DNA of 64,000 bases from Bacillota bacterium. GTDB lineage: Bacteria; Bacillota; DTU030; DUMP01. A program made the position numbers and the translations under genes. Shown here piece by piece: positions 1-64,000 of the stretch (position 1 is its first letter; each line of letters opens with the position of its first letter). The DNA lies in NCBI GenBank assembly GCA_012799605.1, contig JAAZKX010000032.1, positions 1 through 64,000 of the forward strand, written 5' to 3'. Below the pieces are notes generated by a model, which saw nothing but the letters and a program-made list of their open reading frames with translations, ran no database searches and was not told where the DNA came from.

Positions 1-25
1 CATTCAATAACTCTGTCTTCATTTT

Positions 26-86
26 GAGACCCAGCTCCTTTTTGTTTGGTGGTACTTAACATTTAGGGAGCAGGGTCTCTTTTTCC
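26..86 (+). terminator. Putative rho-independent terminator at left edge
   Basis: GAGACCCAGCTCC (26-38) pairs with GGAGCAGGGTCTC (67-79) with one mismatch and a 28-base loop, followed at once by a T run (80-84). The T run is on the plus strand, so it would end a plus-strand transcript entering from the left. The remaining bases up to 161 show no gene. The long loop lowers confidence. Confidence 0.5.
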
Positions 87-161
87 TGCTTTCCTGGATC
101 TATACCCGATAACTATTTACTCACACCGTTGCCCGTTTAAATTATCAATAAACCCAAAGCC

Positions 162-965
162 CTAGTCTAGCGGCATTGGCTGCCGCCGCCTGTTATTAAA
201 ACGGACCAACTGGCGCAGACCATGTTCCCGGGCATATTGGTAGGCTAAGGGGAAATCAGCTCCCACATCTTCGGGTCGATGAGCGTCAGAACTGATAATC
301 GCTGGTATATTAGCTTCAGCCAAGGGCTTGATAAATTCCGGACCGGGGTATATTTCCCTTACCGGTTTGCGTAATCCGGCCGTATTTATTTCAAAGCTTA
401 GACCTGCCTCCAGCAAGGTTTCAGCGCAAGACTCATATTCTGGCCGTAAAGAAGTCGGCGGCCGGTAGCCAAATACCTTGATTACATCCGGATGTGCCAT
501 TATATCAAACAACTTGGTTTGTGCAGCCTCTCTAAACAGGGCCAAATACCGGCGGTATGTTTCTAAAATATTTTGTTCTAGCCAAAGATGGGCTTGATCA
601 GGCCGGTCAAATCCCCAATCATCGATAAAATGAACAGCCCCGATTACATAGTCCCAAGGATAAGTGGAAATAAAATCATCGATTAAAGTTTCGCTACCCG
701 GAGCAAAATCAATCTCCACCCCTAATTTTACTGGATACCCTTCCTTTTTTAATGTACAGATAAAACTGACGTAGTTGTCAGCATCTTCCTCGGCTTTTAA
801 GCCCCAACTTTTAGGCCAGAAACTTTCCGTTTGGCGAAAACGGTAGGCATGTTCAGAGAAACCGATTTCATCAATACCTGCCTCGCGGGCAGCAGCTAGG
901 AATTTACGCAACCATTCTGTCCGGTATGGTCCCTGTTCGAGATGAACATGATAATCCCACTTCAA
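162..965 (-). CDS. hisJ: PHP-family phosphatase, HisJ/HisK histidinol-phosphatase type
   Basis: A 267-residue single-domain PHP metallo-phosphoesterase. The metal-binding motifs expected of the family are in order: HxH at residues 6-8, H39 in GFSEHAY, E84 in GVEIDF, H112 in GAVHF, H158 in MAHPD, and D227/H229 in SSDAH. The length and the GFSEH and GAVHF segments fit histidinol-phosphatases that make histidinol from histidinol phosphate. The start is TTG at 963-965, preceded by AGGAG at good spacing. It is the last gene of the co-directional group that begins upstream with dnaE, and no other his genes are nearby, so the substrate is inferred from the family; another phosphoester is possible. 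Confidence 0.82.
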   Translation of the reverse strand: MKWDYHVHLEQGPYRTEWLRKFLAAAREAGIDEIGFSEHAYRFRQTESFWPKSWGLKAEEDADNYVSFICTLKKEGYPVKLGVEIDFAPGSETLIDDFISTYPWDYVIGAVHFIDDWGFDRPDQAHLWLEQNILETYRRYLALFREAAQTKLFDIMAHPDVIKVFGYRPPTSLRPEYESCAETLLEAGLSFEINTAGLRKPVREIYPGPEFIKPLAEANIPAIISSDAHRPEDVGADFPLAYQYAREHGLRQLVRFNNRRRQPMPLD

Positions 966-1047
966 CCTTAATTCTCCTTAGCTTAATTTCGCCGCAAACT
1001 GTGGCATCAACAGCCGTAGCACTACTGGGCCGGATAAACGCCAACCT

Positions 1048-1476
1048 TTATTTAGGGATCAAACTTTGTAGCAGTTCCCAATACCCCGGATAATGCTTCT
1101 TGAGGTTTACAGGACGTCCGCTATCTTTCCCTACAAAACATTGTGTTGTCCGCCCGCTGGCCAGTAATATTTCGCCGCGGTGAATGGTATATGCGAACAC
1201 CAAGCGCGCTGCCGTAAGCCTTTCTAGCCGGGTAGTAATTGTAATCTGTTCTTCATATCGGGCCGGGCTCAGATAGCGGCAGTATGCTTCGACAACAGGC
1301 AGAAGCAAACCCTGTTCTTCCAGCTTTTCATATGAGTGGCCCAGGCTGCGGAAAAAAGCACTACGGCCGATTTCAAACCAGGTAAAATAGTTTCCGTAAT
1401 AAACTACGCCCATCTGATCGGTTTCAGCATAGCGTACGTTTATTTGGACGCTGGCTGTGTTTCCTCCTGACATCAT
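1048..1476 (-). CDS. ybgC: Acyl-CoA thioesterase, YbgC/4-hydroxybenzoyl-CoA thioesterase family
   Basis: A hot-dog-fold thioesterase of about 142 residues. The signature YAETDQMGVVYYGNYF lies at residues 16-31, with the family's catalytic aspartate at D20, followed by the WFEIGR helix. Such enzymes hydrolyse small acyl-CoA thioesters; the exact substrate cannot be read from sequence. Two adjacent ATG codons (1471-1476) are possible starts; AGGAG sits 3 bases before the first and 6 before the second, so the second (1473) is slightly better. It follows pyruvate kinase in the same direction with a gap of about 40 bases and is probably co-transcribed. Confidence 0.82.
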   Translation of the reverse strand: MMSGGNTASVQINVRYAETDQMGVVYYGNYFTWFEIGRSAFFRSLGHSYEKLEEQGLLLPVVEAYCRYLSPARYEEQITITTRLERLTAARLVFAYTIHRGEILLASGRTTQCFVGKDSGRPVNLKKHYPGYWELLQSLIPK

Positions 1477-1517
1477 AATCTCCTAATCACCCCCGGCTTA
1501 AAATCTTTATACCGTTT

Positions 1518-3269
1518 TTATCTTACCTGGGCCTGCCCTCGGTATATCAAGCCCCGTACCGGATCTATGGTAACAACCATCCCATCCCTGAGCACTTCCA
1601 AAGCATCTTTGACGCCCAGCACCACCGGGACGCCGATATCCAAACCTACCAAGGCGGCGTGTGAAGTAAGCCCTCCCTCGATGGTAACAATAGCTGCGGC
1701 TTGTTTCATAAAAGGAACCATAGTTCTATCGGTAGCATGAGTCACCAATATCTGACCGGGGCTAAATTTTTCCGCTCCTTCGCTAGCATCCCGCAGGAGG
1801 CAAACATTGCCGGTAACGGCTGTATTGCCCAGACCAGTACCCCGGGCTACTATTTCCCCAACCGTTTGTATTTTTATCAAGTTAGTGCTGCCAGGTACTC
1901 CGGCCGGGACTCCAGCAGTAATTACTACCAAATCACCATTTTTAATATATCCATGATCCAGAGCCCCCCGGACAACCGATTGGATCATTTGATCAGTACT
2001 GGCTGTAGTTTTAGTCAATAAAGGATATACACCCCATACCAATAGCAGTTGCCGCAGTACCCGCTCGCTGGATGTGGCCGCAACGATAGGCGCCCGCGGG
2101 CGATTTTTAGCTATCATCCGGGCCGTATAGCCGGAGCTAGTAGAAACCAAAACGGCAGATGCCCCAAGCGAGCGGACAGCGGTATAAGTGGCATAGCTGA
2201 TAGCATCGGTAACCGAAACATCTTCACTTAGCTGCCGCAGCCTAAGGCTTTGCTCGTATATTTGGGCCTCTTCCATCCGCTTGGCGATCCGAGCCATGTA
2301 ACTTACAGCCTCGGTCGGGTAACGACCAGTAGCAGTTTCGGCGGATAACATAACTGCATCAGATCCGTCCAAGATGGCGTTGGCTACATCGCTGGCCTCA
2401 GCTCGAGTAGGCTGAGGGTTTGATACCATCGATTCCAGCATCTGAGTAGCCGTAATTACCGGTTTGCCCAATTGATTAGCTTTTTTTATAATCATTTTTT
2501 GAATCAAGGGCACCTCTTCAGCCGGAATTTCGACCCCCAAATCGCCGCGAGCGATCATTACCCCGTCGGCTACCGCCAGGATCGAATCGATGTTTTTTAT
2601 TCCTTGGCTGTTTTCTATTTTAGCTATAATAGGCGTATTAGCATTTAACTGCTCAAGCAGTTCCCTGATTTCAAGTATGTTGTTGGCACTGCGGATAAAT
2701 GAAGCTGCAATAAAATCGACCCCATTTTTTACAGCAAACGTTATATCCTCGACATCTTGTTTTGATAAGGCCGGCAAAGTCAGTTTACAGCCCGGCAGGT
2801 TCAGTTTGTTCCGGTCGGTTAAAGTGCCTGAGTTTAAGACCCGACACTGTACTTCCGTATCAGTAATTTCTTGAACTTCCATGGCCATAGCGCCATCAGC
2901 CAACAAAATAATCTGGCCGGAATGGACATCCTGCGGGAGCATTTCATGCAGTATCTGGACCCGAGTGCAATCGCCAATTACCGGATAGGTGGTGAAAGTA
3001 AAAGTATCTCCCTCAGTTAATACAGCTTTCCCACCGGCAAAATTACCCAACCGAATTTCCGGCCCTTTTGTATCCATCATAATAGCCAAAGGCCGTTTTA
3101 GCTTTTTTGCTGCGGCTTTTAAGGTGTTTATATATTGCTTGTGAGTAGTGTGATCCCCGTGGGAAAAATTAAGCCGGGCTACATCCATACCTGCTAATAA
3201 CAGCTCCTGGATCCGGTCAACGGATTCACTGACAGGCCCAATCGTGCACACTATTTTGGTTCTACGCAT
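1518..3269 (-). CDS. pyk: Pyruvate kinase with C-terminal PEP-utilising domain
   Basis: Converts PEP and ADP to pyruvate and ATP. Core motifs are intact: RLNFSHGDH near residue 32, MMDTKGPEIR, KIENSQG, ARGDLGVEIP and TATQMLESM. After the allosteric C domain there is an extra domain of about 75 residues (GQILVTHATDR..., TSHAALVGLDIGVPVVLG) resembling the phosphohistidine domain of PEP-utilising enzymes, as in the Geobacillus type of pyruvate kinase. I chose ATG at 3267-3269 (583 aa), which has GGGAG ten bases upstream; an in-frame ATG at 3296 would overlap the preceding gene and has no ribosome-binding site. In many Firmicutes dnaE-pfkA-pyk are linked; here pfkA is missing and a small DUF2007 gene sits between dnaE and pyk. 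Confidence 0.96.
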   Translation of the reverse strand: MRRTKIVCTIGPVSESVDRIQELLLAGMDVARLNFSHGDHTTHKQYINTLKAAAKKLKRPLAIMMDTKGPEIRLGNFAGGKAVLTEGDTFTFTTYPVIGDCTRVQILHEMLPQDVHSGQIILLADGAMAMEVQEITDTEVQCRVLNSGTLTDRNKLNLPGCKLTLPALSKQDVEDITFAVKNGVDFIAASFIRSANNILEIRELLEQLNANTPIIAKIENSQGIKNIDSILAVADGVMIARGDLGVEIPAEEVPLIQKMIIKKANQLGKPVITATQMLESMVSNPQPTRAEASDVANAILDGSDAVMLSAETATGRYPTEAVSYMARIAKRMEEAQIYEQSLRLRQLSEDVSVTDAISYATYTAVRSLGASAVLVSTSSGYTARMIAKNRPRAPIVAATSSERVLRQLLLVWGVYPLLTKTTASTDQMIQSVVRGALDHGYIKNGDLVVITAGVPAGVPGSTNLIKIQTVGEIVARGTGLGNTAVTGNVCLLRDASEGAEKFSPGQILVTHATDRTMVPFMKQAAAIVTIEGGLTSHAALVGLDIGVPVVLGVKDALEVLRDGMVVTIDPVRGLIYRGQAQVR

Positions 3270-3286
3270 ACTTACTTCACTCCCGT

Positions 3287-3487
3287 TTAAAGACATAAAT
3301 TACCATACAGTATCTCACTGGCTTCCTCCGCTTCAGAAGACGGGACCAAAATTTCGACGCTGCCGGAACTACCCAAATGCGGCACTCCCAAACCTCGCAG
3401 CATAACCAGTATTCCTTCTTGGTCAAGAATGCCTCTTAGCATTTCGGCCTGTATTTCGTTGCGAGCCACATATACAACTGTCCACAT
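3287..3487 (-). CDS. DUF2007-type small protein
   Basis: A 66-residue protein starting MWTVVYVARN. It has the pattern of the DUF2007 (putative signal-transducing) family: a short beta strand, a helix (NEIQAEMLRGILDQEG), a strand ending in a variable loop, and the VEILVPSSEAEEASEIL helix. Family members are small ferredoxin-like proteins of unproven function. The ATG at 3485-3487 is preceded by GGAGG; a longer reading frame to 3538 has no support. It lies between dnaE and pyk in the same direction, with tight spacing on the pyk side, so it is likely part of that transcript. Confidence 0.7.
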   Translation of the reverse strand: MWTVVYVARNEIQAEMLRGILDQEGILVMLRGLGVPHLGSSGSVEILVPSSEAEEASEILYGNLCL

Positions 3488-3574
3488 CTCAAGCTGAGGC
3501 CTCCTTGAAATTATACTTAAATAGCGTCTTAATATCATCTTTCGCTTTGCCCAAGCCCAATTCCTGTCCTTGGA

Positions 3575-6500
3575 TTATAGTTTTCTTATTTTCACAGCAA
3601 CGTTGTTAGGACCTAATAACTGTTTCAACTCTGCTAGCAAATCATCATTCAAACGGACATTATAACGACGATCCAATTGAACCAAGCGTTGATCCTGGGC
3701 GAAAAAAACAAACACCGGACTGTCCCCAGGATAAGGGGCCAGTTCCGCATATAATTCCCGGTTGCTGACCTTACTGGCTGAATCGAGCTGCAAATACAGG
3801 GCTTGCATGGCAGACAGTGGTAACAGCTTGTGTGCTATTACTTGGGGTAAATCAGCATCTTGTTTGGCCAGCTCCCCGGTAAGAATTATAAGCTGGTCGG
3901 ATTGCAGCCATTTATTGTCACTATAAAGGCGGGGAAAGATTATCACTTCAAATACTCCGGTCATGTCCTCTACTGTAAGAAATACCATTGGCTCTCCCGT
4001 GCGGGTAGTAATTTCTTTTAGGGAATTTATGATTCCACCCATCACGACTTGGGTTTTGGGGATCAGGCCAGCCAGTTCGTTACTCCAGGCGGTAACAGTT
4101 TGCCGTAGCAGCTCCGCTTTTCTAGCTAGCGGATGGCCGCTGAGGTACAGCCCTAGCGTTTCTTTCTCCCAAGCTAGCCTTACATCAGACGGAATCTCAG
4201 GCAGATCAGGCAGTGACAATTTTGCCGAGGTTACCTCCAGATCCCACAAGACCCCTTGGCCGCTTTTACGCTCCCGCTGATAGGCTTGGCCTGCTTTTAT
4301 AGCCTGTTCCAACACAGCAAGCTGCTGAGCCCGATTGCCGGCTAATGAGTGTGTAGCACCGGCCTTGATAAGGCTTTCCAGTGCTCTTTTGCTGATGCTA
4401 CTTAGATCTATACGCTGGCACATATCATCCAGAGAGTTAAATTGGCCTCCTAGTTCGCGTTCAAGAACTAAATTTTCAATAGCCTTTCTTCCTACATTTT
4501 TAACTGCTGCTAAACCAAATCGTATCTGCCCGTTTTCGACCGAAAAATTGACGGCGCTGGAATTGACATCCGGCGGCAGTACTTTTAACCCCAAGCGTTT
4601 ACATTCTTCGCAATATAAGGCCACCTTGTCAGTATCATCCATGACACTGGTCATCAATGCTGCCATAAATTCAGGCTGCCAGTTGGCCTTTAAGTAAGCC
4701 GTTTCATAAGCCAACATAGCATAAGCTGCCGAATGAGATTTGTTAAATCCATAGCCGGCGAAATACTCCATCAAATCAAATATTTGGCTGGCAGTAGCGC
4801 CGTCGATATTGTTTTTCTTCGCCCCAGCAATAAACCGTTGGCGCTCGCCGGCTATAACTTCAGGCCTCTTTTTCCCCATCGCCCGCCGCAGCATATCTGC
4901 TTGTCCCAAAGTAAAACCAGCCAGTTGGCTTGCGATTTGCATTACTTGTTCCTGATAGACGATGACGCCGTATGTATCGGCCAAAATAGGTTCCAGCCAG
5001 GGGTGTAAATATTGCACTTTTTTTGAACCATGACGCCGGGCAATAAAATCCTCAGTCATCCCACTACTTAGCGGCCCTGGCCGATAAAGAGCAACTAGCG
5101 CTGTTAGGTCATTTATCCCTTCGGGCTTAAGGTCGCGGATTAAAGCCCGCATGCCGGGGCTTTCCAGCTGAAATACCCCGAAAGTATTACCGGAAGCTAA
5201 CAGTTCGTAGGTTGCCTTATCGTCTAAGGGCATCGCGGTACGGTCTTGGCTCTGGCCGTATTTGTTTTTAACCAGCCGCCGAGTTTCTTGGATAACAGTA
5301 AGAGTCCGTAAACCGAGAAAATCCATTTTAAGTAAACCAATCTCTTCAATCGTTTCCCAGGGGTATTGAGTTGTTATAATACCATCTGCGGTTTGCTGAA
5401 GCGGCACATATTCTATCAAAGGCCGAGCTGATATAACAACACCGGCCGCATGAGTACTGGCATGCCGCGGTAACCCCTCCAGTTTTTGGGCGGCGTCCAA
5501 AAGGCGCTGTACCCATTCTTCCTCTTGGTACAACGCGGTCAACTCGCGGCTGGAAGCCAAAGCATCGGCCAAGCTGATACCCAGCTCTGCTGGTACCAAT
5601 TTTGCCACCCGGTCGACATCAGCGTAGGGGAAATCATAAGCCCGGCCCACATCGCGAATTGCAGCCCGGGCGGCCATAGTCCCAAAAGTAATAATTTGGG
5701 CCACATGATCGGGTCCATAGGTTTTTTTGACATAGTCAATGACCTCGTCACGGCGGTTGTCGGCAAAATCGATATCTATATCGGGCATACCAATCCGTTC
5801 CGGATTTAAAAAACGCTCGAATAACAAACCGTGAGCCAAGGGGTCGATATCAGTGATGCCCAGGGCATATGCAACCAAACTTCCCGCTGCTGATCCCCTC
5901 CCTGGCCCTACCAAGATACCGCTTTCTCGGGCAAAACGGACAAAATCCCATACAATAAGAAAGTAGCTGGCAAAACCCATTTCCTCGATTACATTGAGTT
6001 CATGCGATAGCCGTTCTTCCATTTCAGCTGTCAGGTGCTGATATCGTTGTTTTAGGCCCTGGTAACACAGCTTTTTTAAATATTGTTCTGCAGAATATCC
6101 TCCGGGTACCGGAAATTCCGGCACCAAGGTCTGCCCGAGTTTCAGCTCGACGTGACATCTTTCAGCTATCGCAATTGTGTTAGCCAGCGCTTCAGGTATA
6201 GTATTAAATAATTGGGCCATCTCGGATTGTGATTTTAAGTAAAACTCGTCATTGGGGAAACTCAACCGATTAGTTTCGTTTACGCTTTTTCCAGTTTGGA
6301 TGCAAAGAAGGAGATCATGATATAGTGCATCTCCGCGCTCAATATAATGGACATCATTCGTAGCCACAACCTCGATGTCCAGCTTTTTAGCCAACTTAAC
6401 CAGATCGTGGTTAAGCTGTTCTTGCTCCGGTAATTTATGGTTCTGTAGTTCCAGCAAAAAATTATCGGGGCCGAACTGGTCGCGATAGGTGCCGGCGGTC

Positions 6501-6970
6501 TTAAGGGCTCCCTCGGTATCACCGGCTAGAAGAAGTTGGGGTATTTTTCCGGCCATACATCCGGATAAAGCAATGAGCCCGGTACTGTATTTGGCCAACA
6601 ACTCTTGGTCCACCCTTGGTTTATAGTAAAAACCTTCTGTATAAGCCCGGCTTACAAGAGCCATCAGGTTGCTGTATCCATGGTTGTTTTCTGCTATAAG
6701 TACTAGATGGTTTAACTGATCATCCACTTTAGGTGTCCGCTGATGCCGGGTACGGGGAGCGACATACACTTCACAACCCATGAGCGGCTTGATTCCATTT
6801 GCAATGGCAGCTTTATAAAAGTCCACCGCACCGTACATAACCCCGTGATCGGTCAGCGCCAGCGCCGGCATACCCAATTTTTTTGCTTTTAGGATCAAGT
6901 CTTCAATGCGCCCGGCTCCATCCAACAAGCTAAAGGCACTATGTACATGAAGATGGACAAAGTTAGTCAT
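3575..6970 (-). CDS. dnaE: DNA polymerase III alpha subunit (DnaE)
   Basis: Replicative family C polymerase, 1131 residues. The N-terminal PHP domain begins at HLHVHSAFSLLDG (residues 6 on). The polymerase core carries GPGRGSAAGS (355-364) and the catalytic PDIDIDF aspartates (396-402). The C-terminal third has the helix-hairpin-helix region and an OB-fold segment (QVVMGGIINSLKEITTRTGEPMV is the start of it, near residue 1000). No proofreading exonuclease insertion is present, so this is DnaE rather than PolC. The ATG at 6968-6970 follows AGGAGGT by nine bases; the 10-codon upstream extension is not supported. It lies downstream of sepF in the same direction with a hairpin in the gap. Confidence 0.96.
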   Translation of the reverse strand: MTNFVHLHVHSAFSLLDGAGRIEDLILKAKKLGMPALALTDHGVMYGAVDFYKAAIANGIKPLMGCEVYVAPRTRHQRTPKVDDQLNHLVLIAENNHGYSNLMALVSRAYTEGFYYKPRVDQELLAKYSTGLIALSGCMAGKIPQLLLAGDTEGALKTAGTYRDQFGPDNFLLELQNHKLPEQEQLNHDLVKLAKKLDIEVVATNDVHYIERGDALYHDLLLCIQTGKSVNETNRLSFPNDEFYLKSQSEMAQLFNTIPEALANTIAIAERCHVELKLGQTLVPEFPVPGGYSAEQYLKKLCYQGLKQRYQHLTAEMEERLSHELNVIEEMGFASYFLIVWDFVRFARESGILVGPGRGSAAGSLVAYALGITDIDPLAHGLLFERFLNPERIGMPDIDIDFADNRRDEVIDYVKKTYGPDHVAQIITFGTMAARAAIRDVGRAYDFPYADVDRVAKLVPAELGISLADALASSRELTALYQEEEWVQRLLDAAQKLEGLPRHASTHAAGVVISARPLIEYVPLQQTADGIITTQYPWETIEEIGLLKMDFLGLRTLTVIQETRRLVKNKYGQSQDRTAMPLDDKATYELLASGNTFGVFQLESPGMRALIRDLKPEGINDLTALVALYRPGPLSSGMTEDFIARRHGSKKVQYLHPWLEPILADTYGVIVYQEQVMQIASQLAGFTLGQADMLRRAMGKKRPEVIAGERQRFIAGAKKNNIDGATASQIFDLMEYFAGYGFNKSHSAAYAMLAYETAYLKANWQPEFMAALMTSVMDDTDKVALYCEECKRLGLKVLPPDVNSSAVNFSVENGQIRFGLAAVKNVGRKAIENLVLERELGGQFNSLDDMCQRIDLSSISKRALESLIKAGATHSLAGNRAQQLAVLEQAIKAGQAYQRERKSGQGVLWDLEVTSAKLSLPDLPEIPSDVRLAWEKETLGLYLSGHPLARKAELLRQTVTAWSNELAGLIPKTQVVMGGIINSLKEITTRTGEPMVFLTVEDMTGVFEVIIFPRLYSDNKWLQSDQLIILTGELAKQDADLPQVIAHKLLPLSAMQALYLQLDSASKVSNRELYAELAPYPGDSPVFVFFAQDQRLVQLDRRYNVRLNDDLLAELKQLLGPNNVAVKIRKL

Positions 6971-7075
6971 ACTAGAAATACCTCCTGCCCTTCTGGCCAA
7001 GTATTCTACGCCAGCAGCTTTCTTTCCTGTTCGTTTCGTTTTAGAACTTTTCCCGGGCTAGTCGGCCTAACGTGA

Positions 7076-7109
7076 CAGCCCCCGGGCAGAGTCTGCGAAT
7101 CGGGGGCTG
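7076..7109 (-). other. Stem-loop between sepF and dnaE
   Basis: CAGCCCCCG (7076-7084) and CGGGGGCTG (7101-7109) are perfect complements, with a nested GCAGA/TCTGC helix in the loop. There is no T run on either side, so it does not look like a standard terminator. It may limit read-through or stabilise the 3' end of the sepF message. Confidence 0.45.
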
Positions 7110-7122
7110 GGTGCGCGGGGCA

Positions 7123-7470
7123 TTATTCTTCTTTTAACCTAAATAAATCCCGGCTCTGAATATTAACATCGAGCGGAGCAAACAAGAAGATTGCTGTCCC
7201 TATTTTTTCCATATTGCCGTCCAAAGCATACGTGGCTCCGCTAAGGTAATCAACTAATCGTTGAGCAGTGTCCATGGGCACACCTTCAAAGTTAACCACC
7301 ACTGCTTGGCCGCCCTTAACTAAAGCTGCAATCGGCTCGGCTTCAGCAAACGAGCTAGGGCGGCGCACTACAACATTTACCTCCGGAGTAGGGTGTTTAT
7401 TAACATTAACGGTCTTGTTTTCTATATCGCCACGAACCAGATTGCGGATCTTGCTCCAGAGGTCAGACAT
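7123..7470 (-). CDS. sepF: Cell division protein SepF
   Basis: A 115-residue SepF (YlmF, DUF552) protein, which binds FtsZ and the membrane and helps organise the division ring. The conserved block VVRRPSSFAEAEPIA, GQAVVVNFEGVPMDTAQRLVDYL, GATYALDGNMEKIG and FLFAPLDVNI spans residues about 34-108. The N-terminal stretch (MSDLWSKIRNLVRG) fits the amphipathic membrane-targeting helix. The ATG has an AAGGA box upstream. SepF usually lies in the ylm cluster beside ftsZ; here it sits alone between an aminotransferase and dnaE. Confidence 0.93.
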   Translation of the reverse strand: MSDLWSKIRNLVRGDIENKTVNVNKHPTPEVNVVVRRPSSFAEAEPIAALVKGGQAVVVNFEGVPMDTAQRLVDYLSGATYALDGNMEKIGTAIFLFAPLDVNIQSRDLFRLKEE

Positions 7471-7523
7471 CTATGTCATCCTTCTCCCATAACGTAGTTA
7501 AATTATTTTCGATACACCGACGG

Positions 7524-8717
7524 CTATTGGGCTTCGGCCAGCACATTTTTAACTCGGGCCAAACCTCGCTCAATTACATCGGTCGAGGTGGCATAGGAAA
7601 ACCGAATAAACTCATCCAGACCAAAAGCTGCCCCGGGAACAAGGGCAACGTGGGCTTCTGATAGCAGCAATTCAGCCAGGTCGGTTGAATTGTTTATTTG
7701 TTGTCCTCTAATAGTCCGGCCGAATAAATCCGCTACGTCAGCGAAAACATAAAAGGCCCCTTCCGGTTTACGGCAGCTCATTCCGGGGATGGTGTTAATT
7801 TTAGTCACCATCAGTTCGCGGCGCCGGGCAAATTCAGCCAACATTTTTTGAACCGGCGCTTGATCCCCGGTCAAGGCTGCTGTGGCTGCTAATTGGGCAA
7901 TAGAATTGGGGCTTGACGTAGCGTGGCTTTGTATATTAGCCATTGCCCGGGCCAATGCCCTCGGCGCTGCAGCGTAACCGATACGCCAACCGGTCATGGC
8001 ATAAGTTTTGGATACTCCGTTTATGGTCACAGTATGTTCTTTAACATCCGGCCCCAAAGATGCCACGCTGGTAAACACTGCCCCATCGTAGAGCAGTTTT
8101 TCATAGACTTCATCGGCTATAATAACAATCCCCCGAGGTACCAAGATGGAAGCCAAGGATTCGAGCTCTTTTTTTGCGTAGACTGCCCCGGTGGGGTTGT
8201 TGGGTGAATTTATAAAGATGGCTTTGGTGCGGTCGGTGAGCTTTTCTTCTAGTTGCTCTGGCGTCAGCTTAAAACCGTTGTCGGCCATAGTTGGGATAAC
8301 TATTGGAATACCGCCGTTTAACTTGACCATTTCGGTATAGCTGACCCAATACGGTGCAGGTATAATTACTTCATCGCCGTCCTCGATCAAAGCCTGCAGT
8401 GCATTGTAGATCGAATGTTTGGCCCCATTGGAAACTACCACATCTGACGGTTCATACTCGAGGTTATTGTCACGTTTTAGTTTTGTACAAATAGCCTCTT
8501 TCAACTCCGGGATACCGGCTGCAGGCGTGTAACGGGTAAACCCATCCTTGATGGCCTCTATGCCGGTTTCAGCTATATGAATCGGCGTGTCAAAATCGGG
8601 TTCGCCCACGGTAAACGAAAGCACATCGATCCCTTGCTGTACCATTTCTTTGGCCCTTGCATTCATGGCTAAAGTTGGCGATGCGCCGATATTTCGGGCC
8701 CTGGCTGCCAGCTGCAT
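7524..8717 (-). CDS. aspC: PLP-dependent aspartate aminotransferase
   Basis: A fold-type I class I/II aminotransferase, 397 residues, converting aspartate and 2-oxoglutarate to oxaloacetate and glutamate. Visible cofactor motifs are SNGAKHSIYNAL (96-107), SPNNPTGAVY with N174, D202 in ADEVYE, and the Schiff-base lysine K237 in GVSKTYAMTGWRIGY. The arginine of RFSYATS near the C terminus fits carboxylate binding. The ATG is preceded by GGAGG. It starts 44 bases after the nrdJ stop, so the two are probably co-transcribed. Close relatives include other amino-acid transaminases, so substrate range may be wider. Confidence 0.9.
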   Translation of the reverse strand: MQLAARARNIGASPTLAMNARAKEMVQQGIDVLSFTVGEPDFDTPIHIAETGIEAIKDGFTRYTPAAGIPELKEAICTKLKRDNNLEYEPSDVVVSNGAKHSIYNALQALIEDGDEVIIPAPYWVSYTEMVKLNGGIPIVIPTMADNGFKLTPEQLEEKLTDRTKAIFINSPNNPTGAVYAKKELESLASILVPRGIVIIADEVYEKLLYDGAVFTSVASLGPDVKEHTVTINGVSKTYAMTGWRIGYAAAPRALARAMANIQSHATSSPNSIAQLAATAALTGDQAPVQKMLAEFARRRELMVTKINTIPGMSCRKPEGAFYVFADVADLFGRTIRGQQINNSTDLAELLLSEAHVALVPGAAFGLDEFIRFSYATSTDVIERGLARVKNVLAEAQ

Positions 8718-8761
8718 AAAAACTCCTCCCTCTACGGTTTTATTTTAAATCATAATGTAAT

Positions 8762-11011
8762 TTAGCCACATTTGGAATAGCCGCAGGCGGGGCATGTGGT
8801 GCACCCGCTGGCATGTTCTAAAGCAGCACCACAATCGGGGCACTTGATTTGAAAGTCCTCTGCTGTATCAACAGCGCCAGCACTAGGAATAGAATTACCC
8901 TGTTGTTTAAAATTTTGTTCAATAGCTTTTCCGATAGCGTCCGGGCATGACAGGACTTTTATTTTACCGCTATTTTTTCGTGATACCGTGGACAAGCAGC
9001 GGATCCCTTTTAATTGACTGATAATGGCCCGAATATCTACCCCGGAACGAAGCGCTAGCGATACCAACCGGGCAGTTGCTTCAGATTGGGATGGACAACC
9101 ACCTGCTTTACCCGTACTGGTAAAGACCTCACAAATACCATACTGGTCACGATTTACTGTAATATACAAGTTCCCACAGCCGGTTTTAACTTTTTCGGTG
9201 GTACCTGCGGTTACTTGCGGCCGCGCCCTCGGGGTAAGTAACTTTTCCGGCTGCAGGTTCGGGCTGGGTATGCCCACATTTAGCACTTGCCGGCTACGGC
9301 TGCGATCGCGGTAGATGGTAACGCCTTTGCAGCCTAAATCAAAGGCTAACAGATAGGCCCTTTTTACATCCTCCTGGGTAGCATCATGGCGGAAATTAAC
9401 AGTCTTAGATACTGCGTTGTCAGTATGTTTTTGGAAAGCAGCTTGCATCTTAACATGCCAATCAGGGCTTATATCATGAGCAGTAGCGTATATGGACTGC
9501 ACATCTTCCGGTACCTGTTTTAACCCTCGGACGCCGCCCCGCTCCGCTACTTGTTGCACCAAGTCAGGGCTATAGAATCCCCGCTCTTTAGCTATATGAA
9601 AAAAGAGCGGATGCAGTTCCGGCAACTCATCATCATTTAAAACGTGGCGCCGGTAAGATAGCGCAAATAAGGGCTCTATCCCACTGGAGGTGCCGGCAAT
9701 GATGGAAATAGTTCCTGTGGGGGCAACTGTGGTAAGGGTTGCATTACGTATTTTGGTTTTACCGCCATAGATACTTTGCTCCCAGTTGGGAAATGGTCCG
9801 CGCTGTTCGGCCAAAGTTGCTGACGCGGAAAAGGCCCGGCGGCGAATAAAGCTCATTATTTTTTCGGCTAATGCTAACGCCTGCTTACTATCGTATGGAA
9901 TGTTCAGTCTGATCAGCAGATCAGCGAATCCCATAATACCCAGGCCAATTTTACGATTGCCTTTGGTTATTTCTTCAATTTGGGCTAGCGGATAGCGGTT
10001 AACATCAATCACATTATCCAAAAAATGTACTGCTATATCCGTGACCTTGCCCAACCGATCCCAATCTATGTTGGTCCCATCATCAGTAAGCATCAGGCTT
10101 AGATTGATCGAGCCCAAATTGCAGCTTTCATACGGGAGCAAGGGTAATTCACCGCAGGGGTTGGTGCTTTCAATGGCGCCAAGGCTTGGCGTGGGGTTGT
10201 CCTTATCGAGGCGGTCCAAAAAAATTATTCCCGGTTCGCCGCTAGCCCAAGCCATGTTAACGATGAGATTAAAGACAGTGCGGGCTTTTAACCGCCGGAC
10301 CTCTTGTCCGGTGCGGGGGTTGATGAGCGGATAGGTGTCGTTTTCTTTTACCGCCGCCATGAATCCTTCTGTTAGACCTACCGATAAATTAAAGTTAGTT
10401 AGCACATTTTCTTTTTGTTTGATAGTAATAAATTCAATGATATCCGGATGATCAACCCTCAATATGGCCATGTTGGCGCCCCGGCGGGTTCCACCTTGTT
10501 TTATAGTTTCTGTGGCCACATCAAAAACACGCATGAACGATAGTGGGCCGCTGGAGACACCTTTAGTAGACAAAACTACATCATTGCGCGGCCGGATCCG
10601 CGAAAATGAAAAGCCCGTGCCGCCACCGCTTTTGTGAATAAGGGCGGTGTTTTTTATTGCCTCAAAAATACTGTCCATCGAATCATCTATCGGCAGCACA
10701 AAGCAAGCAGCCAACTGCCCCAATTTTCGCCCGGCGTTCATCAGCGTCGGCGAATTAGGTAAAAACTCAAGCCCGGCCATCAGGCGATAAAATTCTGCAG
10801 CTGTTTTGCTTACATCCGCTTTAGGATCGTATAGCTTGTCGGCGCTGGCAATGTGTTTTGCTACCCGCCTGAGCATGTCTGCCGGTGTTTCTAGAACCTC
10901 TCCTTCGCTCCCACGTTTTAAATAGCGTCGTTTCAAAACCGTTAAAGCATTAGCAGTAAACCGCGGTTCAATTATATCCATAAAACCGGTTTCCCCCTTG
11001 CTGTCAGCCAT
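8762..11011 (-). CDS. nrdJ: Adenosylcobalamin-dependent (class II) ribonucleoside-diphosphate reductase
   Basis: Oxygen-independent reductase making deoxyribonucleotides, 749 residues. The thiyl-radical cysteine is in NPCGE (284-288); a redox pair is formed by C103 (AACFVLP) and C297 (YESCNLGS). GGGTGFSFSRIRP near 130 and the KQGGTRRGA segment are typical of the B12-dependent class. The C terminus (KCPDCGAAL, CTTCPACGYSKCG) is a cysteine-rich zinc/redox tail common in this class. The start at 11011 shares one base with the yjbQ stop (TGATG); an in-frame ATG ten codons in (10981) with a purine-rich upstream stretch is an alternative. A class II enzyme fits a B12-using anaerobe. Confidence 0.93.
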   Translation of the reverse strand: MADSKGETGFMDIIEPRFTANALTVLKRRYLKRGSEGEVLETPADMLRRVAKHIASADKLYDPKADVSKTAAEFYRLMAGLEFLPNSPTLMNAGRKLGQLAACFVLPIDDSMDSIFEAIKNTALIHKSGGGTGFSFSRIRPRNDVVLSTKGVSSGPLSFMRVFDVATETIKQGGTRRGANMAILRVDHPDIIEFITIKQKENVLTNFNLSVGLTEGFMAAVKENDTYPLINPRTGQEVRRLKARTVFNLIVNMAWASGEPGIIFLDRLDKDNPTPSLGAIESTNPCGELPLLPYESCNLGSINLSLMLTDDGTNIDWDRLGKVTDIAVHFLDNVIDVNRYPLAQIEEITKGNRKIGLGIMGFADLLIRLNIPYDSKQALALAEKIMSFIRRRAFSASATLAEQRGPFPNWEQSIYGGKTKIRNATLTTVAPTGTISIIAGTSSGIEPLFALSYRRHVLNDDELPELHPLFFHIAKERGFYSPDLVQQVAERGGVRGLKQVPEDVQSIYATAHDISPDWHVKMQAAFQKHTDNAVSKTVNFRHDATQEDVKRAYLLAFDLGCKGVTIYRDRSRSRQVLNVGIPSPNLQPEKLLTPRARPQVTAGTTEKVKTGCGNLYITVNRDQYGICEVFTSTGKAGGCPSQSEATARLVSLALRSGVDIRAIISQLKGIRCLSTVSRKNSGKIKVLSCPDAIGKAIEQNFKQQGNSIPSAGAVDTAEDFQIKCPDCGAALEHASGCTTCPACGYSKCG

Positions 11012-11397
11012 CAGTATGGTAAACCTACTATCCGTACTTGGATCTGGCGGGTTCGTGGCCCGTCAAACTCGCATAAGTAAACCCCTTGCCAGCGGCCCAA
11101 TGACAGGCTTCCATTACTGACCAGCAAGGTCGTCGTCGAACCAACTAAGGTGGCCTTAATGTGAGCTGCGCTGTTGCCTTCTTCATGCAAATAGTCGCCC
11201 AAATCAGGTACTAGCTGCGAGAGTGTAGCTTCGATGTCGCGGGCCACCGCTGGATCATAATTTTCATTTATAGTTATTCCGGCAGTAGTATGCGGAACAT
11301 ATACGTAGCATACTCCATCGACAATCCCGCTTTCTGTCACCAGCTCAGCCAGACGGGCGGTTATATCGATAAACTCACTGGTGGAGTTCGTATCCAC
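11011..11397 (-). CDS. yjbQ: YjbQ family protein (UPF0047)
   Basis: A 128-residue YjbQ family member. The hallmark HTTAGITINENYDPAVARDI, the YLHEEGNSAAHIKA segment with conserved His and Asn, and GRWQGVYLCEFDGPR are all present. Some members show weak thiamine-phosphate synthase activity, but the physiological role is uncertain. The reading frame begins with GTG (11395-11397); the nearest GGGGAGG is over 20 bases upstream, so the start is less certain than the body. Its stop overlaps the nrdJ start, implying translational coupling. Confidence 0.88.
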   Translation of the reverse strand: MDTNSTSEFIDITARLAELVTESGIVDGVCYVYVPHTTAGITINENYDPAVARDIEATLSQLVPDLGDYLHEEGNSAAHIKATLVGSTTTLLVSNGSLSLGRWQGVYLCEFDGPRTRQIQVRIVGLPY

Positions 11398-11450
11398 AGT
11401 TAACGTTTTTAGCAGTTGCCGTACCTCCCCTCAATCTTGTCGCCTGTTAA

Positions 11451-12200
11451 TTATTCCACGCCGCCGGATGGTATTCCTTCCCGGTTTAAGCTGTTAACGA
11501 AGTCTGGCAGGTCAGCCATGTAACCCTTTTTGGTGGGTGTTATTTTTTTTGATCCGGGAATGAGATAATCTTGAACCAAAAAGGTTTTGATCCCTAATTG
11601 TGCGGCTACCAAATCTTCTTCGACATCATTGCCTATCATCCAGCATTCAGCTGGCGTACGGCCCAACTTAGATAAAATCTCAGCATAATACTGCGGTTTG
11701 GGCTTGCAAAAATGCATGTTCTCGTATGAAGTAATTAGGTTAAATTTTTTATTAGCAAATCCGCCCCAGCGCAGACGCTCAAAAATAGCCTTCTGCGGGA
11801 ATACAGGGTTAGTGGCTATGACAACTTCAAACCCACGGGCCAAAGCCAATTCAATAGCTCGTTGAGCGGCAAGATTACGAACCTCGGTACCGGCCAGTTG
11901 GGGAAAAACCTGCTCGTAAAAAGAATCAAACAGTGGAAAAGCAATTTGAGGCGATAAACCTGTGCGTTTAAAAAAATCTTGTTCAAAGACATCTTTATTA
12001 CTCATTTTGGGGTCTAAATTATTGATCATCGCTTCAGTCGAGTTAAGGATTGCGGTTATCAGCGCTTCCGGTTTCATTAAATCAGCCAGATGTTCTCCCA
12101 GGGCTTTAAAATAACGAGGCAAAAAAACGGACATATCCAGCTCGATCAGGGTGCCATCGAGGTCAAACAACAAACTTTTCATTTTAGAGTTATCAATCAA
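11451..12200 (-). CDS. HAD superfamily phosphatase
   Basis: A 249-residue haloacid-dehalogenase-type hydrolase. Motif I is FDLDGTLIELD near the N terminus, motif II is IATNPVFP, motif III is the lysine in CKPKPQYY, and motif IV is GNDVEEDLVAAQLG. A helical cap between motifs I and II fits subfamily I. Substrate unknown. A TTG at 12198-12200 lies 12 bases after GGAGG; the in-frame ATG at 12180-12182 is an alternative but too far from that site. It sits 16 bases after the YlbF-like gene and is likely in the same transcript. Confidence 0.8.
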   Translation of the reverse strand: MIDNSKMKSLLFDLDGTLIELDMSVFLPRYFKALGEHLADLMKPEALITAILNSTEAMINNLDPKMSNKDVFEQDFFKRTGLSPQIAFPLFDSFYEQVFPQLAGTEVRNLAAQRAIELALARGFEVVIATNPVFPQKAIFERLRWGGFANKKFNLITSYENMHFCKPKPQYYAEILSKLGRTPAECWMIGNDVEEDLVAAQLGIKTFLVQDYLIPGSKKITPTKKGYMADLPDFVNSLNREGIPSGGVE

Positions 12201-12216
12201 TATAAGTTGGCACCTC

Positions 12217-12573
12217 CTATTTATCAGGATCCTGTTTCAATAAAGTAAGATCCTTCACTGCTTCGGCTAAAATATTTTGGATATCAGCTAATTGGCGGCC
12301 GAAACGTTCTTCAGCAATTAAATATTCTTTGATTTCTTCATCTACCATTAGGGCTTGCATCATCTGCTCCAAGGCTTCGGTGGTTTGAGGCGGAATTGTT
12401 TTCCCAGATAGTTCTTTAGCGGCCAGCTCAATCTGCCTTTTTCGTACCTCCTGAACCCGTTCCCACTTTTGGGGGTTTTGCACCAGTATTTTTTGGGCTG
12501 TCAACAATCGTTGGAAACTCTGTGAGTTTCGCAGGCTTCGGGCTAAAGCATGAGCTTGATCATATACTTCCAT
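12217..12573 (-). CDS. YlbF/YmcA family protein
   Basis: A 118-residue all-helical protein, starting MEVYDQAHALARSLRNS. It matches the YlbF/YmcA (DUF964, Com_YlbF) pattern: an N-terminal helix, a QNPQKWERV-type turn, and a long C-terminal helix ending ILAEAVKDLTLL. In Bacillus such proteins form an Fe-S-containing complex that directs RNase Y-dependent mRNA processing; no cysteine motif is visible here, so that detail should not be assumed. The ATG at 12571-12573 follows GGAGG by seven bases; the longer frame to 12669 runs into the divergent promoter region and is rejected. It is divergent from the LysM gene. Confidence 0.75.
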   Translation of the reverse strand: MEVYDQAHALARSLRNSQSFQRLLTAQKILVQNPQKWERVQEVRKRQIELAAKELSGKTIPPQTTEALEQMMQALMVDEEIKEYLIAEERFGRQLADIQNILAEAVKDLTLLKQDPDK

Positions 12574-12630
12574 TTTTCTACCTCCAGCAATATTTTTAGC
12601 AGCTGTTTTAAACAACTGTATGCCCGCGAG

Positions 12631-12638
12631 CATACAAT
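12631..12638 (+). promoter_or_regulatory. Possible sporulation-type -10 element before LysM gene
   Basis: CATACAAT 35 bases before the LysM-gene ATG matches the -10 consensus of mother-cell sigma-E promoters. It is the right arm of an inverted repeat GTATGC/GCATAC. I see no good matching -35 element at the usual 13-15 base spacing, so this is tentative. Confidence 0.25.
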
Positions 12639-12672
12639 GAATCACAGAACATATCATCAAGGAGGCCATGCG

Positions 12673-13404
12673 ATGGCAATCTATGTAGTACAGCCAGGGG
12701 ATACCTTATGGAGTATAGCTCGCCTTTTCGGTGTATCAGAGCAGGAAATTATGACAGCTAACAATCTCGTTAGCACTGAGCTATTTCCCGGTCAGGAACT
12801 AGTAATCGTTGCTGTACAGCAACCGACACCCCACAGACCACCAGTCCCTTCCGCCTCCCCCACCGTCCATGTAGTTCAACCCAATGAAACGCTGTTTTCA
12901 ATTGCCCGGCATTATGGCATCCCTCTCACTGAGCTTGTCCGCGCTAATCCCGGTTTGATCCGTGCGGGGCAACGACTTTATATCCCCGAAGAGGTGGTTT
13001 CAGTTGGACCGCCGCGAGAAAAGCGCGAAACAGAATATTTTCGCTTACTGTTATCCACCGATCGCACCACTTATAGCCGGGGTGCTTCAGTTACTATCAG
13101 GCTGGCTAAAACCAATACTTGCCGCCGGACCCAAATCCTCACCTATCCTAGTGGTCAACGATATGAATTTGAACTAAGGCAAAACAACCGCCTCATTTGG
13201 CGCTGGTCCGATGGTCATGCTTTTAGCCAAGCGGTGCAACGGGTTCAAATCCGCCCCGGGGAAACTACAACCTTCAGCGAGGAGTGGCATCAAACAGACA
13301 GTGCCGGCCGCCAGGTGGAGCCCGGGCGTTACCGGGTTGTGGCCTGGAATACTGCCCGGGAGTTACGCGAAGAAGTTATCACCATTTATATCCAAATCCG
13401 CTGA
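12673..13404 (+). CDS. LysM-repeat protein with BsuPI-like C-terminal domain
   Basis: A 243-residue protein with two LysM peptidoglycan/chitin-binding repeats at about residues 2-47 (VVQPGDTLWSIARLFG) and 65-109 (VVQPNETLFSIARHYG), a short Pro-rich linker between them, and a C-terminal beta-rich domain (about 120-240) resembling the BsuPI intracellular proteinase-inhibitor family. There is no signal peptide or membrane segment: the first LysM begins at residue 2. The ATG follows AAGGAGG by seven bases. LysM proteins without export signals occur among spore-coat proteins such as SafA, so a mother-cell spore role is possible but inferred. Its 3' end overlaps the convergent queG by 19 bases. Confidence 0.85.
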   Translation: MAIYVVQPGDTLWSIARLFGVSEQEIMTANNLVSTELFPGQELVIVAVQQPTPHRPPVPSASPTVHVVQPNETLFSIARHYGIPLTELVRANPGLIRAGQRLYIPEEVVSVGPPREKRETEYFRLLLSTDRTTYSRGASVTIRLAKTNTCRRTQILTYPSGQRYEFELRQNNRLIWRWSDGHAFSQAVQRVQIRPGETTTFSEEWHQTDSAGRQVEPGRYRVVAWNTARELREEVITIYIQIR

Positions 13405-14474
13405 AGCGCATGCCTAATTTCATCTTCTACCCAGGGCTCTCGCTCGCTTTTTAGCCGGTTTTGTAAAGCCGTATAAGCTGGTTTGCCCCCTAGTTGGCCC
13501 AGGCTCCAAGCTGCTGCGGCCCGGACTGTTGGCTCCCCGTCGACTAAAAATTTGCACAGGAGTGGAACCGTTTGCTGCTGTCCGCTGTTACCTAGTGCCA
13601 ACAGGGCATTGCGTTGTAGCACCTTTTGCCCCCGCCAAGACATACTGCTTGTACCGTATTGGGTCTGGAAATCTTTTTTCGAAAGCACCAAAAACTCCTG
13701 TAAATCTACCGTCGCCCCTTCCCGGGGTGACTTTTTTATCAGCGGGCATGCTCTTAAACAACTGTCACATCCATATAGGCGGTTACCCAGTAATGGCCGT
13801 AGCTCCACTGGCATAATCTGTTTGGCTTGCGTCCAATAGGACAAGCAGCGTTGGTAGGTCAAGCGATATGGTTTTGCTAGAGCCCCGGTCGGACAGGCAT
13901 CCCGACAAAGACCACATTGTAGACAGGTATTGTTCGACGGTTCATCCGGCTTCAGCTCGACATCGGTTACCAAACCGCCTAAAAAAAAGGTCGGGGCTAA
14001 ATATGGCCGGATAATAAACGTGTTTTCTCCCCATACACCCAGACCGGCTTGATAAGCATAGGCCCTTTCTATCAGGGGGCTGGTATCGACAAACGGTACA
14101 GTCCTACTGCCCGGAATATTTTGCTTTATAACTGAACGCAGTACGGTAAGTCGTTCGGACAATAAGTCATGGTAATCTTGTCCCAGGGTACCGGCGGCAA
14201 AATAGCCCCTTAGTTCACCGCTTGGGCGGGGGCCTGTGGCTGGAACTTTGTATGGCCAGCCAACCATAAGTAGTGATTTAGCCCCTGGCCAGATCGAGCC
14301 GGGATCGGTTCGACGCCGAGTATCGTTGGTAGTAAAAGGGGTCCGTTGTCCGGCTTGTTTCAGCTCGTCTAAAAACAACTTTGTGCGCGGAAGTGGTGCC
14401 GCCGGAGTAATACCTACAGTAATAAAGCCTAAAGTAGCAGCAGTTTCTTTGAGTTCCCGGCTCAGGTCGACCAC
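13386..14474 (-). CDS. queG: Epoxyqueuosine reductase QueG
   Basis: Cobalamin- and Fe-S-dependent enzyme for the last step of queuosine synthesis in tRNA, 362 residues. Two 4Fe-4S clusters are supported by CLQCGLCRDACP (C184, C187, C190, C194) and CDSCLRACP (C236, C239, C243). D130 in PFVDTSPLIERAYA is placed like the family's catalytic aspartate. The C-terminal HEAT-like repeats (VPLLCKFLVDGEPTVRAAAA) complete the long form. It starts four bases after the pckA stop, so the two are likely co-transcribed. Confidence 0.93.
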   Translation of the reverse strand: MVDLSRELKETAATLGFITVGITPAAPLPRTKLFLDELKQAGQRTPFTTNDTRRRTDPGSIWPGAKSLLMVGWPYKVPATGPRPSGELRGYFAAGTLGQDYHDLLSERLTVLRSVIKQNIPGSRTVPFVDTSPLIERAYAYQAGLGVWGENTFIIRPYLAPTFFLGGLVTDVELKPDEPSNNTCLQCGLCRDACPTGALAKPYRLTYQRCLSYWTQAKQIMPVELRPLLGNRLYGCDSCLRACPLIKKSPREGATVDLQEFLVLSKKDFQTQYGTSSMSWRGQKVLQRNALLALGNSGQQQTVPLLCKFLVDGEPTVRAAAAWSLGQLGGKPAYTALQNRLKSEREPWVEDEIRHALQRIWI

Positions 14475-14477
14475 TGT

Positions 14478-16058
14478 TTAATTTCCCCCGTTAGGGCCAG
14501 CAGCCAGAATATCAGGAGAGACATTAAACTTCTTGATGTTGTCGTTGAACCGGGCCGCCAATTTTAGGGCGGTTTGCTGGTATTTATCTTTATCGGCCCA
14601 TGTGGCAGCAGGTTTTAGAATCTCAGCTGGAACGCCGGGACAGTGGGCAGGAATGGCCAGGTTAAATATTGGATCACGCTCAAAAGGAACATTATTCAGA
14701 CGGCCATCTATCGCAGCCCTTACCATAGCCCGGGTATAGTCCAAGCTGATTCGTTCTCCTACGCCATAAGGCCCGCCTGACCAACCTGTGTTAACTAAAA
14801 ACACGTTGGTCTTATGTTTGGCAATGCGATCTGCTAACAAACGGGCATAGACCGTAGGTGGCAGTGGAAGGAATGGAGCACCGAAACAAGTAGAAAAAGT
14901 GGCCTGCGGTTCGGTGATACCCCGTTCAGTTCCGGCCAATTTGCTGGTGTAGCCAGAGATAAAATGGTACATGGCCTGCTCTGTGCTCAATTTAGCTATG
15001 GGTGGAAGCACACCGAAAGCGTCAGCGGTAAGAAACATTATCGATCGGGGATGGTCGCCTGTGCCACTGGCCACAGCAGCAGGGATATGCTCCAATGGAT
15101 AGGCAGCGCGTGTATTTTCGGTCAAACTATCATTGTCGTAATCGGCTTCGCGCGTGTTGGAATCAACAATAACGTTCTCCAGCACGGAGCCAAAACGAAT
15201 AGCATCCCATATTTGCGGTTCATTTTTTCGGGACAGCTCAATAGTTTTAGCATAGCAGCCACCTTCAAAATTAAAGATGCCATGGTCCGACCAGCCGTGT
15301 TCATCGTCACCGATAAGATAGCGTTCTTCATCGGCTGACAGCGTTGTTTTTCCTGTGCCTGACAGGCCAAAAAATAGGGCGACATCACCAGTCCGGCCCA
15401 CATTAGCCGAGCAGTGCATGGATAATATATCCTGCTGAGGAAGAAGGTAATTCATGATCGTAAACACTGCTTTTTTGATTTCACCGGCATAAGATGTGCC
15501 GCCGATTACTACCCAGCGTTGTTCCAAATCCAGTAGCACTACTGCCTCAGAGTTGGTGCCGTCGAGCGCCGGCTGGGATAAAAAACCGGGGACTGCGATG
15601 ATTGTAAACTCAGGCCGAAGTTCTTTCAGCTCCTTGTTGTTCGGACGCCGAAACAGTTGGTGAGCGAATAGGTTTTGCCAGGCTAGCTCAGTAATTACCC
15701 TGATAGGTAGCCGATACGTCGGATCAGCGCCTACGAACCCGTCAAAAACGAAAACATCCTTCTGTTTGAGATAGTTTTGCAACCGTTGAAGCAAGGTCGC
15801 GGCTTGTTCTTGAGTTACTTTGTTGTTATTTTCCCACCAAATGTGGCGGCGGATGGATTTTCGGTCGACAAAAAACTTATCATGTGGTGAACGCCCCGTG
15901 TATCTACCGGTGGCGACCCTAAGGGCACCGGTCGAAGTAAGGATCCCCTCTTTTTGTTGCAAAGCAATTTCAACCAGTTTGGCTACTGGTAAGTTGCGAG
16001 CTGATCTGCTGATAGTTTCCGGTGGAAGAATCGGGCCGGAAAGTAGCTTGTTCATCAT
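14478..16058 (-). CDS. pckA: ATP-dependent phosphoenolpyruvate carboxykinase
   Basis: Interconverts oxaloacetate + ATP and PEP + CO2 + ADP, the entry to gluconeogenesis or, reversed, an anaplerotic step. About 526 residues. The P-loop GLSGTGKTT (about 231-239), the metal/ATP motif LIGDDEHGW, and the substrate-site segments [11 protein letters not shown] and [11 protein letters not shown] are intact and mark the ATP-using class. Two adjacent ATGs (16053-16058) follow GGAGG closely; the TTG just upstream lies inside that ribosome-binding site and is rejected. The upstream 150 bases are shared with the divergent aag gene. Confidence 0.96.
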
Positions 16059-16137
16059 CTGTCCCTCCAACCAGGCTGTAATTAATGTATTTACCGCTTG
16101 CCAAAACTTGCTTGTAGGGTTCAGTTTAGTATATGCT

Positions 16138-16166
16138 TTAACGTTTGTTAAAACATCAGTTATAAT
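16138..16166 (+). promoter_or_regulatory. Sigma-A-type promoter for aag, with inverted repeats
   Basis: TTAACG (16138-16143) and a perfect TATAAT (16161-16166) are separated by 17 bases. The -35 region is part of an inverted repeat TTTAAC-gttt-GTTAAA, and a second repeat GCTCAA-(6)-TTGAGC lies at 16174-16191 around the expected transcript start. These could be operator or transcript hairpins. Confidence 0.6.
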
Positions 16167-16223
16167 AAGACCGGCTCAACTATCATTGAGCACTTTGCCC
16201 ACAAGAAAGGAGTTGGAAGCGCT

Positions 16224-16820
16224 GTGACTTTCCATCGGCTTCCTTTGGATTTCTATGCCCGTCCGGCTTTGGAAGTAGCACCCGACTTGCTGGGAAAACT
16301 ATTGGTCCATGTTACTCCAGAAGGCACAGCCTCAGGTTATATCACCGAGACCGAAGCATACGTGGGACCTGAGGACAAAGCCGCCCATAGTTATGGTGGC
16401 AGGAAAACCGACCGGACGCGGGCTATGTTCGGTCCTCCAGGGCGGGCTTACGTTTATCTTATATATGGCTTGCATCATTGTTTCAACGTTGTTGTTGCTG
16501 CCGAAGATCAGCCCGAGGCTGTTTTGGTACGATCTTTAAAACCAAAAGATGGTCTTGAACTCATGTTCGCGCGGCGCCGGCTCAAACAACAGCGTCCCGG
16601 TAATAATATATGCCGTCTCACCGATGGCCCGGGCAAGCTGTGCCAAGCTTTGGGAATTACGAAACAACAATATGGTTGCGATCTGACCGGCGAACAGCTG
16701 TTTATCACCTCCGGCATTTCCGTCCCGGCAGAAAATATTTCTGCTCAGCCGCGCATCAACATCGATTACGCAAAAGAATGGGCCCACCTACCGTGGCGCT
16801 TTGTTTGGCAGCCGGACTAA
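16224..16820 (+). CDS. aag: 3-methyladenine DNA glycosylase (AAG/MPG family)
   Basis: Base-excision repair enzyme that removes alkylated and deaminated purines. The 198-residue protein carries the AAG hallmarks: DFYARPALEVAPDLLGK, the ETEAYVGPEDKAAHSYGG segment with the catalytic glutamate, GRAYVYLIYGLHHCFNVV, and the LTDGPGKLCQALGI block. It begins with GTG at 16224, 11 bases after AAGGAG. It has its own promoter and is divergent from pckA. No terminator is obvious downstream, where the next gene is convergent. Confidence 0.93.
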   Translation: MTFHRLPLDFYARPALEVAPDLLGKLLVHVTPEGTASGYITETEAYVGPEDKAAHSYGGRKTDRTRAMFGPPGRAYVYLIYGLHHCFNVVVAAEDQPEAVLVRSLKPKDGLELMFARRRLKQQRPGNNICRLTDGPGKLCQALGITKQQYGCDLTGEQLFITSGISVPAENISAQPRINIDYAKEWAHLPWRFVWQPD

Positions 16821-16840
16821 CTGTTTGCTCCAAGGGTTAT

Positions 16841-17389
16841 TTACCAATCCTTTGGCTTGCAGATGATTTCCCGAATTTTTGTTTCCAAAAACTGACCTGA
16901 ATGGGCCGGGCGTAAAATTAAGGCTGTATCAGCACCACGGCCGGTGCCGGCCACGGAAACGATATCGTGTCCGTAAGGAATCAAACCGGCATCCAGGGCC
17001 ATAACAGCTATTTCCACTGCTACTTTTGTGCCTTGCCCGAATAGTCGCAGGGTATCTGATATTACTATGCCCGGGTCATAACCTCCATAAGCATGCACAA
17101 TACCCCGGCTTACTCCCCTGAATAAATGGGTTGTTGTTAGCAGTTTAACACCCTTGTCTAGCAGCTCCTGCCGCACTGCGGCCGGCATCTCATCGTCCCC
17201 CGGTGCCCGGAAACCCACTTGGTGGGTTACACATACCGTCTTCAAACCACTTTCTAAAAAACGGGCAGCGGTAGTTCCTGTATTGGAAGCTACTACTGCA
17301 TATTCGAGGCCTAACTTATAGGCTCTTGTTAGCGCTGCCTTAACCGTTGCCTCTGTGTTTTCTTTGCCGCTTTGTTCCCATAATTTCAT
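16841..17389 (-). CDS. Orphan pyruvate-kinase C-terminal-domain protein
   Basis: A 182-residue protein starting MKLWEQSGKENTEATV. It looks like a free-standing version of the pyruvate kinase alpha/beta C-terminal domain (TEATVKAALTRAYKLG, VVASNTGTTAARFLE, TVCVTHQVGFRAPG). The conserved family body continues with KGVKLLTTTHLFRGVSRGI and DIVSVAGTGRGADTALIL. It has no catalytic barrel, so it cannot be a pyruvate kinase; a ligand-sensing role is plausible but unproven. The ATG at 17387-17389 follows GGAGG by seven bases. It is convergent with aag and divergent from the plus-strand gene at 17561, so it is probably monocistronic. Confidence 0.78.
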   Translation of the reverse strand: MKLWEQSGKENTEATVKAALTRAYKLGLEYAVVASNTGTTAARFLESGLKTVCVTHQVGFRAPGDDEMPAAVRQELLDKGVKLLTTTHLFRGVSRGIVHAYGGYDPGIVISDTLRLFGQGTKVAVEIAVMALDAGLIPYGHDIVSVAGTGRGADTALILRPAHSGQFLETKIREIICKPKDW

Positions 17390-17486
17390 GGCTAAACCTC
17401 CTTCTAGCATCTGTTAAAACAATTCGCCCTACCATTATCTTTTTCCTCCCTATATTAGCCAGTAACCGCAACCGCTGCTGCTGTCT

Positions 17487-17492
17487 TATAAT
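17487..17492 (+). promoter_or_regulatory. Candidate -10 box for the 17561 gene
   Basis: A perfect TATAAT lies 68 bases before the ATG of the Gln-rich protein gene. No clear -35 element is found 16-18 bases upstream, so only the -10 is supported. Confidence 0.35.
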
Positions 17493-17560
17493 GAATGGGA
17501 TAATTTATCCGGCCGCTGGGCACTGATAAAGTTAAGTTCTAGCACAAAGGAGTATCGAAC

Positions 17561-17983
17561 ATGAACGCTAATCAGACTGACCTGGTCAATTTAGTCAACA
17601 CCTTGCTTGATACAATTCACCAACAACAGTTGCAGACCGACCAAAACAATCAAACTACTATGAGTCAAGCTTCTACGGCCCAGTCAGATCGACAGCGGCT
17701 TGATCGGATTATGAACAGCTTAGTTCAAATGAAAACCGAGCTAACGGCGGGTGACCTGGCTGCAGCGACTGTGCAGTCTCATCAGGATCAACTAGAGCAA
17801 ATTGAGGATCAGTTACGCCAGCAAATCAGGGAAACTGACAACCAAATTACCCAAGGGTTACAGCAAGCTGTAACCGCTTTGGCTCAAGTTCAAGGATCCA
17901 TGCTGGACGGGCAAACGTATACTACCATTGAACAGATGATTTCCGATCTTAAAGCGGCCACCGGCCAATTTCTCCAGCCCTAA
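17561..17983 (+). CDS. Hypothetical Gln-rich coiled-coil protein
   Basis: A 140-residue protein I do not recognise. About one residue in five is glutamine; there is no cysteine, tryptophan, signal peptide or membrane segment. Residues about 45-110 have heptad-like spacing (DQLEQIEDQLRQQIRETDN) suggesting one or more long helices. The ATG has AAGGAG eight bases upstream and a terminator follows (18015-18048), so it appears to be a genuine single-gene transcript. It is flanked by minus-strand genes on both sides. Function unknown. Confidence 0.72.
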   Translation: MNANQTDLVNLVNTLLDTIHQQQLQTDQNNQTTMSQASTAQSDRQRLDRIMNSLVQMKTELTAGDLAAATVQSHQDQLEQIEDQLRQQIRETDNQITQGLQQAVTALAQVQGSMLDGQTYTTIEQMISDLKAATGQFLQP

Positions 17984-18014
17984 CCTGCTACTACAAATCC
18001 ATTTCGCCTACAAG

Positions 18015-18048
18015 CAGCCGGATGTTTAGCCCGGCTGATCTTTTTTTT
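18015..18048 (+). terminator. Rho-independent terminator after the 17561 gene
   Basis: CAGCCGG (18015-18021) and CCGGCTG (18031-18037) form a 7-bp stem followed three bases later by eight T residues (18041-18048). It overlaps the 3' end of the convergent minus-strand gene, whose stop codon lies in the loop. Confidence 0.75.
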
Positions 18049-18304
18049 GCTGGCAAATCGGTTTTTTAAAGTTAAGGCCCAAGGAACTCCCTGCTTGACC
18101 CAGAATTGCCCTCAGCTGTCGGACGTCCTCTTCACTTACTTCGGCCAATTCGGCCGCATCCCTATCATTTAACCCTAGTGAAAAAGCTTCTAATAAGGGG
18201 CCTAGACTGGTTCCTAGTTTTTGTTCCAAAACGGAACAATTAACTTTGCCCGCCAAATCCACAACCGAAAGCTGGCTCTTGTTTTTTTGCCCCTTTTCTG
18301 TCAT
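18026..18304 (-). CDS. Small hypothetical protein downstream of DUF421 gene
   Basis: A 92-residue basic protein, not recognised. The central part (LEAFSLGLNDRDAAELAEVSEEDVRQLRAIL) looks like a small helical module with a helix-turn-helix-like pattern, so DNA binding is possible but only suggested. One cysteine lies at the N-terminal side and one near the Lys-rich C terminus (CQQKKDQPG). Its ATG shares one base with the stop of the DUF421 gene (TGATG), implying translational coupling. Its last codons form part of the opposing terminator's T run. Confidence 0.6.
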   Translation of the reverse strand: MTEKGQKNKSQLSVVDLAGKVNCSVLEQKLGTSLGPLLEAFSLGLNDRDAAELAEVSEEDVRQLRAILGQAGSSLGLNFKKPICQQKKDQPG

Positions 18305-19023
18305 CAGCTTTCACTCCTGTCTTGACGTTGAATTGAAGCTTTTCCGGTTTCATCCAAAGTCATTGCTTTAACCGATTCGAGGCGATAGATGCCTTGATCG
18401 GCTAGCTCCCGCACTAACTGGGGCAGGCCCAGACGGACGCGATCAAGGTTATCGTAAACTACTTCTCCATCCATAACCAATACAGTCGGGTGCACTCCTT
18501 CGTCTGTGCTAATGCCTACATCTTTGGGCCGCAAAGGCTGGCATTCCGGTTTTAAAATTACGCTTAGGATCCCATTAGGTTCCAGCACCGCCTCTTGAAC
18601 ATCCTGGATATTGTTAACGTTCTTCTCGCGCAGCATTACAGCCAGATCCGTCATTGAAATCCTTTCCTGTTTCATGTTTTTGACTACAACCTCGCCGTTT
18701 TCAATTAAAACAGAAGGTTTCCCTTGTAAAATATTTTCGATTCGCCGGCTGCGGAGGACTATTTTTGAAATTATCCAGCTGATAAGGGTAACCATCACTA
18801 TAGGAATCAAGCCATGAGTAAATGGTAACTTCTCATCTTCCATCGGAATTGCAACCGCCGCACCGAGGATTACAATCACCAGCAGGTCAAACGGTGACAA
18901 TTGCCCGATAGTACGCTTCCCTACCAGCCGAATAGCCACTAAAGACAATGCGTAAAGAACAATTGACCTGAGAACTAGCCACAAGTCCGACATATGAAGG
19001 TGCAAAAACTTAGTTATTTTCAC
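18304..19023 (-). CDS. DUF421 (YetF/YrbG family) membrane protein
   Basis: A 239-residue membrane protein. Three N-terminal transmembrane helices (about residues 14-35, 46-61 and 70-90) with the family motif RLVGKRTIGQLSPFDLLVIVILG are followed by a cytoplasmic domain with KPSVLIENGEVVVKNM and the MTDLAVMLREKNVNNIQDVQEAVLEPNGILSV block (about residues 115-160). DUF421 proteins are common in spore-formers; their biochemical role is not established. The gene overlaps the upstream hypothetical gene by 14 bases and the downstream one by 1, so all three form a tightly coupled unit. Confidence 0.88.
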   Translation of the reverse strand: MKITKFLHLHMSDLWLVLRSIVLYALSLVAIRLVGKRTIGQLSPFDLLVIVILGAAVAIPMEDEKLPFTHGLIPIVMVTLISWIISKIVLRSRRIENILQGKPSVLIENGEVVVKNMKQERISMTDLAVMLREKNVNNIQDVQEAVLEPNGILSVILKPECQPLRPKDVGISTDEGVHPTVLVMDGEVVYDNLDRVRLGLPQLVRELADQGIYRLESVKAMTLDETGKASIQRQDRSES

Positions 19024-19462
19024 TTGTCTTACCCCTCCTAGCGCTGATCATACGTTGGGCACAGGTCAGGCCTTCGGTCAAAACAGCTTGCCTTTTAAGG
19101 GCTGTTCCCAGCCAAACTGCCTGTAACAAATTTGCTACAGCTTGTTCCAGTACCCGTTCCCGGGCTTGAGCCCAGGCCCGCTCCTCTTGCCAGGACAAAG
19201 CCGAGGCTGAGGCTAACGTATCGGCCAGCACTTGTTCGCGGTCATCGCATTGCAGCAGTTCTGATAGAACTGTTTCCAGCTCACGCATATTAGCCGTGCT
19301 GTTTAATCCCTCTGCCAACCCGGGGATCGCTAAAGCGATTGTTTGTTCAATTCCGGTTAGTTGCTTGTTCAGTTGGTCGATAACATCGTTGAGCATTTGC
19401 TTTAGGTAAAGACGCTGCCCCCCGCTTACCCCGGCTACGGTAGCTGGATTACTTTTACTCAT
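19010..19462 (-). CDS. Hypothetical helical protein, first gene of DUF421 unit
   Basis: A 150-residue protein not assigned to a family. It is soluble and mostly helical by composition, with stretches such as LKQMLNDVIDQLNKQLTGIEQTI and ARERVLEQAVANLLQAVWLG; it lacks a signal peptide. The ATG (19460-19462) is eight bases after GGAGGAG, which forms the 3' arm of a terminator-like hairpin. Its end overlaps the DUF421 gene by 14 bases. Confidence 0.65.
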   Translation of the reverse strand: MSKSNPATVAGVSGGQRLYLKQMLNDVIDQLNKQLTGIEQTIALAIPGLAEGLNSTANMRELETVLSELLQCDDREQVLADTLASASALSWQEERAWAQARERVLEQAVANLLQAVWLGTALKRQAVLTEGLTCAQRMISARRGKTSENN

Positions 19463-19506
19463 AAAAAAATCTCCTCCGGCTTTAGAGTTTCCCCGACCGG
19501 AGGAGA
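19463..19506 (-). terminator. Terminator-like hairpin that contains a ribosome-binding site
   Basis: On the minus strand, TCTCCTCCGG (19506-19497) pairs perfectly with CCGGAGGAGA (19479-19470), giving a 10-bp stem followed by seven T residues (19463-19469) that run into the ATG of the next gene. It ends the pcrA-gatB transcript, and its 3' arm is the Shine-Dalgarno of the 19462 gene, so folding would both stop transcription and hide the site. Confidence 0.8.
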
Positions 19507-19522
19507 GCTATGCGTCAATAAG

Positions 19523-20968
19523 TTACAGTTTTTCCTTGAGCAGTTTGTTAACCAGTTGAGGATTGGCTTTACCGCGGGTAACCTTCATAACTTGCCCGAC
19601 TAGAAAAGCCAAGGCCTTGTCCTTACCCTGCCGATAGTCTTCAACTGCATTCGGGTTTTCAGCTACTACCTGGGTTACCAACGAGTCGAGCTCAGCAGCA
19701 TCAGAAATTTGAACCAAACCCCGCTCGTTTACGATTTGTTCAGGATCCCGGCCGTGATGAAAAGTTTCTTCGAAAACATCTTTAGCTATACGTCCGCTGA
19801 TAGTGCCTGTTTGCATCAGCTGCAATAGTTTGGCCACATGTTTTGGTTTTAACGGCGTGGCTTGAATTTCCTTGCCTTCCACATTCAATAACCGGAGTAC
19901 TTCGCTCATAATCCAATTGCTGACCGCTTTAGGATCCGGAAATAATTGCACACACTCATCGAAAAAGTCCGCTAATGGGCGCGATGAGGTTAAGACCTCG
20001 GCATCGTAGCCAGGTAGGTCATAGTCATCGATAAAGCGTCTTATTTTAGCGCTAGGCAGCTCGGGTAAGCTGGCCTTTATTTTTTTTATCCAGCCTGAAT
20101 CTATAACCACAGGAGGTAAATTAGGTTCCGGGAAATAGCGATAGTCATCAACTTCTTCTTTGGTTCGCATACCAACGGTCAAGCCCTGAGCCTCATCCCA
20201 ATGGCGGGTTTCTTGTCTAATCCTTTGTCCCGACAATAATGCCCGCCGTTGCCGTTTTTCCTCAAACGACAGGCCACGAAAAACAGCCCGAAACGAGTTC
20301 ATGTTTTTAATCTCTGTTTTTACGCCCAGCTCGGTGCTACCTCTGGGGCGAATCGATAAGTTAGCATCACAGCGCAGTGATCCTTCTTCCATTTTGCAAT
20401 CGGAAACACCAATATATTCCAAAATGGTTTTTAACTGGGTTAAATACTGCCGGGCTTCCTCCGGCGATCTGATATCAGGCTCGCTGACAATCTCGATTAA
20501 CGGTACACCAGCTCGGTTTAAATCTACTAGACTGGAGGAAGCTGCAACGATATCATCTCCGCTGTGGATCATTTTGCCGGCATCTTCTTCTAAATGTACC
20601 CTATTGATCCGGATCCGCCGGGTATGACCGTTAACATTTACGTCGATATAACCATTTCTGGCTACAGGGTGATCGGCTTGGGATATTTGATATGCGTTGG
20701 GCATATCCGGATAAAAATAGTTTTTGCGATCGAATCGGGAGGAAGGGGCGATTTGACAATTGAGTGCCAATCCAGCCAAAATTGCATATTCCAAGGCCTT
20801 CTTGTTTAATACCGGCAAACCGCCCGGTAGGCCCAAACAAACTGGACAGACTTGGGTATTGGGAGGGGCCCCAAATTTGGTACTGCAGCGGCAAAACGCT
20901 TTGCTCTCGGTGGATAACTCCACATGTACTTCTAAGCCGATGATTGTTTCTAATTCATTGTTATTCAC
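19523..20968 (-). CDS. gatB: Asp-tRNA(Asn)/Glu-tRNA(Gln) amidotransferase subunit B
   Basis: Binds misacylated tRNA and, with GatA and GatC, converts Glu-tRNA(Gln) or Asp-tRNA(Asn) to the amide form. The 481-residue protein has the N-terminal cradle domain ([11 protein letters not shown]), a four-cysteine zinc site (C26, C28, C41, C44), and the helical YqeY-like tail that contacts tRNA. The start is GTG at 20966-20968 with GGAGGT seven bases upstream; it overlaps the gatA end by eight bases. The order gatC-gatA-gatB follows ligA and pcrA, as in many Firmicutes. Confidence 0.96.
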
Positions 20969-22439
20969 CCACTACACCTCCTGAAGCTATAGCTGGGCGC
21001 CGCTGATGATAGTCAGTGGCCTGTTCAAACGAATAAGCAGCTTGCAGTAGGGTACCTTCGGCCCAAGGTTTCGCCATCAATTGCATACCCACCGGCAGGC
21101 CAGCGCTGAAACCGGCTGGTATTGAAATCGCGGGTAAACCAGCCAAATTGGCCGGGATGGTACAAACATCCATCAAATACATTTGCAGCGGATCGTCCAT
21201 TTTTTCCCCTAACTTAAACGGCACTGCCGGCGATGTCGGAGTGAGCAGCAGGTCATAGCGGGAAAACGCCTGCTCAAATTCTTCGATTATCAACGTCCGC
21301 ACCTGTTGAGCCCGTTGATAAAGATTTTTATAATTATCAGCAGTTAAAACATAAGTACCGATCATAATGCGCCGGCGCACTTCCGGCCCAAATCCTTGGC
21401 TACGGGTTTTCTTATATAAAGAATCTAGATCTGATGTAGGTACCCTAAAACCATAGCGCACCCCGTCGAAACGGCCCAAATTCGATGAAGCCTCCGCCGG
21501 AGCGATAACATAATATACTGCTGGTGCATACTTCATTTTGGGAAGTGAGGTTTCTTCCACAACTGCGCCCAGGTTTTCAAAAGTTTGGGCAGCCTGCAAA
21601 ATGGCTTCCCTGACTGCCGGCTGGATCCCCTCTTGCAGAAACTCACGCGGTAACCCGATTCGCAGCCCTTTAATTTCCCGTCCGATAAACTTACTATAGT
21701 CCGGAACTGGTGCAGATACGGATGTAGGATCAAACTCATCCCGGCCACAAATAACATTCAACACCGCAGCACAATCGGTTACATCTTTAGTAAAACAACC
21801 TATTTGATCTAAGGAAGAGGCAAAAGCGACCAGGCCAAACCGGGACACGCGTCCATAGCTGGGCTTGAAGCCAACTATCGAACAAAAGGCTGCCGGCTGC
21901 CGGATAGATCCGCCGGTATCGGAGCCTAAAGCAAAGACTGCCTGCCCGGCAGCTACTGCTGCCGCCGATCCACCGCTGGAGCCGCCGGGGACACGGCTGG
22001 TATCCCAAGGGTTGCGGGTAGGATAAAAAGCCGAGTTTTCAGTAGATGATCCCATGGCAAATTCGTCCATGTTGGTTTTGCCGGTAAGAATCGATCCTGC
22101 CTGACGCAGGCTTTTAACTACCGTAGCATCATACGGAGGTACATAATTGGCCAGCATTTTAGATGAACAGGTGGTCTTGATGCCTGCGGTGCAAATGTTA
22201 TCTTTGAGAGCCATAGGTATACCGGCCAAGGCACCTGGTTTTTCTCCCCGGGCTCGCGCATTATCAATTTCTTTGGCCGCAGCCAGAGCTTGAGGGCCAG
22301 TAGTTGTTACAAATGCGTGCAGTGCCGGTTCAGTGTTTTGCTGGCGGGTCAAGAATGCTTCGACCAGCTCTTGGGCAGAGAGCTCGCCTTGATCCAATAG
22401 GTTACGCAACCGGTGCCCGCTAAGATCCCACAATTTCAT
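20961..22439 (-). CDS. gatA: Glu-tRNA(Gln) amidotransferase subunit A
   Basis: Amidase subunit that releases ammonia from glutamine for GatB. 492 residues, full length. The Ser-cisSer-Lys triad of the amidase signature family is in place: K79 ([10 protein letters not shown]), S154 ([10 protein letters not shown]) and S178 (DTGGSIRQP). Further conserved segments are [12 protein letters not shown] and the C-terminal [10 protein letters not shown]. The gene lies 16 bases after gatC and overlaps gatB, so the three are co-translated. Confidence 0.96.
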
Positions 22440-22455
22440 TTATAACGCCCTCCTT

Positions 22456-22752
22456 CTATTTTTTCTCCATGATCCGGGGCACCTTGAAACAACCTTCTTT
22501 TACCTCCTGTGCTTGAGCCAAAGCCTGGTCCTGATTCAGCCAGTTAACCACTTCATCACTACGCCAGACATTCGTTTGGTCAAGCACCGAAACCGTCGGC
22601 GCTACTCCTTCAGTATCCACCTCATGTAGCTGCTGGGAAAAAGCTAAAATTTCGCCCAGCTGTCGAGTCAGTATATTTTCTTCATCAGGGCTTAATTCCA
22701 ATTGAGCCAGCTCAGCAATTTTACCCAGCTCACTTTTCGTTATTATTGCCAT
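22456..22752 (-). CDS. gatC: Glu-tRNA(Gln) amidotransferase subunit C
   Basis: Small 98-residue linker subunit that wraps around and stabilises GatA-GatB. The typical N terminus (ITKSELGKIAELAQLELSP) is followed by ILAFSQQLHEVDTEGVAPT, the conserved core, and a C-terminal segment ending FKVPRIMEKK. First gene of gatCAB, 24 bases after the ligA stop. Confidence 0.94.
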   Translation of the reverse strand: MAIITKSELGKIAELAQLELSPDEENILTRQLGEILAFSQQLHEVDTEGVAPTVSVLDQTNVWRSDEVVNWLNQDQALAQAQEVKEGCFKVPRIMEKK

Positions 22753-22776
22753 CTGGTCACGTCCTTTCGCGTTTTT

Positions 22777-24834
<2,058 letters not shown>

Positions 24835-24875
24835 TTAGGCCTTTGTATTAAATCAGAACGGGGTTACGATCCCAG

Positions 24876-27098
24876 CTACAGCTTTTTGATCGGAGCATAA
24901 CGCAAAGCTAATTTTTTCACTCCAGCTGCAGGGAAGGCTACAGTAATAATTCCGTCCCTGTCTGTACCTTGCATGGAAACTACCACACCCAAACCAAATT
25001 TAGGATGTTCCAACCGATCCCCAGCCTGCCAACTTATTCCTGCATTAGCATCAGGCTTAAACCGGGTCTTCGGGCCCGGGAAAGGAATCACTTTATTTTG
25101 ATCTATTACCGGGGCCGGTTCCACAGCGACATCTTTATTTTGCCCCGGACCGCTAATCTTGACTATATATTGAGCCGGTATTTGATCGATAAATTGAGAG
25201 CGGGGGTAAGATTGGCTACTGCCGAACAAATAACGGCTGTGGGCATAAGTCAAATAGAGCTTCTTTTGAGCCCGAGTTAAGCCCACATAGCAAAGGCGCC
25301 GCTCTTCCTCCAGTTCTTGTGCCGTGCCCAGCGAACGGCTATGAGGAAAAAGTCCTTCCTCTAACCCCACTAAAAAAACCACCGGGAATTCCAAACCTTT
25401 AGCACTATGCAACGTCATCAGCGTCACCGCTTCGGTTTTTGTATCATAAGAATCTTGGTCGGTATAAAGAGATACCGCTGCCAAAAATGAGGCTAAAGTT
25501 TTATCGGCGCTGGTTCGAACAAAGTCCGCCACCAGGCCTTGAAACTCATCCAAGTTTTCCAGCCGGCCTTCTGCTTGTGTCGCATCTTCTTGTTGCAAAT
25601 ACGACATGTAGCCGGTATCAGCCCAAACATGGTGAATAAACTCGGTTAACGGTAGCTCGGCCGCCAACTCATTTAGCCGCCACATGGTATGACCGAACTG
25701 GACCAGTCCTTGTGCCGTTTTTCGCTGCACGTTGGGGATATGTTCCGCCCGGGTGCAAGCAGTGATAAAATCTATGCTCTCATTCTTAGCAAAATCGATG
25801 ATACGATCCAGAGTTCGTGGTCCAACACCCCGCCGGGGTATGTTAACCACCCGTTCCAGACTCAACGCATCATACGGATTTTCCAGCAAGCGCAAAAAAG
25901 CCAGTGTATCTTTTATTTCCATCCGTTCATAAAACCGTATGCCCCCGATAAGCTGATACTTAATTCCACTGGAAAGAAGCGCTTCTTCCAGCAGTCTTGA
26001 TTGGGCATTAGTCCGGTACAAAACCGCACAATCCCGAAGGCTATACCCTTCACTTACAAGATGGGCCAATTCGCGTACAACAAACATAGCCTCAGTCGTA
26101 CCGCTTTCGGCCTCAAATAAATATAGCCGATCACCCTGGTCATTGCTAGTCCAAAGACGTTTTTGTTTTTGCTCCCGGTTAAATGCCAATAAATGATTGG
26201 CCGCGTTTAAAATCATTTGAGTGGAACGATAGTTTTGCTCCAGTTTAATTACACAAGCTGAGGGGAAATCCCGTTCAAATTCCAGTATATTTCGGATGCT
26301 GGCCCCGCGAAAACCATAGATGGATTGGCCATCGTCCCCAACCACAAACAAGTTTTTATGCTTTTGAGCCAGCAGCCGTATCAATAAATATTGCACTTTG
26401 TTGGTATCTTGGTATTCATCTACTAAAATATGTTTAAATTTTCCCTGCCATTTGCTGAGCGTGTCCGGATATTGGTTTAATATTTTTACCGTAAGCCGAA
26501 GCAGATCATCAAAATCAAGAGCATTGTTTTCTTGGAGCCACTGTTGGTACAGCCTGTAAACCTCTGACAGCTGGGCGAGGAAGTAACCATTGTAATCTTT
26601 CGAACCATGCCGCAACCAATAGCTTTCAACTTGGTCAGGATCGATTAATTCGTTTTTGGAGCGTGAAATTAAGGTCTGGAGGCCACGGGGATTATATACT
26701 TTTTCGTCTAAATTCAGTTCTTTTAAAGCGCGGCGTATCAACCGCAGCTGATCAGAAGAATCATAAATGACAAAATTCGGCTGGTATCCTATTTGACTAA
26801 TCTCAGTTCTAAGTATGCGCCCGCAAACAGCATGAAATGTCCCCAACCAAATTCCGTCGATAGCAGCAGTGCCGGCGATATTTTCTACCCGTTGCCGCAT
26901 TTCATCTGCCGCTTTGTTGGTGAAAGTTATGGCTAGTATATTGCGGGGATCAACGCCGAGTTTTAACAAATAAGCAATGCGGTGGGTTAAAACCTTAGTC
27001 TTACCGCTTCCGGCCCCGGCCAGAATCAAAAGAGGGCCCTGCCCGTGCTGCACAGCCTGCTGCTGTTGATGGTTCAAACCTGACAACAAATCCTGCAT
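24876..27098 (-). CDS. pcrA: ATP-dependent DNA helicase PcrA (UvrD/Rep family)
   Basis: Superfamily 1A 3'-5' helicase used in rolling-circle replication and repair, 740 residues. Walker A is at residues 27-34 (AGAGSGKT), the Walker B region is DEYQDTN, and QNYRST, TLHSAKGLEFPVVFL and VGLTRAQKKLYL are the later helicase motifs. The C-terminal tail (LEHPKFGLGVVVSMQG) is the Tudor-like domain typical of PcrA that contacts RNA polymerase. The gene is first in the pcrA-ligA-gatCAB cluster, with yerC just upstream; pcrB, often between them, is absent. Confidence 0.96.
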   Translation of the reverse strand: MQDLLSGLNHQQQQAVQHGQGPLLILAGAGSGKTKVLTHRIAYLLKLGVDPRNILAITFTNKAADEMRQRVENIAGTAAIDGIWLGTFHAVCGRILRTEISQIGYQPNFVIYDSSDQLRLIRRALKELNLDEKVYNPRGLQTLISRSKNELIDPDQVESYWLRHGSKDYNGYFLAQLSEVYRLYQQWLQENNALDFDDLLRLTVKILNQYPDTLSKWQGKFKHILVDEYQDTNKVQYLLIRLLAQKHKNLFVVGDDGQSIYGFRGASIRNILEFERDFPSACVIKLEQNYRSTQMILNAANHLLAFNREQKQKRLWTSNDQGDRLYLFEAESGTTEAMFVVRELAHLVSEGYSLRDCAVLYRTNAQSRLLEEALLSSGIKYQLIGGIRFYERMEIKDTLAFLRLLENPYDALSLERVVNIPRRGVGPRTLDRIIDFAKNESIDFITACTRAEHIPNVQRKTAQGLVQFGHTMWRLNELAAELPLTEFIHHVWADTGYMSYLQQEDATQAEGRLENLDEFQGLVADFVRTSADKTLASFLAAVSLYTDQDSYDTKTEAVTLMTLHSAKGLEFPVVFLVGLEEGLFPHSRSLGTAQELEEERRLCYVGLTRAQKKLYLTYAHSRYLFGSSQSYPRSQFIDQIPAQYIVKISGPGQNKDVAVEPAPVIDQNKVIPFPGPKTRFKPDANAGISWQAGDRLEHPKFGLGVVVSMQGTDRDGIITVAFPAAGVKKLALRYAPIKKL

Positions 27099-27184
27099 CC
27101 AACATCAACCACCTTGTCCGACCGCTGGTTAGCCCAGAGCCTAATGTTTCTTCGACATCTTAACGAACTTTTCCTGTTAACACA

Positions 27185-27202
27185 AACGCCCCCGCGGGCG
27201 TT
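27185..27202 (-). other. Hairpin between yerC and pcrA
   Basis: AACGCCC (27185-27191) and GGGCGTT (27196-27202) form a 7-bp stem with a 4-base loop. On the minus strand it is followed by a loose T-containing stretch (TTGTGTT), so it may be a weak terminator after yerC or an attenuator before pcrA. Confidence 0.4.
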
Positions 27203-27231
27203 CAGATACTTTATTCACTGTTTGAGTTCAA

Positions 27232-27540
27232 CTAGGAAGGGTTTTCTTGCTGCTCTAATCGATCCAAAACTATATTATAGCCATCGGCTCCATACTGAAG
27301 AAATTTTTTTACCCTGCTTATGGTAGCCGTGCTCATACCGGTGTGAGCTGCAACCGTATCATAAGTATGACCTGTTCTTAGCATCCGGGCTGCCTCCAGC
27401 CGTTGAGCCAAAGCCTGTATTTCCCCGATAGTACACACATCTTCCAAAAACCGGTAGCATTCTTCCCGGGTTTTAAGGACTAGGAAGGCCGAACAAAGTT
27501 GATCGGTAAACTGATCCCGCCATTTGGGTTTATAGGCCAT
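27232..27540 (-). CDS. yerC: YerC/YecD family TrpR-like regulator
   Basis: A 102-residue protein of the TrpR-related YerC/YecD family. The helix-turn-helix region is GHTYDTVAAHTGMSTATISRVKKFLQYGADGY, following an all-helical dimerisation part with EIQALAQRLEAARML. Members are presumed DNA-binding regulators; ligand and targets are not known. In Bacillus yerC is next to pcrA, matching this position, so the neighbourhood supports the name. Confidence 0.88.
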   Translation of the reverse strand: MAYKPKWRDQFTDQLCSAFLVLKTREECYRFLEDVCTIGEIQALAQRLEAARMLRTGHTYDTVAAHTGMSTATISRVKKFLQYGADGYNIVLDRLEQQENPS

Positions 27541-27611
27541 GCAGCATGCCTCCTTTTAAAATAAAAGCGTCTTGCAAAGCATTACTTCGCTAAAGGGCAG
27601 TTATTTCCTGC

Positions 27612-29138
27612 TCATAAGAATTTATCTCCGGAAGTTCGACTAAGACAGTTTTTAAACATCCCTGTGCTGTAACCTGCCAGCCCATAACAGATTAATCCCG
27701 TTCCCATAGCTAAAAACAGGGCAACCGCTGCCGGCCAACCCCGATTCTTACTCAAGCTAAAAGCCCACTGTACGGCAGGTATCATCAATAAGGATGCTGA
27801 CAGGGGACAAATAAACGCTATAGGGTTGACCGCTATGGGCACCTGTCGGCTCAAAAATATTAAGGTTAAAAACGCCGCGACTGTAAAGCCCAAACCAGTG
27901 CCTAAAGCAGCTCCGCGGATATTTAAAGCCGGCATAGCACAGACATAGTAATTTATCCCGGCGTTAACGATCCCGCCGATAAATAGCGCCGCTACAGCAC
28001 CTCGGCCTCGCCCGATGGCGTGGAGCAAAGCACTGTTAGTTTCCATCAAGCACAATCCCACCGTGCCAAAAGCTAACCACTGCAGCGGAATCGCAGCTTC
28101 CGCAGCCCCGAACAAAACCCAACAGATAGGTTCGGCCAAGGTAAACAGGCCTACTGCAGCTGGAATTGCCAATACGATGGTTATTTTTAATGCCTGAGAT
28201 ATCCGTCCTGATACCTGCAAATGATCCTGGCGGGCTAAGGCGGCAGCTATGTCAGGAACTAAAGCTGTGGTTAAAGCCCTGGTTGCTACGGTGGGAAGCC
28301 CGACTAAAGATAAGGCCATTCCTGCATGGTGACCGAATAAGGCGGTCGCTTCCCGGACTGGTATCCCGCCGACCTGCAACCGTAACGGCACGATGACGGC
28401 ATCCACCATCTGCATAACCGGCATAATAAAAGAGCCGAACATCACCGGCCATGCCAGGTCTTGCAACATTCGGGCTGCCTGTGACCATTTAGGCTTCGCG
28501 GAAGTCGTTTTGGTGGCTAGCTCCAGCTTCAGGTGGCTCCGCAAAAAAACAATAGCCGCCAAAGCCCCGCCTGCAGCGCCAGCAGTGGCCCCGGCAGTAG
28601 CATATTCTAAACTGTAAGGTAGCAACAGAAAAGCCAAAACCAGCATGATTACAACCCGAAACAGCTGTTCAAATGCTTGTGCCTTGGCTATAATAAAATG
28701 CTGCTGCCGTCCTTGAAAGTAAGCCCTTAAACTTCCCTCAGGGCAGACTAAAAAAACTGCCGGGGCTAAGGCTTTGAGCGGCAATTCTGAACGGGGATCC
28801 CCTAAAACCTTGGTAGCCAAGATCGGAGCCAGTCTATAAAAAATGATAGCCAACACCAATCCACGCAGCCAGAGCAACTGCTTGCCAACCCGAAACAGCT
28901 GTCGAGCAGCTTGTTTGTTTCCCAGGGCCAAATATTCTGCCATATATTTAGTTATTGCCATCGGCAATCCGCCGGTGGCCAGGATGGCAGCGATAACAAA
29001 TGCCGGATAGGACATTTGGTAGAGGCCAATCCCTTCTGCCCCCAATAGATAACTCAGCGGTACCCGGTAAAAGAGGCTGATAAGCTTGCTGAAAGAGCCG
29101 GCCAAAAAAAGCAGCCACACCGAACGAACAAAAGACAA
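27612..29138 (-). CDS. SpoVB/MurJ-type lipid flippase of the MOP superfamily
   Basis: A 508-residue polytopic membrane protein with about 14 hydrophobic segments. The opening SVWLLFLAGSFSKLISLFYRVPLSYLLGAEGIGLYQMSY and GGLPMAITKYMAEYLALG are close to the SpoVB/polysaccharide-export part of the MOP superfamily. It probably flips a lipid-linked sugar precursor for spore cortex or cell wall. The start is TTG (29136-29138) with GGAGG seven bases upstream. The sporulation lipoprotein just upstream supports a spore role; MurJ-like function in vegetative cells is an alternative. Confidence 0.82.
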   Translation of the reverse strand: MSFVRSVWLLFLAGSFSKLISLFYRVPLSYLLGAEGIGLYQMSYPAFVIAAILATGGLPMAITKYMAEYLALGNKQAARQLFRVGKQLLWLRGLVLAIIFYRLAPILATKVLGDPRSELPLKALAPAVFLVCPEGSLRAYFQGRQQHFIIAKAQAFEQLFRVVIMLVLAFLLLPYSLEYATAGATAGAAGGALAAIVFLRSHLKLELATKTTSAKPKWSQAARMLQDLAWPVMFGSFIMPVMQMVDAVIVPLRLQVGGIPVREATALFGHHAGMALSLVGLPTVATRALTTALVPDIAAALARQDHLQVSGRISQALKITIVLAIPAAVGLFTLAEPICWVLFGAAEAAIPLQWLAFGTVGLCLMETNSALLHAIGRGRGAVAALFIGGIVNAGINYYVCAMPALNIRGAALGTGLGFTVAAFLTLIFLSRQVPIAVNPIAFICPLSASLLMIPAVQWAFSLSKNRGWPAAVALFLAMGTGLICYGLAGYSTGMFKNCLSRTSGDKFL

Positions 29139-29195
29139 GGAGCTCCCTCCTTTTCTTCCAATGCTTACGCGGAGGGAAGACTCCTTATGTGTATT

Positions 29196-29214
29196 CCCGA
29201 AGAAAAACCTCGGG
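29196..29214 (-). other. Hairpin between lipoprotein and flippase genes
   Basis: CCCGAAG (29196-29202) and CCTCGGG (29208-29214) pair over seven positions with one G-T wobble and a 5-base loop. No T run follows on the minus strand, so it is not a standard terminator. Confidence 0.3.
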
Positions 29215-29228
29215 CTTGGTCCTGTGTT

Positions 29229-29795
29229 TTATCTCATACCGGGCGCTAGTTTCCGAACCAAATCATCCACATCTTGGCTAAAAGTCGAGGCCGGCTTATT
29301 AGCCCTCATCCCCTCAGCTACTTTACGAACTTGATTTACAGTACCAGCATCAGTGGCCACAGCTACCCCGGTTAAGCGGTTATCGGCTTTACGCAACCGC
29401 ATCATTATTTCATTTTTTACCCCAGCTGCATCGCCTTGACCGCCTCGGGGAACATCCCGTTCAAGCTCTGCCCCAACTAATGCAGTTTTTCCGGACAAAA
29501 CCACCCAGGCCTTGTTTACTCCGGGGACTTTTTCTGCCTCTTGGGCTAATTTGTTTTGCAGATTCGTTACTTCTTTTGTACCAGTGGGCATCGGTGTTGC
29601 CGGGGCTGACGGAGTCGAAGGGGTTGCTGGTGCCGGCGTAGTCCGGGGCGTTGTCTCCGTGGGCGCCGGTGTGGTTGGCGCAGGCATCCGGGTAGAAAAG
29701 GGCTTTCTCTGTGCCATACCGCAGCCAACAAGCCCGACAGATATAATCAGCAGCAGGCAAAAGGAGAGGATTCCCCACGAATACTTTGTTTTCAT
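29229..29795 (-). CDS. YhcN/YlaJ family sporulation lipoprotein
   Basis: A 188-residue lipoprotein. A signal peptide ends at the lipobox LVGC (lipidated C25). A Pro/Thr/Ala-rich stretch of about 40 residues (after residue 35) separates it from the conserved YhcN/YlaJ domain (about 75-165): VTNLQNKLAQEAEKVPGV, VVLSGKTALVGAELE, LRKADNRLTGVAVATD. In Bacillus relatives are forespore-made inner-spore-membrane lipoproteins with roles in germination. A sigma-G-like promoter is seen upstream (29833-29863), consistent with that. Confidence 0.85.
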   Translation of the reverse strand: MKTKYSWGILSFCLLLIISVGLVGCGMAQRKPFSTRMPAPTTPAPTETTPRTTPAPATPSTPSAPATPMPTGTKEVTNLQNKLAQEAEKVPGVNKAWVVLSGKTALVGAELERDVPRGGQGDAAGVKNEIMMRLRKADNRLTGVAVATDAGTVNQVRKVAEGMRANKPASTFSQDVDDLVRKLAPGMR

Positions 29796-29832
29796 CTTGT
29801 CACCTCCCTGGCTTTATAATTTCCTCCAAATT

Positions 29833-29863
29833 TAGTATCACAGGGAGAGAAACAATCTATCCG
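29833..29863 (-). promoter_or_regulatory. Possible forespore-type promoter for the lipoprotein
   Basis: On the minus strand CGGATA (29863-29858) and GATACTA (29839-29833) are 18 bases apart, close to the forespore sigma-G pattern (TGNATA and CATACTA). The transcript would begin a short distance before the GGAGGAA upstream of the lipoprotein gene. One mismatch in each box keeps it tentative. Confidence 0.35.
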
Positions 29864-29897
29864 TGGAGAATCCTACCAGCCATAATTTCCCATAAAA

Positions 29898-31355
29898 TTA
29901 CTCTTTTACTACCCGCAGTTTGATCAGGCGATTGTCCCGCGGCCCTTGAACCCGGTACCCTTCTTCAATCATCAGGGCAATGTATTGTGTCACGGCAGCT
30001 GATATTTCTTCTCCCGGGCAGAGTATGGGGATTCCCGGCGGATAGCAGGTAACAGTTTCAGTACTTATACGGCCCACCGCTTCAGACAAATTCACGCTGA
30101 TAGTCGGGGCAAAGAAGGCCTCCCGCGGCGTCATAACTTGTCTTGGCAGCGGGGGAATAGTAAAATTTCCGGTTTTGCTTTTTTTGCCGTTGTATGCCTT
30201 GGCTATCGTACGGAAAGCATCCACCAAAGCGGAAATATCGTCAGCATTATTTCCCGGGCCTACCATAAATAATACATTGTTTAAATCAGCTAATTCCACT
30301 TGAATTCCGTGCTTGTATCTCAGTGCGAGTTCGACTTGTTGACCGGTAAGCCCTAACCGGCGCACATTCACTGTTACCTTGGTTGGATCCAACCGGCAGG
30401 CTGCTTCTTGACCCAGTTGCTTCGGGTCCAAGACGATTAAGCCGGCTATTTTCTTCAGTTCTCGCCGTAGTTTATTAGCCAGTTCGATAGTACGGTCAAG
30501 TAATACTCGCCCGTTTTGGACCATTTGTTGGCGGGCTAAATCTAGCGAAGCCAACAGTAAATAAGAAGCGCTGGTAGAAAGAAGCATTGTTAAAGCAGTC
30601 CGTAACCGTTCCAGGTCAAGCCGAGCACCCTGTATATGCAACCACGAGCTTTGGGTTAAGCTGGTGAGCGTTTTGTGAGCACCTTGGGCACAGGCATCAG
30701 CACCTACGGTCAAGGCCCCAGGAGGTAGGGCCGGATGGAAATAAAAATGGGGGCCGTGAGCTTCATCCACCAATAAAGGACGCTCGTAGCGATGGGTTAT
30801 CTCCGCCAGAGAACCTAGATCGCAGCTAGTGCCATAATAAGTGGGATTAATGAGCAATGCCGCTTTTGCTTCAGGATGGGCTTCCCAAGCGGAGTTTAGT
30901 TGTTCGGTTGTAATTCCCAAGGCAATACCGAATTCCTCGTTTATCTCCGGTGCCAAAAAAATCGGTTTGGCGCCGCTTAAAACAACCCCGGCTATCATGG
31001 ATTTATGCATATTACGGGGAACAAGAATCTTATCCCCGGCTCCGCACACAGTTAAAATCAAAGCCTGGAGCCCTGAAGAGGTGCCGTTGATCAGGAAAAA
31101 GCTTTCTTTGGCCCCGAATGCCTGGGCCAAAAGTTTTTCGGCTGCTTTGATAATCCCCGTAGGTTGCAGCAAATCATCCATGCCTTCGACCCCGGTGATA
31201 TCTAATTCATACAGCTTCTTCCCTAAAATTTCCTCGGCTAGCGGAGAAATTTGTCCGCCGCCTTTGTGTCCGGGCATATGGAACCGTATTATTTTATCTT
31301 CGGCATATCGTCTAACCGCTTCCGCAAGCGGAGCGTGCCTTTGTTCAGGCTGCAT
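29898..31355 (-). CDS. Orn/Lys/Arg decarboxylase family PLP enzyme (SpeA/YaaO type)
   Basis: A 485-residue fold-type I decarboxylase of the Gram-positive group represented by arginine decarboxylase SpeA and YaaO. Motifs: the N-terminal HMPGHKGG, INGTSSGLQALI, LLVDEAHGPHFYF with D197, and the Schiff-base lysine K228 in QGAHKTLTSLTQ. Such enzymes make agmatine, cadaverine or putrescine; which one cannot be told from this sequence. It overlaps the CofE-like gene upstream by 11 bases, so the two are translationally coupled. Confidence 0.87.
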   Translation of the reverse strand: MQPEQRHAPLAEAVRRYAEDKIIRFHMPGHKGGGQISPLAEEILGKKLYELDITGVEGMDDLLQPTGIIKAAEKLLAQAFGAKESFFLINGTSSGLQALILTVCGAGDKILVPRNMHKSMIAGVVLSGAKPIFLAPEINEEFGIALGITTEQLNSAWEAHPEAKAALLINPTYYGTSCDLGSLAEITHRYERPLLVDEAHGPHFYFHPALPPGALTVGADACAQGAHKTLTSLTQSSWLHIQGARLDLERLRTALTMLLSTSASYLLLASLDLARQQMVQNGRVLLDRTIELANKLRRELKKIAGLIVLDPKQLGQEAACRLDPTKVTVNVRRLGLTGQQVELALRYKHGIQVELADLNNVLFMVGPGNNADDISALVDAFRTIAKAYNGKKSKTGNFTIPPLPRQVMTPREAFFAPTISVNLSEAVGRISTETVTCYPPGIPILCPGEEISAAVTQYIALMIEEGYRVQGPRDNRLIKLRVVKE

Positions 31356-32007
31356 TCGTGCCTACCCCCTTAAGTTCGGAGCGATAATTCTTAATCAACA
31401 GCAGAGGGGTTTGTTGTTCGTAGTTTCCGGCCGGGTTATCAAAAAAAAGACTTGGAATCTGGTGGCGAGGTACGCCAGAAGAAGCCCCTACTACATCGGC
31501 TTTACCCAAATCATTGGCATCCATCACCACCGCATCTATTCCGATGCAGTCCGAGATAGCCTGAGCCACTTGGTCTGCTTTTTCCGGTCCAAGCACGATA
31601 ACATCATGATAAGGATGCATAGTTCCAGCCACATCATCGATTAGAGCAACCGCAGGGCCAGCTATTCGATAAAAAAAACCCGGTACAGTTAAAATTCTTC
31701 CGATAGCTCCGGCAGCTGCCGCTAGCAGTATTCGAACTATTCCTACTTCATTTATAGCCAACTGTATTGTCGCAGCCGAAGTCAAACTGCCGTGCCGTTG
31801 CGGGAACCGACACAGGAAACGAGCAATAAACCCAGTCTTGATATCTTCTTGGCGATAAAAACGTCCCTGGCTGATGGCAACAACGCTTTCAGCCACGGCT
31901 ATAAGATCGGCTGGCTCGGCCAATCTACCCGCATAACGCGCCGTTACCTGCACAATATCATCATGTTCGGTAATCAGGTGTGTGCGCAAAGGGATTTTTA
32001 CAGCCAT
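31345..32007 (-). CDS. F420-0:gamma-glutamyl ligase (CofE)-like protein
   Basis: A 220-residue protein of the CofE-like (F420 ligase) family. The N-terminal VKIPLRTHLITEHDDI and VAVAESVVAISQGRF resemble the family's RT-E-D and AEK-V opening, and the C-terminal PHHDVIVLGPEK-like segment and DANDLGKADVVGAS follow the family layout (GIDAVVMDANDLG). CofE adds glutamate to a phosphate-linked acceptor using GTP. No other F420-synthesis gene is nearby, so another acceptor is likely. ATG with GGAGGTG upstream. It overlaps the PLP decarboxylase by 11 bases. Confidence 0.75.
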   Translation of the reverse strand: MAVKIPLRTHLITEHDDIVQVTARYAGRLAEPADLIAVAESVVAISQGRFYRQEDIKTGFIARFLCRFPQRHGSLTSAATIQLAINEVGIVRILLAAAAGAIGRILTVPGFFYRIAGPAVALIDDVAGTMHPYHDVIVLGPEKADQVAQAISDCIGIDAVVMDANDLGKADVVGASSGVPRHQIPSLFFDNPAGNYEQQTPLLLIKNYRSELKGVGTNAA

Positions 32008-32126
32008 AAGTTCACCTCCACCTATGGGCAGGCTATGTTTATGGCATCTTTTCGGTTACTGTAAAGGTCTGCTCTTTATTGGAATAGAATAAAGTAGTTA
32101 TTAAATGATATTTATTTTCAATTGGG

Positions 32127-33029
32127 GTGAACAAGGTGGCTTCACCAGCTTTACTGGTCAATGTGCGCACACACGAGGCACAAATGGGTACCACCACTAT
32201 GACAGCAGGCTCTCTAATCGGCTTTGATTTTTGGGGAAAACCAGTTCTATCTAGCTGTGAAAGCCGGCAAAATCGAATCGAATTTATTTTTACCGCTGCA
32301 GGTTTAAACATGCCCAGCGGTACGCTTGACGTTGCCGACAGTTTGGTTAAAAACGTTTCAGTATCCCAACCTGCGCCGGCGACAGTTAAAATCAACATCA
32401 ACTGTTATTTTCCCGGCCCCTGGGAGCTGGATCAGGATCTGGGAGCGTTATCCCGTTATAACGTTTATATAAAACCAGAGCCGTTGTTTAGCCTGTTCGC
32501 TGGTAAGGTTATTTTGTTAGATCCCTGGATCCGGCCGCAAGCCCAAGGCCCTACAGGGCTGGCAGAAAAAATAGTCAGCTGCGATATTGCCCGCCGCCTG
32601 GCTCGCTTGTTGGGTGGCGTTAAAGCCCGGCCCCATTTTAGCCTGTTCTCGCCCGCATTTCCCATCCTGTCACCGGTTTCAGTGCGTAGCGGCTACCCTT
32701 GTCAGGCCGTGTTATCTGTGGCTGTCTTGCATAAACAAATTAAGCCGCGTTCAGGTTTCGGCCTGCTTACCTGGCCGCAATCAGAAAAGAGCATTCGGTT
32801 GGGGTCTGTCTTAAAAACAAACCTGCAGGCGAAACTGCCCCTTCCCCTTATTTTAGATGGGACCACCACCAGCCGGCTTTTGAAGGAGCTACCGCTCCCG
32901 GGAGCTGTTGTCAAGGCCGGCTGCATCTCCCACCGCATCGATGAAGGGTTGTTGCGCGATATTGATTACCGCCAAAAAGTTGCCCAAGGCATTTTCAACG
33001 CTTTGCGGGAGTTTTTCGCTTACGGCTGA
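32127..33029 (+). CDS. Degenerate N-acetylmuramoyl-L-alanine amidase-like protein
   Basis: A 300-residue protein. The first ~115 residues resemble the AMIN domain (NRIEFIFTAAGL) and the rest resembles an amidase_3 fold: VILLDPWIRPQAQGPTGLAEK (129-148) aligns with the family's VxIDPGHGG...GLxEK, and AVVKAGCISHRIDEGLLRD aligns with the PAVLVExGFISNxxExxLL. The first zinc histidine of DPGH is replaced (I135), and the catalytic glutamate of LVE is lysine (K263); E147 and H202 remain. This is expected to abolish hydrolysis, so it is probably a binding pseudoenzyme. No signal peptide is seen. GTG at 32127, or at 32136 which has the better GGGGTG ribosome-binding site, is the start. Its end overlaps uvrC by ten bases. 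Confidence 0.68.
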   Translation: MNKVASPALLVNVRTHEAQMGTTTMTAGSLIGFDFWGKPVLSSCESRQNRIEFIFTAAGLNMPSGTLDVADSLVKNVSVSQPAPATVKININCYFPGPWELDQDLGALSRYNVYIKPEPLFSLFAGKVILLDPWIRPQAQGPTGLAEKIVSCDIARRLARLLGGVKARPHFSLFSPAFPILSPVSVRSGYPCQAVLSVAVLHKQIKPRSGFGLLTWPQSEKSIRLGSVLKTNLQAKLPLPLILDGTTTSRLLKELPLPGAVVKAGCISHRIDEGLLRDIDYRQKVAQGIFNALREFFAYG

Positions 33030-34834
33030 TCTTCTTCCGGATGGAAATGTTGGTAAAGGGCTTCAGCCACCGGCCGCGGCAGCCCGGGTATGGCAAGCAG
33101 GTCTTTTAGCGGGGCCGCTTGCAAGTTCTTTACCGAACCAAAATGTGATAGCAGTAGGCGCCGGCGTTTAGGGCCGATGCCTGGCACCTCGTCCAGTTCT
33201 GATTTGAGAGTGCTGCGTTGGCGCAGCAGACGGTGATAATCCAAGGCAAATCGATGGGCTTCATCCCGTACTTGCTGCAGCAGATGCAAAGCTGCAGAGT
33301 CATCAGGGAGTCGGATCGGGTCTTGGCCTTCTTTATACAGTTCTTCTTGTTGTTCGGCCAAGGCACAGACCGGGATTTGTCCCAAACCTAGTTCTTTGAG
33401 CACCCGGCTGGCGGCGGACAACTGTCCTTGTCCGCCGTCAATTAAAATCAGCTCCGGTAGCAGCAAACAGCTGCGCAGGCTGCCGCCATAGCGCCGTTTT
33501 ACCATCTCAGCCAACATAGCATAATCATCGCTTTCAAACACCGTCCGGATGCGAAAGCGGCGGTAATGAGCCTTAAATGGCTGGCCATCAACAAAGACAG
33601 CCATGGATCCAACCGCGTGCTGGCCCCGAATATTGGAAATATCGAAGCCTTCAATTCGCCGCGGTGCCGCCGGTAAATCTAACACCACCTGAAGGTCTGC
33701 CAGTGCCTCCCGGGACAGTTCAGTCCGCCTTTTTTGTAGCTCTTCAGCTTCTTGCAGAGCCAAAACCGCATTTTCGGCCGCCAGCCGTACCAAGGCTTTT
33801 TTTGTCCCTCGCTGAGGGACATGTAACTTAACCCTGCGTCCACTTTTCTGGCTTAGATAGGATGCTATCAGTTCTTGTTCATCTGCTTTTTCAGCTAAAA
33901 TAATCAGCGGCGGCACTATCGCCGCTCGTGCATAATAGTCTTTTAAAAATGCTGACAGCAAATACGAGCGCTCATAACCTTGGCTGTCGGTCAAAAAAAA
34001 GGTTTCCCGAGCTAGCATTTTTCCAGCCCGTACCTGAAAAACCTGTATACAAGTTTTGCTAGAGCCAGCAGCCAAAGCGATAACGTCCTGATCCTCCCCC
34101 TGCAGTGAGACCACTGTTTGACGTTCCAGCATTCGCTTTACTGCAGTTATCTGATCCCTAAGCTTGGCCGCTTGTTCAAAATTAAGCTGCTCGGCTGCCT
34201 CAGCCATCCGCTTATTGAGGCGGTCTAAAATTATATTTTGCTGCCCCTCCAAAAACAAAACCAACTCCTGCACCATTTCCCCATATTCTTCCGGCTTGAT
34301 TGCATCCTGGCAAGGACCCCGGCAGCGGTTGATATAAAAATTAAGGCAGGGCCGTTTACGACGGTTGAAATTATAATTGCTGCAGGTTCTAAGAGGAAAA
34401 ATTCTCTTTAACAAGTGTAGGGTTTCATTTAAAGCGCCTACATCTGTATAGGGCCCGAAATAGCGCGCACCATCATTTTTTATCTGTCGAGTAACCACCA
34501 GCCGGGGAAAATCTTCATTTGTAGTTAGTTTTAAATAAGGATATTGTTTATCATCACGCAGTAAAATATTGTAACGCGGCTGATGATTTTTAATAAAATT
34601 ACATTCCAAGGCTAAAGCCTCAATTTCCGAGTTGGTGACAATATATTCAAAGTCCTGCAGTTTTTTCAGCATAGCGCCCACTTTGGGAGGATGATTGCGG
34701 GTGCGAAAATATGACCGCAGCCTGTTCTTTAGATTCACTGCTTTGCCTACATAGATTATTTTGTTGAACTTATCTTTCATCAAATATACGCCGGGCTGGT
34801 CCGGGACCAGTTCTAATTTTTTTTCCAAATCCAC
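33020..34834 (-). CDS. uvrC: UvrABC system protein C
   Basis: Dual-incision endonuclease of nucleotide excision repair, 604 residues. The N-terminal GIY-YIG nuclease (PGVYLMKDKFNKIIYVGKA, about 14-32), a Cys-rich stretch (CSNYNFNRRKRPCLNFYINRCRGPC), a UVR UvrB-binding motif (about 205-235), the central RNase H-like nuclease (RIEGFDISNIRGQ and LILIDGGQGQLSAA), and two C-terminal helix-hairpin-helix motifs (VPGIGPKRRRLLL) follow in the standard order. It starts four bases after uvrA, co-transcribed. Confidence 0.97.
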   Translation of the reverse strand: MDLEKKLELVPDQPGVYLMKDKFNKIIYVGKAVNLKNRLRSYFRTRNHPPKVGAMLKKLQDFEYIVTNSEIEALALECNFIKNHQPRYNILLRDDKQYPYLKLTTNEDFPRLVVTRQIKNDGARYFGPYTDVGALNETLHLLKRIFPLRTCSNYNFNRRKRPCLNFYINRCRGPCQDAIKPEEYGEMVQELVLFLEGQQNIILDRLNKRMAEAAEQLNFEQAAKLRDQITAVKRMLERQTVVSLQGEDQDVIALAAGSSKTCIQVFQVRAGKMLARETFFLTDSQGYERSYLLSAFLKDYYARAAIVPPLIILAEKADEQELIASYLSQKSGRRVKLHVPQRGTKKALVRLAAENAVLALQEAEELQKRRTELSREALADLQVVLDLPAAPRRIEGFDISNIRGQHAVGSMAVFVDGQPFKAHYRRFRIRTVFESDDYAMLAEMVKRRYGGSLRSCLLLPELILIDGGQGQLSAASRVLKELGLGQIPVCALAEQQEELYKEGQDPIRLPDDSAALHLLQQVRDEAHRFALDYHRLLRQRSTLKSELDEVPGIGPKRRRLLLSHFGSVKNLQAAPLKDLLAIPGLPRPVAEALYQHFHPEEDQP

Positions 34835-34838
34835 CTGG

Positions 34839-37691
34839 TTATTTCACCTGCCTCAGTTCGGCCGGGGCTGTGCTTTTTTCCAGCAAGGGGCGCAAGAATT
34901 GGCCGGTATACGAATTCTCACAGCGACAAATTTCTTCCGGCGTGCCTACAGCCAGCAGTTGTCCGCCTTTTTCGCCGCCCTCAGGCCCCAAATCAATCAC
35001 GTAATCAGCAGCTTTAATTACATCCAAGTTATGTTCGATCACCACTACTGTATTGCCGCCATCGACTAACCGCTGCAGTATACGTACTAGCTTTTCAATA
35101 TCGGCAAAATGCAAGCCTGTAGTTGGTTCATCGAGAATATATAAGGTACGTCCGGTAGAACGGCGGGACAATTCGGTGGCCAGCTTTACCCGCTGTGCTT
35201 CCCCTCCGGATAAAGTCGTTGCCGGCTGTCCCAGCTTGATGTAGCCGAGGCCAACATCGGACAACGCTTGCAGTCTGTTAGCTACGCGCGGAATATGGGC
35301 AAAAAAGGAAAGCGCTTCAGTAACAGTCATATTAAGCACATCGGCTATGTTTTTTCCTTTGTACTTTATCTCCAAAGTTTCCCGGTTGTAGCGTTGGCCT
35401 TTACAGACTTCGCAGGGCACATATACATCAGGCAAAAAGTGCATTTCGATTTTAAGGATCCCATCGCCACGGCAGGCTTCGCAGCGTCCGCCTCGCACAT
35501 TAAAACTAAACCGGCCTGGCTTATAACCGCGCATCCTGGCGTCCGCCGTAAGGCTAAACAATTCCCGAATAGGATCAAAGGCGCCGGTATAAGTAGCCGA
35601 GTTAGATCTGGGCGTACGACCAATGGGTGCTTGATCGATAGCGATCACTTTGTCCAAATATTCTCTACCCGTTATCTCCCGATGGCGTCCGGCCGGTTTT
35701 CGGGCCTGATGCAAATCCTGGGCTAATTGGCGGTACAAAATATTATTGACCAAAGTGCTCTTGCCCGATCCGGATACGCCGGTTACGCAAACAAACAAAC
35801 CTATGGGTATTTTGACATCAATATTTTTAAGGTTATGTTCAGCTGCCCCTACCACTTCCAGCCACTGGTCACCGGGCTGGCGACGCGAAAAGGGAACGGG
35901 AATGCTGCGCTTTCCACTCAAATATTGCCCGGTTATTGAGCGAGAACAAGCTTTAACCTGCTCGGGCGAACCGGTCGCAACCAAATATCCGCCTTGTTCA
36001 CCAGCTCCCGGCCCGATGTCCAGCAAAAAATCGGCCGCAGCCATTGTTTCAGCGTCATGTTCCACCACAATTATAGTGTTCCCCAAATCGCGCAGATCCT
36101 TCAAGGTTTTCAGTAGCCGTTGATTATCGCGCTGGTGCAGTCCAATAGTGGGTTCATCCAAAATATATAAAACACCGGTTAAACCGGAACCGATCTGGGT
36201 GGCCAACCGAATTCGTTGGGCCTCTCCTCCGGACAAGCTGCCCGCTACCCGGTCTAGGGTCAAATAATCCAAGCCAACATTGAGCAAGAAGCCCAACCGA
36301 GCTTGAATTTCTTTCAATATTCGTTCCGCTATCAAGCGGTCGCGTTCACTAAGCCGCAGTTTGGAAAAAAACTTATGGGCCTGGGCTACAGAACTTTTGG
36401 TTATAGTAGCGATGTTTTTACCTGCTACCGTCACCGCCAGCGCTTCTGGCCGCAATCGCTTCCCCTGACAAGCAGGACACGGATGAGGGTTCATATATTC
36501 TTCATACTCGGAACGGGCCCCCTGAGACTGCGACTCCCGGTAACGCCGCTTAAGAATGGGTATTACCCCTTCAAAATCCGTAGTGAAAATCCGCTGGTCA
36601 CCCCACCGGGTTTGATAGTCCACCCGGAAACGTTCACCGTCATTGCCCTCTAAAAGTATCTTTAAGTATTTGGGGTCGAGGTCTTTTAGTGGAACTTCAG
36701 TGCTAAATCCATAATGAGAGGCCAACGCCTCCAAAATTTGGGGGAAATAATTGGTCGACCGGCTAAAAGGCGCTATAGCCCCTTCTGCGATGGACTTGTC
36801 CATATCGGGAATAACGAGCTCAGGATCGATTTCCATAGTAGTGCCCAATCCAGTGCACTCGGGGCAAGCCCCATAAGGGCTGTTGAAAGAAAACAGCCGC
36901 GGTGATAATTCCTCAAAGCTAAAGCCGCAGGCAGGACAAGCAAATTTTTGCGAAAATGTCAGCTCCTCGCCGTCCAGCACAGAAACCTGGACTAAACCGT
37001 CGCTTAAGCCCAAAGTGAGTTCCAAGGAATCAGCCAAGCGTTTGCGAATGCCATCGCGGATCCGAAGTCTGTCCACCACTACCTCCACCGTGTGCTTTTT
37101 ATTTTTTTCTAGTTTGATTTCTTCGGTCAATTCACGTATTTTTCCGTCCACACGGATCCGGACAAAACCTTGGCGTTGTATGTCCTCGATAATACGCCGG
37201 TGCTCACCTTTACGGCCGCGAACTAAGGGGGCTAAAATCAATATCCTGCTATTTTCCGGCAACTTGAGCAGCTGATCTACCATTTCGTCCACTGTCTGGC
37301 GCCTGATCCGGTTGTTGCAGTGAGGACAGTGCGGAAGGCCGATACGGGCAAACAACAGTCGCAGATAGTCATAGATTTCCGTAACTGTACCTACCGTGGA
37401 CCGCGGATTGTGTATAGTGCTTTTTTGATCGATAGAGATAGCTGGCGACAGTCCTTCGATTAAATCCAGATCAGGCTTATCCATCTGCCCCAAAAATTGC
37501 CGGGCATAAGCTGAAAGCGATTCTACATACCGGCGCTGGCCTTCAGCATAAATAGTATCGAATGCCAGCGAAGATTTGCCCGAACCAGACAAACCGGTAA
37601 TCACCACTAGCTGCTCCCGCGGTATATCAACATCTATATTTTTAAGGTTATGCTGCCTGGCACCCCGGATTTTTATATATTTTTGGGCCAT
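34839..37691 (-). CDS. uvrA: UvrABC system protein A
   Basis: Damage-recognition ATPase, 950 residues, full length. Two ABC ATPase modules are visible: Walker [10 protein letters not shown] (about 34-42) and GVSGSGKST in the second half, with signature LSGGEAQR in each and DEPT Walker B. Zinc fingers [12 protein letters not shown]... CPECTG and the C-terminal CEACRGDG...CEVCKG are intact. It is directly upstream of uvrC. The promoter lies at 37733-37760. Confidence 0.97.
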
Positions 37692-37732
37692 GGCTGAATC
37701 ACTGCTTTCCTCGGGCCATATTTTCTCGCCTC

Positions 37733-37760
37733 ATTATATCACACCGAATATGAAAGCCAA
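37733..37760 (-). promoter_or_regulatory. Promoter for uvrA-uvrC
   Basis: On the minus strand TTGGCT (37760-37755), 16 bases, then TATAAT (37738-37733). The base before is TGA, giving an extended -10 (TGnTATAAT). The transcript start would be about 35 bases before the ATG. No LexA-like repeat is evident. Confidence 0.6.
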
Positions 37761-37784
37761 TAGACGGTCAATAATAAACAGCAG

Positions 37785-37808
37785 AAAAAAAGAGGGGCTC
37801 GCCCCTCC
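37785..37808 (-). terminator. Rho-independent terminator after ppsA
   Basis: Stem GAGGGG/CCCCTC (37792-37797 and 37802-37807) with a 4-base loop, then seven T on the minus strand (37785-37791). It ends the ppsA transcript 22 bases after its stop. Confidence 0.85.
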
Positions 37809-37829
37809 TATTTCTTTAGCTAAATAATT

Positions 37830-40178
37830 TTATTTATTGTTCAACCGGCTGCTGCGCAGTATTATTTTACGCTCTACCGAAGCGACCATCCGTTTTGTAT
37901 ATACAACCGTATCCGGATTGACGCTGATACTGTCCACTCCTTGCTCCACTAAAAAAGAAGCAAATTCAGGATATTGAGAAGGCCCTTGGCCACAGATGGA
38001 TATGGTCTTTTTATATTTGTGAGCTGCTTTGATCAAGGTTACAATAGCTCTTTTTACAGCCCGGTTCCGTTCATCAAAATACCCCATCCGGTTTAGAATT
38101 CCGGAATCGCGATCAGCTCCCATAACCAATTGGGTAAGATCATTACTTCCAATACTAAAACCATCTATTTGTTGGGCAAACTCTTCCGCTTCAAAAACCA
38201 CCGACGGCACCTCAGCCATGATCCATAGTTTAAAGTCATTATCTTGCTCCAAACCTTCAGAGGCCATGATTTGTTTAACTTTCTCCAGCTCCCAAATTGT
38301 ACGAACAAAAGGCAGCATTACCCATACGTTAGTTAGGCCGAATTCATCCCTAACCTTGCGAATGGCCCGGCATTCCAACCTAAACCCCTGCTCATACTCA
38401 GGTGAAATATAACGGGCTACGCCGCGCCAACCGATCATGGGATTACTTTCCACAGGCTCTACTTCTTCGCCCCCTTTGAGGCCGCGAAATTCATTAGTGC
38501 GAAAATCGCTTAATCTTACCACCACCGGGCGCGGGTAAATAGCCTGGGCCACCATGCTGATCCCCTCGGCCATTTTTTCGATAACTATATTTCCTTGCCC
38601 ACTTTTGAGCAAATACATGGGATGGGCTCCGACCATATCGGTAAAAATAAATTCCGTCCGCATCAGCCCGATACCATCTAGCGGCAAATGTTGATACCTT
38701 TTTATTAACGAAGGCTGGCCCAAATTCATATAGATTTTGGTAGCCGTGACCGGCGTTAATTGGCTTATCAGTTCGTCACTGATGACGCCGGTAAAAACTT
38801 TTTCCTCTTCTTTTTCTGGTTCCAATTCTACTTTCCCGGCGTAGACAACACCACAGGTGGCATCGACTGTAACAGTTGCACCCTGAAGCAATGTTTCCGT
38901 CGCTATTTTGGCCCCTACTATACAAGGGATACCCAATTCTCGCGATACAATAGCAGCATGGCAGGTGCGCCCACCTTCGTCAGTAACCACTGCGCAGGCT
39001 TTGCGCATAGCAGGCACCATGTCCGGATTGGTCATCACTGTAACTAACACATCTCCATCTTGTACCTGGGCTATTTCTTTCACATCTTTTATTTTTCTTA
39101 CCTTGCCGCTGGCAATTCCGGGAGATGCGGACAACCCCCGCACTATCACTTGAGGCTGGGCCGCTTCCGTCGGCTCGGGCTTTTTCTCGATGGTTGTTAT
39201 CGGGCGGGTTTGCAAAATATATAATTCTTGGCTGTCCTGATCATAACCCCACTCGATATCTTGATAGGCATCATATAGTTTTTCGATTTTACAGCCATAC
39301 TTAACCAGTTCTTTTATTTCCGCCTCGGTTAAGCATTGCGCTTTTACCATCTCTGGCCCCAGCTCATCGGCTACAGGCACACATTTAGTACCTATCTTGC
39401 TGCTGGAGTGTATAATCATCACCGTTTTGTCAGCAATATTTTTTTCCAAGATAGAAAGAGTGTTTTTATCCACAATGTATTCATCCGGGGTCACCTGGCC
39501 GGAAACCACCGCCTCGCCCAAACCCCAGCTGGCATTTATCATCACCTGTTCAGGCTCGTTGGTTACAGGGTTTGCCGTAAACATCACGCCTGATTTTTTG
39601 CTGTCTATCATTTTTTGCACGGTAACGCTGAGGGCAACTTCCAAATGATCAAAGCCTTGCCGCTCCCGGTAATATACTGCCCTGGCAGTCCATAATGAGG
39701 CCCAGCAGCGCTGCACATGCTTTAATACCTGCTCCTCCCCGGCGATATAAAGATACGTGTCCTGCTGACCGGCAAAAGATGCCTCCGGCAAATCTTCAGC
39801 CGTGGCTGAGCTTCTTATGGCCACAGCCGGGGTGTTTGTATTCGTCCGCCGGCCCAGTTCATCATAACCGGCCCGCACTTCCGCCGCGATTTTTTCCGGG
39901 ATAGGCGTATTGACGATCAGTTCCCGTATGCGTGCACTTTCGCTCTGTAATTGAAACGCATCTTCCACATCCAGTCCCGCGATGATGTCCGCTATCTTCT
40001 CCTTAAGGTTGCCTTCCTGCAGCAGATACCAATAAGCCTCAGCGGTAAGACAAAACGCTGGTGGTACCTTAATCCCATTTTGGACCAGTTCGCCCAGATT
40101 AGCCCCTTTTCCCCCCACCAGTGCTACATCCTCTTTGTCCACATCTTCCAACCATTTCACAAACTGAAATTGGTGCAA
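37830..40178 (-). CDS. ppsA: Phosphoenolpyruvate synthase (pyruvate, water dikinase)
   Basis: Makes PEP, AMP and phosphate from pyruvate and ATP. 782 residues. The N-terminal ATP-grasp domain (VGGKGANLGELV; IRSSATAEDLPEASFAGQQDTYL) is followed by the phosphohistidine domain with H407 in GGRTCHAAIVSRELGIPCIVG and the C-terminal PEP/pyruvate barrel (SIGSNDLTQLVMGADRD). The start is TTG (40176-40178) with GGAGG seven bases upstream. Promoter and terminator of its own indicate a single-gene transcript in the uvrA-uvrB interval. With pyk and pckA nearby it gives control over the pyruvate-PEP step. Confidence 0.95.
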   Translation of the reverse strand: MHQFQFVKWLEDVDKEDVALVGGKGANLGELVQNGIKVPPAFCLTAEAYWYLLQEGNLKEKIADIIAGLDVEDAFQLQSESARIRELIVNTPIPEKIAAEVRAGYDELGRRTNTNTPAVAIRSSATAEDLPEASFAGQQDTYLYIAGEEQVLKHVQRCWASLWTARAVYYRERQGFDHLEVALSVTVQKMIDSKKSGVMFTANPVTNEPEQVMINASWGLGEAVVSGQVTPDEYIVDKNTLSILEKNIADKTVMIIHSSSKIGTKCVPVADELGPEMVKAQCLTEAEIKELVKYGCKIEKLYDAYQDIEWGYDQDSQELYILQTRPITTIEKKPEPTEAAQPQVIVRGLSASPGIASGKVRKIKDVKEIAQVQDGDVLVTVMTNPDMVPAMRKACAVVTDEGGRTCHAAIVSRELGIPCIVGAKIATETLLQGATVTVDATCGVVYAGKVELEPEKEEEKVFTGVISDELISQLTPVTATKIYMNLGQPSLIKRYQHLPLDGIGLMRTEFIFTDMVGAHPMYLLKSGQGNIVIEKMAEGISMVAQAIYPRPVVVRLSDFRTNEFRGLKGGEEVEPVESNPMIGWRGVARYISPEYEQGFRLECRAIRKVRDEFGLTNVWVMLPFVRTIWELEKVKQIMASEGLEQDNDFKLWIMAEVPSVVFEAEEFAQQIDGFSIGSNDLTQLVMGADRDSGILNRMGYFDERNRAVKRAIVTLIKAAHKYKKTISICGQGPSQYPEFASFLVEQGVDSISVNPDTVVYTKRMVASVERKIILRSSRLNNK

Positions 40179-40209
40179 GGTAGCCCCTCCTTTAGGCCTT
40201 ATTGACCAT

Positions 40210-40218
40210 ATTATAACA
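40210..40218 (-). promoter_or_regulatory. Extended -10 promoter for ppsA
   Basis: The minus strand carries TGTTATAAT, a perfect extended -10 (TG, one base, TATAAT at 40215-40210). The expected -35 position has no good match, which is usual for extended -10 promoters. A perfect 7-7-7 inverted repeat lies about 45 bases upstream at 40258-40278. Confidence 0.55.
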
Positions 40219-40257
40219 TATTTATTTCAATGTGCTACCTTATATTACCCTTATTCT

Positions 40258-40278
40258 ATAAGTATGTCCACTACTTAT
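40258..40278. promoter_or_regulatory. Perfect palindrome upstream of ppsA promoter
   Basis: ATAAGTA (40258-40264), seven bases, TACTTAT (40272-40278). This is a perfect interrupted inverted repeat, lying between the glutaredoxin terminator and the ppsA promoter; a regulator binding site is plausible. Confidence 0.45.
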
Positions 40279-40291
40279 AACTTGGTGCTCA

Positions 40292-40334
40292 TAATAAAAG
40301 AGTCTTGCCCTCCGTAGTTGAAAGGGCAAGACCT
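40292..40334 (-). terminator. Terminator after the glutaredoxin gene
   Basis: GTCTTGCCC (40302-40310) and GGGCAAGAC (40324-40332) form a perfect 9-bp stem. On the minus strand it is followed by TCTTTTATTAT, an interrupted T run, consistent with termination after the glutaredoxin. It lies about 20 bases after the stop. Confidence 0.75.
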
Positions 40335-40354
40335 TTATTCGGGAAAGCGGATGG

Positions 40355-40597
40355 CTATAGGTTTAGCAATTTCTTGATACGATCTTGGTCAAAACCTACC
40401 ACCGCTTGATCACCGATTTTAAGCGCCGGCACGGCCAGGCGGCCGGTCAGATTCACCATTTCCTCCCTGGCTTCCCGATCGGCAGCCACGTCTTTTTCTT
40501 CAAACGAAACATCATGCTGGGAAAGAAACTCTTTCACCAAAGTACAGTAGGGTCAAGTGGGCGTAACATAAAGAATCACCGGGGTCTGATCGGTCAT
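40355..40597 (-). CDS. Selenocysteine-containing glutaredoxin-like protein (in-frame TGA)
   Basis: An 80-residue glutaredoxin/NrdH-like protein. Reading from ATG at 40595-40597, the fifteenth codon is TGA (40553-40555) in the motif T-P-T-(TGA)-P-Y-C, exactly where the first active-site cysteine of CPYC belongs; the frame then stays open through the rest of the fold, with the cis-proline motif AVPALKIGDQAVVGFD and the terminal helix. GGGAGG lies about six bases before the ATG. A hairpin with SECIS-like features starts 16 bases after the TGA. Selenocysteine (U15) is therefore the likely reading. Enzymes of this fold reduce disulfides, for example in ribonucleotide reductase. The alternative, a nonsense mutation, is less likely because frame and motifs are intact. 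selA/B/C/D are not in the window. Confidence 0.85.
40519..40538 (-). promoter_or_regulatory. Bacterial SECIS-like hairpin in the glutaredoxin gene
   Basis: On the minus strand GG (40538-40537), a bulged T (40536), GAAAG (40535-40531), loop AGTTT (40530-40526), CTTTC (40525-40521) and CC (40520-40519). Seven base pairs, one bulged U, and G at the second loop position. The loop begins 22 bases after the TGA, inside the 16-37 base range known for bacterial SECIS elements. Confidence 0.7.
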
Positions 40598-40627
40598 GTT
40601 AATTCCTCCCTGTAGGTTAGTTTTTCC

Positions 40628-40672
40628 GTCCCGACGGATGTTATCTCAGTATACCACATTATCCTTCGGGAC
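40628..40672. repeat. Inverted repeat upstream of glutaredoxin gene
   Basis: GTCCCGACGGAT (40628-40639) and ATCCTTCGGGAC (40661-40672) are complementary with one mismatch across a 21-base spacer. On the minus strand the spacer holds TATACT (40653-40648), a possible -10 box for the glutaredoxin gene, though a matching -35 is not clear. It could be an operator or the 3' hairpin of the uvrB message. Confidence 0.5.
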
Positions 40673-40751
40673 TACAGGTAGTATTCTAGGCCCGCTTTTT
40701 ACCGAACCCTTCTTTAACTATCTACTGCCAGCCATTTAACCGGCCTATATG

Positions 40752-42740
40752 TTATTTTCGCAACATCATTTTAGCTTCCAGCAGCAGGTCACGATACTGG
40801 GCTGCATCTTCAAAGGCCAATCGCTTGGCTGCTTTATGCATCTTTTCCTCCAGCTCACCTATCCAGTGTTTTAATTCGACCGCCGACATCGACCTGATGC
40901 TTTTTTCCCGCGGCAAATATTCTTCCGCTTTTTCGGCCGCCTTCGTCGCTTCAATAACCGCCCGAACTTCTTTTTGTACCGTCTGGGGCGTAATGCCATG
41001 TTTCTTATTATACTCGGCTTGGATGCGGCGCCTACGATTAGTTTCTTCTATCGCCTGCTGCATAGAATCAGTTATAGTATCGGCATACATGATCACTCGC
41101 CCATCCACATTTCTGGCCGCCCGGCCGCTGGTTTGAATCAATGACCGTTGCGAGCGCAAAAAACCTTCTTTGTCAGCATCTAAAATTGCCACCAAAGATA
41201 CTTCCGGTAAATCCAAGCCTTCCCGAAGAAGGTTGATGCCCACCAATACGTCAAATTCGCCCAGGCGCAAATCCCGAATTATTTCCATCCGTTCCAACGT
41301 GCCGATATCAGAGTGTAAATAGCGCACCCGAATGCCGGTGTCGAGCAAATAATCGGTTAAATTTTCCGCCATGCGTTTGGTCAAGGTTGTTATTAGCACT
41401 CGTTGGTTTTTCCGAGCCCGCAGGCGAATCTCCACTAGCAAATCATCTATTTGACCTTTGGTCGGTCGGACCTCAATTTTAGGATCCAGCAAGCCGGTGG
41501 GTCTGACAACTTGCTCGACTATTTGTTGGCTGACTTCAAGTTCATATGGGCCCGGTGTAGCCGAGGTAAATATTACCCGGTTGATCCGCTGAGCAAATTC
41601 TTCAAACCTCAACGGCCGGTTATCGTAAGCCGAAGGGAGGCGAAAGCCATGTTCCACCAAACTGTCTTTGCGGGAACGGTCGCCGGCGTACATAGCGTGA
41701 AGCTGTGGAATAGTCATATGGGACTCATCGATGATAATCAAGTAGTCCTCCGGAAAAAAATCAAGCAGTGTATAGGGCGGTTCGCCCGGAGCTCGGCCGG
41801 TAAGATGGCGGGAGTAGTTCTCGATCCCCTGGCAATAGCCCACTTCAGACAGCATCTCCAAATCGTAACGTGTTCGCTGCTCCAACCGGTGCGCCTCGAA
41901 TTCTTTGCCCTTGGCCCTTAGCTCGGCCAACCGCTGCTCCAGCTCCTGTTCGATCGAAGCCATAGCTCGTAGGCGTGTTTGCTGGGAGGTAACATAGTGG
42001 CTGGCCGGATAAATAGCAACGTGCCGCCGCTGTCCTAACACCTCGCCGGTTAAAGTGTCAAATTCCCACAGGGAATCGATCTCGTCACCGAAAAACTCCA
42101 CCCGGATAGCCCGGGCAGTGGCCGAGGCTGGAAATATTTCTACCACATCGCCGCGAACTCTAAAATTACCCCGGCTCAGCGCCAAGTCGTTGCGGCTGTA
42201 CTGCATATCTACCAGTTTTTTCAGGACTTCATCCCGGTCCCGTTCATCGCCGGTCCATAAAGACAACACCTGTTCCCGGTACTCACCAGGCGACCCCAAC
42301 CCGTAAATACAAGAAACGCTGGCCACCACAATTACATCTTTCCGTTCCAACAAAGCGCTAGTAGCAGCGTGACGCAGCTTGTCGATCTCGTCATTAATCG
42401 AAGCATCTTTTTCAATATAGGTATCAGTATGGGCAATATAAGCCTCCGGTTGATAATAGTCATAGTAGCTGACAAAGTATTCAACCGCATTGCTCGGAAA
42501 GAACTCACGAAATTCACTACACAGCTGGGCGGCCAAAGTTTTGTTATGAGCTATTACCAATGTTGGCAGCTGCACAGCTTCAATTATGCCGGCCATGGAA
42601 AAAGTTTTGCCCGACCCGGTGACTCCTAGTAAAGTTTGGCACCGATAACCATCTTTTATTCCCCGGGCCAAAGCCGCTATAGCTTTGGCTTGGTCACCCC
42701 GTGGCACCAAATCAGTTTGTAGGAGCAATTTGTTCCCCAT
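40752..42740 (-). CDS. uvrB: UvrABC system protein B
   Basis: DNA-damage verification helicase of nucleotide excision repair, 662 residues, full length. Walker [10 protein letters not shown] (about 39-47), the beta-hairpin region ([21 protein letters not shown]), DESHMTIPQ Walker B, SATPGPYE, and the C-terminal UVR motif ([26 protein letters not shown]) are present. ATG with GGGAGG nine bases upstream. uvrB is separated from uvrA-uvrC by ppsA and the glutaredoxin gene, which is not the usual uvrB-uvrA order. Confidence 0.97.
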
Positions 42741-42761
42741 CTAGCCGTCCCTCCCGATCAT

Positions 42762-42788
42762 GAAAAAGCGCGGGCTATATGCCCGCCT
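42762..42788 (-). terminator. Terminator between htrA and uvrB
   Basis: Stem GCGGGC (42770-42775) and GCCCGC (42781-42786) with a 5-base loop. On the minus strand GC then five T (42767-42763) follow, so it ends the htrA transcript before uvrB. Confidence 0.75.
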
Positions 42789-42846
42789 TTTCCGTTGTTC
42801 AGATGTTACCATTGTTCTCCGGTTCCGGGGTCAATGGCTGTTCGTC

Positions 42847-44031
42847 TTATGGTTTTTCCTCGATTTGGACGAGATAAAACATTGTTCGGCCCTCACGATA
42901 TATTTCCAATCCTATTTTGCTACCAATCTTTTTAGTTTGAATAATATCCAGCAGATGCTGGGCATCTTCAACTACAGAATCGTCCACCTTACGGATTACA
43001 TCGCCGACCCTCAAACCTACCTTGGCAGCCGGACTATCGTTTACAACAGCGCCGACCACCGCTCCCCGCCGATCCGGCAGTTTGAAGTATTGCTGCAGGT
43101 CCGCGGTCACATCCAAAATAGACACTCCCAGCCAGGGCCGTATTACCTTACCTTCCGTCCGTAGCGAATCCATTACTTCGGTAGCAGTATTGATCGGAAT
43201 GGCAAAGCCCAAACCCTGGCCTTGGGCATTTACAGCCGTGTTGATTCCTATCACTTCTCCCCGCAAATTCAACAACGGTCCGCCGCTGTTGCCCGGATTA
43301 ATGGCGGCATCGGTCTGGAGCAAATTCTTATAAATCCGGTCTTGCACCGGCACCGGGCGGCCTTTAGCACTGACCACACCTACAGTTACAGTATGATCGA
43401 GGCCGTAAGGGTTGCCGATGGCTACCACCCACTCACCTACCCGGGTGCGGTCCGAATCCCCTAATCTAACCGTGGGCAAAGGTTTAGGGGCATCTATTTT
43501 CAGTATAGCCAAATCCAGCTCCTTGTCCGTGCCTACAACCTTAGCCGGGAAAGGGTCATCGTAATTCGACACAGTGACTTGTACTTTGTCAGCCCCGCTG
43601 ACGACATGCTCATTAGTGAGAATATAACCATCGGAACTGGTTATAAACCCACTGCCCAAGCCCTCTCGCCGCTGGCTGTCAGGGATCGACGGGAAGCGAT
43701 CGCGGAAAAAGTAGCGGAACAACGGGTCATCCAAAAAGGGATCGAATCCCAATCCTTTTTGCACAACCGTGGTGTTGATCATCACCACCGCCGGTCCGAC
43801 TTTATCCACCATGTCAGCGATAGCGCTGGGACTTCCTCCAGGTAAAGTAGAAGTAGCACTTTGGTGCTGCGGGGCCGCCAGAGCTTCACGCTCATTTTTT
43901 TCGGCCGGATTGCTTTCAGCGCCAAGGTGAGCCGTACAGCCCGTAATTATAAGGACACCGATCAGAAGAGCAACCGCAGCTAGCCAAAAGCGATTTTTAT
44001 TTTTGTTAACATGGTTCCTGAAATAATCCAT
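42847..44031 (-). CDS. htrA: HtrA/DegP-type membrane-bound serine protease
   Basis: Envelope quality-control protease, 394 residues. A hydrophobic N-terminal segment (FWLAAVALLIGVLIITGC, about 15-32) gives a membrane anchor; ITGC could also be a lipobox with C32. The trypsin-like domain has the triad H142 (TNEHVV), D173 (ELDLAIL) and S249 (GNSGGPL). A PDZ domain (RRGAVVGAVVNDSPAAKVGLRVGDVIRKVDD is its core region, about 300-385) ends the protein. The ATG at 44029-44031 is used: the longer frame would start at the expected transcript start of the promoter at 44085-44113. GGAGGTG lies 11 bases upstream. Confidence 0.93.
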   Translation of the reverse strand: MDYFRNHVNKNKNRFWLAAVALLIGVLIITGCTAHLGAESNPAEKNEREALAAPQHQSATSTLPGGSPSAIADMVDKVGPAVVMINTTVVQKGLGFDPFLDDPLFRYFFRDRFPSIPDSQRREGLGSGFITSSDGYILTNEHVVSGADKVQVTVSNYDDPFPAKVVGTDKELDLAILKIDAPKPLPTVRLGDSDRTRVGEWVVAIGNPYGLDHTVTVGVVSAKGRPVPVQDRIYKNLLQTDAAINPGNSGGPLLNLRGEVIGINTAVNAQGQGLGFAIPINTATEVMDSLRTEGKVIRPWLGVSILDVTADLQQYFKLPDRRGAVVGAVVNDSPAAKVGLRVGDVIRKVDDSVVEDAQHLLDIIQTKKIGSKIGLEIYREGRTMFYLVQIEEKP

Positions 44032-44084
44032 ATGAAATTGCACCTCCTGAACATATCCTTTTTCCCTCAGTACCTCCATTTAAG

Positions 44085-44113
44085 ATTGTACTATTTAGGT
44101 TGGATTCTGTCCA
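44085..44113 (-). promoter_or_regulatory. Sigma-A-type promoter for htrA
   Basis: On the minus strand TGGACA (44113-44108), 17 bases, then TACAAT (44090-44085). Each box has one mismatch to consensus. The predicted transcript starts near 44078, about 47 bases before the chosen ATG. Confidence 0.7.
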
Positions 44114-44163
44114 GAAGGTGCAGACAGGTTTCACAAATTCTTCAAATCTAATCTCGGGGCAGC

Positions 44164-46167
44164 TCAGCTAGAAATTGTTTTACCGGAATTTTCGTCCAGC
44201 TGGGCCTGCCCGTCTTTTTTCTGGCGCAGGTGCTGCAAAAATAGTATTCCGCCTAACACAACCACACCGAAAGCATCTGTATAAAGCCCCGGATTGATCA
44301 ACGCTAATGCGGCGGCAAAGAGCAGTACCCGCTCATAGAATTTACAGTAGGTAAGAAGGTAATTTTCGACTGCTGCCGCCAAGGCAACAATTCCGATCGA
44401 GGCACTGATAAAAGCAAAGCTGGCATCTACGGCAGTGGTTTCAATAAGGAGCAGGTCCGGGGACAAGGCAAAGACAAAGGGAATTAGAAATCCGGCCAAA
44501 GCCAACTTGAGGGCCGTAAAACCAGTTTGCATAGCATTGGCGCCAGCGATTCCCGCCCCGGCGTAGGCTGCCAGTGCCACCGGCGGGGTAACATCGGCGA
44601 TGACACCAAAATACAAAATAAAAAGGTGGGCAGCCATCAAAGGCACACCTAAGTCGGTCAGAGCCGGCGCTGCCATAGTAGCCAAAACAATGTATTTGGC
44701 CGTCGTGGGCAGGCCCATGCCCAAAATAATGGATGCGATCATAGTGAAGAAAAGGGTCAAAAGCAAATTACCGCCAGCCAGGGCGATGATCAAGGTAGCC
44801 ACCTTCAAACCCAATCCGGTCAAGGTCACCACCCCGACAACAATTCCGGCCGTTGCACAAGCCATGGCAACCGATACTGATCCTCGGGCCCCATCGGCCA
44901 AAGCATCGATCATGTTGACAATATATTGACGCACGTTAATTTGCCCTTCGTGCCGGAGCAAATAATTAACGATCACATCCACGATACCGATTAAAACTGT
45001 GCCTATTATCCCCCAGTAGGCAGCCTTGAAAGGAGTAAAACCTTTGACCAAAAAGTAGATTATAAACACGACCGGTAACAGCAAATAAATCTTTACCAGT
45101 ACGTCCCGAGTGTGAGGCAGTTCTGCTCGGGAAACCCCCCTCAGCCCCAGCTTGCAAGCCTCAAGATGCACCATGGTTCCCACAGCCAGATAGTATAATA
45201 TGGCTGGTATTGCCGCCGAAATAATTATCTCCAAATAAGAGATGCCGGTAAATTCAGCCATGATAAAAGCAGCGGCACCCATAACCGGTGGCATGATTTG
45301 TCCTCCGGTCGAAGCCGCTGCCTCGACAGCACCAGCAAAATGTGGTTTGTAGCCTACCCGTTTCATAAGAGGTATAGTAAAGGCGCCGGTCGTTACCGTG
45401 TTGGCGACTGAACTTCCGGAAATAGACCCCATAAGGCAGCTGGCGACTACCGCTGTTTTGGCCGGCCCTCCTCGCATGTGACCTGTTAAACTAAAGGCCA
45501 TATCAATAAAAAATTTCCCGACCCCGGTTTTGTCCAAAAAAGCGCCAAAAAGAATAAAAAGAAAAACATAAGTCGAGGACACCGACAGCGGTGTTCCAAA
45601 GATCCCCTCGGTAGTGAGATAGGTATGGTATATTATCCGCCTTAGATCATAACCCCTGTGGCCGAGTAAGCCCGGCAACTTGGGGCCAAAATAGGCATAC
45701 AGGAGGAATATTATTGCTACGATGGGTAGTTCGGGCCCGATCGAGCGCCGTGTGGCTTCCAAAACCAGCACAATGGCACAAAAGCCCATTATCAAATCCA
45801 TTTGGGTCGGGGCGCCAGCCCGTAGAACCAGTTGGTTATAGTTGTACAGAATATAAGCACCAATGATAACCCCGAGGACTGCTAACAGGTAATCATAAAA
45901 CGGAATCCTGGTCTTATTGGCTTTTATGGAAACCGGATAAAGCAGGAAAACCAGAACGAAGGAGAAGCTTATATGCACTGCCCGCTGTTTCATAGCCTGC
46001 AAAATTCCGAACCCGGCTGTATAGAGATGGAACAGCGACATTACCACAGCAATGATAAAAATAAAGGTTGCGGCCGCTCCCGCGGGAGAGCGCAGGCGGG
46101 AAGCCTCAACATCGTATTGTTGCAGCAGTTCATCCACCTTTATTTCGTCATTTATTCCCTTTGCCAT
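44164..46167 (-). CDS. TAXI-type TRAP transporter fused permease (4TM-12TM)
   Basis: A 667-residue permease combining the small DctQ-type and large DctM-type subunits of a TRAP transporter in one chain, as is usual for TAXI systems. At least 16 hydrophobic segments are seen. Conserved stretches include GAFLDKTGVGKFFIDMAFSL, GGPAKTAVVASCLMGSISGSSVANTVTTGAF, and MPPVMGAAAFIMAEFTGISY in the large subunit, and GMGLPTTAKYIVLATMAAP. Uses the ion gradient to import an organic acid brought by the binding protein; the substrate is not readable from sequence. It overlaps the DUF1850 gene by 16 bases and lies downstream of the binding protein, one operon. Confidence 0.92.
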   Translation of the reverse strand: MAKGINDEIKVDELLQQYDVEASRLRSPAGAAATFIFIIAVVMSLFHLYTAGFGILQAMKQRAVHISFSFVLVFLLYPVSIKANKTRIPFYDYLLAVLGVIIGAYILYNYNQLVLRAGAPTQMDLIMGFCAIVLVLEATRRSIGPELPIVAIIFLLYAYFGPKLPGLLGHRGYDLRRIIYHTYLTTEGIFGTPLSVSSTYVFLFILFGAFLDKTGVGKFFIDMAFSLTGHMRGGPAKTAVVASCLMGSISGSSVANTVTTGAFTIPLMKRVGYKPHFAGAVEAAASTGGQIMPPVMGAAAFIMAEFTGISYLEIIISAAIPAILYYLAVGTMVHLEACKLGLRGVSRAELPHTRDVLVKIYLLLPVVFIIYFLVKGFTPFKAAYWGIIGTVLIGIVDVIVNYLLRHEGQINVRQYIVNMIDALADGARGSVSVAMACATAGIVVGVVTLTGLGLKVATLIIALAGGNLLLTLFFTMIASIILGMGLPTTAKYIVLATMAAPALTDLGVPLMAAHLFILYFGVIADVTPPVALAAYAGAGIAGANAMQTGFTALKLALAGFLIPFVFALSPDLLLIETTAVDASFAFISASIGIVALAAAVENYLLTYCKFYERVLLFAAALALINPGLYTDAFGVVVLGGILFLQHLRQKKDGQAQLDENSGKTISS

Positions 46168-46655
46168 CTAACCCTCTCCTTTACCCATAGTCTGAACCGT
46201 GATCCCAGTACAGCCTCGATCCTAACTAAAGAGCCCGCCTGGGTTAACCCAAGCAGGTTAATTTCCCTCCCACTAAGGACTAAGCGGTGCTGTGGAATTT
46301 CCTGCACCCGGAGGGTAAAACTCCCCAATGGATCATCGATAGCTTCAATCCAAAAAAAGCCATCCACGCCTAGGATAAATTTATGGGGAGTAGAGTAGGG
46401 CATGCCTACCCCATAATCTTTAAATCCTATCTTTTTAAGCAAGAGCCCCTCCGGGGGCTGTATGGTAAATATCTCCACCACGGGAGATTTATGCACGGAA
46501 TGAGTGTAAATCAAAGTAAACTCTTGTCCGGGTTCTAGCGGTACTAGCAGCAGTGCCTGTCCGGTCGATACCTCAACCACCTGCAAATAAGAAAGGGGTT
46601 GAAAGAAGTAGGAAAGACAAAGACCCAATAGGATTAAAAAAACGATCCTGTTCAC
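46152..46655 (-). CDS. DUF1850 protein of the TAXI TRAP operon
   Basis: A 167-residue protein with an N-terminal hydrophobic segment (IVFLILLGLCLSYFFQPL) then the DUF1850 core (about 30-110): EFTLIYTHSVHKSPVVEIF and KFILGVDGFFWIEA-like blocks with GVGMPYSTPH. DUF1850 genes are often found with TAXI TRAP transporters; the function is not known, and an accessory role at the membrane is inferred from context. The frame begins with GTG (46653-46655); only a weak purine-rich ribosome-binding site precedes it, and it lies just after a strong hairpin. Confidence 0.85.
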   Translation of the reverse strand: MNRIVFLILLGLCLSYFFQPLSYLQVVEVSTGQALLLVPLEPGQEFTLIYTHSVHKSPVVEIFTIQPPEGLLLKKIGFKDYGVGMPYSTPHKFILGVDGFFWIEAIDDPLGSFTLRVQEIPQHRLVLSGREINLLGLTQAGSLVRIEAVLGSRFRLWVKERVRWQRE

Positions 46656-46667
46656 ATTAATTATTTC

Positions 46668-46695
46668 CGGGCACCGGGGTTTTCCCCGGTGCCCG
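46668..46695 (-). other. Strong intergenic stem-loop in the TAXI operon
   Basis: A perfect 12-bp GC-rich stem: 46668-46679 pairs with 46684-46695, with a TTTT loop (AAAA on the minus strand). No T run follows on the minus strand. Between a binding-protein gene and its permease genes such a hairpin often protects the upstream message. Confidence 0.7.
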
Positions 46696-46705
46696 CTTTT
46701 CCTCC

Positions 46706-47713
46706 TCAGTTTACTTCGTCAAAATATTTTTGCACCCCGGGATGAAGGGGTATAGACATACCATCGAGAGCAGTTTCCAGCTTGAGGTCAGCACCGCGGT
46801 CATGAGCAGCGGCCAGCACATCTAGGTTTTCGAACAAGGCCTTAGTCATATTATAGGCCAGGTCTTCGTCCAGATCAGCCGGCACAACCAACATGGCCAT
46901 AACAGCAACTGTGTTTACGACCTCATCTTGGCCCTTATAAGTCCCAGCGGGAATTTCCACCCCGGTATAGAAGGGGTAGTCTGTCTTGAGGTCAGCGATA
47001 ACATCCTGGGAAACCGGTACCAGCGTCACATTACTTACTTGAGAAATTTCAGTGATAGCAGCCGTGGGGAATCCAGCCGTAATAAAGGCAGCATCAATGT
47101 GGCCATCCCGCAGGTTATCGGCAGCTTCAGCAAAGGAGAGATAGTCAGGGGTAATATCGTCATAGGTGATATTGTAAGCAGCCAAAATCTGGCGGGCGTT
47201 GGCTTCGGTACCGCTGCCAACATCACCGACGGCTATCTTTTTACCTACCATGTCTTCCACTGATTCGATTCCCGAATCACCATGGGCAACAATTTGAATC
47301 GTTTCGGGATAAACTGTAGCCATCCCCCGGAGCGACAGCTGCTTGCCTTTGCCTTCATCCAGTTCTTCATCATACATTTCAATGCCTTCAAAAGCGTAAT
47401 AGGAAATATCGTTTTGGATCAAAGCCAGCTGAGCATCGCCATCTTCAATCAACTGCACATTGGCGATGGAAGCACCGGTAGCTTCGGCGTTAGCGTTAGC
47501 GCCGTCTATATTTTCATTAAATATCTTAGCCATGGCTCCGCCCAAAGGGTAGTAAACTCCTCCAGTACCGCCGGTAGCGATAGAAATAAACACTGTTTCG
47601 GCCCCTACGTCTTCTTCTTCGCCGTTCTCCGGAGCCGGCGTGCAGCCGGCAATAAGAGCGCCGACCAAAGTCAGAGTTATAAATAACACCAACATCCGGT
47701 TCATTTTAATCAT
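46706..47713 (-). CDS. TAXI family TRAP solute-binding lipoprotein
   Basis: Extracytoplasmic solute receptor of the TRAP system, 335 residues. A lipoprotein signal ends at IAGC (C24), followed by an acidic linker (PENGEEEDVGAE). The TAXI hallmark GGTGGVYYPLGGAMAKIF (about 48-65) gives the family name, followed by GASIANVQLIEDGDAQLALIQND and GMSIPLHPGVQKYFDE at the C terminus. Delivers the substrate to the permease. ATG at 47711-47713 with GGGGG eight bases upstream. First gene of the operon. Confidence 0.93.
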   Translation of the reverse strand: MIKMNRMLVLFITLTLVGALIAGCTPAPENGEEEDVGAETVFISIATGGTGGVYYPLGGAMAKIFNENIDGANANAEATGASIANVQLIEDGDAQLALIQNDISYYAFEGIEMYDEELDEGKGKQLSLRGMATVYPETIQIVAHGDSGIESVEDMVGKKIAVGDVGSGTEANARQILAAYNITYDDITPDYLSFAEAADNLRDGHIDAAFITAGFPTAAITEISQVSNVTLVPVSQDVIADLKTDYPFYTGVEIPAGTYKGQDEVVNTVAVMAMLVVPADLDEDLAYNMTKALFENLDVLAAAHDRGADLKLETALDGMSIPLHPGVQKYFDEVN

Positions 47714-47985
47714 TTTATGAACCCCCTTGTAATATTTATATTCCCTTAAAACGTCGCTACTATCTCCCTCGCATCACCTCCAGCAGCCCTAAGGGCCCTA
47801 TTGATCGCTAAATAGAAATTAGTTTGTCAGCGGGGAAGATTCTGGCTATTTTTTCCCGATGCCTTGACCCATCGGGAAATGGTCTTTAGGCCCAAGGGGT
47901 GATGGGCCAAGGATTGGGAATGGTATAACATTAAAAAGGTTCTAATTGACTTATCTGTAATTGAGTGGAGACAAAGTAGGATAAT
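47714..47985 (-). promoter_or_regulatory. Structured leader region before the TAXI operon (about 270 bases)
   Basis: The stretch between the M23 gene terminator and the binding-protein gene holds no plausible coding frame. It contains two clear inverted repeats: TTTCCCGATG (47852-47861)/CATCGGGAAA (47870-47879) and GGCCCA (47889-47894)/TGGGCC (47903-47908). A weak -10-like TATACC on the minus strand lies just upstream of the second. I do not recognise a known riboswitch here. Confidence 0.4.
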
Positions 47986-48046
47986 AAAAGGGATCTTAGC
48001 CCTGATACTCGTATTCTACCTTCAGGGGCAAGATCCCTTCTTTTTA
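47986..48046 (-). terminator. Terminator after the M23 peptidase gene
   Basis: AAGGGATCTT (47988-47997) pairs with AAGATCCCTT (48030-48039), extended by GCCCTGA/TCAGGGGC inside with one bulge. On the minus strand TTTTATTAT follows; on the plus strand TTTTT follows too, so it may act in both directions. Confidence 0.85.
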
Positions 48047-48073
48047 TGAAAAATTGTAATAAATTTATAATCT

Positions 48074-49240
48074 TTATAACCAACCTAGTGGATCTTCCGG
48101 CACACCGTTGACCCTCACCTCGAAATGGCAGTGGGGACCGGTAGAAACCCCGGTACTGCCGACCCTGGCGATGGCTTGTCCTTGACTGACCGTTTGGCCC
48201 ACACTTACTAGCAAAGCAGAATTATGAGCATATAAAGTGGAAATACCCCCGCCGTGGTCAATAACGACGGTTTGGCCATAGCCGCCATACCAATCGGACA
48301 TGATCACGGTACCATCGGCGGCAGCCACCACAGTTTGACCATGTCCCGCACCGATATCGAGGCCGGTATGTAGTTTTCTGACCCCGTGGATGGGATGGGT
48401 ACGGTAGCCGTAATAAGAAGTTATGGGGCCGTCAGCAGGCCAGATCATAGCTCCTTTTCCCCGTACTAGTGAAGTTGGGTCGCCCGGTGACTGCAGGCGG
48501 CGGATAGCCTGCTCAAGTTCCCTTGATGTTCGTTCCAACTCGTTCAACGCTTGCTCATAAGCCTGTTTATCATTTTTGATCCGAGCCAGTATTTCTGCCC
48601 GTTCCCGGCTTCTCGATTCTATCGTCTGTTTTTGTGTGCGAACCGAACCATGAAGGCTTAATAGCTCAGCCTGTTTCTGTTCTAGCGCCATTTTTTTCGC
48701 CGCGACTTCAGCCCGTTTTTGTTCAATGCTTTCCATCAAGGCTACATCCTGGGCCACAATTTCTTTTAGCAGATCAAGCCGGTTCAAGAGATCGCTAAAA
48801 TCCCCGGAAGAAAGCAAAACTTCTAAGTAAGTCACTGCCCCATTCTCCTGCATGGCCCGCAGCCGCTCCCCCAGGATATCGGTCTGCTCTTGTAGCTCTT
48901 CTTCGGTCTTTTTCAGTTCCGCTTCAGTTTGATGTAGCTTGGTTTCGGTATCTTGTATTTTTTTGTTCAAGACCGCAAGCTCATTTTCGGCTTGCTCAAG
49001 CTGCCGATCAAGCTTATTGAGCTCAGCCGTGAGGCTTTGTTCCTGTTTTTTAATTTGATCCAGTTGTTTCGAGGTGGCTTCCTTTTTCCGTTCAACTTCA
49101 CGCAATTCTTGCTGTTTTTCGCTCAGGGGGTTCGCTTGGCCATAAATAGGCACCACGGTCATCGAGGCAACTAGCAGGCAAAGCACCAGGCTTGCTGTTA
49201 GCAACCAATAGCCTAGTTTTTTGGGAGTCAGGTTGTGCAT
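48074..49240 (-). CDS. Coiled-coil M23 (LytM) peptidoglycan hydrolase, EnvC-like
   Basis: A 388-residue secreted protein. A signal/anchor segment (about 10-35) is followed by a long coiled coil (about 40-250, rich in EQ/K heptads such as KKEATSKQLDQIKKQEQSLTAEL) and a C-terminal LytM domain of about 115 residues. The zinc ligands are intact: HTGLD (His and Asp) and HCHFEV, so it should be enzymatically active. It is immediately downstream of ftsX, the layout of an FtsEX-controlled cell-separation hydrolase; regulation by FtsEX is inferred from context. Confidence 0.92.
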   Translation of the reverse strand: MHNLTPKKLGYWLLTASLVLCLLVASMTVVPIYGQANPLSEKQQELREVERKKEATSKQLDQIKKQEQSLTAELNKLDRQLEQAENELAVLNKKIQDTETKLHQTEAELKKTEEELQEQTDILGERLRAMQENGAVTYLEVLLSSGDFSDLLNRLDLLKEIVAQDVALMESIEQKRAEVAAKKMALEQKQAELLSLHGSVRTQKQTIESRSRERAEILARIKNDKQAYEQALNELERTSRELEQAIRRLQSPGDPTSLVRGKGAMIWPADGPITSYYGYRTHPIHGVRKLHTGLDIGAGHGQTVVAAADGTVIMSDWYGGYGQTVVIDHGGGISTLYAHNSALLVSVGQTVSQGQAIARVGSTGVSTGPHCHFEVRVNGVPEDPLGWL

Positions 49241-49263
49241 AATTATTCCTCCTCGGGCATGGC

Positions 49264-50157
49264 TTAAACTCGCAAAAATCGATGCATCGAAATAGCGCTG
49301 CCTAAAGCACCGACCAAAATTCCAAGCCCCACTAGCAGGGGTTGAAGCCGGTTCAGTACGCTAGCCGGATGCAACAGGGGGATAAAGGGCAGGGTTTCAT
49401 AAACCCCGGCTGCTAGCCAGTGATAAAAACGAACCACCAGTATTAAGGCCGGGATACTACCCAGAAGGCCCAAACATAGTCCTTCGAGAACAAAAGGCCA
49501 GCGAATAAACCAATCAGTGGCTCCGACCAATTTCATGATCGCGATCTCGCGCCGGCGGGCAAATACTGTCAAGCGGATGGTGTTGGAGATAAGAAATACC
49601 GTAGCTCCCGCTAACAGTATTATCACAGCCAGACCGGTAAACCGGATAGCTTTAGTCAGAGCAAATAATCTCTCGATGATTTCTTCTTTATAGCTCACCT
49701 TGGCCACACCAGCTAACTTTTTGAGCCCATCCACTACCGGCTTCACGTCGGCCGGGGTTTGAGTACGAACCTCAAGCGCATTGCGGAGCGGGTTGTTTTT
49801 TTCTACCGAAGTCAGCAGATCCCTCCGCTCGCCAAACTGCTCTTTCAGCCGTTCCAGAGCCTCTTCCTTGCTGACAAAATTCACCTGTCGGATACCGGGC
49901 AGGCGCTGAACCTGGGCGCTGATAGCCTCTATTTCCTCCGGCCCAAGCTTCTCGTCCAAATAAGCGCTGACTTCAACCTGGCTTTCCAAGGTAGAGGCAA
50001 TATGGTTGAGGTTGGCGGCCCCCAATAGGAACGCACCCAGGATAAGGAGCGATAAAGCGACAGTGGCAATTGAAGCTAAGGTCATAAATCGGTTACGAAT
50101 TAAGCTGCGGCCAGCTTCCCGCAGATAAAATTCCCAGGTGCTAAATCTCACTGCCAT
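49264..50157 (-). CDS. ftsX: Cell division ABC permease FtsX
   Basis: A 297-residue membrane protein with one N-terminal transmembrane helix (MTLASIATVALSLLILGAF), a large extracytoplasmic loop (about 55-165), and three more helices at the C-terminal half (GLAVIILLAGATVFLISNTI, GLCLGLLGSIPALILVV and a last one near the end). The RRREIAIMKLVGA motif is the FtsX/MacB signature. It couples FtsE ATPase to extracellular hydrolases. Overlaps the ftsE end by 17 bases. Confidence 0.95.
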   Translation of the reverse strand: MAVRFSTWEFYLREAGRSLIRNRFMTLASIATVALSLLILGAFLLGAANLNHIASTLESQVEVSAYLDEKLGPEEIEAISAQVQRLPGIRQVNFVSKEEALERLKEQFGERRDLLTSVEKNNPLRNALEVRTQTPADVKPVVDGLKKLAGVAKVSYKEEIIERLFALTKAIRFTGLAVIILLAGATVFLISNTIRLTVFARRREIAIMKLVGATDWFIRWPFVLEGLCLGLLGSIPALILVVRFYHWLAAGVYETLPFIPLLHPASVLNRLQPLLVGLGILVGALGSAISMHRFLRV

Positions 50158-50827
50158 AAGCCCCCCTTTCTTGGTCCCGAACGATGCGTCCTCGCTCCAG
50201 TTTTACTACCCGCCGCCTCATTTTATCTACAATCTCGCGTTCATGGGTAGCCACGATTACGGTAGTACCGCGGTGGTTGATTTCAGCCAGCAGCTTGATT
50301 ATATCCCAGGCTGTTTCCGGATCTAGGTTTCCGGTAGGCTCATCTGCCAATAATATCGGCGGGTTATTTACCAGTGCCCGGGCTAAAGCTACCCGCTGTT
50401 GTTCGCCGCCGGACAACTCGGCCGGCCTCGAGCGTGATTTGTGCACCAACCCGACCAAATGCAACACTTGCGGCACCCGCCGGTATATTTCCCGCCGGGG
50501 AGCCTCCACTACCTGAAGGGCAAAGGCTACATTTTCAGATACTGTTCTTTCCGGCAATAGCCGAAAATCTTGAAAGACCGTACCGATTTGACGGCGAAAA
50601 AAAGGCACCTCTCTAGTTCTCAGCTGTCTTGTTTCCACCCCGTCCACCATAATTCGTCCCTTAGTGGGCAAGTCCTCACGCAACAGCAAACGGACAAAGG
50701 TGCTTTTGCCAGCCCCGCTGGGTCCCACTAGAAATATAAATTCGCCTTTTTTAATCCGTAGCGAAACATTATCAAGAGCATAAGTGTTGTCACCATAAAC
50801 TTTAGTGACCCGCTCAAACACGATCAC
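50141..50827 (-). CDS. ftsE: Cell division ATP-binding protein FtsE
   Basis: Cytoplasmic ABC ATPase partner of FtsX, 228 residues. Walker [10 protein letters not shown] (35-43), Q-loop FQDFRLLPE, signature [16 protein letters not shown] and Walker [12 protein letters not shown] are all present. The start is GTG (50825-50827) with GGGAG about 11 bases upstream. A short open frame (50814-50912) overlaps its beginning. Confidence 0.95.
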
Positions 50828-50912
50828 CGGCTGCCACTCTCCCTAAATCCAGTGCTTTTTCGTCAGATGATGTAAATCCTTCGACAGGGGAAGATAAAAA
50901 TCCTTTTTTCAC
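50814..50912 (-). CDS. Possible short upstream peptide overlapping ftsE
   Basis: A 32-codon frame, GTG at 50910-50912 with AAGGA upstream, ending in TGA inside the first codons of ftsE (14-base overlap). The peptide is charged with no recognised domain. It may be a leader peptide coupling translation to ftsE, or chance. Confidence 0.2.
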   Translation of the reverse strand: MKKGFLSSPVEGFTSSDEKALDLGRVAAGDRV

Positions 50913-50927
50913 TTGTATTCCTTTCTA

Positions 50928-50964
50928 GGAAAAAATAAACAGGGATCGGCCTACTGCCAATCCC
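50928..50964 (-). terminator. Terminator after the DUF523 gene
   Basis: GGGATCGGC (50942-50950) pairs with GCCAATCCC (50956-50964) with one mismatch. On the minus strand a loose T-rich run (TGTTTATTTTTTCC) follows. It closes the long operon before the ftsE promoter region. Confidence 0.75.
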
Positions 50965-50996
50965 TTTCTCTGCCAGCCGCTTATGGCTCCGGGAAG

Positions 50997-51443
50997 TTAA
51001 ATTTGTTCCAGCTCAACCCCGGCTGCTTCCAGGGCCGCAGCCAATACCCCCCGGCCCTTGCGCAGCCGGTTTTTAAAACTGCCATCGTAAATCGAATGTA
51101 CCCCGCAAGCCGGGCTTTTTTCTTTCAAAATAGCCCGCCGGATACCTAAACGCTGGACCAAAGCCAGCCCGGCTTGCGCCCCGCGCAGGTAAGCGTCGGT
51201 TACATCCCGCCCCTTAATATCTTGAACCCAGCCCCTGCCCTGCAGCACGTCTTTGCCATCGCCCCCTTGAATTTCTGCCGGCGGGCGTGGCACCGCCAAA
51301 CCACCGGCAACTTCGGGGCAAAAAGGCACTGCCTTTCCGTCACGAACCAGCTTTTCTACCCGGGGACAGCTGATTATCTGGCCATCGTAACGGCACAGTT
51401 TTCCACCCAAACAGGCACTTACCAAAACAGATGCAGTGTTCAT
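50997..51443 (-). CDS. DUF523 protein (YbbK-like)
   Basis: A 148-residue protein of the DUF523 family. Conserved cysteines and glycines are clear: LVSACLGGKLCRYDG near the N terminus, FCPEVAGGLAVPRPPAEI, and KEKSPACGVHSIYDG. Such Cys patterns suggest a metal or Fe-S site; the function is unknown. The ATG at 51441-51443 overlaps the stop of the transketolase gene by four bases (ATGA); the longer frame to 51587 lies within that gene. It is the last gene of the envelope operon. Confidence 0.85.
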   Translation of the reverse strand: MNTASVLVSACLGGKLCRYDGQIISCPRVEKLVRDGKAVPFCPEVAGGLAVPRPPAEIQGGDGKDVLQGRGWVQDIKGRDVTDAYLRGAQAGLALVQRLGIRRAILKEKSPACGVHSIYDGSFKNRLRKGRGVLAAALEAAGVELEQI

Positions 51444-52381
51444 GGCTGTTTTCGGGCTACAGCCCTTGTTGCTGCAGCAGCCACATCCCGGGCCGTTAAC
51501 TGGTAAAGATCCAACAGCTTGCTGGCTGGGCCTGATTGGCCGAATACATCCTTTACTCCAACCCGCTCCAGCGGGGTTGGCTGGCATTCGGCCAAAATTT
51601 CGGCCACTGCGCTTCCCAAGCCGCCGATGACGCTGTGTTCTTCACAGGTCACCACTGCCCCAGTCGCCGCCGCCAGGCTGATCTGTTCCGGATCGAGCGG
51701 TTTGATGGTGGCCGCGTTGACTACTTGGGCCTCAATACCTTGAGCCTGCAACGAGTCGGCAGCCACCAGCGCGATGGACACCATAAGACCGCAGGCAAAA
51801 ATAGTCACGTCAGTACCGGGGCGAAGAGTTCTAATCTCCCCCAACTTAAACTCGTAATCACCATTGTTGATAACCGGTACTTCCGAACGGCCCAGTCGAA
51901 CATAAACCGGGCCGTTATGAAAAGCTGCAGCCCGAACAACCTGTTTAGTCTCCGGGGCATCAGCCGGCACCAGGACGGTCAGGCCGGGCAAAGCCCTCAT
52001 CAGGGCTATATCCTCCAAGGCCTGATGTGAAGCCCCGTCTTCGCCCACAGTGATGCCGGCGTGAGTAGCACATATCTTCACGTTTAATTCCGGATAGGCG
52101 ATAGAATTACGTACCTGATCATAAGCCCGTCCGGTGGCGAACACAGCGAAAGTACTCACAAAAGGGATTTTTCCGGCTGCCGCCAATCCGGCTGCCGTCC
52201 CCATCAGGTTTGCTTCGGCAATACCGATATTAAAAAACCGTTCCGGAAACAGGCGGGCAAACCCCGCCGTCTTGGTCGATTGCGATAAATCAGCATCTAA
52301 TACAACCAGTTCTTTTAGCTCTCGTCCCAGTTCGATTATAGCTTCCCCGTAAGCATCGCGGGTAGCGATTTTTCCCTTCAT
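51440..52381 (-). CDS. Transketolase C-terminal subunit
   Basis: The pyrimidine-binding and C-terminal part of a split transketolase, 313 residues. ATRDAYGEAIIEL, GIAEANLMGTAAGLAAAGKIPFVSTFAVF and GEDGASHQALEDIALMRALPG are typical, with the TPP-related glutamate in GIAEAN. It works with the N-terminal half encoded upstream, moving two-carbon units between sugar phosphates. The start follows 12 bases after the partner's stop. It is oddly placed in an envelope-glycan operon. Confidence 0.92.
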   Translation of the reverse strand: MKGKIATRDAYGEAIIELGRELKELVVLDADLSQSTKTAGFARLFPERFFNIGIAEANLMGTAAGLAAAGKIPFVSTFAVFATGRAYDQVRNSIAYPELNVKICATHAGITVGEDGASHQALEDIALMRALPGLTVLVPADAPETKQVVRAAAFHNGPVYVRLGRSEVPVINNGDYEFKLGEIRTLRPGTDVTIFACGLMVSIALVAADSLQAQGIEAQVVNAATIKPLDPEQISLAAATGAVVTCEEHSVIGGLGSAVAEILAECQPTPLERVGVKDVFGQSGPASKLLDLYQLTARDVAAAATRAVARKQP

Positions 52382-52393
52382 GGCTACTCCCCC

Positions 52394-53218
52394 TTATGCC
52401 AACTCGGCTAAAGCCTGGACCGCTTGTTCATCCGAAGGCGCTTTGCCGTGCCATCCGGCTTCGTTTTCCATAAAAGAAACTCCTTTACCCTTGACCGTAT
52501 GGCAGATGATGATGTTGGGTTTAGCGGTCGAGGCTTGGGCCTTTTCGGTAGCGGCCACAATTTCAGTCAGCGAATGGCCATCGACTGTTTGTACTTGCCA
52601 GCCGAAAGCCCTCCATTTGTCCGGAAACGGTTCCGGGTTAAGCACCGTACTGATCGGCCCATCTATCTGCAGGCGGTTATAGTCCAAATAAACAATCAAA
52701 TTGTCCAGCTCATAATGAGCGGCAGCCATAGCAGCTTCCCATATTTGCCCTTCCTGACATTCGCCATCACCCAGCAAAGCATAAACCCGCCAACTGGCTT
52801 CATCCAGTTTTCCCGCCAGGGCCATACCGCAGGCACAAGACAGGCCCTGCCCTAGTGAACCGGTGGACATCTCGATTCCCGGAACTTTTTTCATATCCGG
52901 GTGACCCTGAAGCGGGCTCCCCAGTTGACGCAAGGTCAGTAGCTTATCAGCAGGGAAAAAACCCCGCTCGGCTAAAGCAGCATACAGTGCTGGGGCGGCA
53001 TGCCCCTTCGACAGCACAAACCGATCGCGTTCCGCCCATCTGGGCTTAGCCGGATCCAGCCGCATAATTTGAAAATATAGCGCTGTCAGGATTTCCACTG
53101 CCGATAACGATCCCCCCGGGTGCCCCGATTGGGCAGCATTAATCATACGGATAATATGCTGCCGGATAAGGCGGGCCTTTTCTTCCAGCTGTTTCTTAAG
53201 TTCAGGATCAAGTACCAT
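52394..53218 (-). CDS. Transketolase N-terminal subunit
   Basis: The TPP-diphosphate-binding half of the split transketolase, 274 residues from ATG 53216-53218. Landmarks: SGHPGGSLSAVEIL (about 32-45), KGHAAPALYAALAERG, and the TPP motif GDGECQEGQIWEAAMAA with the YLDYNRLQIDG Asn. The GGGGG box upstream of this ATG supports it; the ATG 24 bases earlier has none. Split transketolases are common in Clostridia. Confidence 0.92.
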   Translation of the reverse strand: MVLDPELKKQLEEKARLIRQHIIRMINAAQSGHPGGSLSAVEILTALYFQIMRLDPAKPRWAERDRFVLSKGHAAPALYAALAERGFFPADKLLTLRQLGSPLQGHPDMKKVPGIEMSTGSLGQGLSCACGMALAGKLDEASWRVYALLGDGECQEGQIWEAAMAAAHYELDNLIVYLDYNRLQIDGPISTVLNPEPFPDKWRAFGWQVQTVDGHSLTEIVAATEKAQASTAKPNIIICHTVKGKGVSFMENEAGWHGKAPSDEQAVQALAELA

Positions 53219-53234
53219 TTTTTTGCCCCCAATC

Positions 53235-53981
53235 CTATACATTCAAATCATGTGCTTGATGCTTAGTTTTATACACCAGCCCAACAAAACGGGGTAAGTG
53301 CCAGAACCTTTTTAACCGCCGCCGATCAGTTACCATCCGGTACAGCCATTCCAGACCCAGCCGCTGCCAGATAAGCGGTGCCCGCTTAACCTGACCAGCT
53401 ATGACATCCAGACTGCCACCTACGCCTAGGGCGATCTTTACCGGTAACTTGCCGGCCCAGCGGGTCAACCATAACTCCTGCTTGGGCGCGCCTAAAGCCA
53501 CCGCCAAGATATCGGGCTTCACGGCTGCTATCTGGGCCAACACCTGTTGCTCTGCTTGAGGATCAAAATAGCCGTGGTGAAATCCAGCTACAGTTAAGTT
53601 TTCGTAACGCAGCTGTAGCCGGCGGGCCGCTTCAGCCGCGACCCCGGGGCGACCGCCCAAAAAATAGACAGTGTAATTTTCTTCTGCTGCCAAGGCCAGT
53701 AATTGTTCCAGCAGTTCAATGCCTGGCACCCGTTCTGGTAACGGAGTACCAAATTGACGGGCTGCCCAAATTACCCCGATCCCGTCCGGCACGGTCAAAT
53801 CTGCTGCTACCAAAGCATGTTTTAAGGCCGGGTTGTCTTGAGCCATAGAGATAATCTCGGCATTAGGAGTAAAGATCAGCCGGGTTTTGTCCTCCTTCAG
53901 CCACTGGGAAAGCTGGTGCAAAGAAGCGGCCAAAGTTACTGGGCTCAAAGGCACACCCAAGATCCATACCTTATCCCCCAT
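53235..53981 (-). CDS. WecG/TagA/CpsF family glycosyltransferase
   Basis: A 248-residue GT26-type enzyme. The family blocks are FTPNAEIISMAQDNPALKHAL, DLTVPDGIGVIWAARQFGTPLPERVPGIELL, YTVYFLGGRPGVAAEAARRL, and LAVALGAPKQELWL, then GVGGSLDVIAGQVKRAPLIWQRLGLEWLYRM. TagA transfers N-acetylmannosamine to lipid-linked GlcNAc to start wall teichoic acid or secondary wall polymer. It follows csaB by one base. Confidence 0.9.
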   Translation of the reverse strand: MGDKVWILGVPLSPVTLAASLHQLSQWLKEDKTRLIFTPNAEIISMAQDNPALKHALVAADLTVPDGIGVIWAARQFGTPLPERVPGIELLEQLLALAAEENYTVYFLGGRPGVAAEAARRLQLRYENLTVAGFHHGYFDPQAEQQVLAQIAAVKPDILAVALGAPKQELWLTRWAGKLPVKIALGVGGSLDVIAGQVKRAPLIWQRLGLEWLYRMVTDRRRLKRFWHLPRFVGLVYKTKHQAHDLNV

Positions 53982-53982
53982 T

Positions 53983-55080
53983 TTATTCTTTCCCCTTCAA
54001 CAATGCTACTGCCAATTCGGCATTATGCCAAGCCAGTTTTTCCAGCCGTTCAGCCGCCCCTGCCAGCTGTGCTTGCGCTTCCTGCCGGCTAGACCATAAA
54101 CCGGTCAACTGTTCCGCCAGCTGCAGACCGTCCAGAGACTCGACCGACCCTCCCACTGGCTGCCCGACAATATCCAAAAAGCTGGCCACTTTGGGATCAT
54201 AGACAATACCCACATGTGGCACAGCCTGGAGAGCAGCAAACACAAGCGCATGCAAGCGCACCCCCAACACAATATCCATCGCTCCGTATAAAGCCATCGT
54301 AGTAGCCACGTCAACCGGTTCCTTAATAATTGTAGCCGGCTGGCTCATAAAAGAATGCACATGCCGGGATGCAGTCACATCGCTGGGATGTTGTAAAGGC
54401 AAAAATATAACTTCAGCTCCATGCGCCGCTGCAAACCGGTCGATAGCAATCGACATGGCCCGTTTAAATTCTTGCCGACCCTGCCAATTCCGCACCGAGA
54501 TCCCTATCCGGGGCCGACCTGAACCCACCCCGTTTCGTCGTAGTACCTCTTCGGCGGTTTCAGGCGAAGCCGGTTCCAATGTAAACACAGCATCCGCGGT
54601 AAGAAGAAGCGGCGGCCGCTTTACGCCCAACGTGCGCAGGATCTGTTTGGATCCTTCATCGCGCACAGTGATCAAATCTACCCAATTGCCCAGCCAGCGT
54701 ACCAGCAGCCGGTTGAAAGGATTTCTGATCGGCCCCACCCCGTTGGCGTACAGCATAACTTTTTTCCCTAACAGTTTAGCCAAAGCAACAACACCCAGAT
54801 AATACGGAATAGAACGGTTGCTGGTGATATCTTGCAACAAGCTGCCGCCGCCGCTGACAAGTAAGTCAGCCCAGCGCAAGGTTCGGCCTACAGCCCACAG
54901 GTTACCTCTGGGTTCGGCCCGCACCTGATAAGTCGTTGCCGTCTCATTTGGATTTCCCGATAATACCGCGATCTTAACCTGAGGGATAAGCTGCCTTAAT
55001 GCCCTCACTTCGGCTGCCAATATAGCTTCATCGCCGGCGTTGCCAAAGCCAAAATAACCGGAAAGCACCACTTTAGGCAT
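53983..55080 (-). CDS. csaB: Polysaccharide pyruvyl transferase CsaB
   Basis: Adds pyruvate ketals to a cell-wall polysaccharide so that SLH-domain S-layer proteins can bind. 365 residues from ATG 55078-55080. The family pattern starts SGYFGFGNAGDEAIL and includes VSGGGSLLQDITSNRSIPYYLGVVALAKLLGKKV and the C-terminal VGVRLHALVFAALQAVPHVGIVYDPKV. It overlaps DUF5693 by eight bases. The extended reading frame to 55206 lies in DUF5693 and is rejected. Presence suggests an S-layer bearing organism. Confidence 0.92.
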   Translation of the reverse strand: MPKVVLSGYFGFGNAGDEAILAAEVRALRQLIPQVKIAVLSGNPNETATTYQVRAEPRGNLWAVGRTLRWADLLVSGGGSLLQDITSNRSIPYYLGVVALAKLLGKKVMLYANGVGPIRNPFNRLLVRWLGNWVDLITVRDEGSKQILRTLGVKRPPLLLTADAVFTLEPASPETAEEVLRRNGVGSGRPRIGISVRNWQGRQEFKRAMSIAIDRFAAAHGAEVIFLPLQHPSDVTASRHVHSFMSQPATIIKEPVDVATTMALYGAMDIVLGVRLHALVFAALQAVPHVGIVYDPKVASFLDIVGQPVGGSVESLDGLQLAEQLTGLWSSRQEAQAQLAGAAERLEKLAWHNAELAVALLKGKE

Positions 55081-56953
55081 TCCGCTTTCCCCTCCTTGCG
55101 ACAAAATTGCCGGTTCCCACAATAACAGTTCCCAGCAAGGCTCCGCCCAGCAGCCCCAGTATAGATCGCACCAGAGAAACAACAACCGGAGTATGCAAGT
55201 GAACAAAAGTATTTATCAGTGAAGCCTGGCCCACCGCCGCCAAGACCAGCAAATAGGGCCGGTAAAATTTATTTTGGGCCCAGCCGGCCGCAGCCAACAT
55301 CAGGGCTGGATGCCCGAGCAGAAACTCTTTGGTCCGCGGGCGGGCGTATAGATTTGACTCCAACCAGGCGCGGGCCTTCAGCTCCCAAGTCGGGATTGGA
55401 ATGATGGACATATTGCCGCTACGGTTAAACAAAACCCACACCAGCAGCATCAGCGAGGCCAAGACCACAAGTTCTAGCGGAGTAATCTGCTTTTCTGCCC
55501 ACCAACGGTCCCCCAGCCATAGTTTTTTATAAGCCGTTGCCAGCACCGAGAAAAAAGTAATTAAGTAGGCTGCCTTAATGCCGGAAAAAGCCTCGAGTTT
55601 CAATAAAAAGCCAATATCCCCCAACAACCCTTGGACTGCAATTCCCCCTACCAGCGTCAGCCCCGATGAAACCATAAGTACCATTAAGCCACGCTTTAAC
55701 GTTCCAGTTATGCGTTTGTCAGCCCAAATCAAGGTAGTAAACATAGCTTTAACCGGCAGCAGCCCGGCCAGCATCAAGGCCAACCCTTTCCGCAACAGCA
55801 TCAGCAGCCGGGGTGGGCCTACGAGTGCGATTAATCCGATGCCCAAGCAGAAAGATAACCAGGGCAGCCGCGGCCACTGTCGCCAATTGATGAAAAGAGC
55901 CGGCGTCAATGACAGCATAGCAGCTACCAGCAATGGATTGGCCGGCCGGGGCTCAAACTGCTTCGGCTGGCCCAGCCGGATGGCGCCGCCGGTGGCGGCG
56001 GCTGCTACCCGTCTGATATGAGCGACATTTGCTGCCAGCAATGTTTGGCCGGAGTATTCGGCCGGAACCTGCCAAAATAAATGCAGGATTAAAAAGCGCA
56101 CGTTACGGTCCCGTACAGCCAGCGCATACTCCTGATAGATAGTATGCGGCGGGCGCTCATATACACGCACTGCTTTATAGCCGCTGGCTGCCACCGCTGG
56201 CGCTATCCCCGGCGGCGGATCAAATTCAGGCACAGCTTGGATTATATCCAGCCGGGCCAAAAAAGCTCCTACTTGTTCCTGGGCAGTCTCGGCCAACGGC
56301 CCCGGAAGCAAAATTTCCGGCTGTACCGAAGCTGCATCTTGTAAATCCAGTTTTAGCTCGTCCGCGCTTTTTGTCCCATCGAGCCAGGCCAAAACCGGCT
56401 TCAGGCCCATGGCTTTAACAGCAGCTATATCATCACCTGCTAGGCCAATCCCAACCTGATTCAACCGCTCGGGCGGCTCCGGCAACGCCAACACATAGAC
56501 ATTATTTACCTCCCAAGTTAGCGAGCGTACTTGGCCCGGGAAGCGCTTATTAAGCCGCTGCTTTACGCGCTCATACAGTTCCCGCTGGGTAGTCAAGATA
56601 TAAGTATCCCGGCCGGGAAGATCATCCTTCGCCCCGTCCGCCTGCCCCAGCATTTGGCTCAGCTGGCGCAGTTCCCAGCCGGTTAAAATTTGAATCCGGC
56701 CTGTCTGTTTAAGACGTCCTAGCGTATCTTCCCTCAGCACCAGATACGAGATACCCTCCGATCGCAGTCGTTGGACCAATTGGGCCGGAGAAACCCCGGC
56801 GGCCAGGGCCACACCTTGAACTTCCTGCCAGTCCAAAGCCAGCCCTACCCGGTTGTTGGCGCCGATCGAGATATTGTTCGGTATGACCACCATCAGGGCC
56901 AAACCTACCAGCGCTGATAATATTAGTAGCCAGTGTGGATCACGCGTGCGCAA
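55073..56953 (-). CDS. DUF5693 family membrane protein
   Basis: A 626-residue polytopic protein. It begins with a transmembrane segment, an extracytoplasmic domain of about 330 residues (GVSPAQLVQRLRSEGISYLVLRED), and about eight or nine hydrophobic segments in the C-terminal half (LPWLSFCLGIGLIALVG, GLMVLMVSSGLTLVGGIAVQG, and others). Members of this family are regularly adjacent to csaB in Clostridia; no function is proven. It fits a role in exporting or attaching the pyruvylated polymer (inference). It starts 16 bases after the glycosyltransferase. Confidence 0.82.
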   Translation of the reverse strand: MRTRDPHWLLILSALVGLALMVVIPNNISIGANNRVGLALDWQEVQGVALAAGVSPAQLVQRLRSEGISYLVLREDTLGRLKQTGRIQILTGWELRQLSQMLGQADGAKDDLPGRDTYILTTQRELYERVKQRLNKRFPGQVRSLTWEVNNVYVLALPEPPERLNQVGIGLAGDDIAAVKAMGLKPVLAWLDGTKSADELKLDLQDAASVQPEILLPGPLAETAQEQVGAFLARLDIIQAVPEFDPPPGIAPAVAASGYKAVRVYERPPHTIYQEYALAVRDRNVRFLILHLFWQVPAEYSGQTLLAANVAHIRRVAAAATGGAIRLGQPKQFEPRPANPLLVAAMLSLTPALFINWRQWPRLPWLSFCLGIGLIALVGPPRLLMLLRKGLALMLAGLLPVKAMFTTLIWADKRITGTLKRGLMVLMVSSGLTLVGGIAVQGLLGDIGFLLKLEAFSGIKAAYLITFFSVLATAYKKLWLGDRWWAEKQITPLELVVLASLMLLVWVLFNRSGNMSIIPIPTWELKARAWLESNLYARPRTKEFLLGHPALMLAAAGWAQNKFYRPYLLVLAAVGQASLINTFVHLHTPVVVSLVRSILGLLGGALLGTVIVGTGNFVARRGKRNA

Positions 56954-56969
56954 CGGCCCAGTCCCCTCT

Positions 56970-58070
56970 CTAGTACTCCAGCAGTTGGGAGTATAATTCC
57001 GCAGTCCGGGCGGCCATAGCTGCCCGGGAAAACTTTTGCTGTACCAGCTCCTGTCCCGCTCGACCCCAAGCCAAGGCTTGTTCTTTATGTTCCAGCAAGT
57101 GCAGCAGCGCTTGGGCCACGGCCGCAGGATTATGCGGCGGTACCAACCAGCCGGTGCGTCCGGTTTGTACTACCTCGGCCATGCCACCTACTTCCGTAAC
57201 TACCACCGGTTTACCTGCAGCCATAACTTCCAACAATGCGAGCGGCAGTCCCTCTTGTGAAGAGGTAAGCACCGCTATATCGAGTGCCCCGATCACATCT
57301 GCTATATCAGGTCGGAAGCCTAGCAACTTAAACTCATGGTTCAAATCATGATCACGGATCAGACCGGTTAATTTTTCTTGCAGCGGGCCGCTCCCAGCTA
57401 TTATAAACATTACATCCGGGTATTGCCGCTTGACCAAAGCTGCTGCCCGCACAAAAACTTCCGGCGCCTTTTCCGGAACCAAACGGGCTATCATCCCGAT
57501 CAAAGTTCGGCCGCCAAGCCCAAGCTCATCACGCACAGCCTGTCCAGAGCGGTGGGAAAACTCGGCGACATCGATGCCGTTGGGAATTACAGTTATTTGC
57601 CCCGGCGGCACTCCTTCCTCTTGGAGACGAACAGCTACCGCCGCTGAAACGGCTATAATCCTGTCAGTCAAAAGTTTACTGACAGCAGTATTGAGGCCGC
57701 GCCGCCATCCTCCGGCCCGGGTTTCGGCTCCGAGCCCGTGCCGGGTTAGGACGATCTTGGAGCCGCCCACCAGCCGGGCTGCTACTCGGCCAGCCAAACT
57801 AGCATGGGTGTGCACTAAGCGGTAAGGTTCCTGCCTCAACAGCACCATTAGCTGCCTTAGAACCAACCAGTCCCAAGAGGCATCGGCCCGGTCGAGCAGA
57901 TAGAGCCGGTAGCCGCTTTTTCTCAGTTCCTGCTCCAGCCTACCCCCGCCCGGGCAGGCCACCGCAACATCCCACCCGCGCTCGGTCAAGCCCGACAGCA
58001 AATTTAACAGGTAGCGTCCGGCCCCGCCGATTTGTAGATCACTGATTACGTGCAGTACCTGCAGAGCCAT
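56970..58070 (-). CDS. GT4-type glycosyltransferase
   Basis: A 366-residue GT-B glycosyltransferase. N-terminal ISDLQIGGAGRYLLNLLSGL and VHTHASLAGRVAARLVG; C-terminal donor-binding domain with GMIARLVPEKAPEVFVRAA, IAGSGPLQEKL, LLGFRPDIADV and SSQEGLPLALLEVMAAGKPVVVTEVGG (ExxxxE motif). Transfers a sugar from a nucleotide donor to the envelope polymer. It overlaps the O-antigen-ligase-like gene by 32 bases. Confidence 0.88.
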   Translation of the reverse strand: MALQVLHVISDLQIGGAGRYLLNLLSGLTERGWDVAVACPGGGRLEQELRKSGYRLYLLDRADASWDWLVLRQLMVLLRQEPYRLVHTHASLAGRVAARLVGGSKIVLTRHGLGAETRAGGWRRGLNTAVSKLLTDRIIAVSAAVAVRLQEEGVPPGQITVIPNGIDVAEFSHRSGQAVRDELGLGGRTLIGMIARLVPEKAPEVFVRAAALVKRQYPDVMFIIAGSGPLQEKLTGLIRDHDLNHEFKLLGFRPDIADVIGALDIAVLTSSQEGLPLALLEVMAAGKPVVVTEVGGMAEVVQTGRTGWLVPPHNPAAVAQALLHLLEHKEQALAWGRAGQELVQQKFSRAAMAARTAELYSQLLEY

Positions 58071-59397
58071 CTGCCCCCTTTCCCAGCGCTACGGTCAGCC
58101 CTAGCATAAGCCAAAACAGAAGAGCTATTTTGGGGCTGTACCAAACATTATCCACCAATCCGTGAAGCAAAAAGCCGATCAGAGAACTCAGCAATGCCGC
58201 CAGCACCCCCCGCTGGGGGTAATCCATCTGTGGCAGCAAAAGAAGTGAGCGCGAAAATACAGCCGCTAAAATCCATACAAACGCTGCCAGCCCCGGCAAG
58301 CCCAACTCCAGCGCCAACTGCAAAAATAGGTTATGGCTGTGGATAGCTGGAGTACCGGCAATCATAAACAAAGGGTAAATCCGATTAAAGGATGCAGGCC
58401 CGGGCCCGATACCGGTCAACCAATAGGCGGCAATCATCTTCAGCACCGCTGCCCAAATAGATAGCCGAAATACATTGGAACTATCCTCCAAACTGCCGAT
58501 GCTGGCAGCACGGGTCAGCACCTGCCGTGGAGCCACGGTAGGCAGCAGCAACACTGCCATAGCCATCACCAAAAGTAGCCACGGCTCCCAAAGGAAACCT
58601 AACGCCAGCATCCCTGTCAACGCTGCCAACCAGCCGCCCCGCGAAAAAGTGGTGACTAAAGCCGCCCCGGCCGATGCAGCCGCCAGTGCCCAAACTGTTT
58701 TAGCTAACAGCCGTCGATCGGTCAGGAAAAAAACCAATGCAACCGGTAGGATAAAGGTCAAATATTCCGCAAAAATATTGGGATTGTCGAAAGGCCCAAA
58801 AACCCGCGTTTTAATGTCTTCGGCTTGCTGGAGGTCGATCCAAGACAAGGATGTTTGGATGCCGCTTTTATATTGTAACAATCCCACCGCGCCGGCCAAC
58901 AGACCAGCCAGTACCAGTCCGCCCAACAGCCATGGTATATCCCGCGGTTGCGGGATCACGGCGGCCAGATAAAATGCGGCCAAATATAGTATATAAAAAG
59001 GTAGCACCTTTAAACTTTCAGTCCCAACTACAGCCGTACAGGAAGCCAAACCTGCCAGAATAAAAAATGACCACAGCGGTAAATCCACCCCGCTGGCTAA
59101 ATTAAATTCGCCTTCTTCAGCCCAACGCCTGATTACTGCCACCACCAGCGTAAATAAAATCAAGCAGCCGCTGGCCATTGTGGGCAAGAAAGCCAGTCCA
59201 ACCAAGCTAAAATAAAGACCCCATTTAGGCCGCTGCCAGACAAAGTAGGCGGCTAAAGCCGCGCCAGTGTATTTAATTGCCCGCTCTGGCGGAACCAAGG
59301 TTAAAAGCAGGGCGATCACAACCCCCGCGGCCAACCCCCAGCCGAAACCCGTTTTTAATTGTTTTTTTTCGCCCTTCAGTAGCGCATCGGCTCCCAT
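58039..59397 (-). CDS. O-antigen ligase family membrane protein
   Basis: A 452-residue protein with about 12 hydrophobic segments and a larger loop at about 280-345 containing SSNVFRLSIWAAVLKMIAAYWLTGIGPGPASFNRIYP and SHNLFLQLALELGLPGL. This is the O-antigen ligase (WaaL/RfaL) family layout. In Gram-positive bacteria such proteins join or polymerise envelope glycans. ATG at 59395-59397 with GGAGG eight bases upstream. Confidence 0.82.
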   Translation of the reverse strand: MGADALLKGEKKQLKTGFGWGLAAGVVIALLLTLVPPERAIKYTGAALAAYFVWQRPKWGLYFSLVGLAFLPTMASGCLILFTLVVAVIRRWAEEGEFNLASGVDLPLWSFFILAGLASCTAVVGTESLKVLPFYILYLAAFYLAAVIPQPRDIPWLLGGLVLAGLLAGAVGLLQYKSGIQTSLSWIDLQQAEDIKTRVFGPFDNPNIFAEYLTFILPVALVFFLTDRRLLAKTVWALAAASAGAALVTTFSRGGWLAALTGMLALGFLWEPWLLLVMAMAVLLLPTVAPRQVLTRAASIGSLEDSSNVFRLSIWAAVLKMIAAYWLTGIGPGPASFNRIYPLFMIAGTPAIHSHNLFLQLALELGLPGLAAFVWILAAVFSRSLLLLPQMDYPQRGVLAALLSSLIGFLLHGLVDNVWYSPKIALLFWLMLGLTVALGKGADGSAGTARNQ

Positions 59398-59416
59398 GGT
59401 ACCGGCCTCCTTTACC

Positions 59417-59983
59417 TTACCCTTGATCAGGGCGGCCTAAATTGAGCAGCCAGCCGATTGAGTGGCATATCAGGCTGCCATCCGCATACTGATCCCAACT
59501 GGCGGGCAAAATCAAGGCCAACCCACCGCCAAAGGCCAGCATCAGTACAGCCGCTGAGCGCCTGCCGGTCAGTGCCCCTAGCCTCTGCCCCCGGATCAGC
59601 AAGCCTAAAACTAAACCTAGCACCAGTCCAGCCGTAAACCGAACGGGATCGATTCGAGTTCGTCCGCTAGAGCCGGTCAGCCGGTTAAACCAGCTGTGTT
59701 GCCAACCGGTCATAAAGCCCACGGTTCCGGCCAGCCCCAGTTTGTTGATCCAGCGGCCGAACCGTGCCAGCCCGTTGGCGGTACGGCTATGAGCCAACCA
59801 GTTCCGGGCCCCCCAGTCGCAGCTTACTATCCGCACCAGTACACTGTTTCGTCCGGCCGCCGCTACAACCCTGCGGCCAAAAGCCCAAATCCTGGCCAGC
59901 GCACTCGGCTCAATAAAAGTTGTTATTCGCAAGACGATCCGTCTGCAGATGCTGTTTCGGCCGTAGCGCCGGATGGTATCCAT
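59417..59983 (-). CDS. Hypothetical membrane protein in envelope operon
   Basis: A 188-residue protein not assigned to a family. The N-terminal two-thirds is basic and aromatic (IRRYGRNSICRRIVLRITTF) and the C-terminal third has two hydrophobic segments (VRFTAGLVLGLVLGLLIRG; AVLMLAFGGGLALILPAS). The start follows two bases after the DUF4330 stop, with GGAGG within the end of that gene. Function unknown; position suggests an accessory role in glycan export. Confidence 0.6.
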   Translation of the reverse strand: MDTIRRYGRNSICRRIVLRITTFIEPSALARIWAFGRRVVAAAGRNSVLVRIVSCDWGARNWLAHSRTANGLARFGRWINKLGLAGTVGFMTGWQHSWFNRLTGSSGRTRIDPVRFTAGLVLGLVLGLLIRGQRLGALTGRRSAAVLMLAFGGGLALILPASWDQYADGSLICHSIGWLLNLGRPDQG

Positions 59984-59985
59984 AT

Positions 59986-60477
59986 CTAGTCCTCCACCTT
60001 CACACTATATACGGTGCTGATCACAGCCGCCTTTTGCCCTTTTACTTGGGCCACAGCCCCTACCCTCATTTCATAACCGCCCAGGATGATCACATTTTCA
60101 GATACATGCCCTTGTCCCCGAACGGTTATATACATATCTTTACGGTATGGCGCTTCAGCCAGTACCAACCGCCCGTCGGCTGTTTCTATCTCTTTCAGGG
60201 CCGGAACTACTTTTTTGTCTACCAGCTTCCCCAGCACCGCATTGGATTTAGTGTTTAGGACCGTATCCCCCTCCAGCAAAGCATCGCAAGTTGCCGGCCT
60301 GACGTCCTCGATCAGCAACACAGCCTCCACTGTTTTTAGCGCACCCGGATTTACGGCTTGCTGAACCCGAGACTTCAGGCCCACCCGGGCAGCCACAGCG
60401 GCAATCAACAAGATAACCGCTAAATCAATAATATTTATCCATCCAAACAGTCGTCCTTTATCATCTATCAGCCGCAT
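59986..60477 (-). CDS. DUF4330 protein
   Basis: A 163-residue membrane-anchored protein of the DUF4330 family: LIDDKGRLFGWINIIDLAVILLIAAVAARVGLKSRV at the N terminus includes one transmembrane helix, then a beta-rich extracytoplasmic domain (LLEGDTVLNTKSNAVLGKLVDKKVV and GQGHVSENVIILGGYEMRVGAVAQVKG). Role unproven. It overlaps the upstream glycosyltransferase by 17 bases. Confidence 0.8.
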   Translation of the reverse strand: MRLIDDKGRLFGWINIIDLAVILLIAAVAARVGLKSRVQQAVNPGALKTVEAVLLIEDVRPATCDALLEGDTVLNTKSNAVLGKLVDKKVVPALKEIETADGRLVLAEAPYRKDMYITVRGQGHVSENVIILGGYEMRVGAVAQVKGQKAAVISTVYSVKVED

Positions 60478-61606
60478 AAGAGCTCCTCCCTAGAGCTTTA
60501 TAATAAACCTGTTCTACTCGTTGGGCCATCTGATCCAGCGAAAATTCCCCTACAGCCTTTTCGCGGCCAAAATCGCCCAGTTCTGCCGCCAATTTAGGGT
60601 CAGCTAGCGCCTTGTCGACCGCGCTTAGGATGGCCCGGGCCGTCGTCATTTGGTTGCTGCCCCGGCCACTAAAATTATGTCTTCGGGCCGCCGGCAGCAG
60701 TTCGGGGGTTAAAAGTCCCATAAAACCTGCTTCACCGGCGATCACCACCGGTTTGGCCGAAGCCATACCCTCTAAAATTACCCGGCCCACTCCGATCACA
60801 ACCCGGGCGGTAGCAATTATAGCCGCCGTATCAGTCCGTGAACCAGTTACCAAAATAGCCAGCCGGCGAAAATCTTCATTCACTTTCTCCGCCCAGCGCT
60901 TAACTTCCGGCAGTTTGTCACCCTCCCCGACAATAAAAACAGTTAGGCTCGGGTAGCGGCGGAGTAACTCCGGCACAGCTTTAACCACCTTAAGGGCAAC
61001 TTCCCCCCGGGCTCCACTTAGCCGGCTGATATATACTATCTTCGGATCGGCCGCCCTCAGCCCGAATTCGGTCAATATCGGTTCGGGGTCAATGCTAGCC
61101 GCAAAACGACCGGTGTCAACTCCATTAGCAATCACCGTTACCTTGTTAGCCGCGACCCCAAACTTGCGTACCATATGGGCTTTCACATCCGGGCTGACTG
61201 CTATGGCCTCATCGCCCCAGAGCGTTAATGTTCTAAGACCTAAATTGGCACTGTAGATGCCGTGGGCCGTAGTTACCAAAGGTCGCTGGTTCCATCTGGA
61301 CACAAAATGTCCGATCCAAGCCGGTATGCGGGCATGGGCATGAATCAAATCTATCTCCCAATCGGCGACGATCCTGTTCATCAGCTGTAACGCACGCAGC
61401 ATGTCCCAAGGGGCCCGACTGTGAAGCGGCACTTTAACATGAGGAATTCCGGCTGCCGAAAGCTCCATTTCCAGGCAGCCGCCCTGTGAAGCCACTACTA
61501 CCCGGTGACCGCACTTATTCAATTCTTGAGCCAACCCCACAACATGGGTTTCCGCGCCTCCGGTCTCCAAAGCCATTAGGGCCAGCAGCACATTTAGGCT
61601 GGGCAT
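60461..61606 (-). CDS. GT4-type glycosyltransferase
   Basis: A 381-residue GT-B glycosyltransferase. The N-terminal MALETGGAETHVVGLAQELNKCGHRVVVA and IDLIHAHARIPAWIGHF, and the donor-side VIANGVDTGRF, VYISRLSGARGEVALKVV, VGEGDKLPEVKRWAEK and VIGVGRVILEGMASAKPVVIAGEAGF (family ExG-type end) place it in GT4. It probably adds a sugar in the same polymer pathway as the enzyme at 56970. Confidence 0.86.
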   Translation of the reverse strand: MPSLNVLLALMALETGGAETHVVGLAQELNKCGHRVVVASQGGCLEMELSAAGIPHVKVPLHSRAPWDMLRALQLMNRIVADWEIDLIHAHARIPAWIGHFVSRWNQRPLVTTAHGIYSANLGLRTLTLWGDEAIAVSPDVKAHMVRKFGVAANKVTVIANGVDTGRFAASIDPEPILTEFGLRAADPKIVYISRLSGARGEVALKVVKAVPELLRRYPSLTVFIVGEGDKLPEVKRWAEKVNEDFRRLAILVTGSRTDTAAIIATARVVIGVGRVILEGMASAKPVVIAGEAGFMGLLTPELLPAARRHNFSGRGSNQMTTARAILSAVDKALADPKLAAELGDFGREKAVGEFSLDQMAQRVEQVYYKALGRSSYAADR

Positions 61607-61633
61607 CTTCGTTCCCCTTTCCTGCCGCTAATT

Positions 61634-62044
61634 CTAATTTTCTACACCTACGCCACCACGCGCCACGACCACAATGTCGGTCAAAGCTTTGAGGCCACGG
61701 CCGTCACTTCGCGGGATCAAAAGCAGGTGATTTTTAGCCACAATTTCCCCGGCTTGAACATCCCGCCCGGCGGTGAGATCAGATATCCCCCCCTGAGGCG
61801 AGGTGATAGCCGCAGCTTGACCGGCTCGTAGAACTATTTCCGTCCCAGCCTCCCCCCTCAGTATGGCTCCCCGTTCCAGTTCCAACACTTGCAGGCGGAC
61901 CAGCTGGTCGACATAACTTTTGGCTACCAGCGGGTCTTGTTCTGTTCCGGCCCCCATCCCCAAAGCAGTTTTGCCCATCAGCATAGCAGTTAAAGCCAGG
62001 GCCGCGATCAGGGTCGCCAGTTGTAGCCAGTGTTTCCGTTCCAC
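61634..62044 (-). CDS. Hypothetical exported protein with DPLVAKSYVDQ motif
   Basis: A 136-residue protein with an N-terminal signal or anchor segment (WLQLATLIAALALTAMLMGKTALG) and a motif EQDPLVAKSYVDQLV that I have seen in other clostridial exported proteins but cannot name. The rest is beta-rich with VLRAGQAAAITSPQG and KNHLLLIPRSDGRGL. The start is GTG (62042-62044) with GGGGGAA eight bases upstream. It lies between prfB and the first glycosyltransferase, opening the envelope part of the operon. Function unknown. Confidence 0.65.
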   Translation of the reverse strand: MERKHWLQLATLIAALALTAMLMGKTALGMGAGTEQDPLVAKSYVDQLVRLQVLELERGAILRGEAGTEIVLRAGQAAAITSPQGGISDLTAGRDVQAGEIVAKNHLLLIPRSDGRGLKALTDIVVVARGGVGVEN

Positions 62045-62061
62045 CGCTTCTTCCCCCTTCG

Positions 62062-63163
62062 CTATAGTTTCAATTCTAAGTAAGCAGCAATAAAATCATC
62101 GATATCTCCATCTATCACTGCTTGGACATTTCCGGTCTCTATTCCTGTCCGATGATCTTTCACCAAAGTATAAGGATCAAAAACATAGGATCGAATTTGG
62201 TTGCCCCAAGCAATTTCCCGTTGTTGACCCCGTAATGCCGCCAGCTTCTCTTCTTCCTGTTTGTTCTTTAAGTCAAACAGTTTGGCCGTCAGAATACGCA
62301 TCGCCGTCATCCGGTTGGAATGTTGGGAGCGTTCGTTTTGACAGGTGACCACAATACCAGTAGGCAAGTGGGTAATGCGTACGGCGGAATCAGTCTTATT
62401 TACGTGTTGCCCGCCGGCCCCGCCCGCCCGGAAAGTATCTATTTTAAGATCGTCCGGTTTGATTTCTATGTTCACATTTTGATTCACTTCCGGAATTACA
62501 TCCACCGATGAAAAAGACGTGTGCCGCCGGCCGGCAGCATCAAAAGGAGAATGGCGCACCAGCCGGTGTACTCCACGCTCACCTTTGAGATAACCATATG
62601 CATGAGGCCCTGCGACCAAAAAAGTGACGCTCTTTACGCCGGCTTCATCGCCCGGAAGTAAATCCCAAATTTCAACTTTATAACCGTTCCTTTCGGCCCA
62701 GCGGGTATACATTCTCAGCAGCATGCTGACCCAATCTTGGGCTTCAGTACCTCCGGCCCCGGCGTGAAGCGAGACTAGAGCATTATATTTATCATACGGG
62801 CCGGCCAAAAGGGCCGCCATTTCCAGGGCCTCGTAATTTTTCTGTAGCTGCATCAGGGCGGCTTCCACTTCTTTTGCTGTCTCCGCATCACCGACTTCGG
62901 CCCCCAATTCGCATAACACCCGCAGATCTTCCACCTTACTATTTAGCTCTGCAAACCGCTGTACCTCTTCTTTTAATTCCGTAAGTTCGGGCACGACTTT
63001 TTCCGCTTGGGTAGGGTCATCCCAAAAGCCGGGTTCGGCCATCTGCGTCTCCAGCTGCCGGATCCGGTCTTGTTTGGCTTCTAGGTCAAAGAGAAGCCCC
63101 CATTTCTTGCATCCGCCGGGCCAGCCTCGCCGTTTCCCGGCAGAGCTCATCGTAGATCAGCAT
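62062..63163 (-). CDS. prfB: Peptide chain release factor 2 with programmed +1 frameshift
   Basis: RF2 releases proteins at UGA and UAA. The start is ATG at 63161-63163 (GAGGTG upstream), and 25 codons later the frame reaches CTT TGA (63086-63091); a +1 shift at CTT continues into DLEAKQDR and gives a full 366-residue protein. The stimulatory upstream purine stretch GGGGGC is present. RF2 landmarks: SPF in RHSPFDAAGRRHTSF, and GGQ in RAGGAGGQHVNKTDSAV. The frame starting at 63150 is not real. Upstream neighbour is secA, 20 bases away. Confidence 0.95.
63086..63091 (-). promoter_or_regulatory. prfB autoregulatory frameshift site
   Basis: CTT at 63089-63091 followed by TGA (63086-63088) and then C on the minus strand, the canonical CUU UGA C slip site, preceded by a G-rich stretch that acts as an internal Shine-Dalgarno. 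Low RF2 favours the +1 shift; high RF2 terminates at the UGA. Confidence 0.93.
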
Positions 63164-63183
63164 TTACATCACCTCTTCTATCC

Positions 63184-64000
63184 TCAGCGCCCACAGCAGC
63201 GCTTGAACTTTTTTCCACTGCCGCAGGGACAAGGATCATTGCGGCCGATTTTTTTCCGTGGGCGCCGGTAGGGCTGCTGCGGCTTCTCTGCGGCCGCGGC
63301 AGCTACGCGGCGGCGCTGCACTGGTTTAGTCGCTAGCTGGATCTTGAATAAATACCGCACTGCGTCCTCTTGAATCCGGGCTACCAGCCCCTGAAACATC
63401 TCATGCGCTTCCAACTGGTATTCGATCAATGGATCCCTCTGACCGTAGGCCCGAAGGCCGATCCCTTCCCGCAGTTCGTCCATGGCATCCAAGTGCTCCA
63501 TCCACTTGCTGTCCACCACCCGCAATAGCACCATCCGTTCCAATTCGCGCCAGCTGTCGGCCCCGATTTCAGCCTCCCGCTCTGCATAAACAGCCGTTAT
63601 TTTGTCCTCCAACCACTGCCGCAGCTCTAGCTGGCTTTTACCTTTTAGCTCAGCTGCAGCCACCGCCCGCGGTGGAAAAAATATTTGTTCGAGCATGGTC
63701 ACCAGTGCTTTTAGGTCCCACTGCTCGGGCTCGACATTATCGCTGCAGTAAATAGCCACATACTCAGACAGTACAGTTTTGGCCATGGTTAAAATCGTCT
63801 CGCGGTGGTCTGTTTGGGTCAGCACCTCTTTACGCTGCTCGTAGATTACTTCTCGCTGCCTGTTCATCACATCGTCATACTCAAGCAGCTGCTTCCTGAT
63901 GTTGAAGTTCCGGCCTTCAAGCCTTTTTTGAGCATTTTCAACCGCCCGCGACAATAGGTTGTGCTCTATCGGCTGATCTTCTTCCAGCCCCAGCCGGTCC
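63184..64000 (-). CDS. secA: Preprotein translocase ATPase SecA, C-terminal fragment
   Basis: The gene continues past the right edge; only the last 272 residues are in the window. Helical-scaffold and wing domain segments are clear: DRLGLEEDQPIEHNLLSRAVENAQKRLEGRNFN, and LLEYDDVMNRQREVIYEQR. It ends with the zinc-binding SecB-type tail GRNDPCPCGSGKKFKRCCGR preceded by a Lys/Arg-rich linker. SecA drives protein export through SecYEG. Next downstream is prfB, the usual Firmicutes order. Confidence 0.97.
   Translation of the reverse strand, partial: DRLGLEEDQPIEHNLLSRAVENAQKRLEGRNFNIRKQLLEYDDVMNRQREVIYEQRKEVLTQTDHRETILTMAKTVLSEYVAIYCSDNVEPEQWDLKALVTMLEQIFFPPRAVAAAELKGKSQLELRQWLEDKITAVYAEREAEIGADSWRELERMVLLRVVDSKWMEHLDAMDELREGIGLRAYGQRDPLIEYQLEAHEMFQGLVARIQEDAVRYLFKIQLATKPVQRRRVAAAAAEKPQQPYRRPRKKIGRNDPCPCGSGKKFKRCCGR

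Follow-up and report, generated by a model that had tools for sequence, protein, structure and literature searches.

The gene described here very probably encodes a selenocysteine (Sec) glutaredoxin, in which an in-frame TGA at the first catalytic position would be decoded by Sec insertion and the resulting U-P-Y-C site would carry out dithiol redox chemistry. It lies in a stretch of 64,000 nucleotides from an uncultured Bacillota bacterium, which is referred to below as the window. The interpretation is supported by the alternation of TGA and Cys codons among homologues, by selA, selB and selD in the genome and by conservation of a hairpin RNA in the TGA forms only. Taken together, the sequence evidence covers the reading frame, the active site, the exchange of Sec and Cys at one locus, the conserved hairpin RNA, the Sec machinery minus tRNA-Sec, and other selenoprotein genes. 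The result is a clean, well-supported candidate selenoprotein of the kind that is cut short or overlooked when annotation relies on stop codons.

Reading frame, active site and SECIS hairpin

The gene is read from the minus strand (Table 1), the strand having been left unstated in the preliminary description. Reading 40355–40597 on the plus strand gives no protein, only nonsense, and was dropped. The reverse complement translates into MTDQTPVILYVTPTUPYCTLVKEFLSQHDVSFEEKDVAADREAREEMVNLTGRLAVPALKIGDQAVVGFDQDRIKKLLNL ahead of the stop, with a single TGA, at codon 15. As had been proposed, this TGA falls at the first Cys of the CPYC site, and the ribosome-binding site, frame and fold are intact on either side of it. 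The Pfam Glutaredoxin model (PF00462) matches residues 7–65, spanning the TGA, with an E-value of 9e-18 and 64.7 bits against a gathering cut-off of 22.9. The invariant positions in the alignment of homologues (A1) are T14, U/C15, P16, C18, V56 and P57, which comprise the C/U-P-x-C site and the Val-Pro cis-Pro motif. The frame given in the mechanical ORF list has just 61 codons, starting from a TTG at 40540, and is without the active site.

Table 1. Features of the glutaredoxin gene and its surroundings, in window coordinates
Feature	Position	Strand	Remarks
Sec glutaredoxin-like gene	40355–40597	minus	80 codons plus stop; ATG 40597–40595; stop TAG 40357–40355
GGGAGG ribosome-binding site	40605–40610	minus	7 bases upstream of the ATG
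In-frame TGA, codon 15, predicted to be read as selenocysteine	40553–40555	minus	catalytic first position of CPYC; from homologue comparison
Resolving Cys codon TGT, residue 18	40544–40546	minus	invariant in the alignment
SECIS hairpin (putative)	40517–40540	minus	outer stem 40540–40537/40520–40517; bulged U 40536; inner stem 40535–40531/40525–40521; loop AGUUU 40530–40526
Likely intrinsic terminator of the glutaredoxin gene	40301–40333	minus	13-pair stem and T-rich tail
uvrB, directly upstream of the glutaredoxin gene	40752–42740	minus	locus context, no part in the mechanism

The minus-strand gene order across 34839–42740 is uvrB, glutaredoxin, PEP synthase and uvrA; in one relative (G005), uvrA directly follows the glutaredoxin gene and there is no PEP synthase in between. 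Because the glutaredoxin gene has its own likely terminator and a gap of approximately 155 bases separates it from uvrB, no functional conclusion was drawn from the uvrB/uvrA neighbourhood.

The hairpin has the sequence UUGG-(U)-GAAAG-AGUUU-CUUUC-CCAG. It starts 12 bases after the TGA, with the loop, which contains a G, following 22 bases after the TGA. This base-by-base layout bears out the earlier claim of a hairpin with a bulged U and the loop AGTTT at that distance. No Rfam match to the hairpin was found, either for the window at the gathering score or for 40450–40640 at a loose threshold. Of the 1777 TGAs in the whole window, 57 are followed by a loose bSECIS-like pattern, which is also present in 687 of 20000 synonymously recoded versions of the hairpin stretch (3.4%); the exact helix arises in 52 of 20000 (0.26%). 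Taken alone, the hairpin is weak evidence and only moderately unusual.

The conservation of the hairpin among TGA-bearing homologues is, on the sequences compared, far beyond chance. All five inner pairs are kept in each of the 31 TGA homologues from Bacillota versus 3 of the 20 Cys homologues, and the loop G is kept in 30 of the 31. In one TGA form (L049), the five inner pairs are kept via changed pairs (AAGAG/CUCUU). Beyond the inner stem the structure is variable, and as the “bulged” U can pair in three TGA forms (L031, L032 and L080), the bulge is not universal. At the Leu codon of the stem, 30 of 31 TGA forms have CTT, compared with 5 of 20 among the Cys forms (p=7e-8 by Fisher's test, a rough value since the rows are related, with a large effect); elsewhere in these TGA genes, CTT accounts for just 18% of Leu codons. 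It is in the TGA forms alone that synonymous codons of the hairpin are frozen, which indicates a constraint acting at the level of the RNA.

Exchange of TGA and Cys codons among homologues

Homologues were sought in 100 relatives and then in 399 genomes of the phylum. A scan of contigs with the single protein as query gave only three relatives, and the whole-genome search was far more fruitful. Codon 15 was read in 31 TGA homologues, the window gene included, and in 20 Cys homologues. It is always TGA, TGC or TGT, so that a Cys codon alternates with TGA and no other residue occurs there. Relatives with a different codon and no Cys, which according to the preliminary description would speak against a selenocysteine, were not found among these.

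Six family orthologues all adjoin uvrB, which defines a common locus. The codon is TGA in four of them (G001, G003, G004 and G006), TGT in G002 and TGC in G005. The inner hairpin is still present in the Cys orthologue of G005 and gone from that of G002. Three Cys genes retain the SECIS inner stem (L026 in G005, L037 in G011 and L076 in G310, the last without the loop G), and these are apparently fossils of a recent change from Sec to Cys. On a tree of 52 rows, Sec/Cys changes number at least four by starred branches and seven on the best tree, which has few columns and many unresolved forks. The leftover hairpins argue for the Sec-to-Cys direction in those Cys forms. As a set, the uvrB-linked orthologues, with either Sec or Cys, offer a natural comparison of selenocysteine loss and SECIS hairpin decay.

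A homologue with one in-frame TGA is present in about 60 of the 399 sampled Bacillota genomes, the position of the TGA having been verified in 31 homologues. Bacterial Sec glutaredoxins had been described beforehand as known but rare. They are indeed known, but this count does not agree with rarity: it suggests that Bacillota carry them far more often than a 2026 review implies in speaking of a “limited number of bacterial species” (PMC13188914).

Selenocysteine machinery and the reading of the TGA

The draft genome to which the window belongs (G000) comprises 1.57 Mb in 89 contigs and is 92.5% complete. It encodes selA (525.7 bits), selB (360.8 bits) and selD (372.6 bits), all above cut-off, with selA and selB adjacent on contig C21 and selD on C33. 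A single TGA occupies the canonical Sec position both in selD itself (L015; AAAGUGAKLG) and in fdhA, which encodes formate dehydrogenase alpha (L098, contig C41; ARLUHAP). The tRNA-Sec gene, selC, was not found in this draft using the Rfam model, ARAGORN on contigs that included the selAB one, or the selC DNA of the same-genus genome G002 as query. Those sub-threshold Rfam candidates that were checked are, according to ARAGORN, ordinary tRNAs (Ser, Leu, Gly, Arg, Cys and others). The gene was also not found in a second genome of the genus, G001. Absence of selA, selB or selC had been named in advance as evidence against a selenocysteine; technically this holds for selC in the draft, and it does not hold for selA or selB.

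Six of seven family members carry tRNA-Sec, with scores of 79–81 bits, and G003 and G004 have the gene a short way downstream of a SelB-like frame. The gap downstream of selB in the window's own genome contains a molybdenum-cofactor riboswitch (L050, contig C21, 5418–5538, minus strand; RF01055, 62.9 bits) and no selC. Because the gap that holds selC in G003 and G004 is occupied in this way, selC has probably been relocated in the lineage of this genome. G002 has two copies of selC (L057 and L063, on contigs C62 and C79), which share 135 bases and are situated within 42 bases of contig ends; selC is possibly duplicated there. The simplest reading of the missing gene is that of an assembly gap, a repeated selC having likely been dropped from short-read assemblies. 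This is the better reading because selA, selB and the other selenoprotein genes are intact and because related genomes carry selC.

Were the TGA a true stop, either the gene would be a pseudogene whose active-site Cys codon has gone, or selC would have been lost from the lineage. The absence of the tRNA-Sec gene from both this draft and G001 is in keeping with such a loss, which is nonetheless very unlikely: past the TGA the frame stays intact and is conserved across homologues, which reach up to 76% identity, the same TGA is found in four orthologues at the same locus, and selA and selB are intact in a genome whose selD and fdhA need UGA decoding as well. In addition, the shared 135 bases of the G002 selC copies and their position near contig ends are how repeats drop out of short-read assemblies.

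An error in the sequence, whereby TGC or TGT was read as TGA, would require a single base change in a draft of 89 contigs. The TGA is present in independent genomes (31 homologues, including the window gene), every one of these homologues retaining the hairpin, which makes this explanation vanishingly improbable. Just as improbable is the genome-wide reading of TGA as an ordinary amino acid such as Trp, Gly or Cys. While a TGA within a conserved frame is what this would produce, TGA terminates 11 of the 45 non-overlapping window ORFs of at least 150 codons, selD and fdhA have TGA solely at the Sec position, and apart from the glutaredoxin no TGA read-through frame in the gaps of the window was recognised as a known protein. 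Nor were many conserved frames with TGA at Trp or other sites seen, which general reassignment would produce. Pseudogene, sequencing error and general reassignment were all rejected on this evidence.

As a Sec glutaredoxin, the product would be a small dithiol redoxin with the glutaredoxin fold and the active site U-P-Y-C. When a ribosome reaches the UGA, SelB carrying Sec-tRNA-Sec would bind the hairpin 12 bases downstream, and selenocysteine would be inserted in place of termination. The selenolate would then attack a disulfide of a substrate protein (or oxidised selenium or sulfur) and Cys18 would resolve the mixed bond, after which the oxidised redoxin would be re-reduced. The precedent for the substrate is methionine sulfoxide reductase. 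The genome encodes a full-length thioredoxin reductase, whereas a search of the draft for a PF04262 glutamate-cysteine ligase found none; because of these two observations, there are hints that the electrons may arrive via NADPH-thioredoxin reductase rather than glutathione. More tentatively, and rather less likely than not, this could be a Sec protein of glutaredoxin fold that works without glutathione and is reduced directly by thioredoxin reductase, with Sec/Cys replacement at one locus leaving fossil SECIS hairpins behind.

Comparison with known glutaredoxins

The top NCBIfam model is GlrX_YruB (TIGR02196), which matches the window protein over its full length at 82.1 bits, below the curated cut-off of 88.55, and is matched by all 32 aligned homologues. 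It is a hypothetical equivalog model with a description that contains no Sec annotation. The UXX-star models likewise represent glutaredoxin-like (seleno)proteins, and here too the window protein, which keeps the second Cys of the site (UPYC), scores below cut-off (57.8 versus 66 for NF041212 and 43.5 versus 100 for NF041211). With scores just under the YruB-type and UXX-star cut-offs, automated naming may miss this protein.

Glutaredoxin (UxxC) is among the experimentally verified prokaryotic selenoprotein families (PMC13188914), and Sec glutaredoxins have been predicted in Moorella thermoacetica, Alkaliphilus metalliredigenes and Geobacter sulfurreducens (PMC1794560). These are listed there as Grx selenoproteins of anaerobic bacteria, two of the three being Clostridia.

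The best PDB match is chain 7C10, “Glutaredoxin” (E=3.7e-19). This entry, with 7C12 and 7C13, appears to be cGrx1 of Clostridium (Alkaliphilus) oremlandii, the link to PMC7642778 being by content and not by printed accession. Structures of C. oremlandii Grx1 have been reported; it is described as a native selenoprotein whose motif is U(or C)PXC and is the proposed reductant of a selenoprotein MsrA (PMC7642778). The sole MsrA found in the window's own genome is without an in-frame TGA and, judging from the genes, does not form a tandem-selenium pair of the C. oremlandii type. The two redoxins differ by a one-residue gap and clearly diverged sequence, and they share the UPxC site, equal length and fold, the KEFLS helix after the site and a VGFD motif near the C-terminus. 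The kind of protein is already known and the window gene is ordinary in kind; the small additions made here are that Sec and Cys replace each other at a single locus, some Cys forms still carrying a remnant hairpin, and that such genes are frequent in Bacillota.
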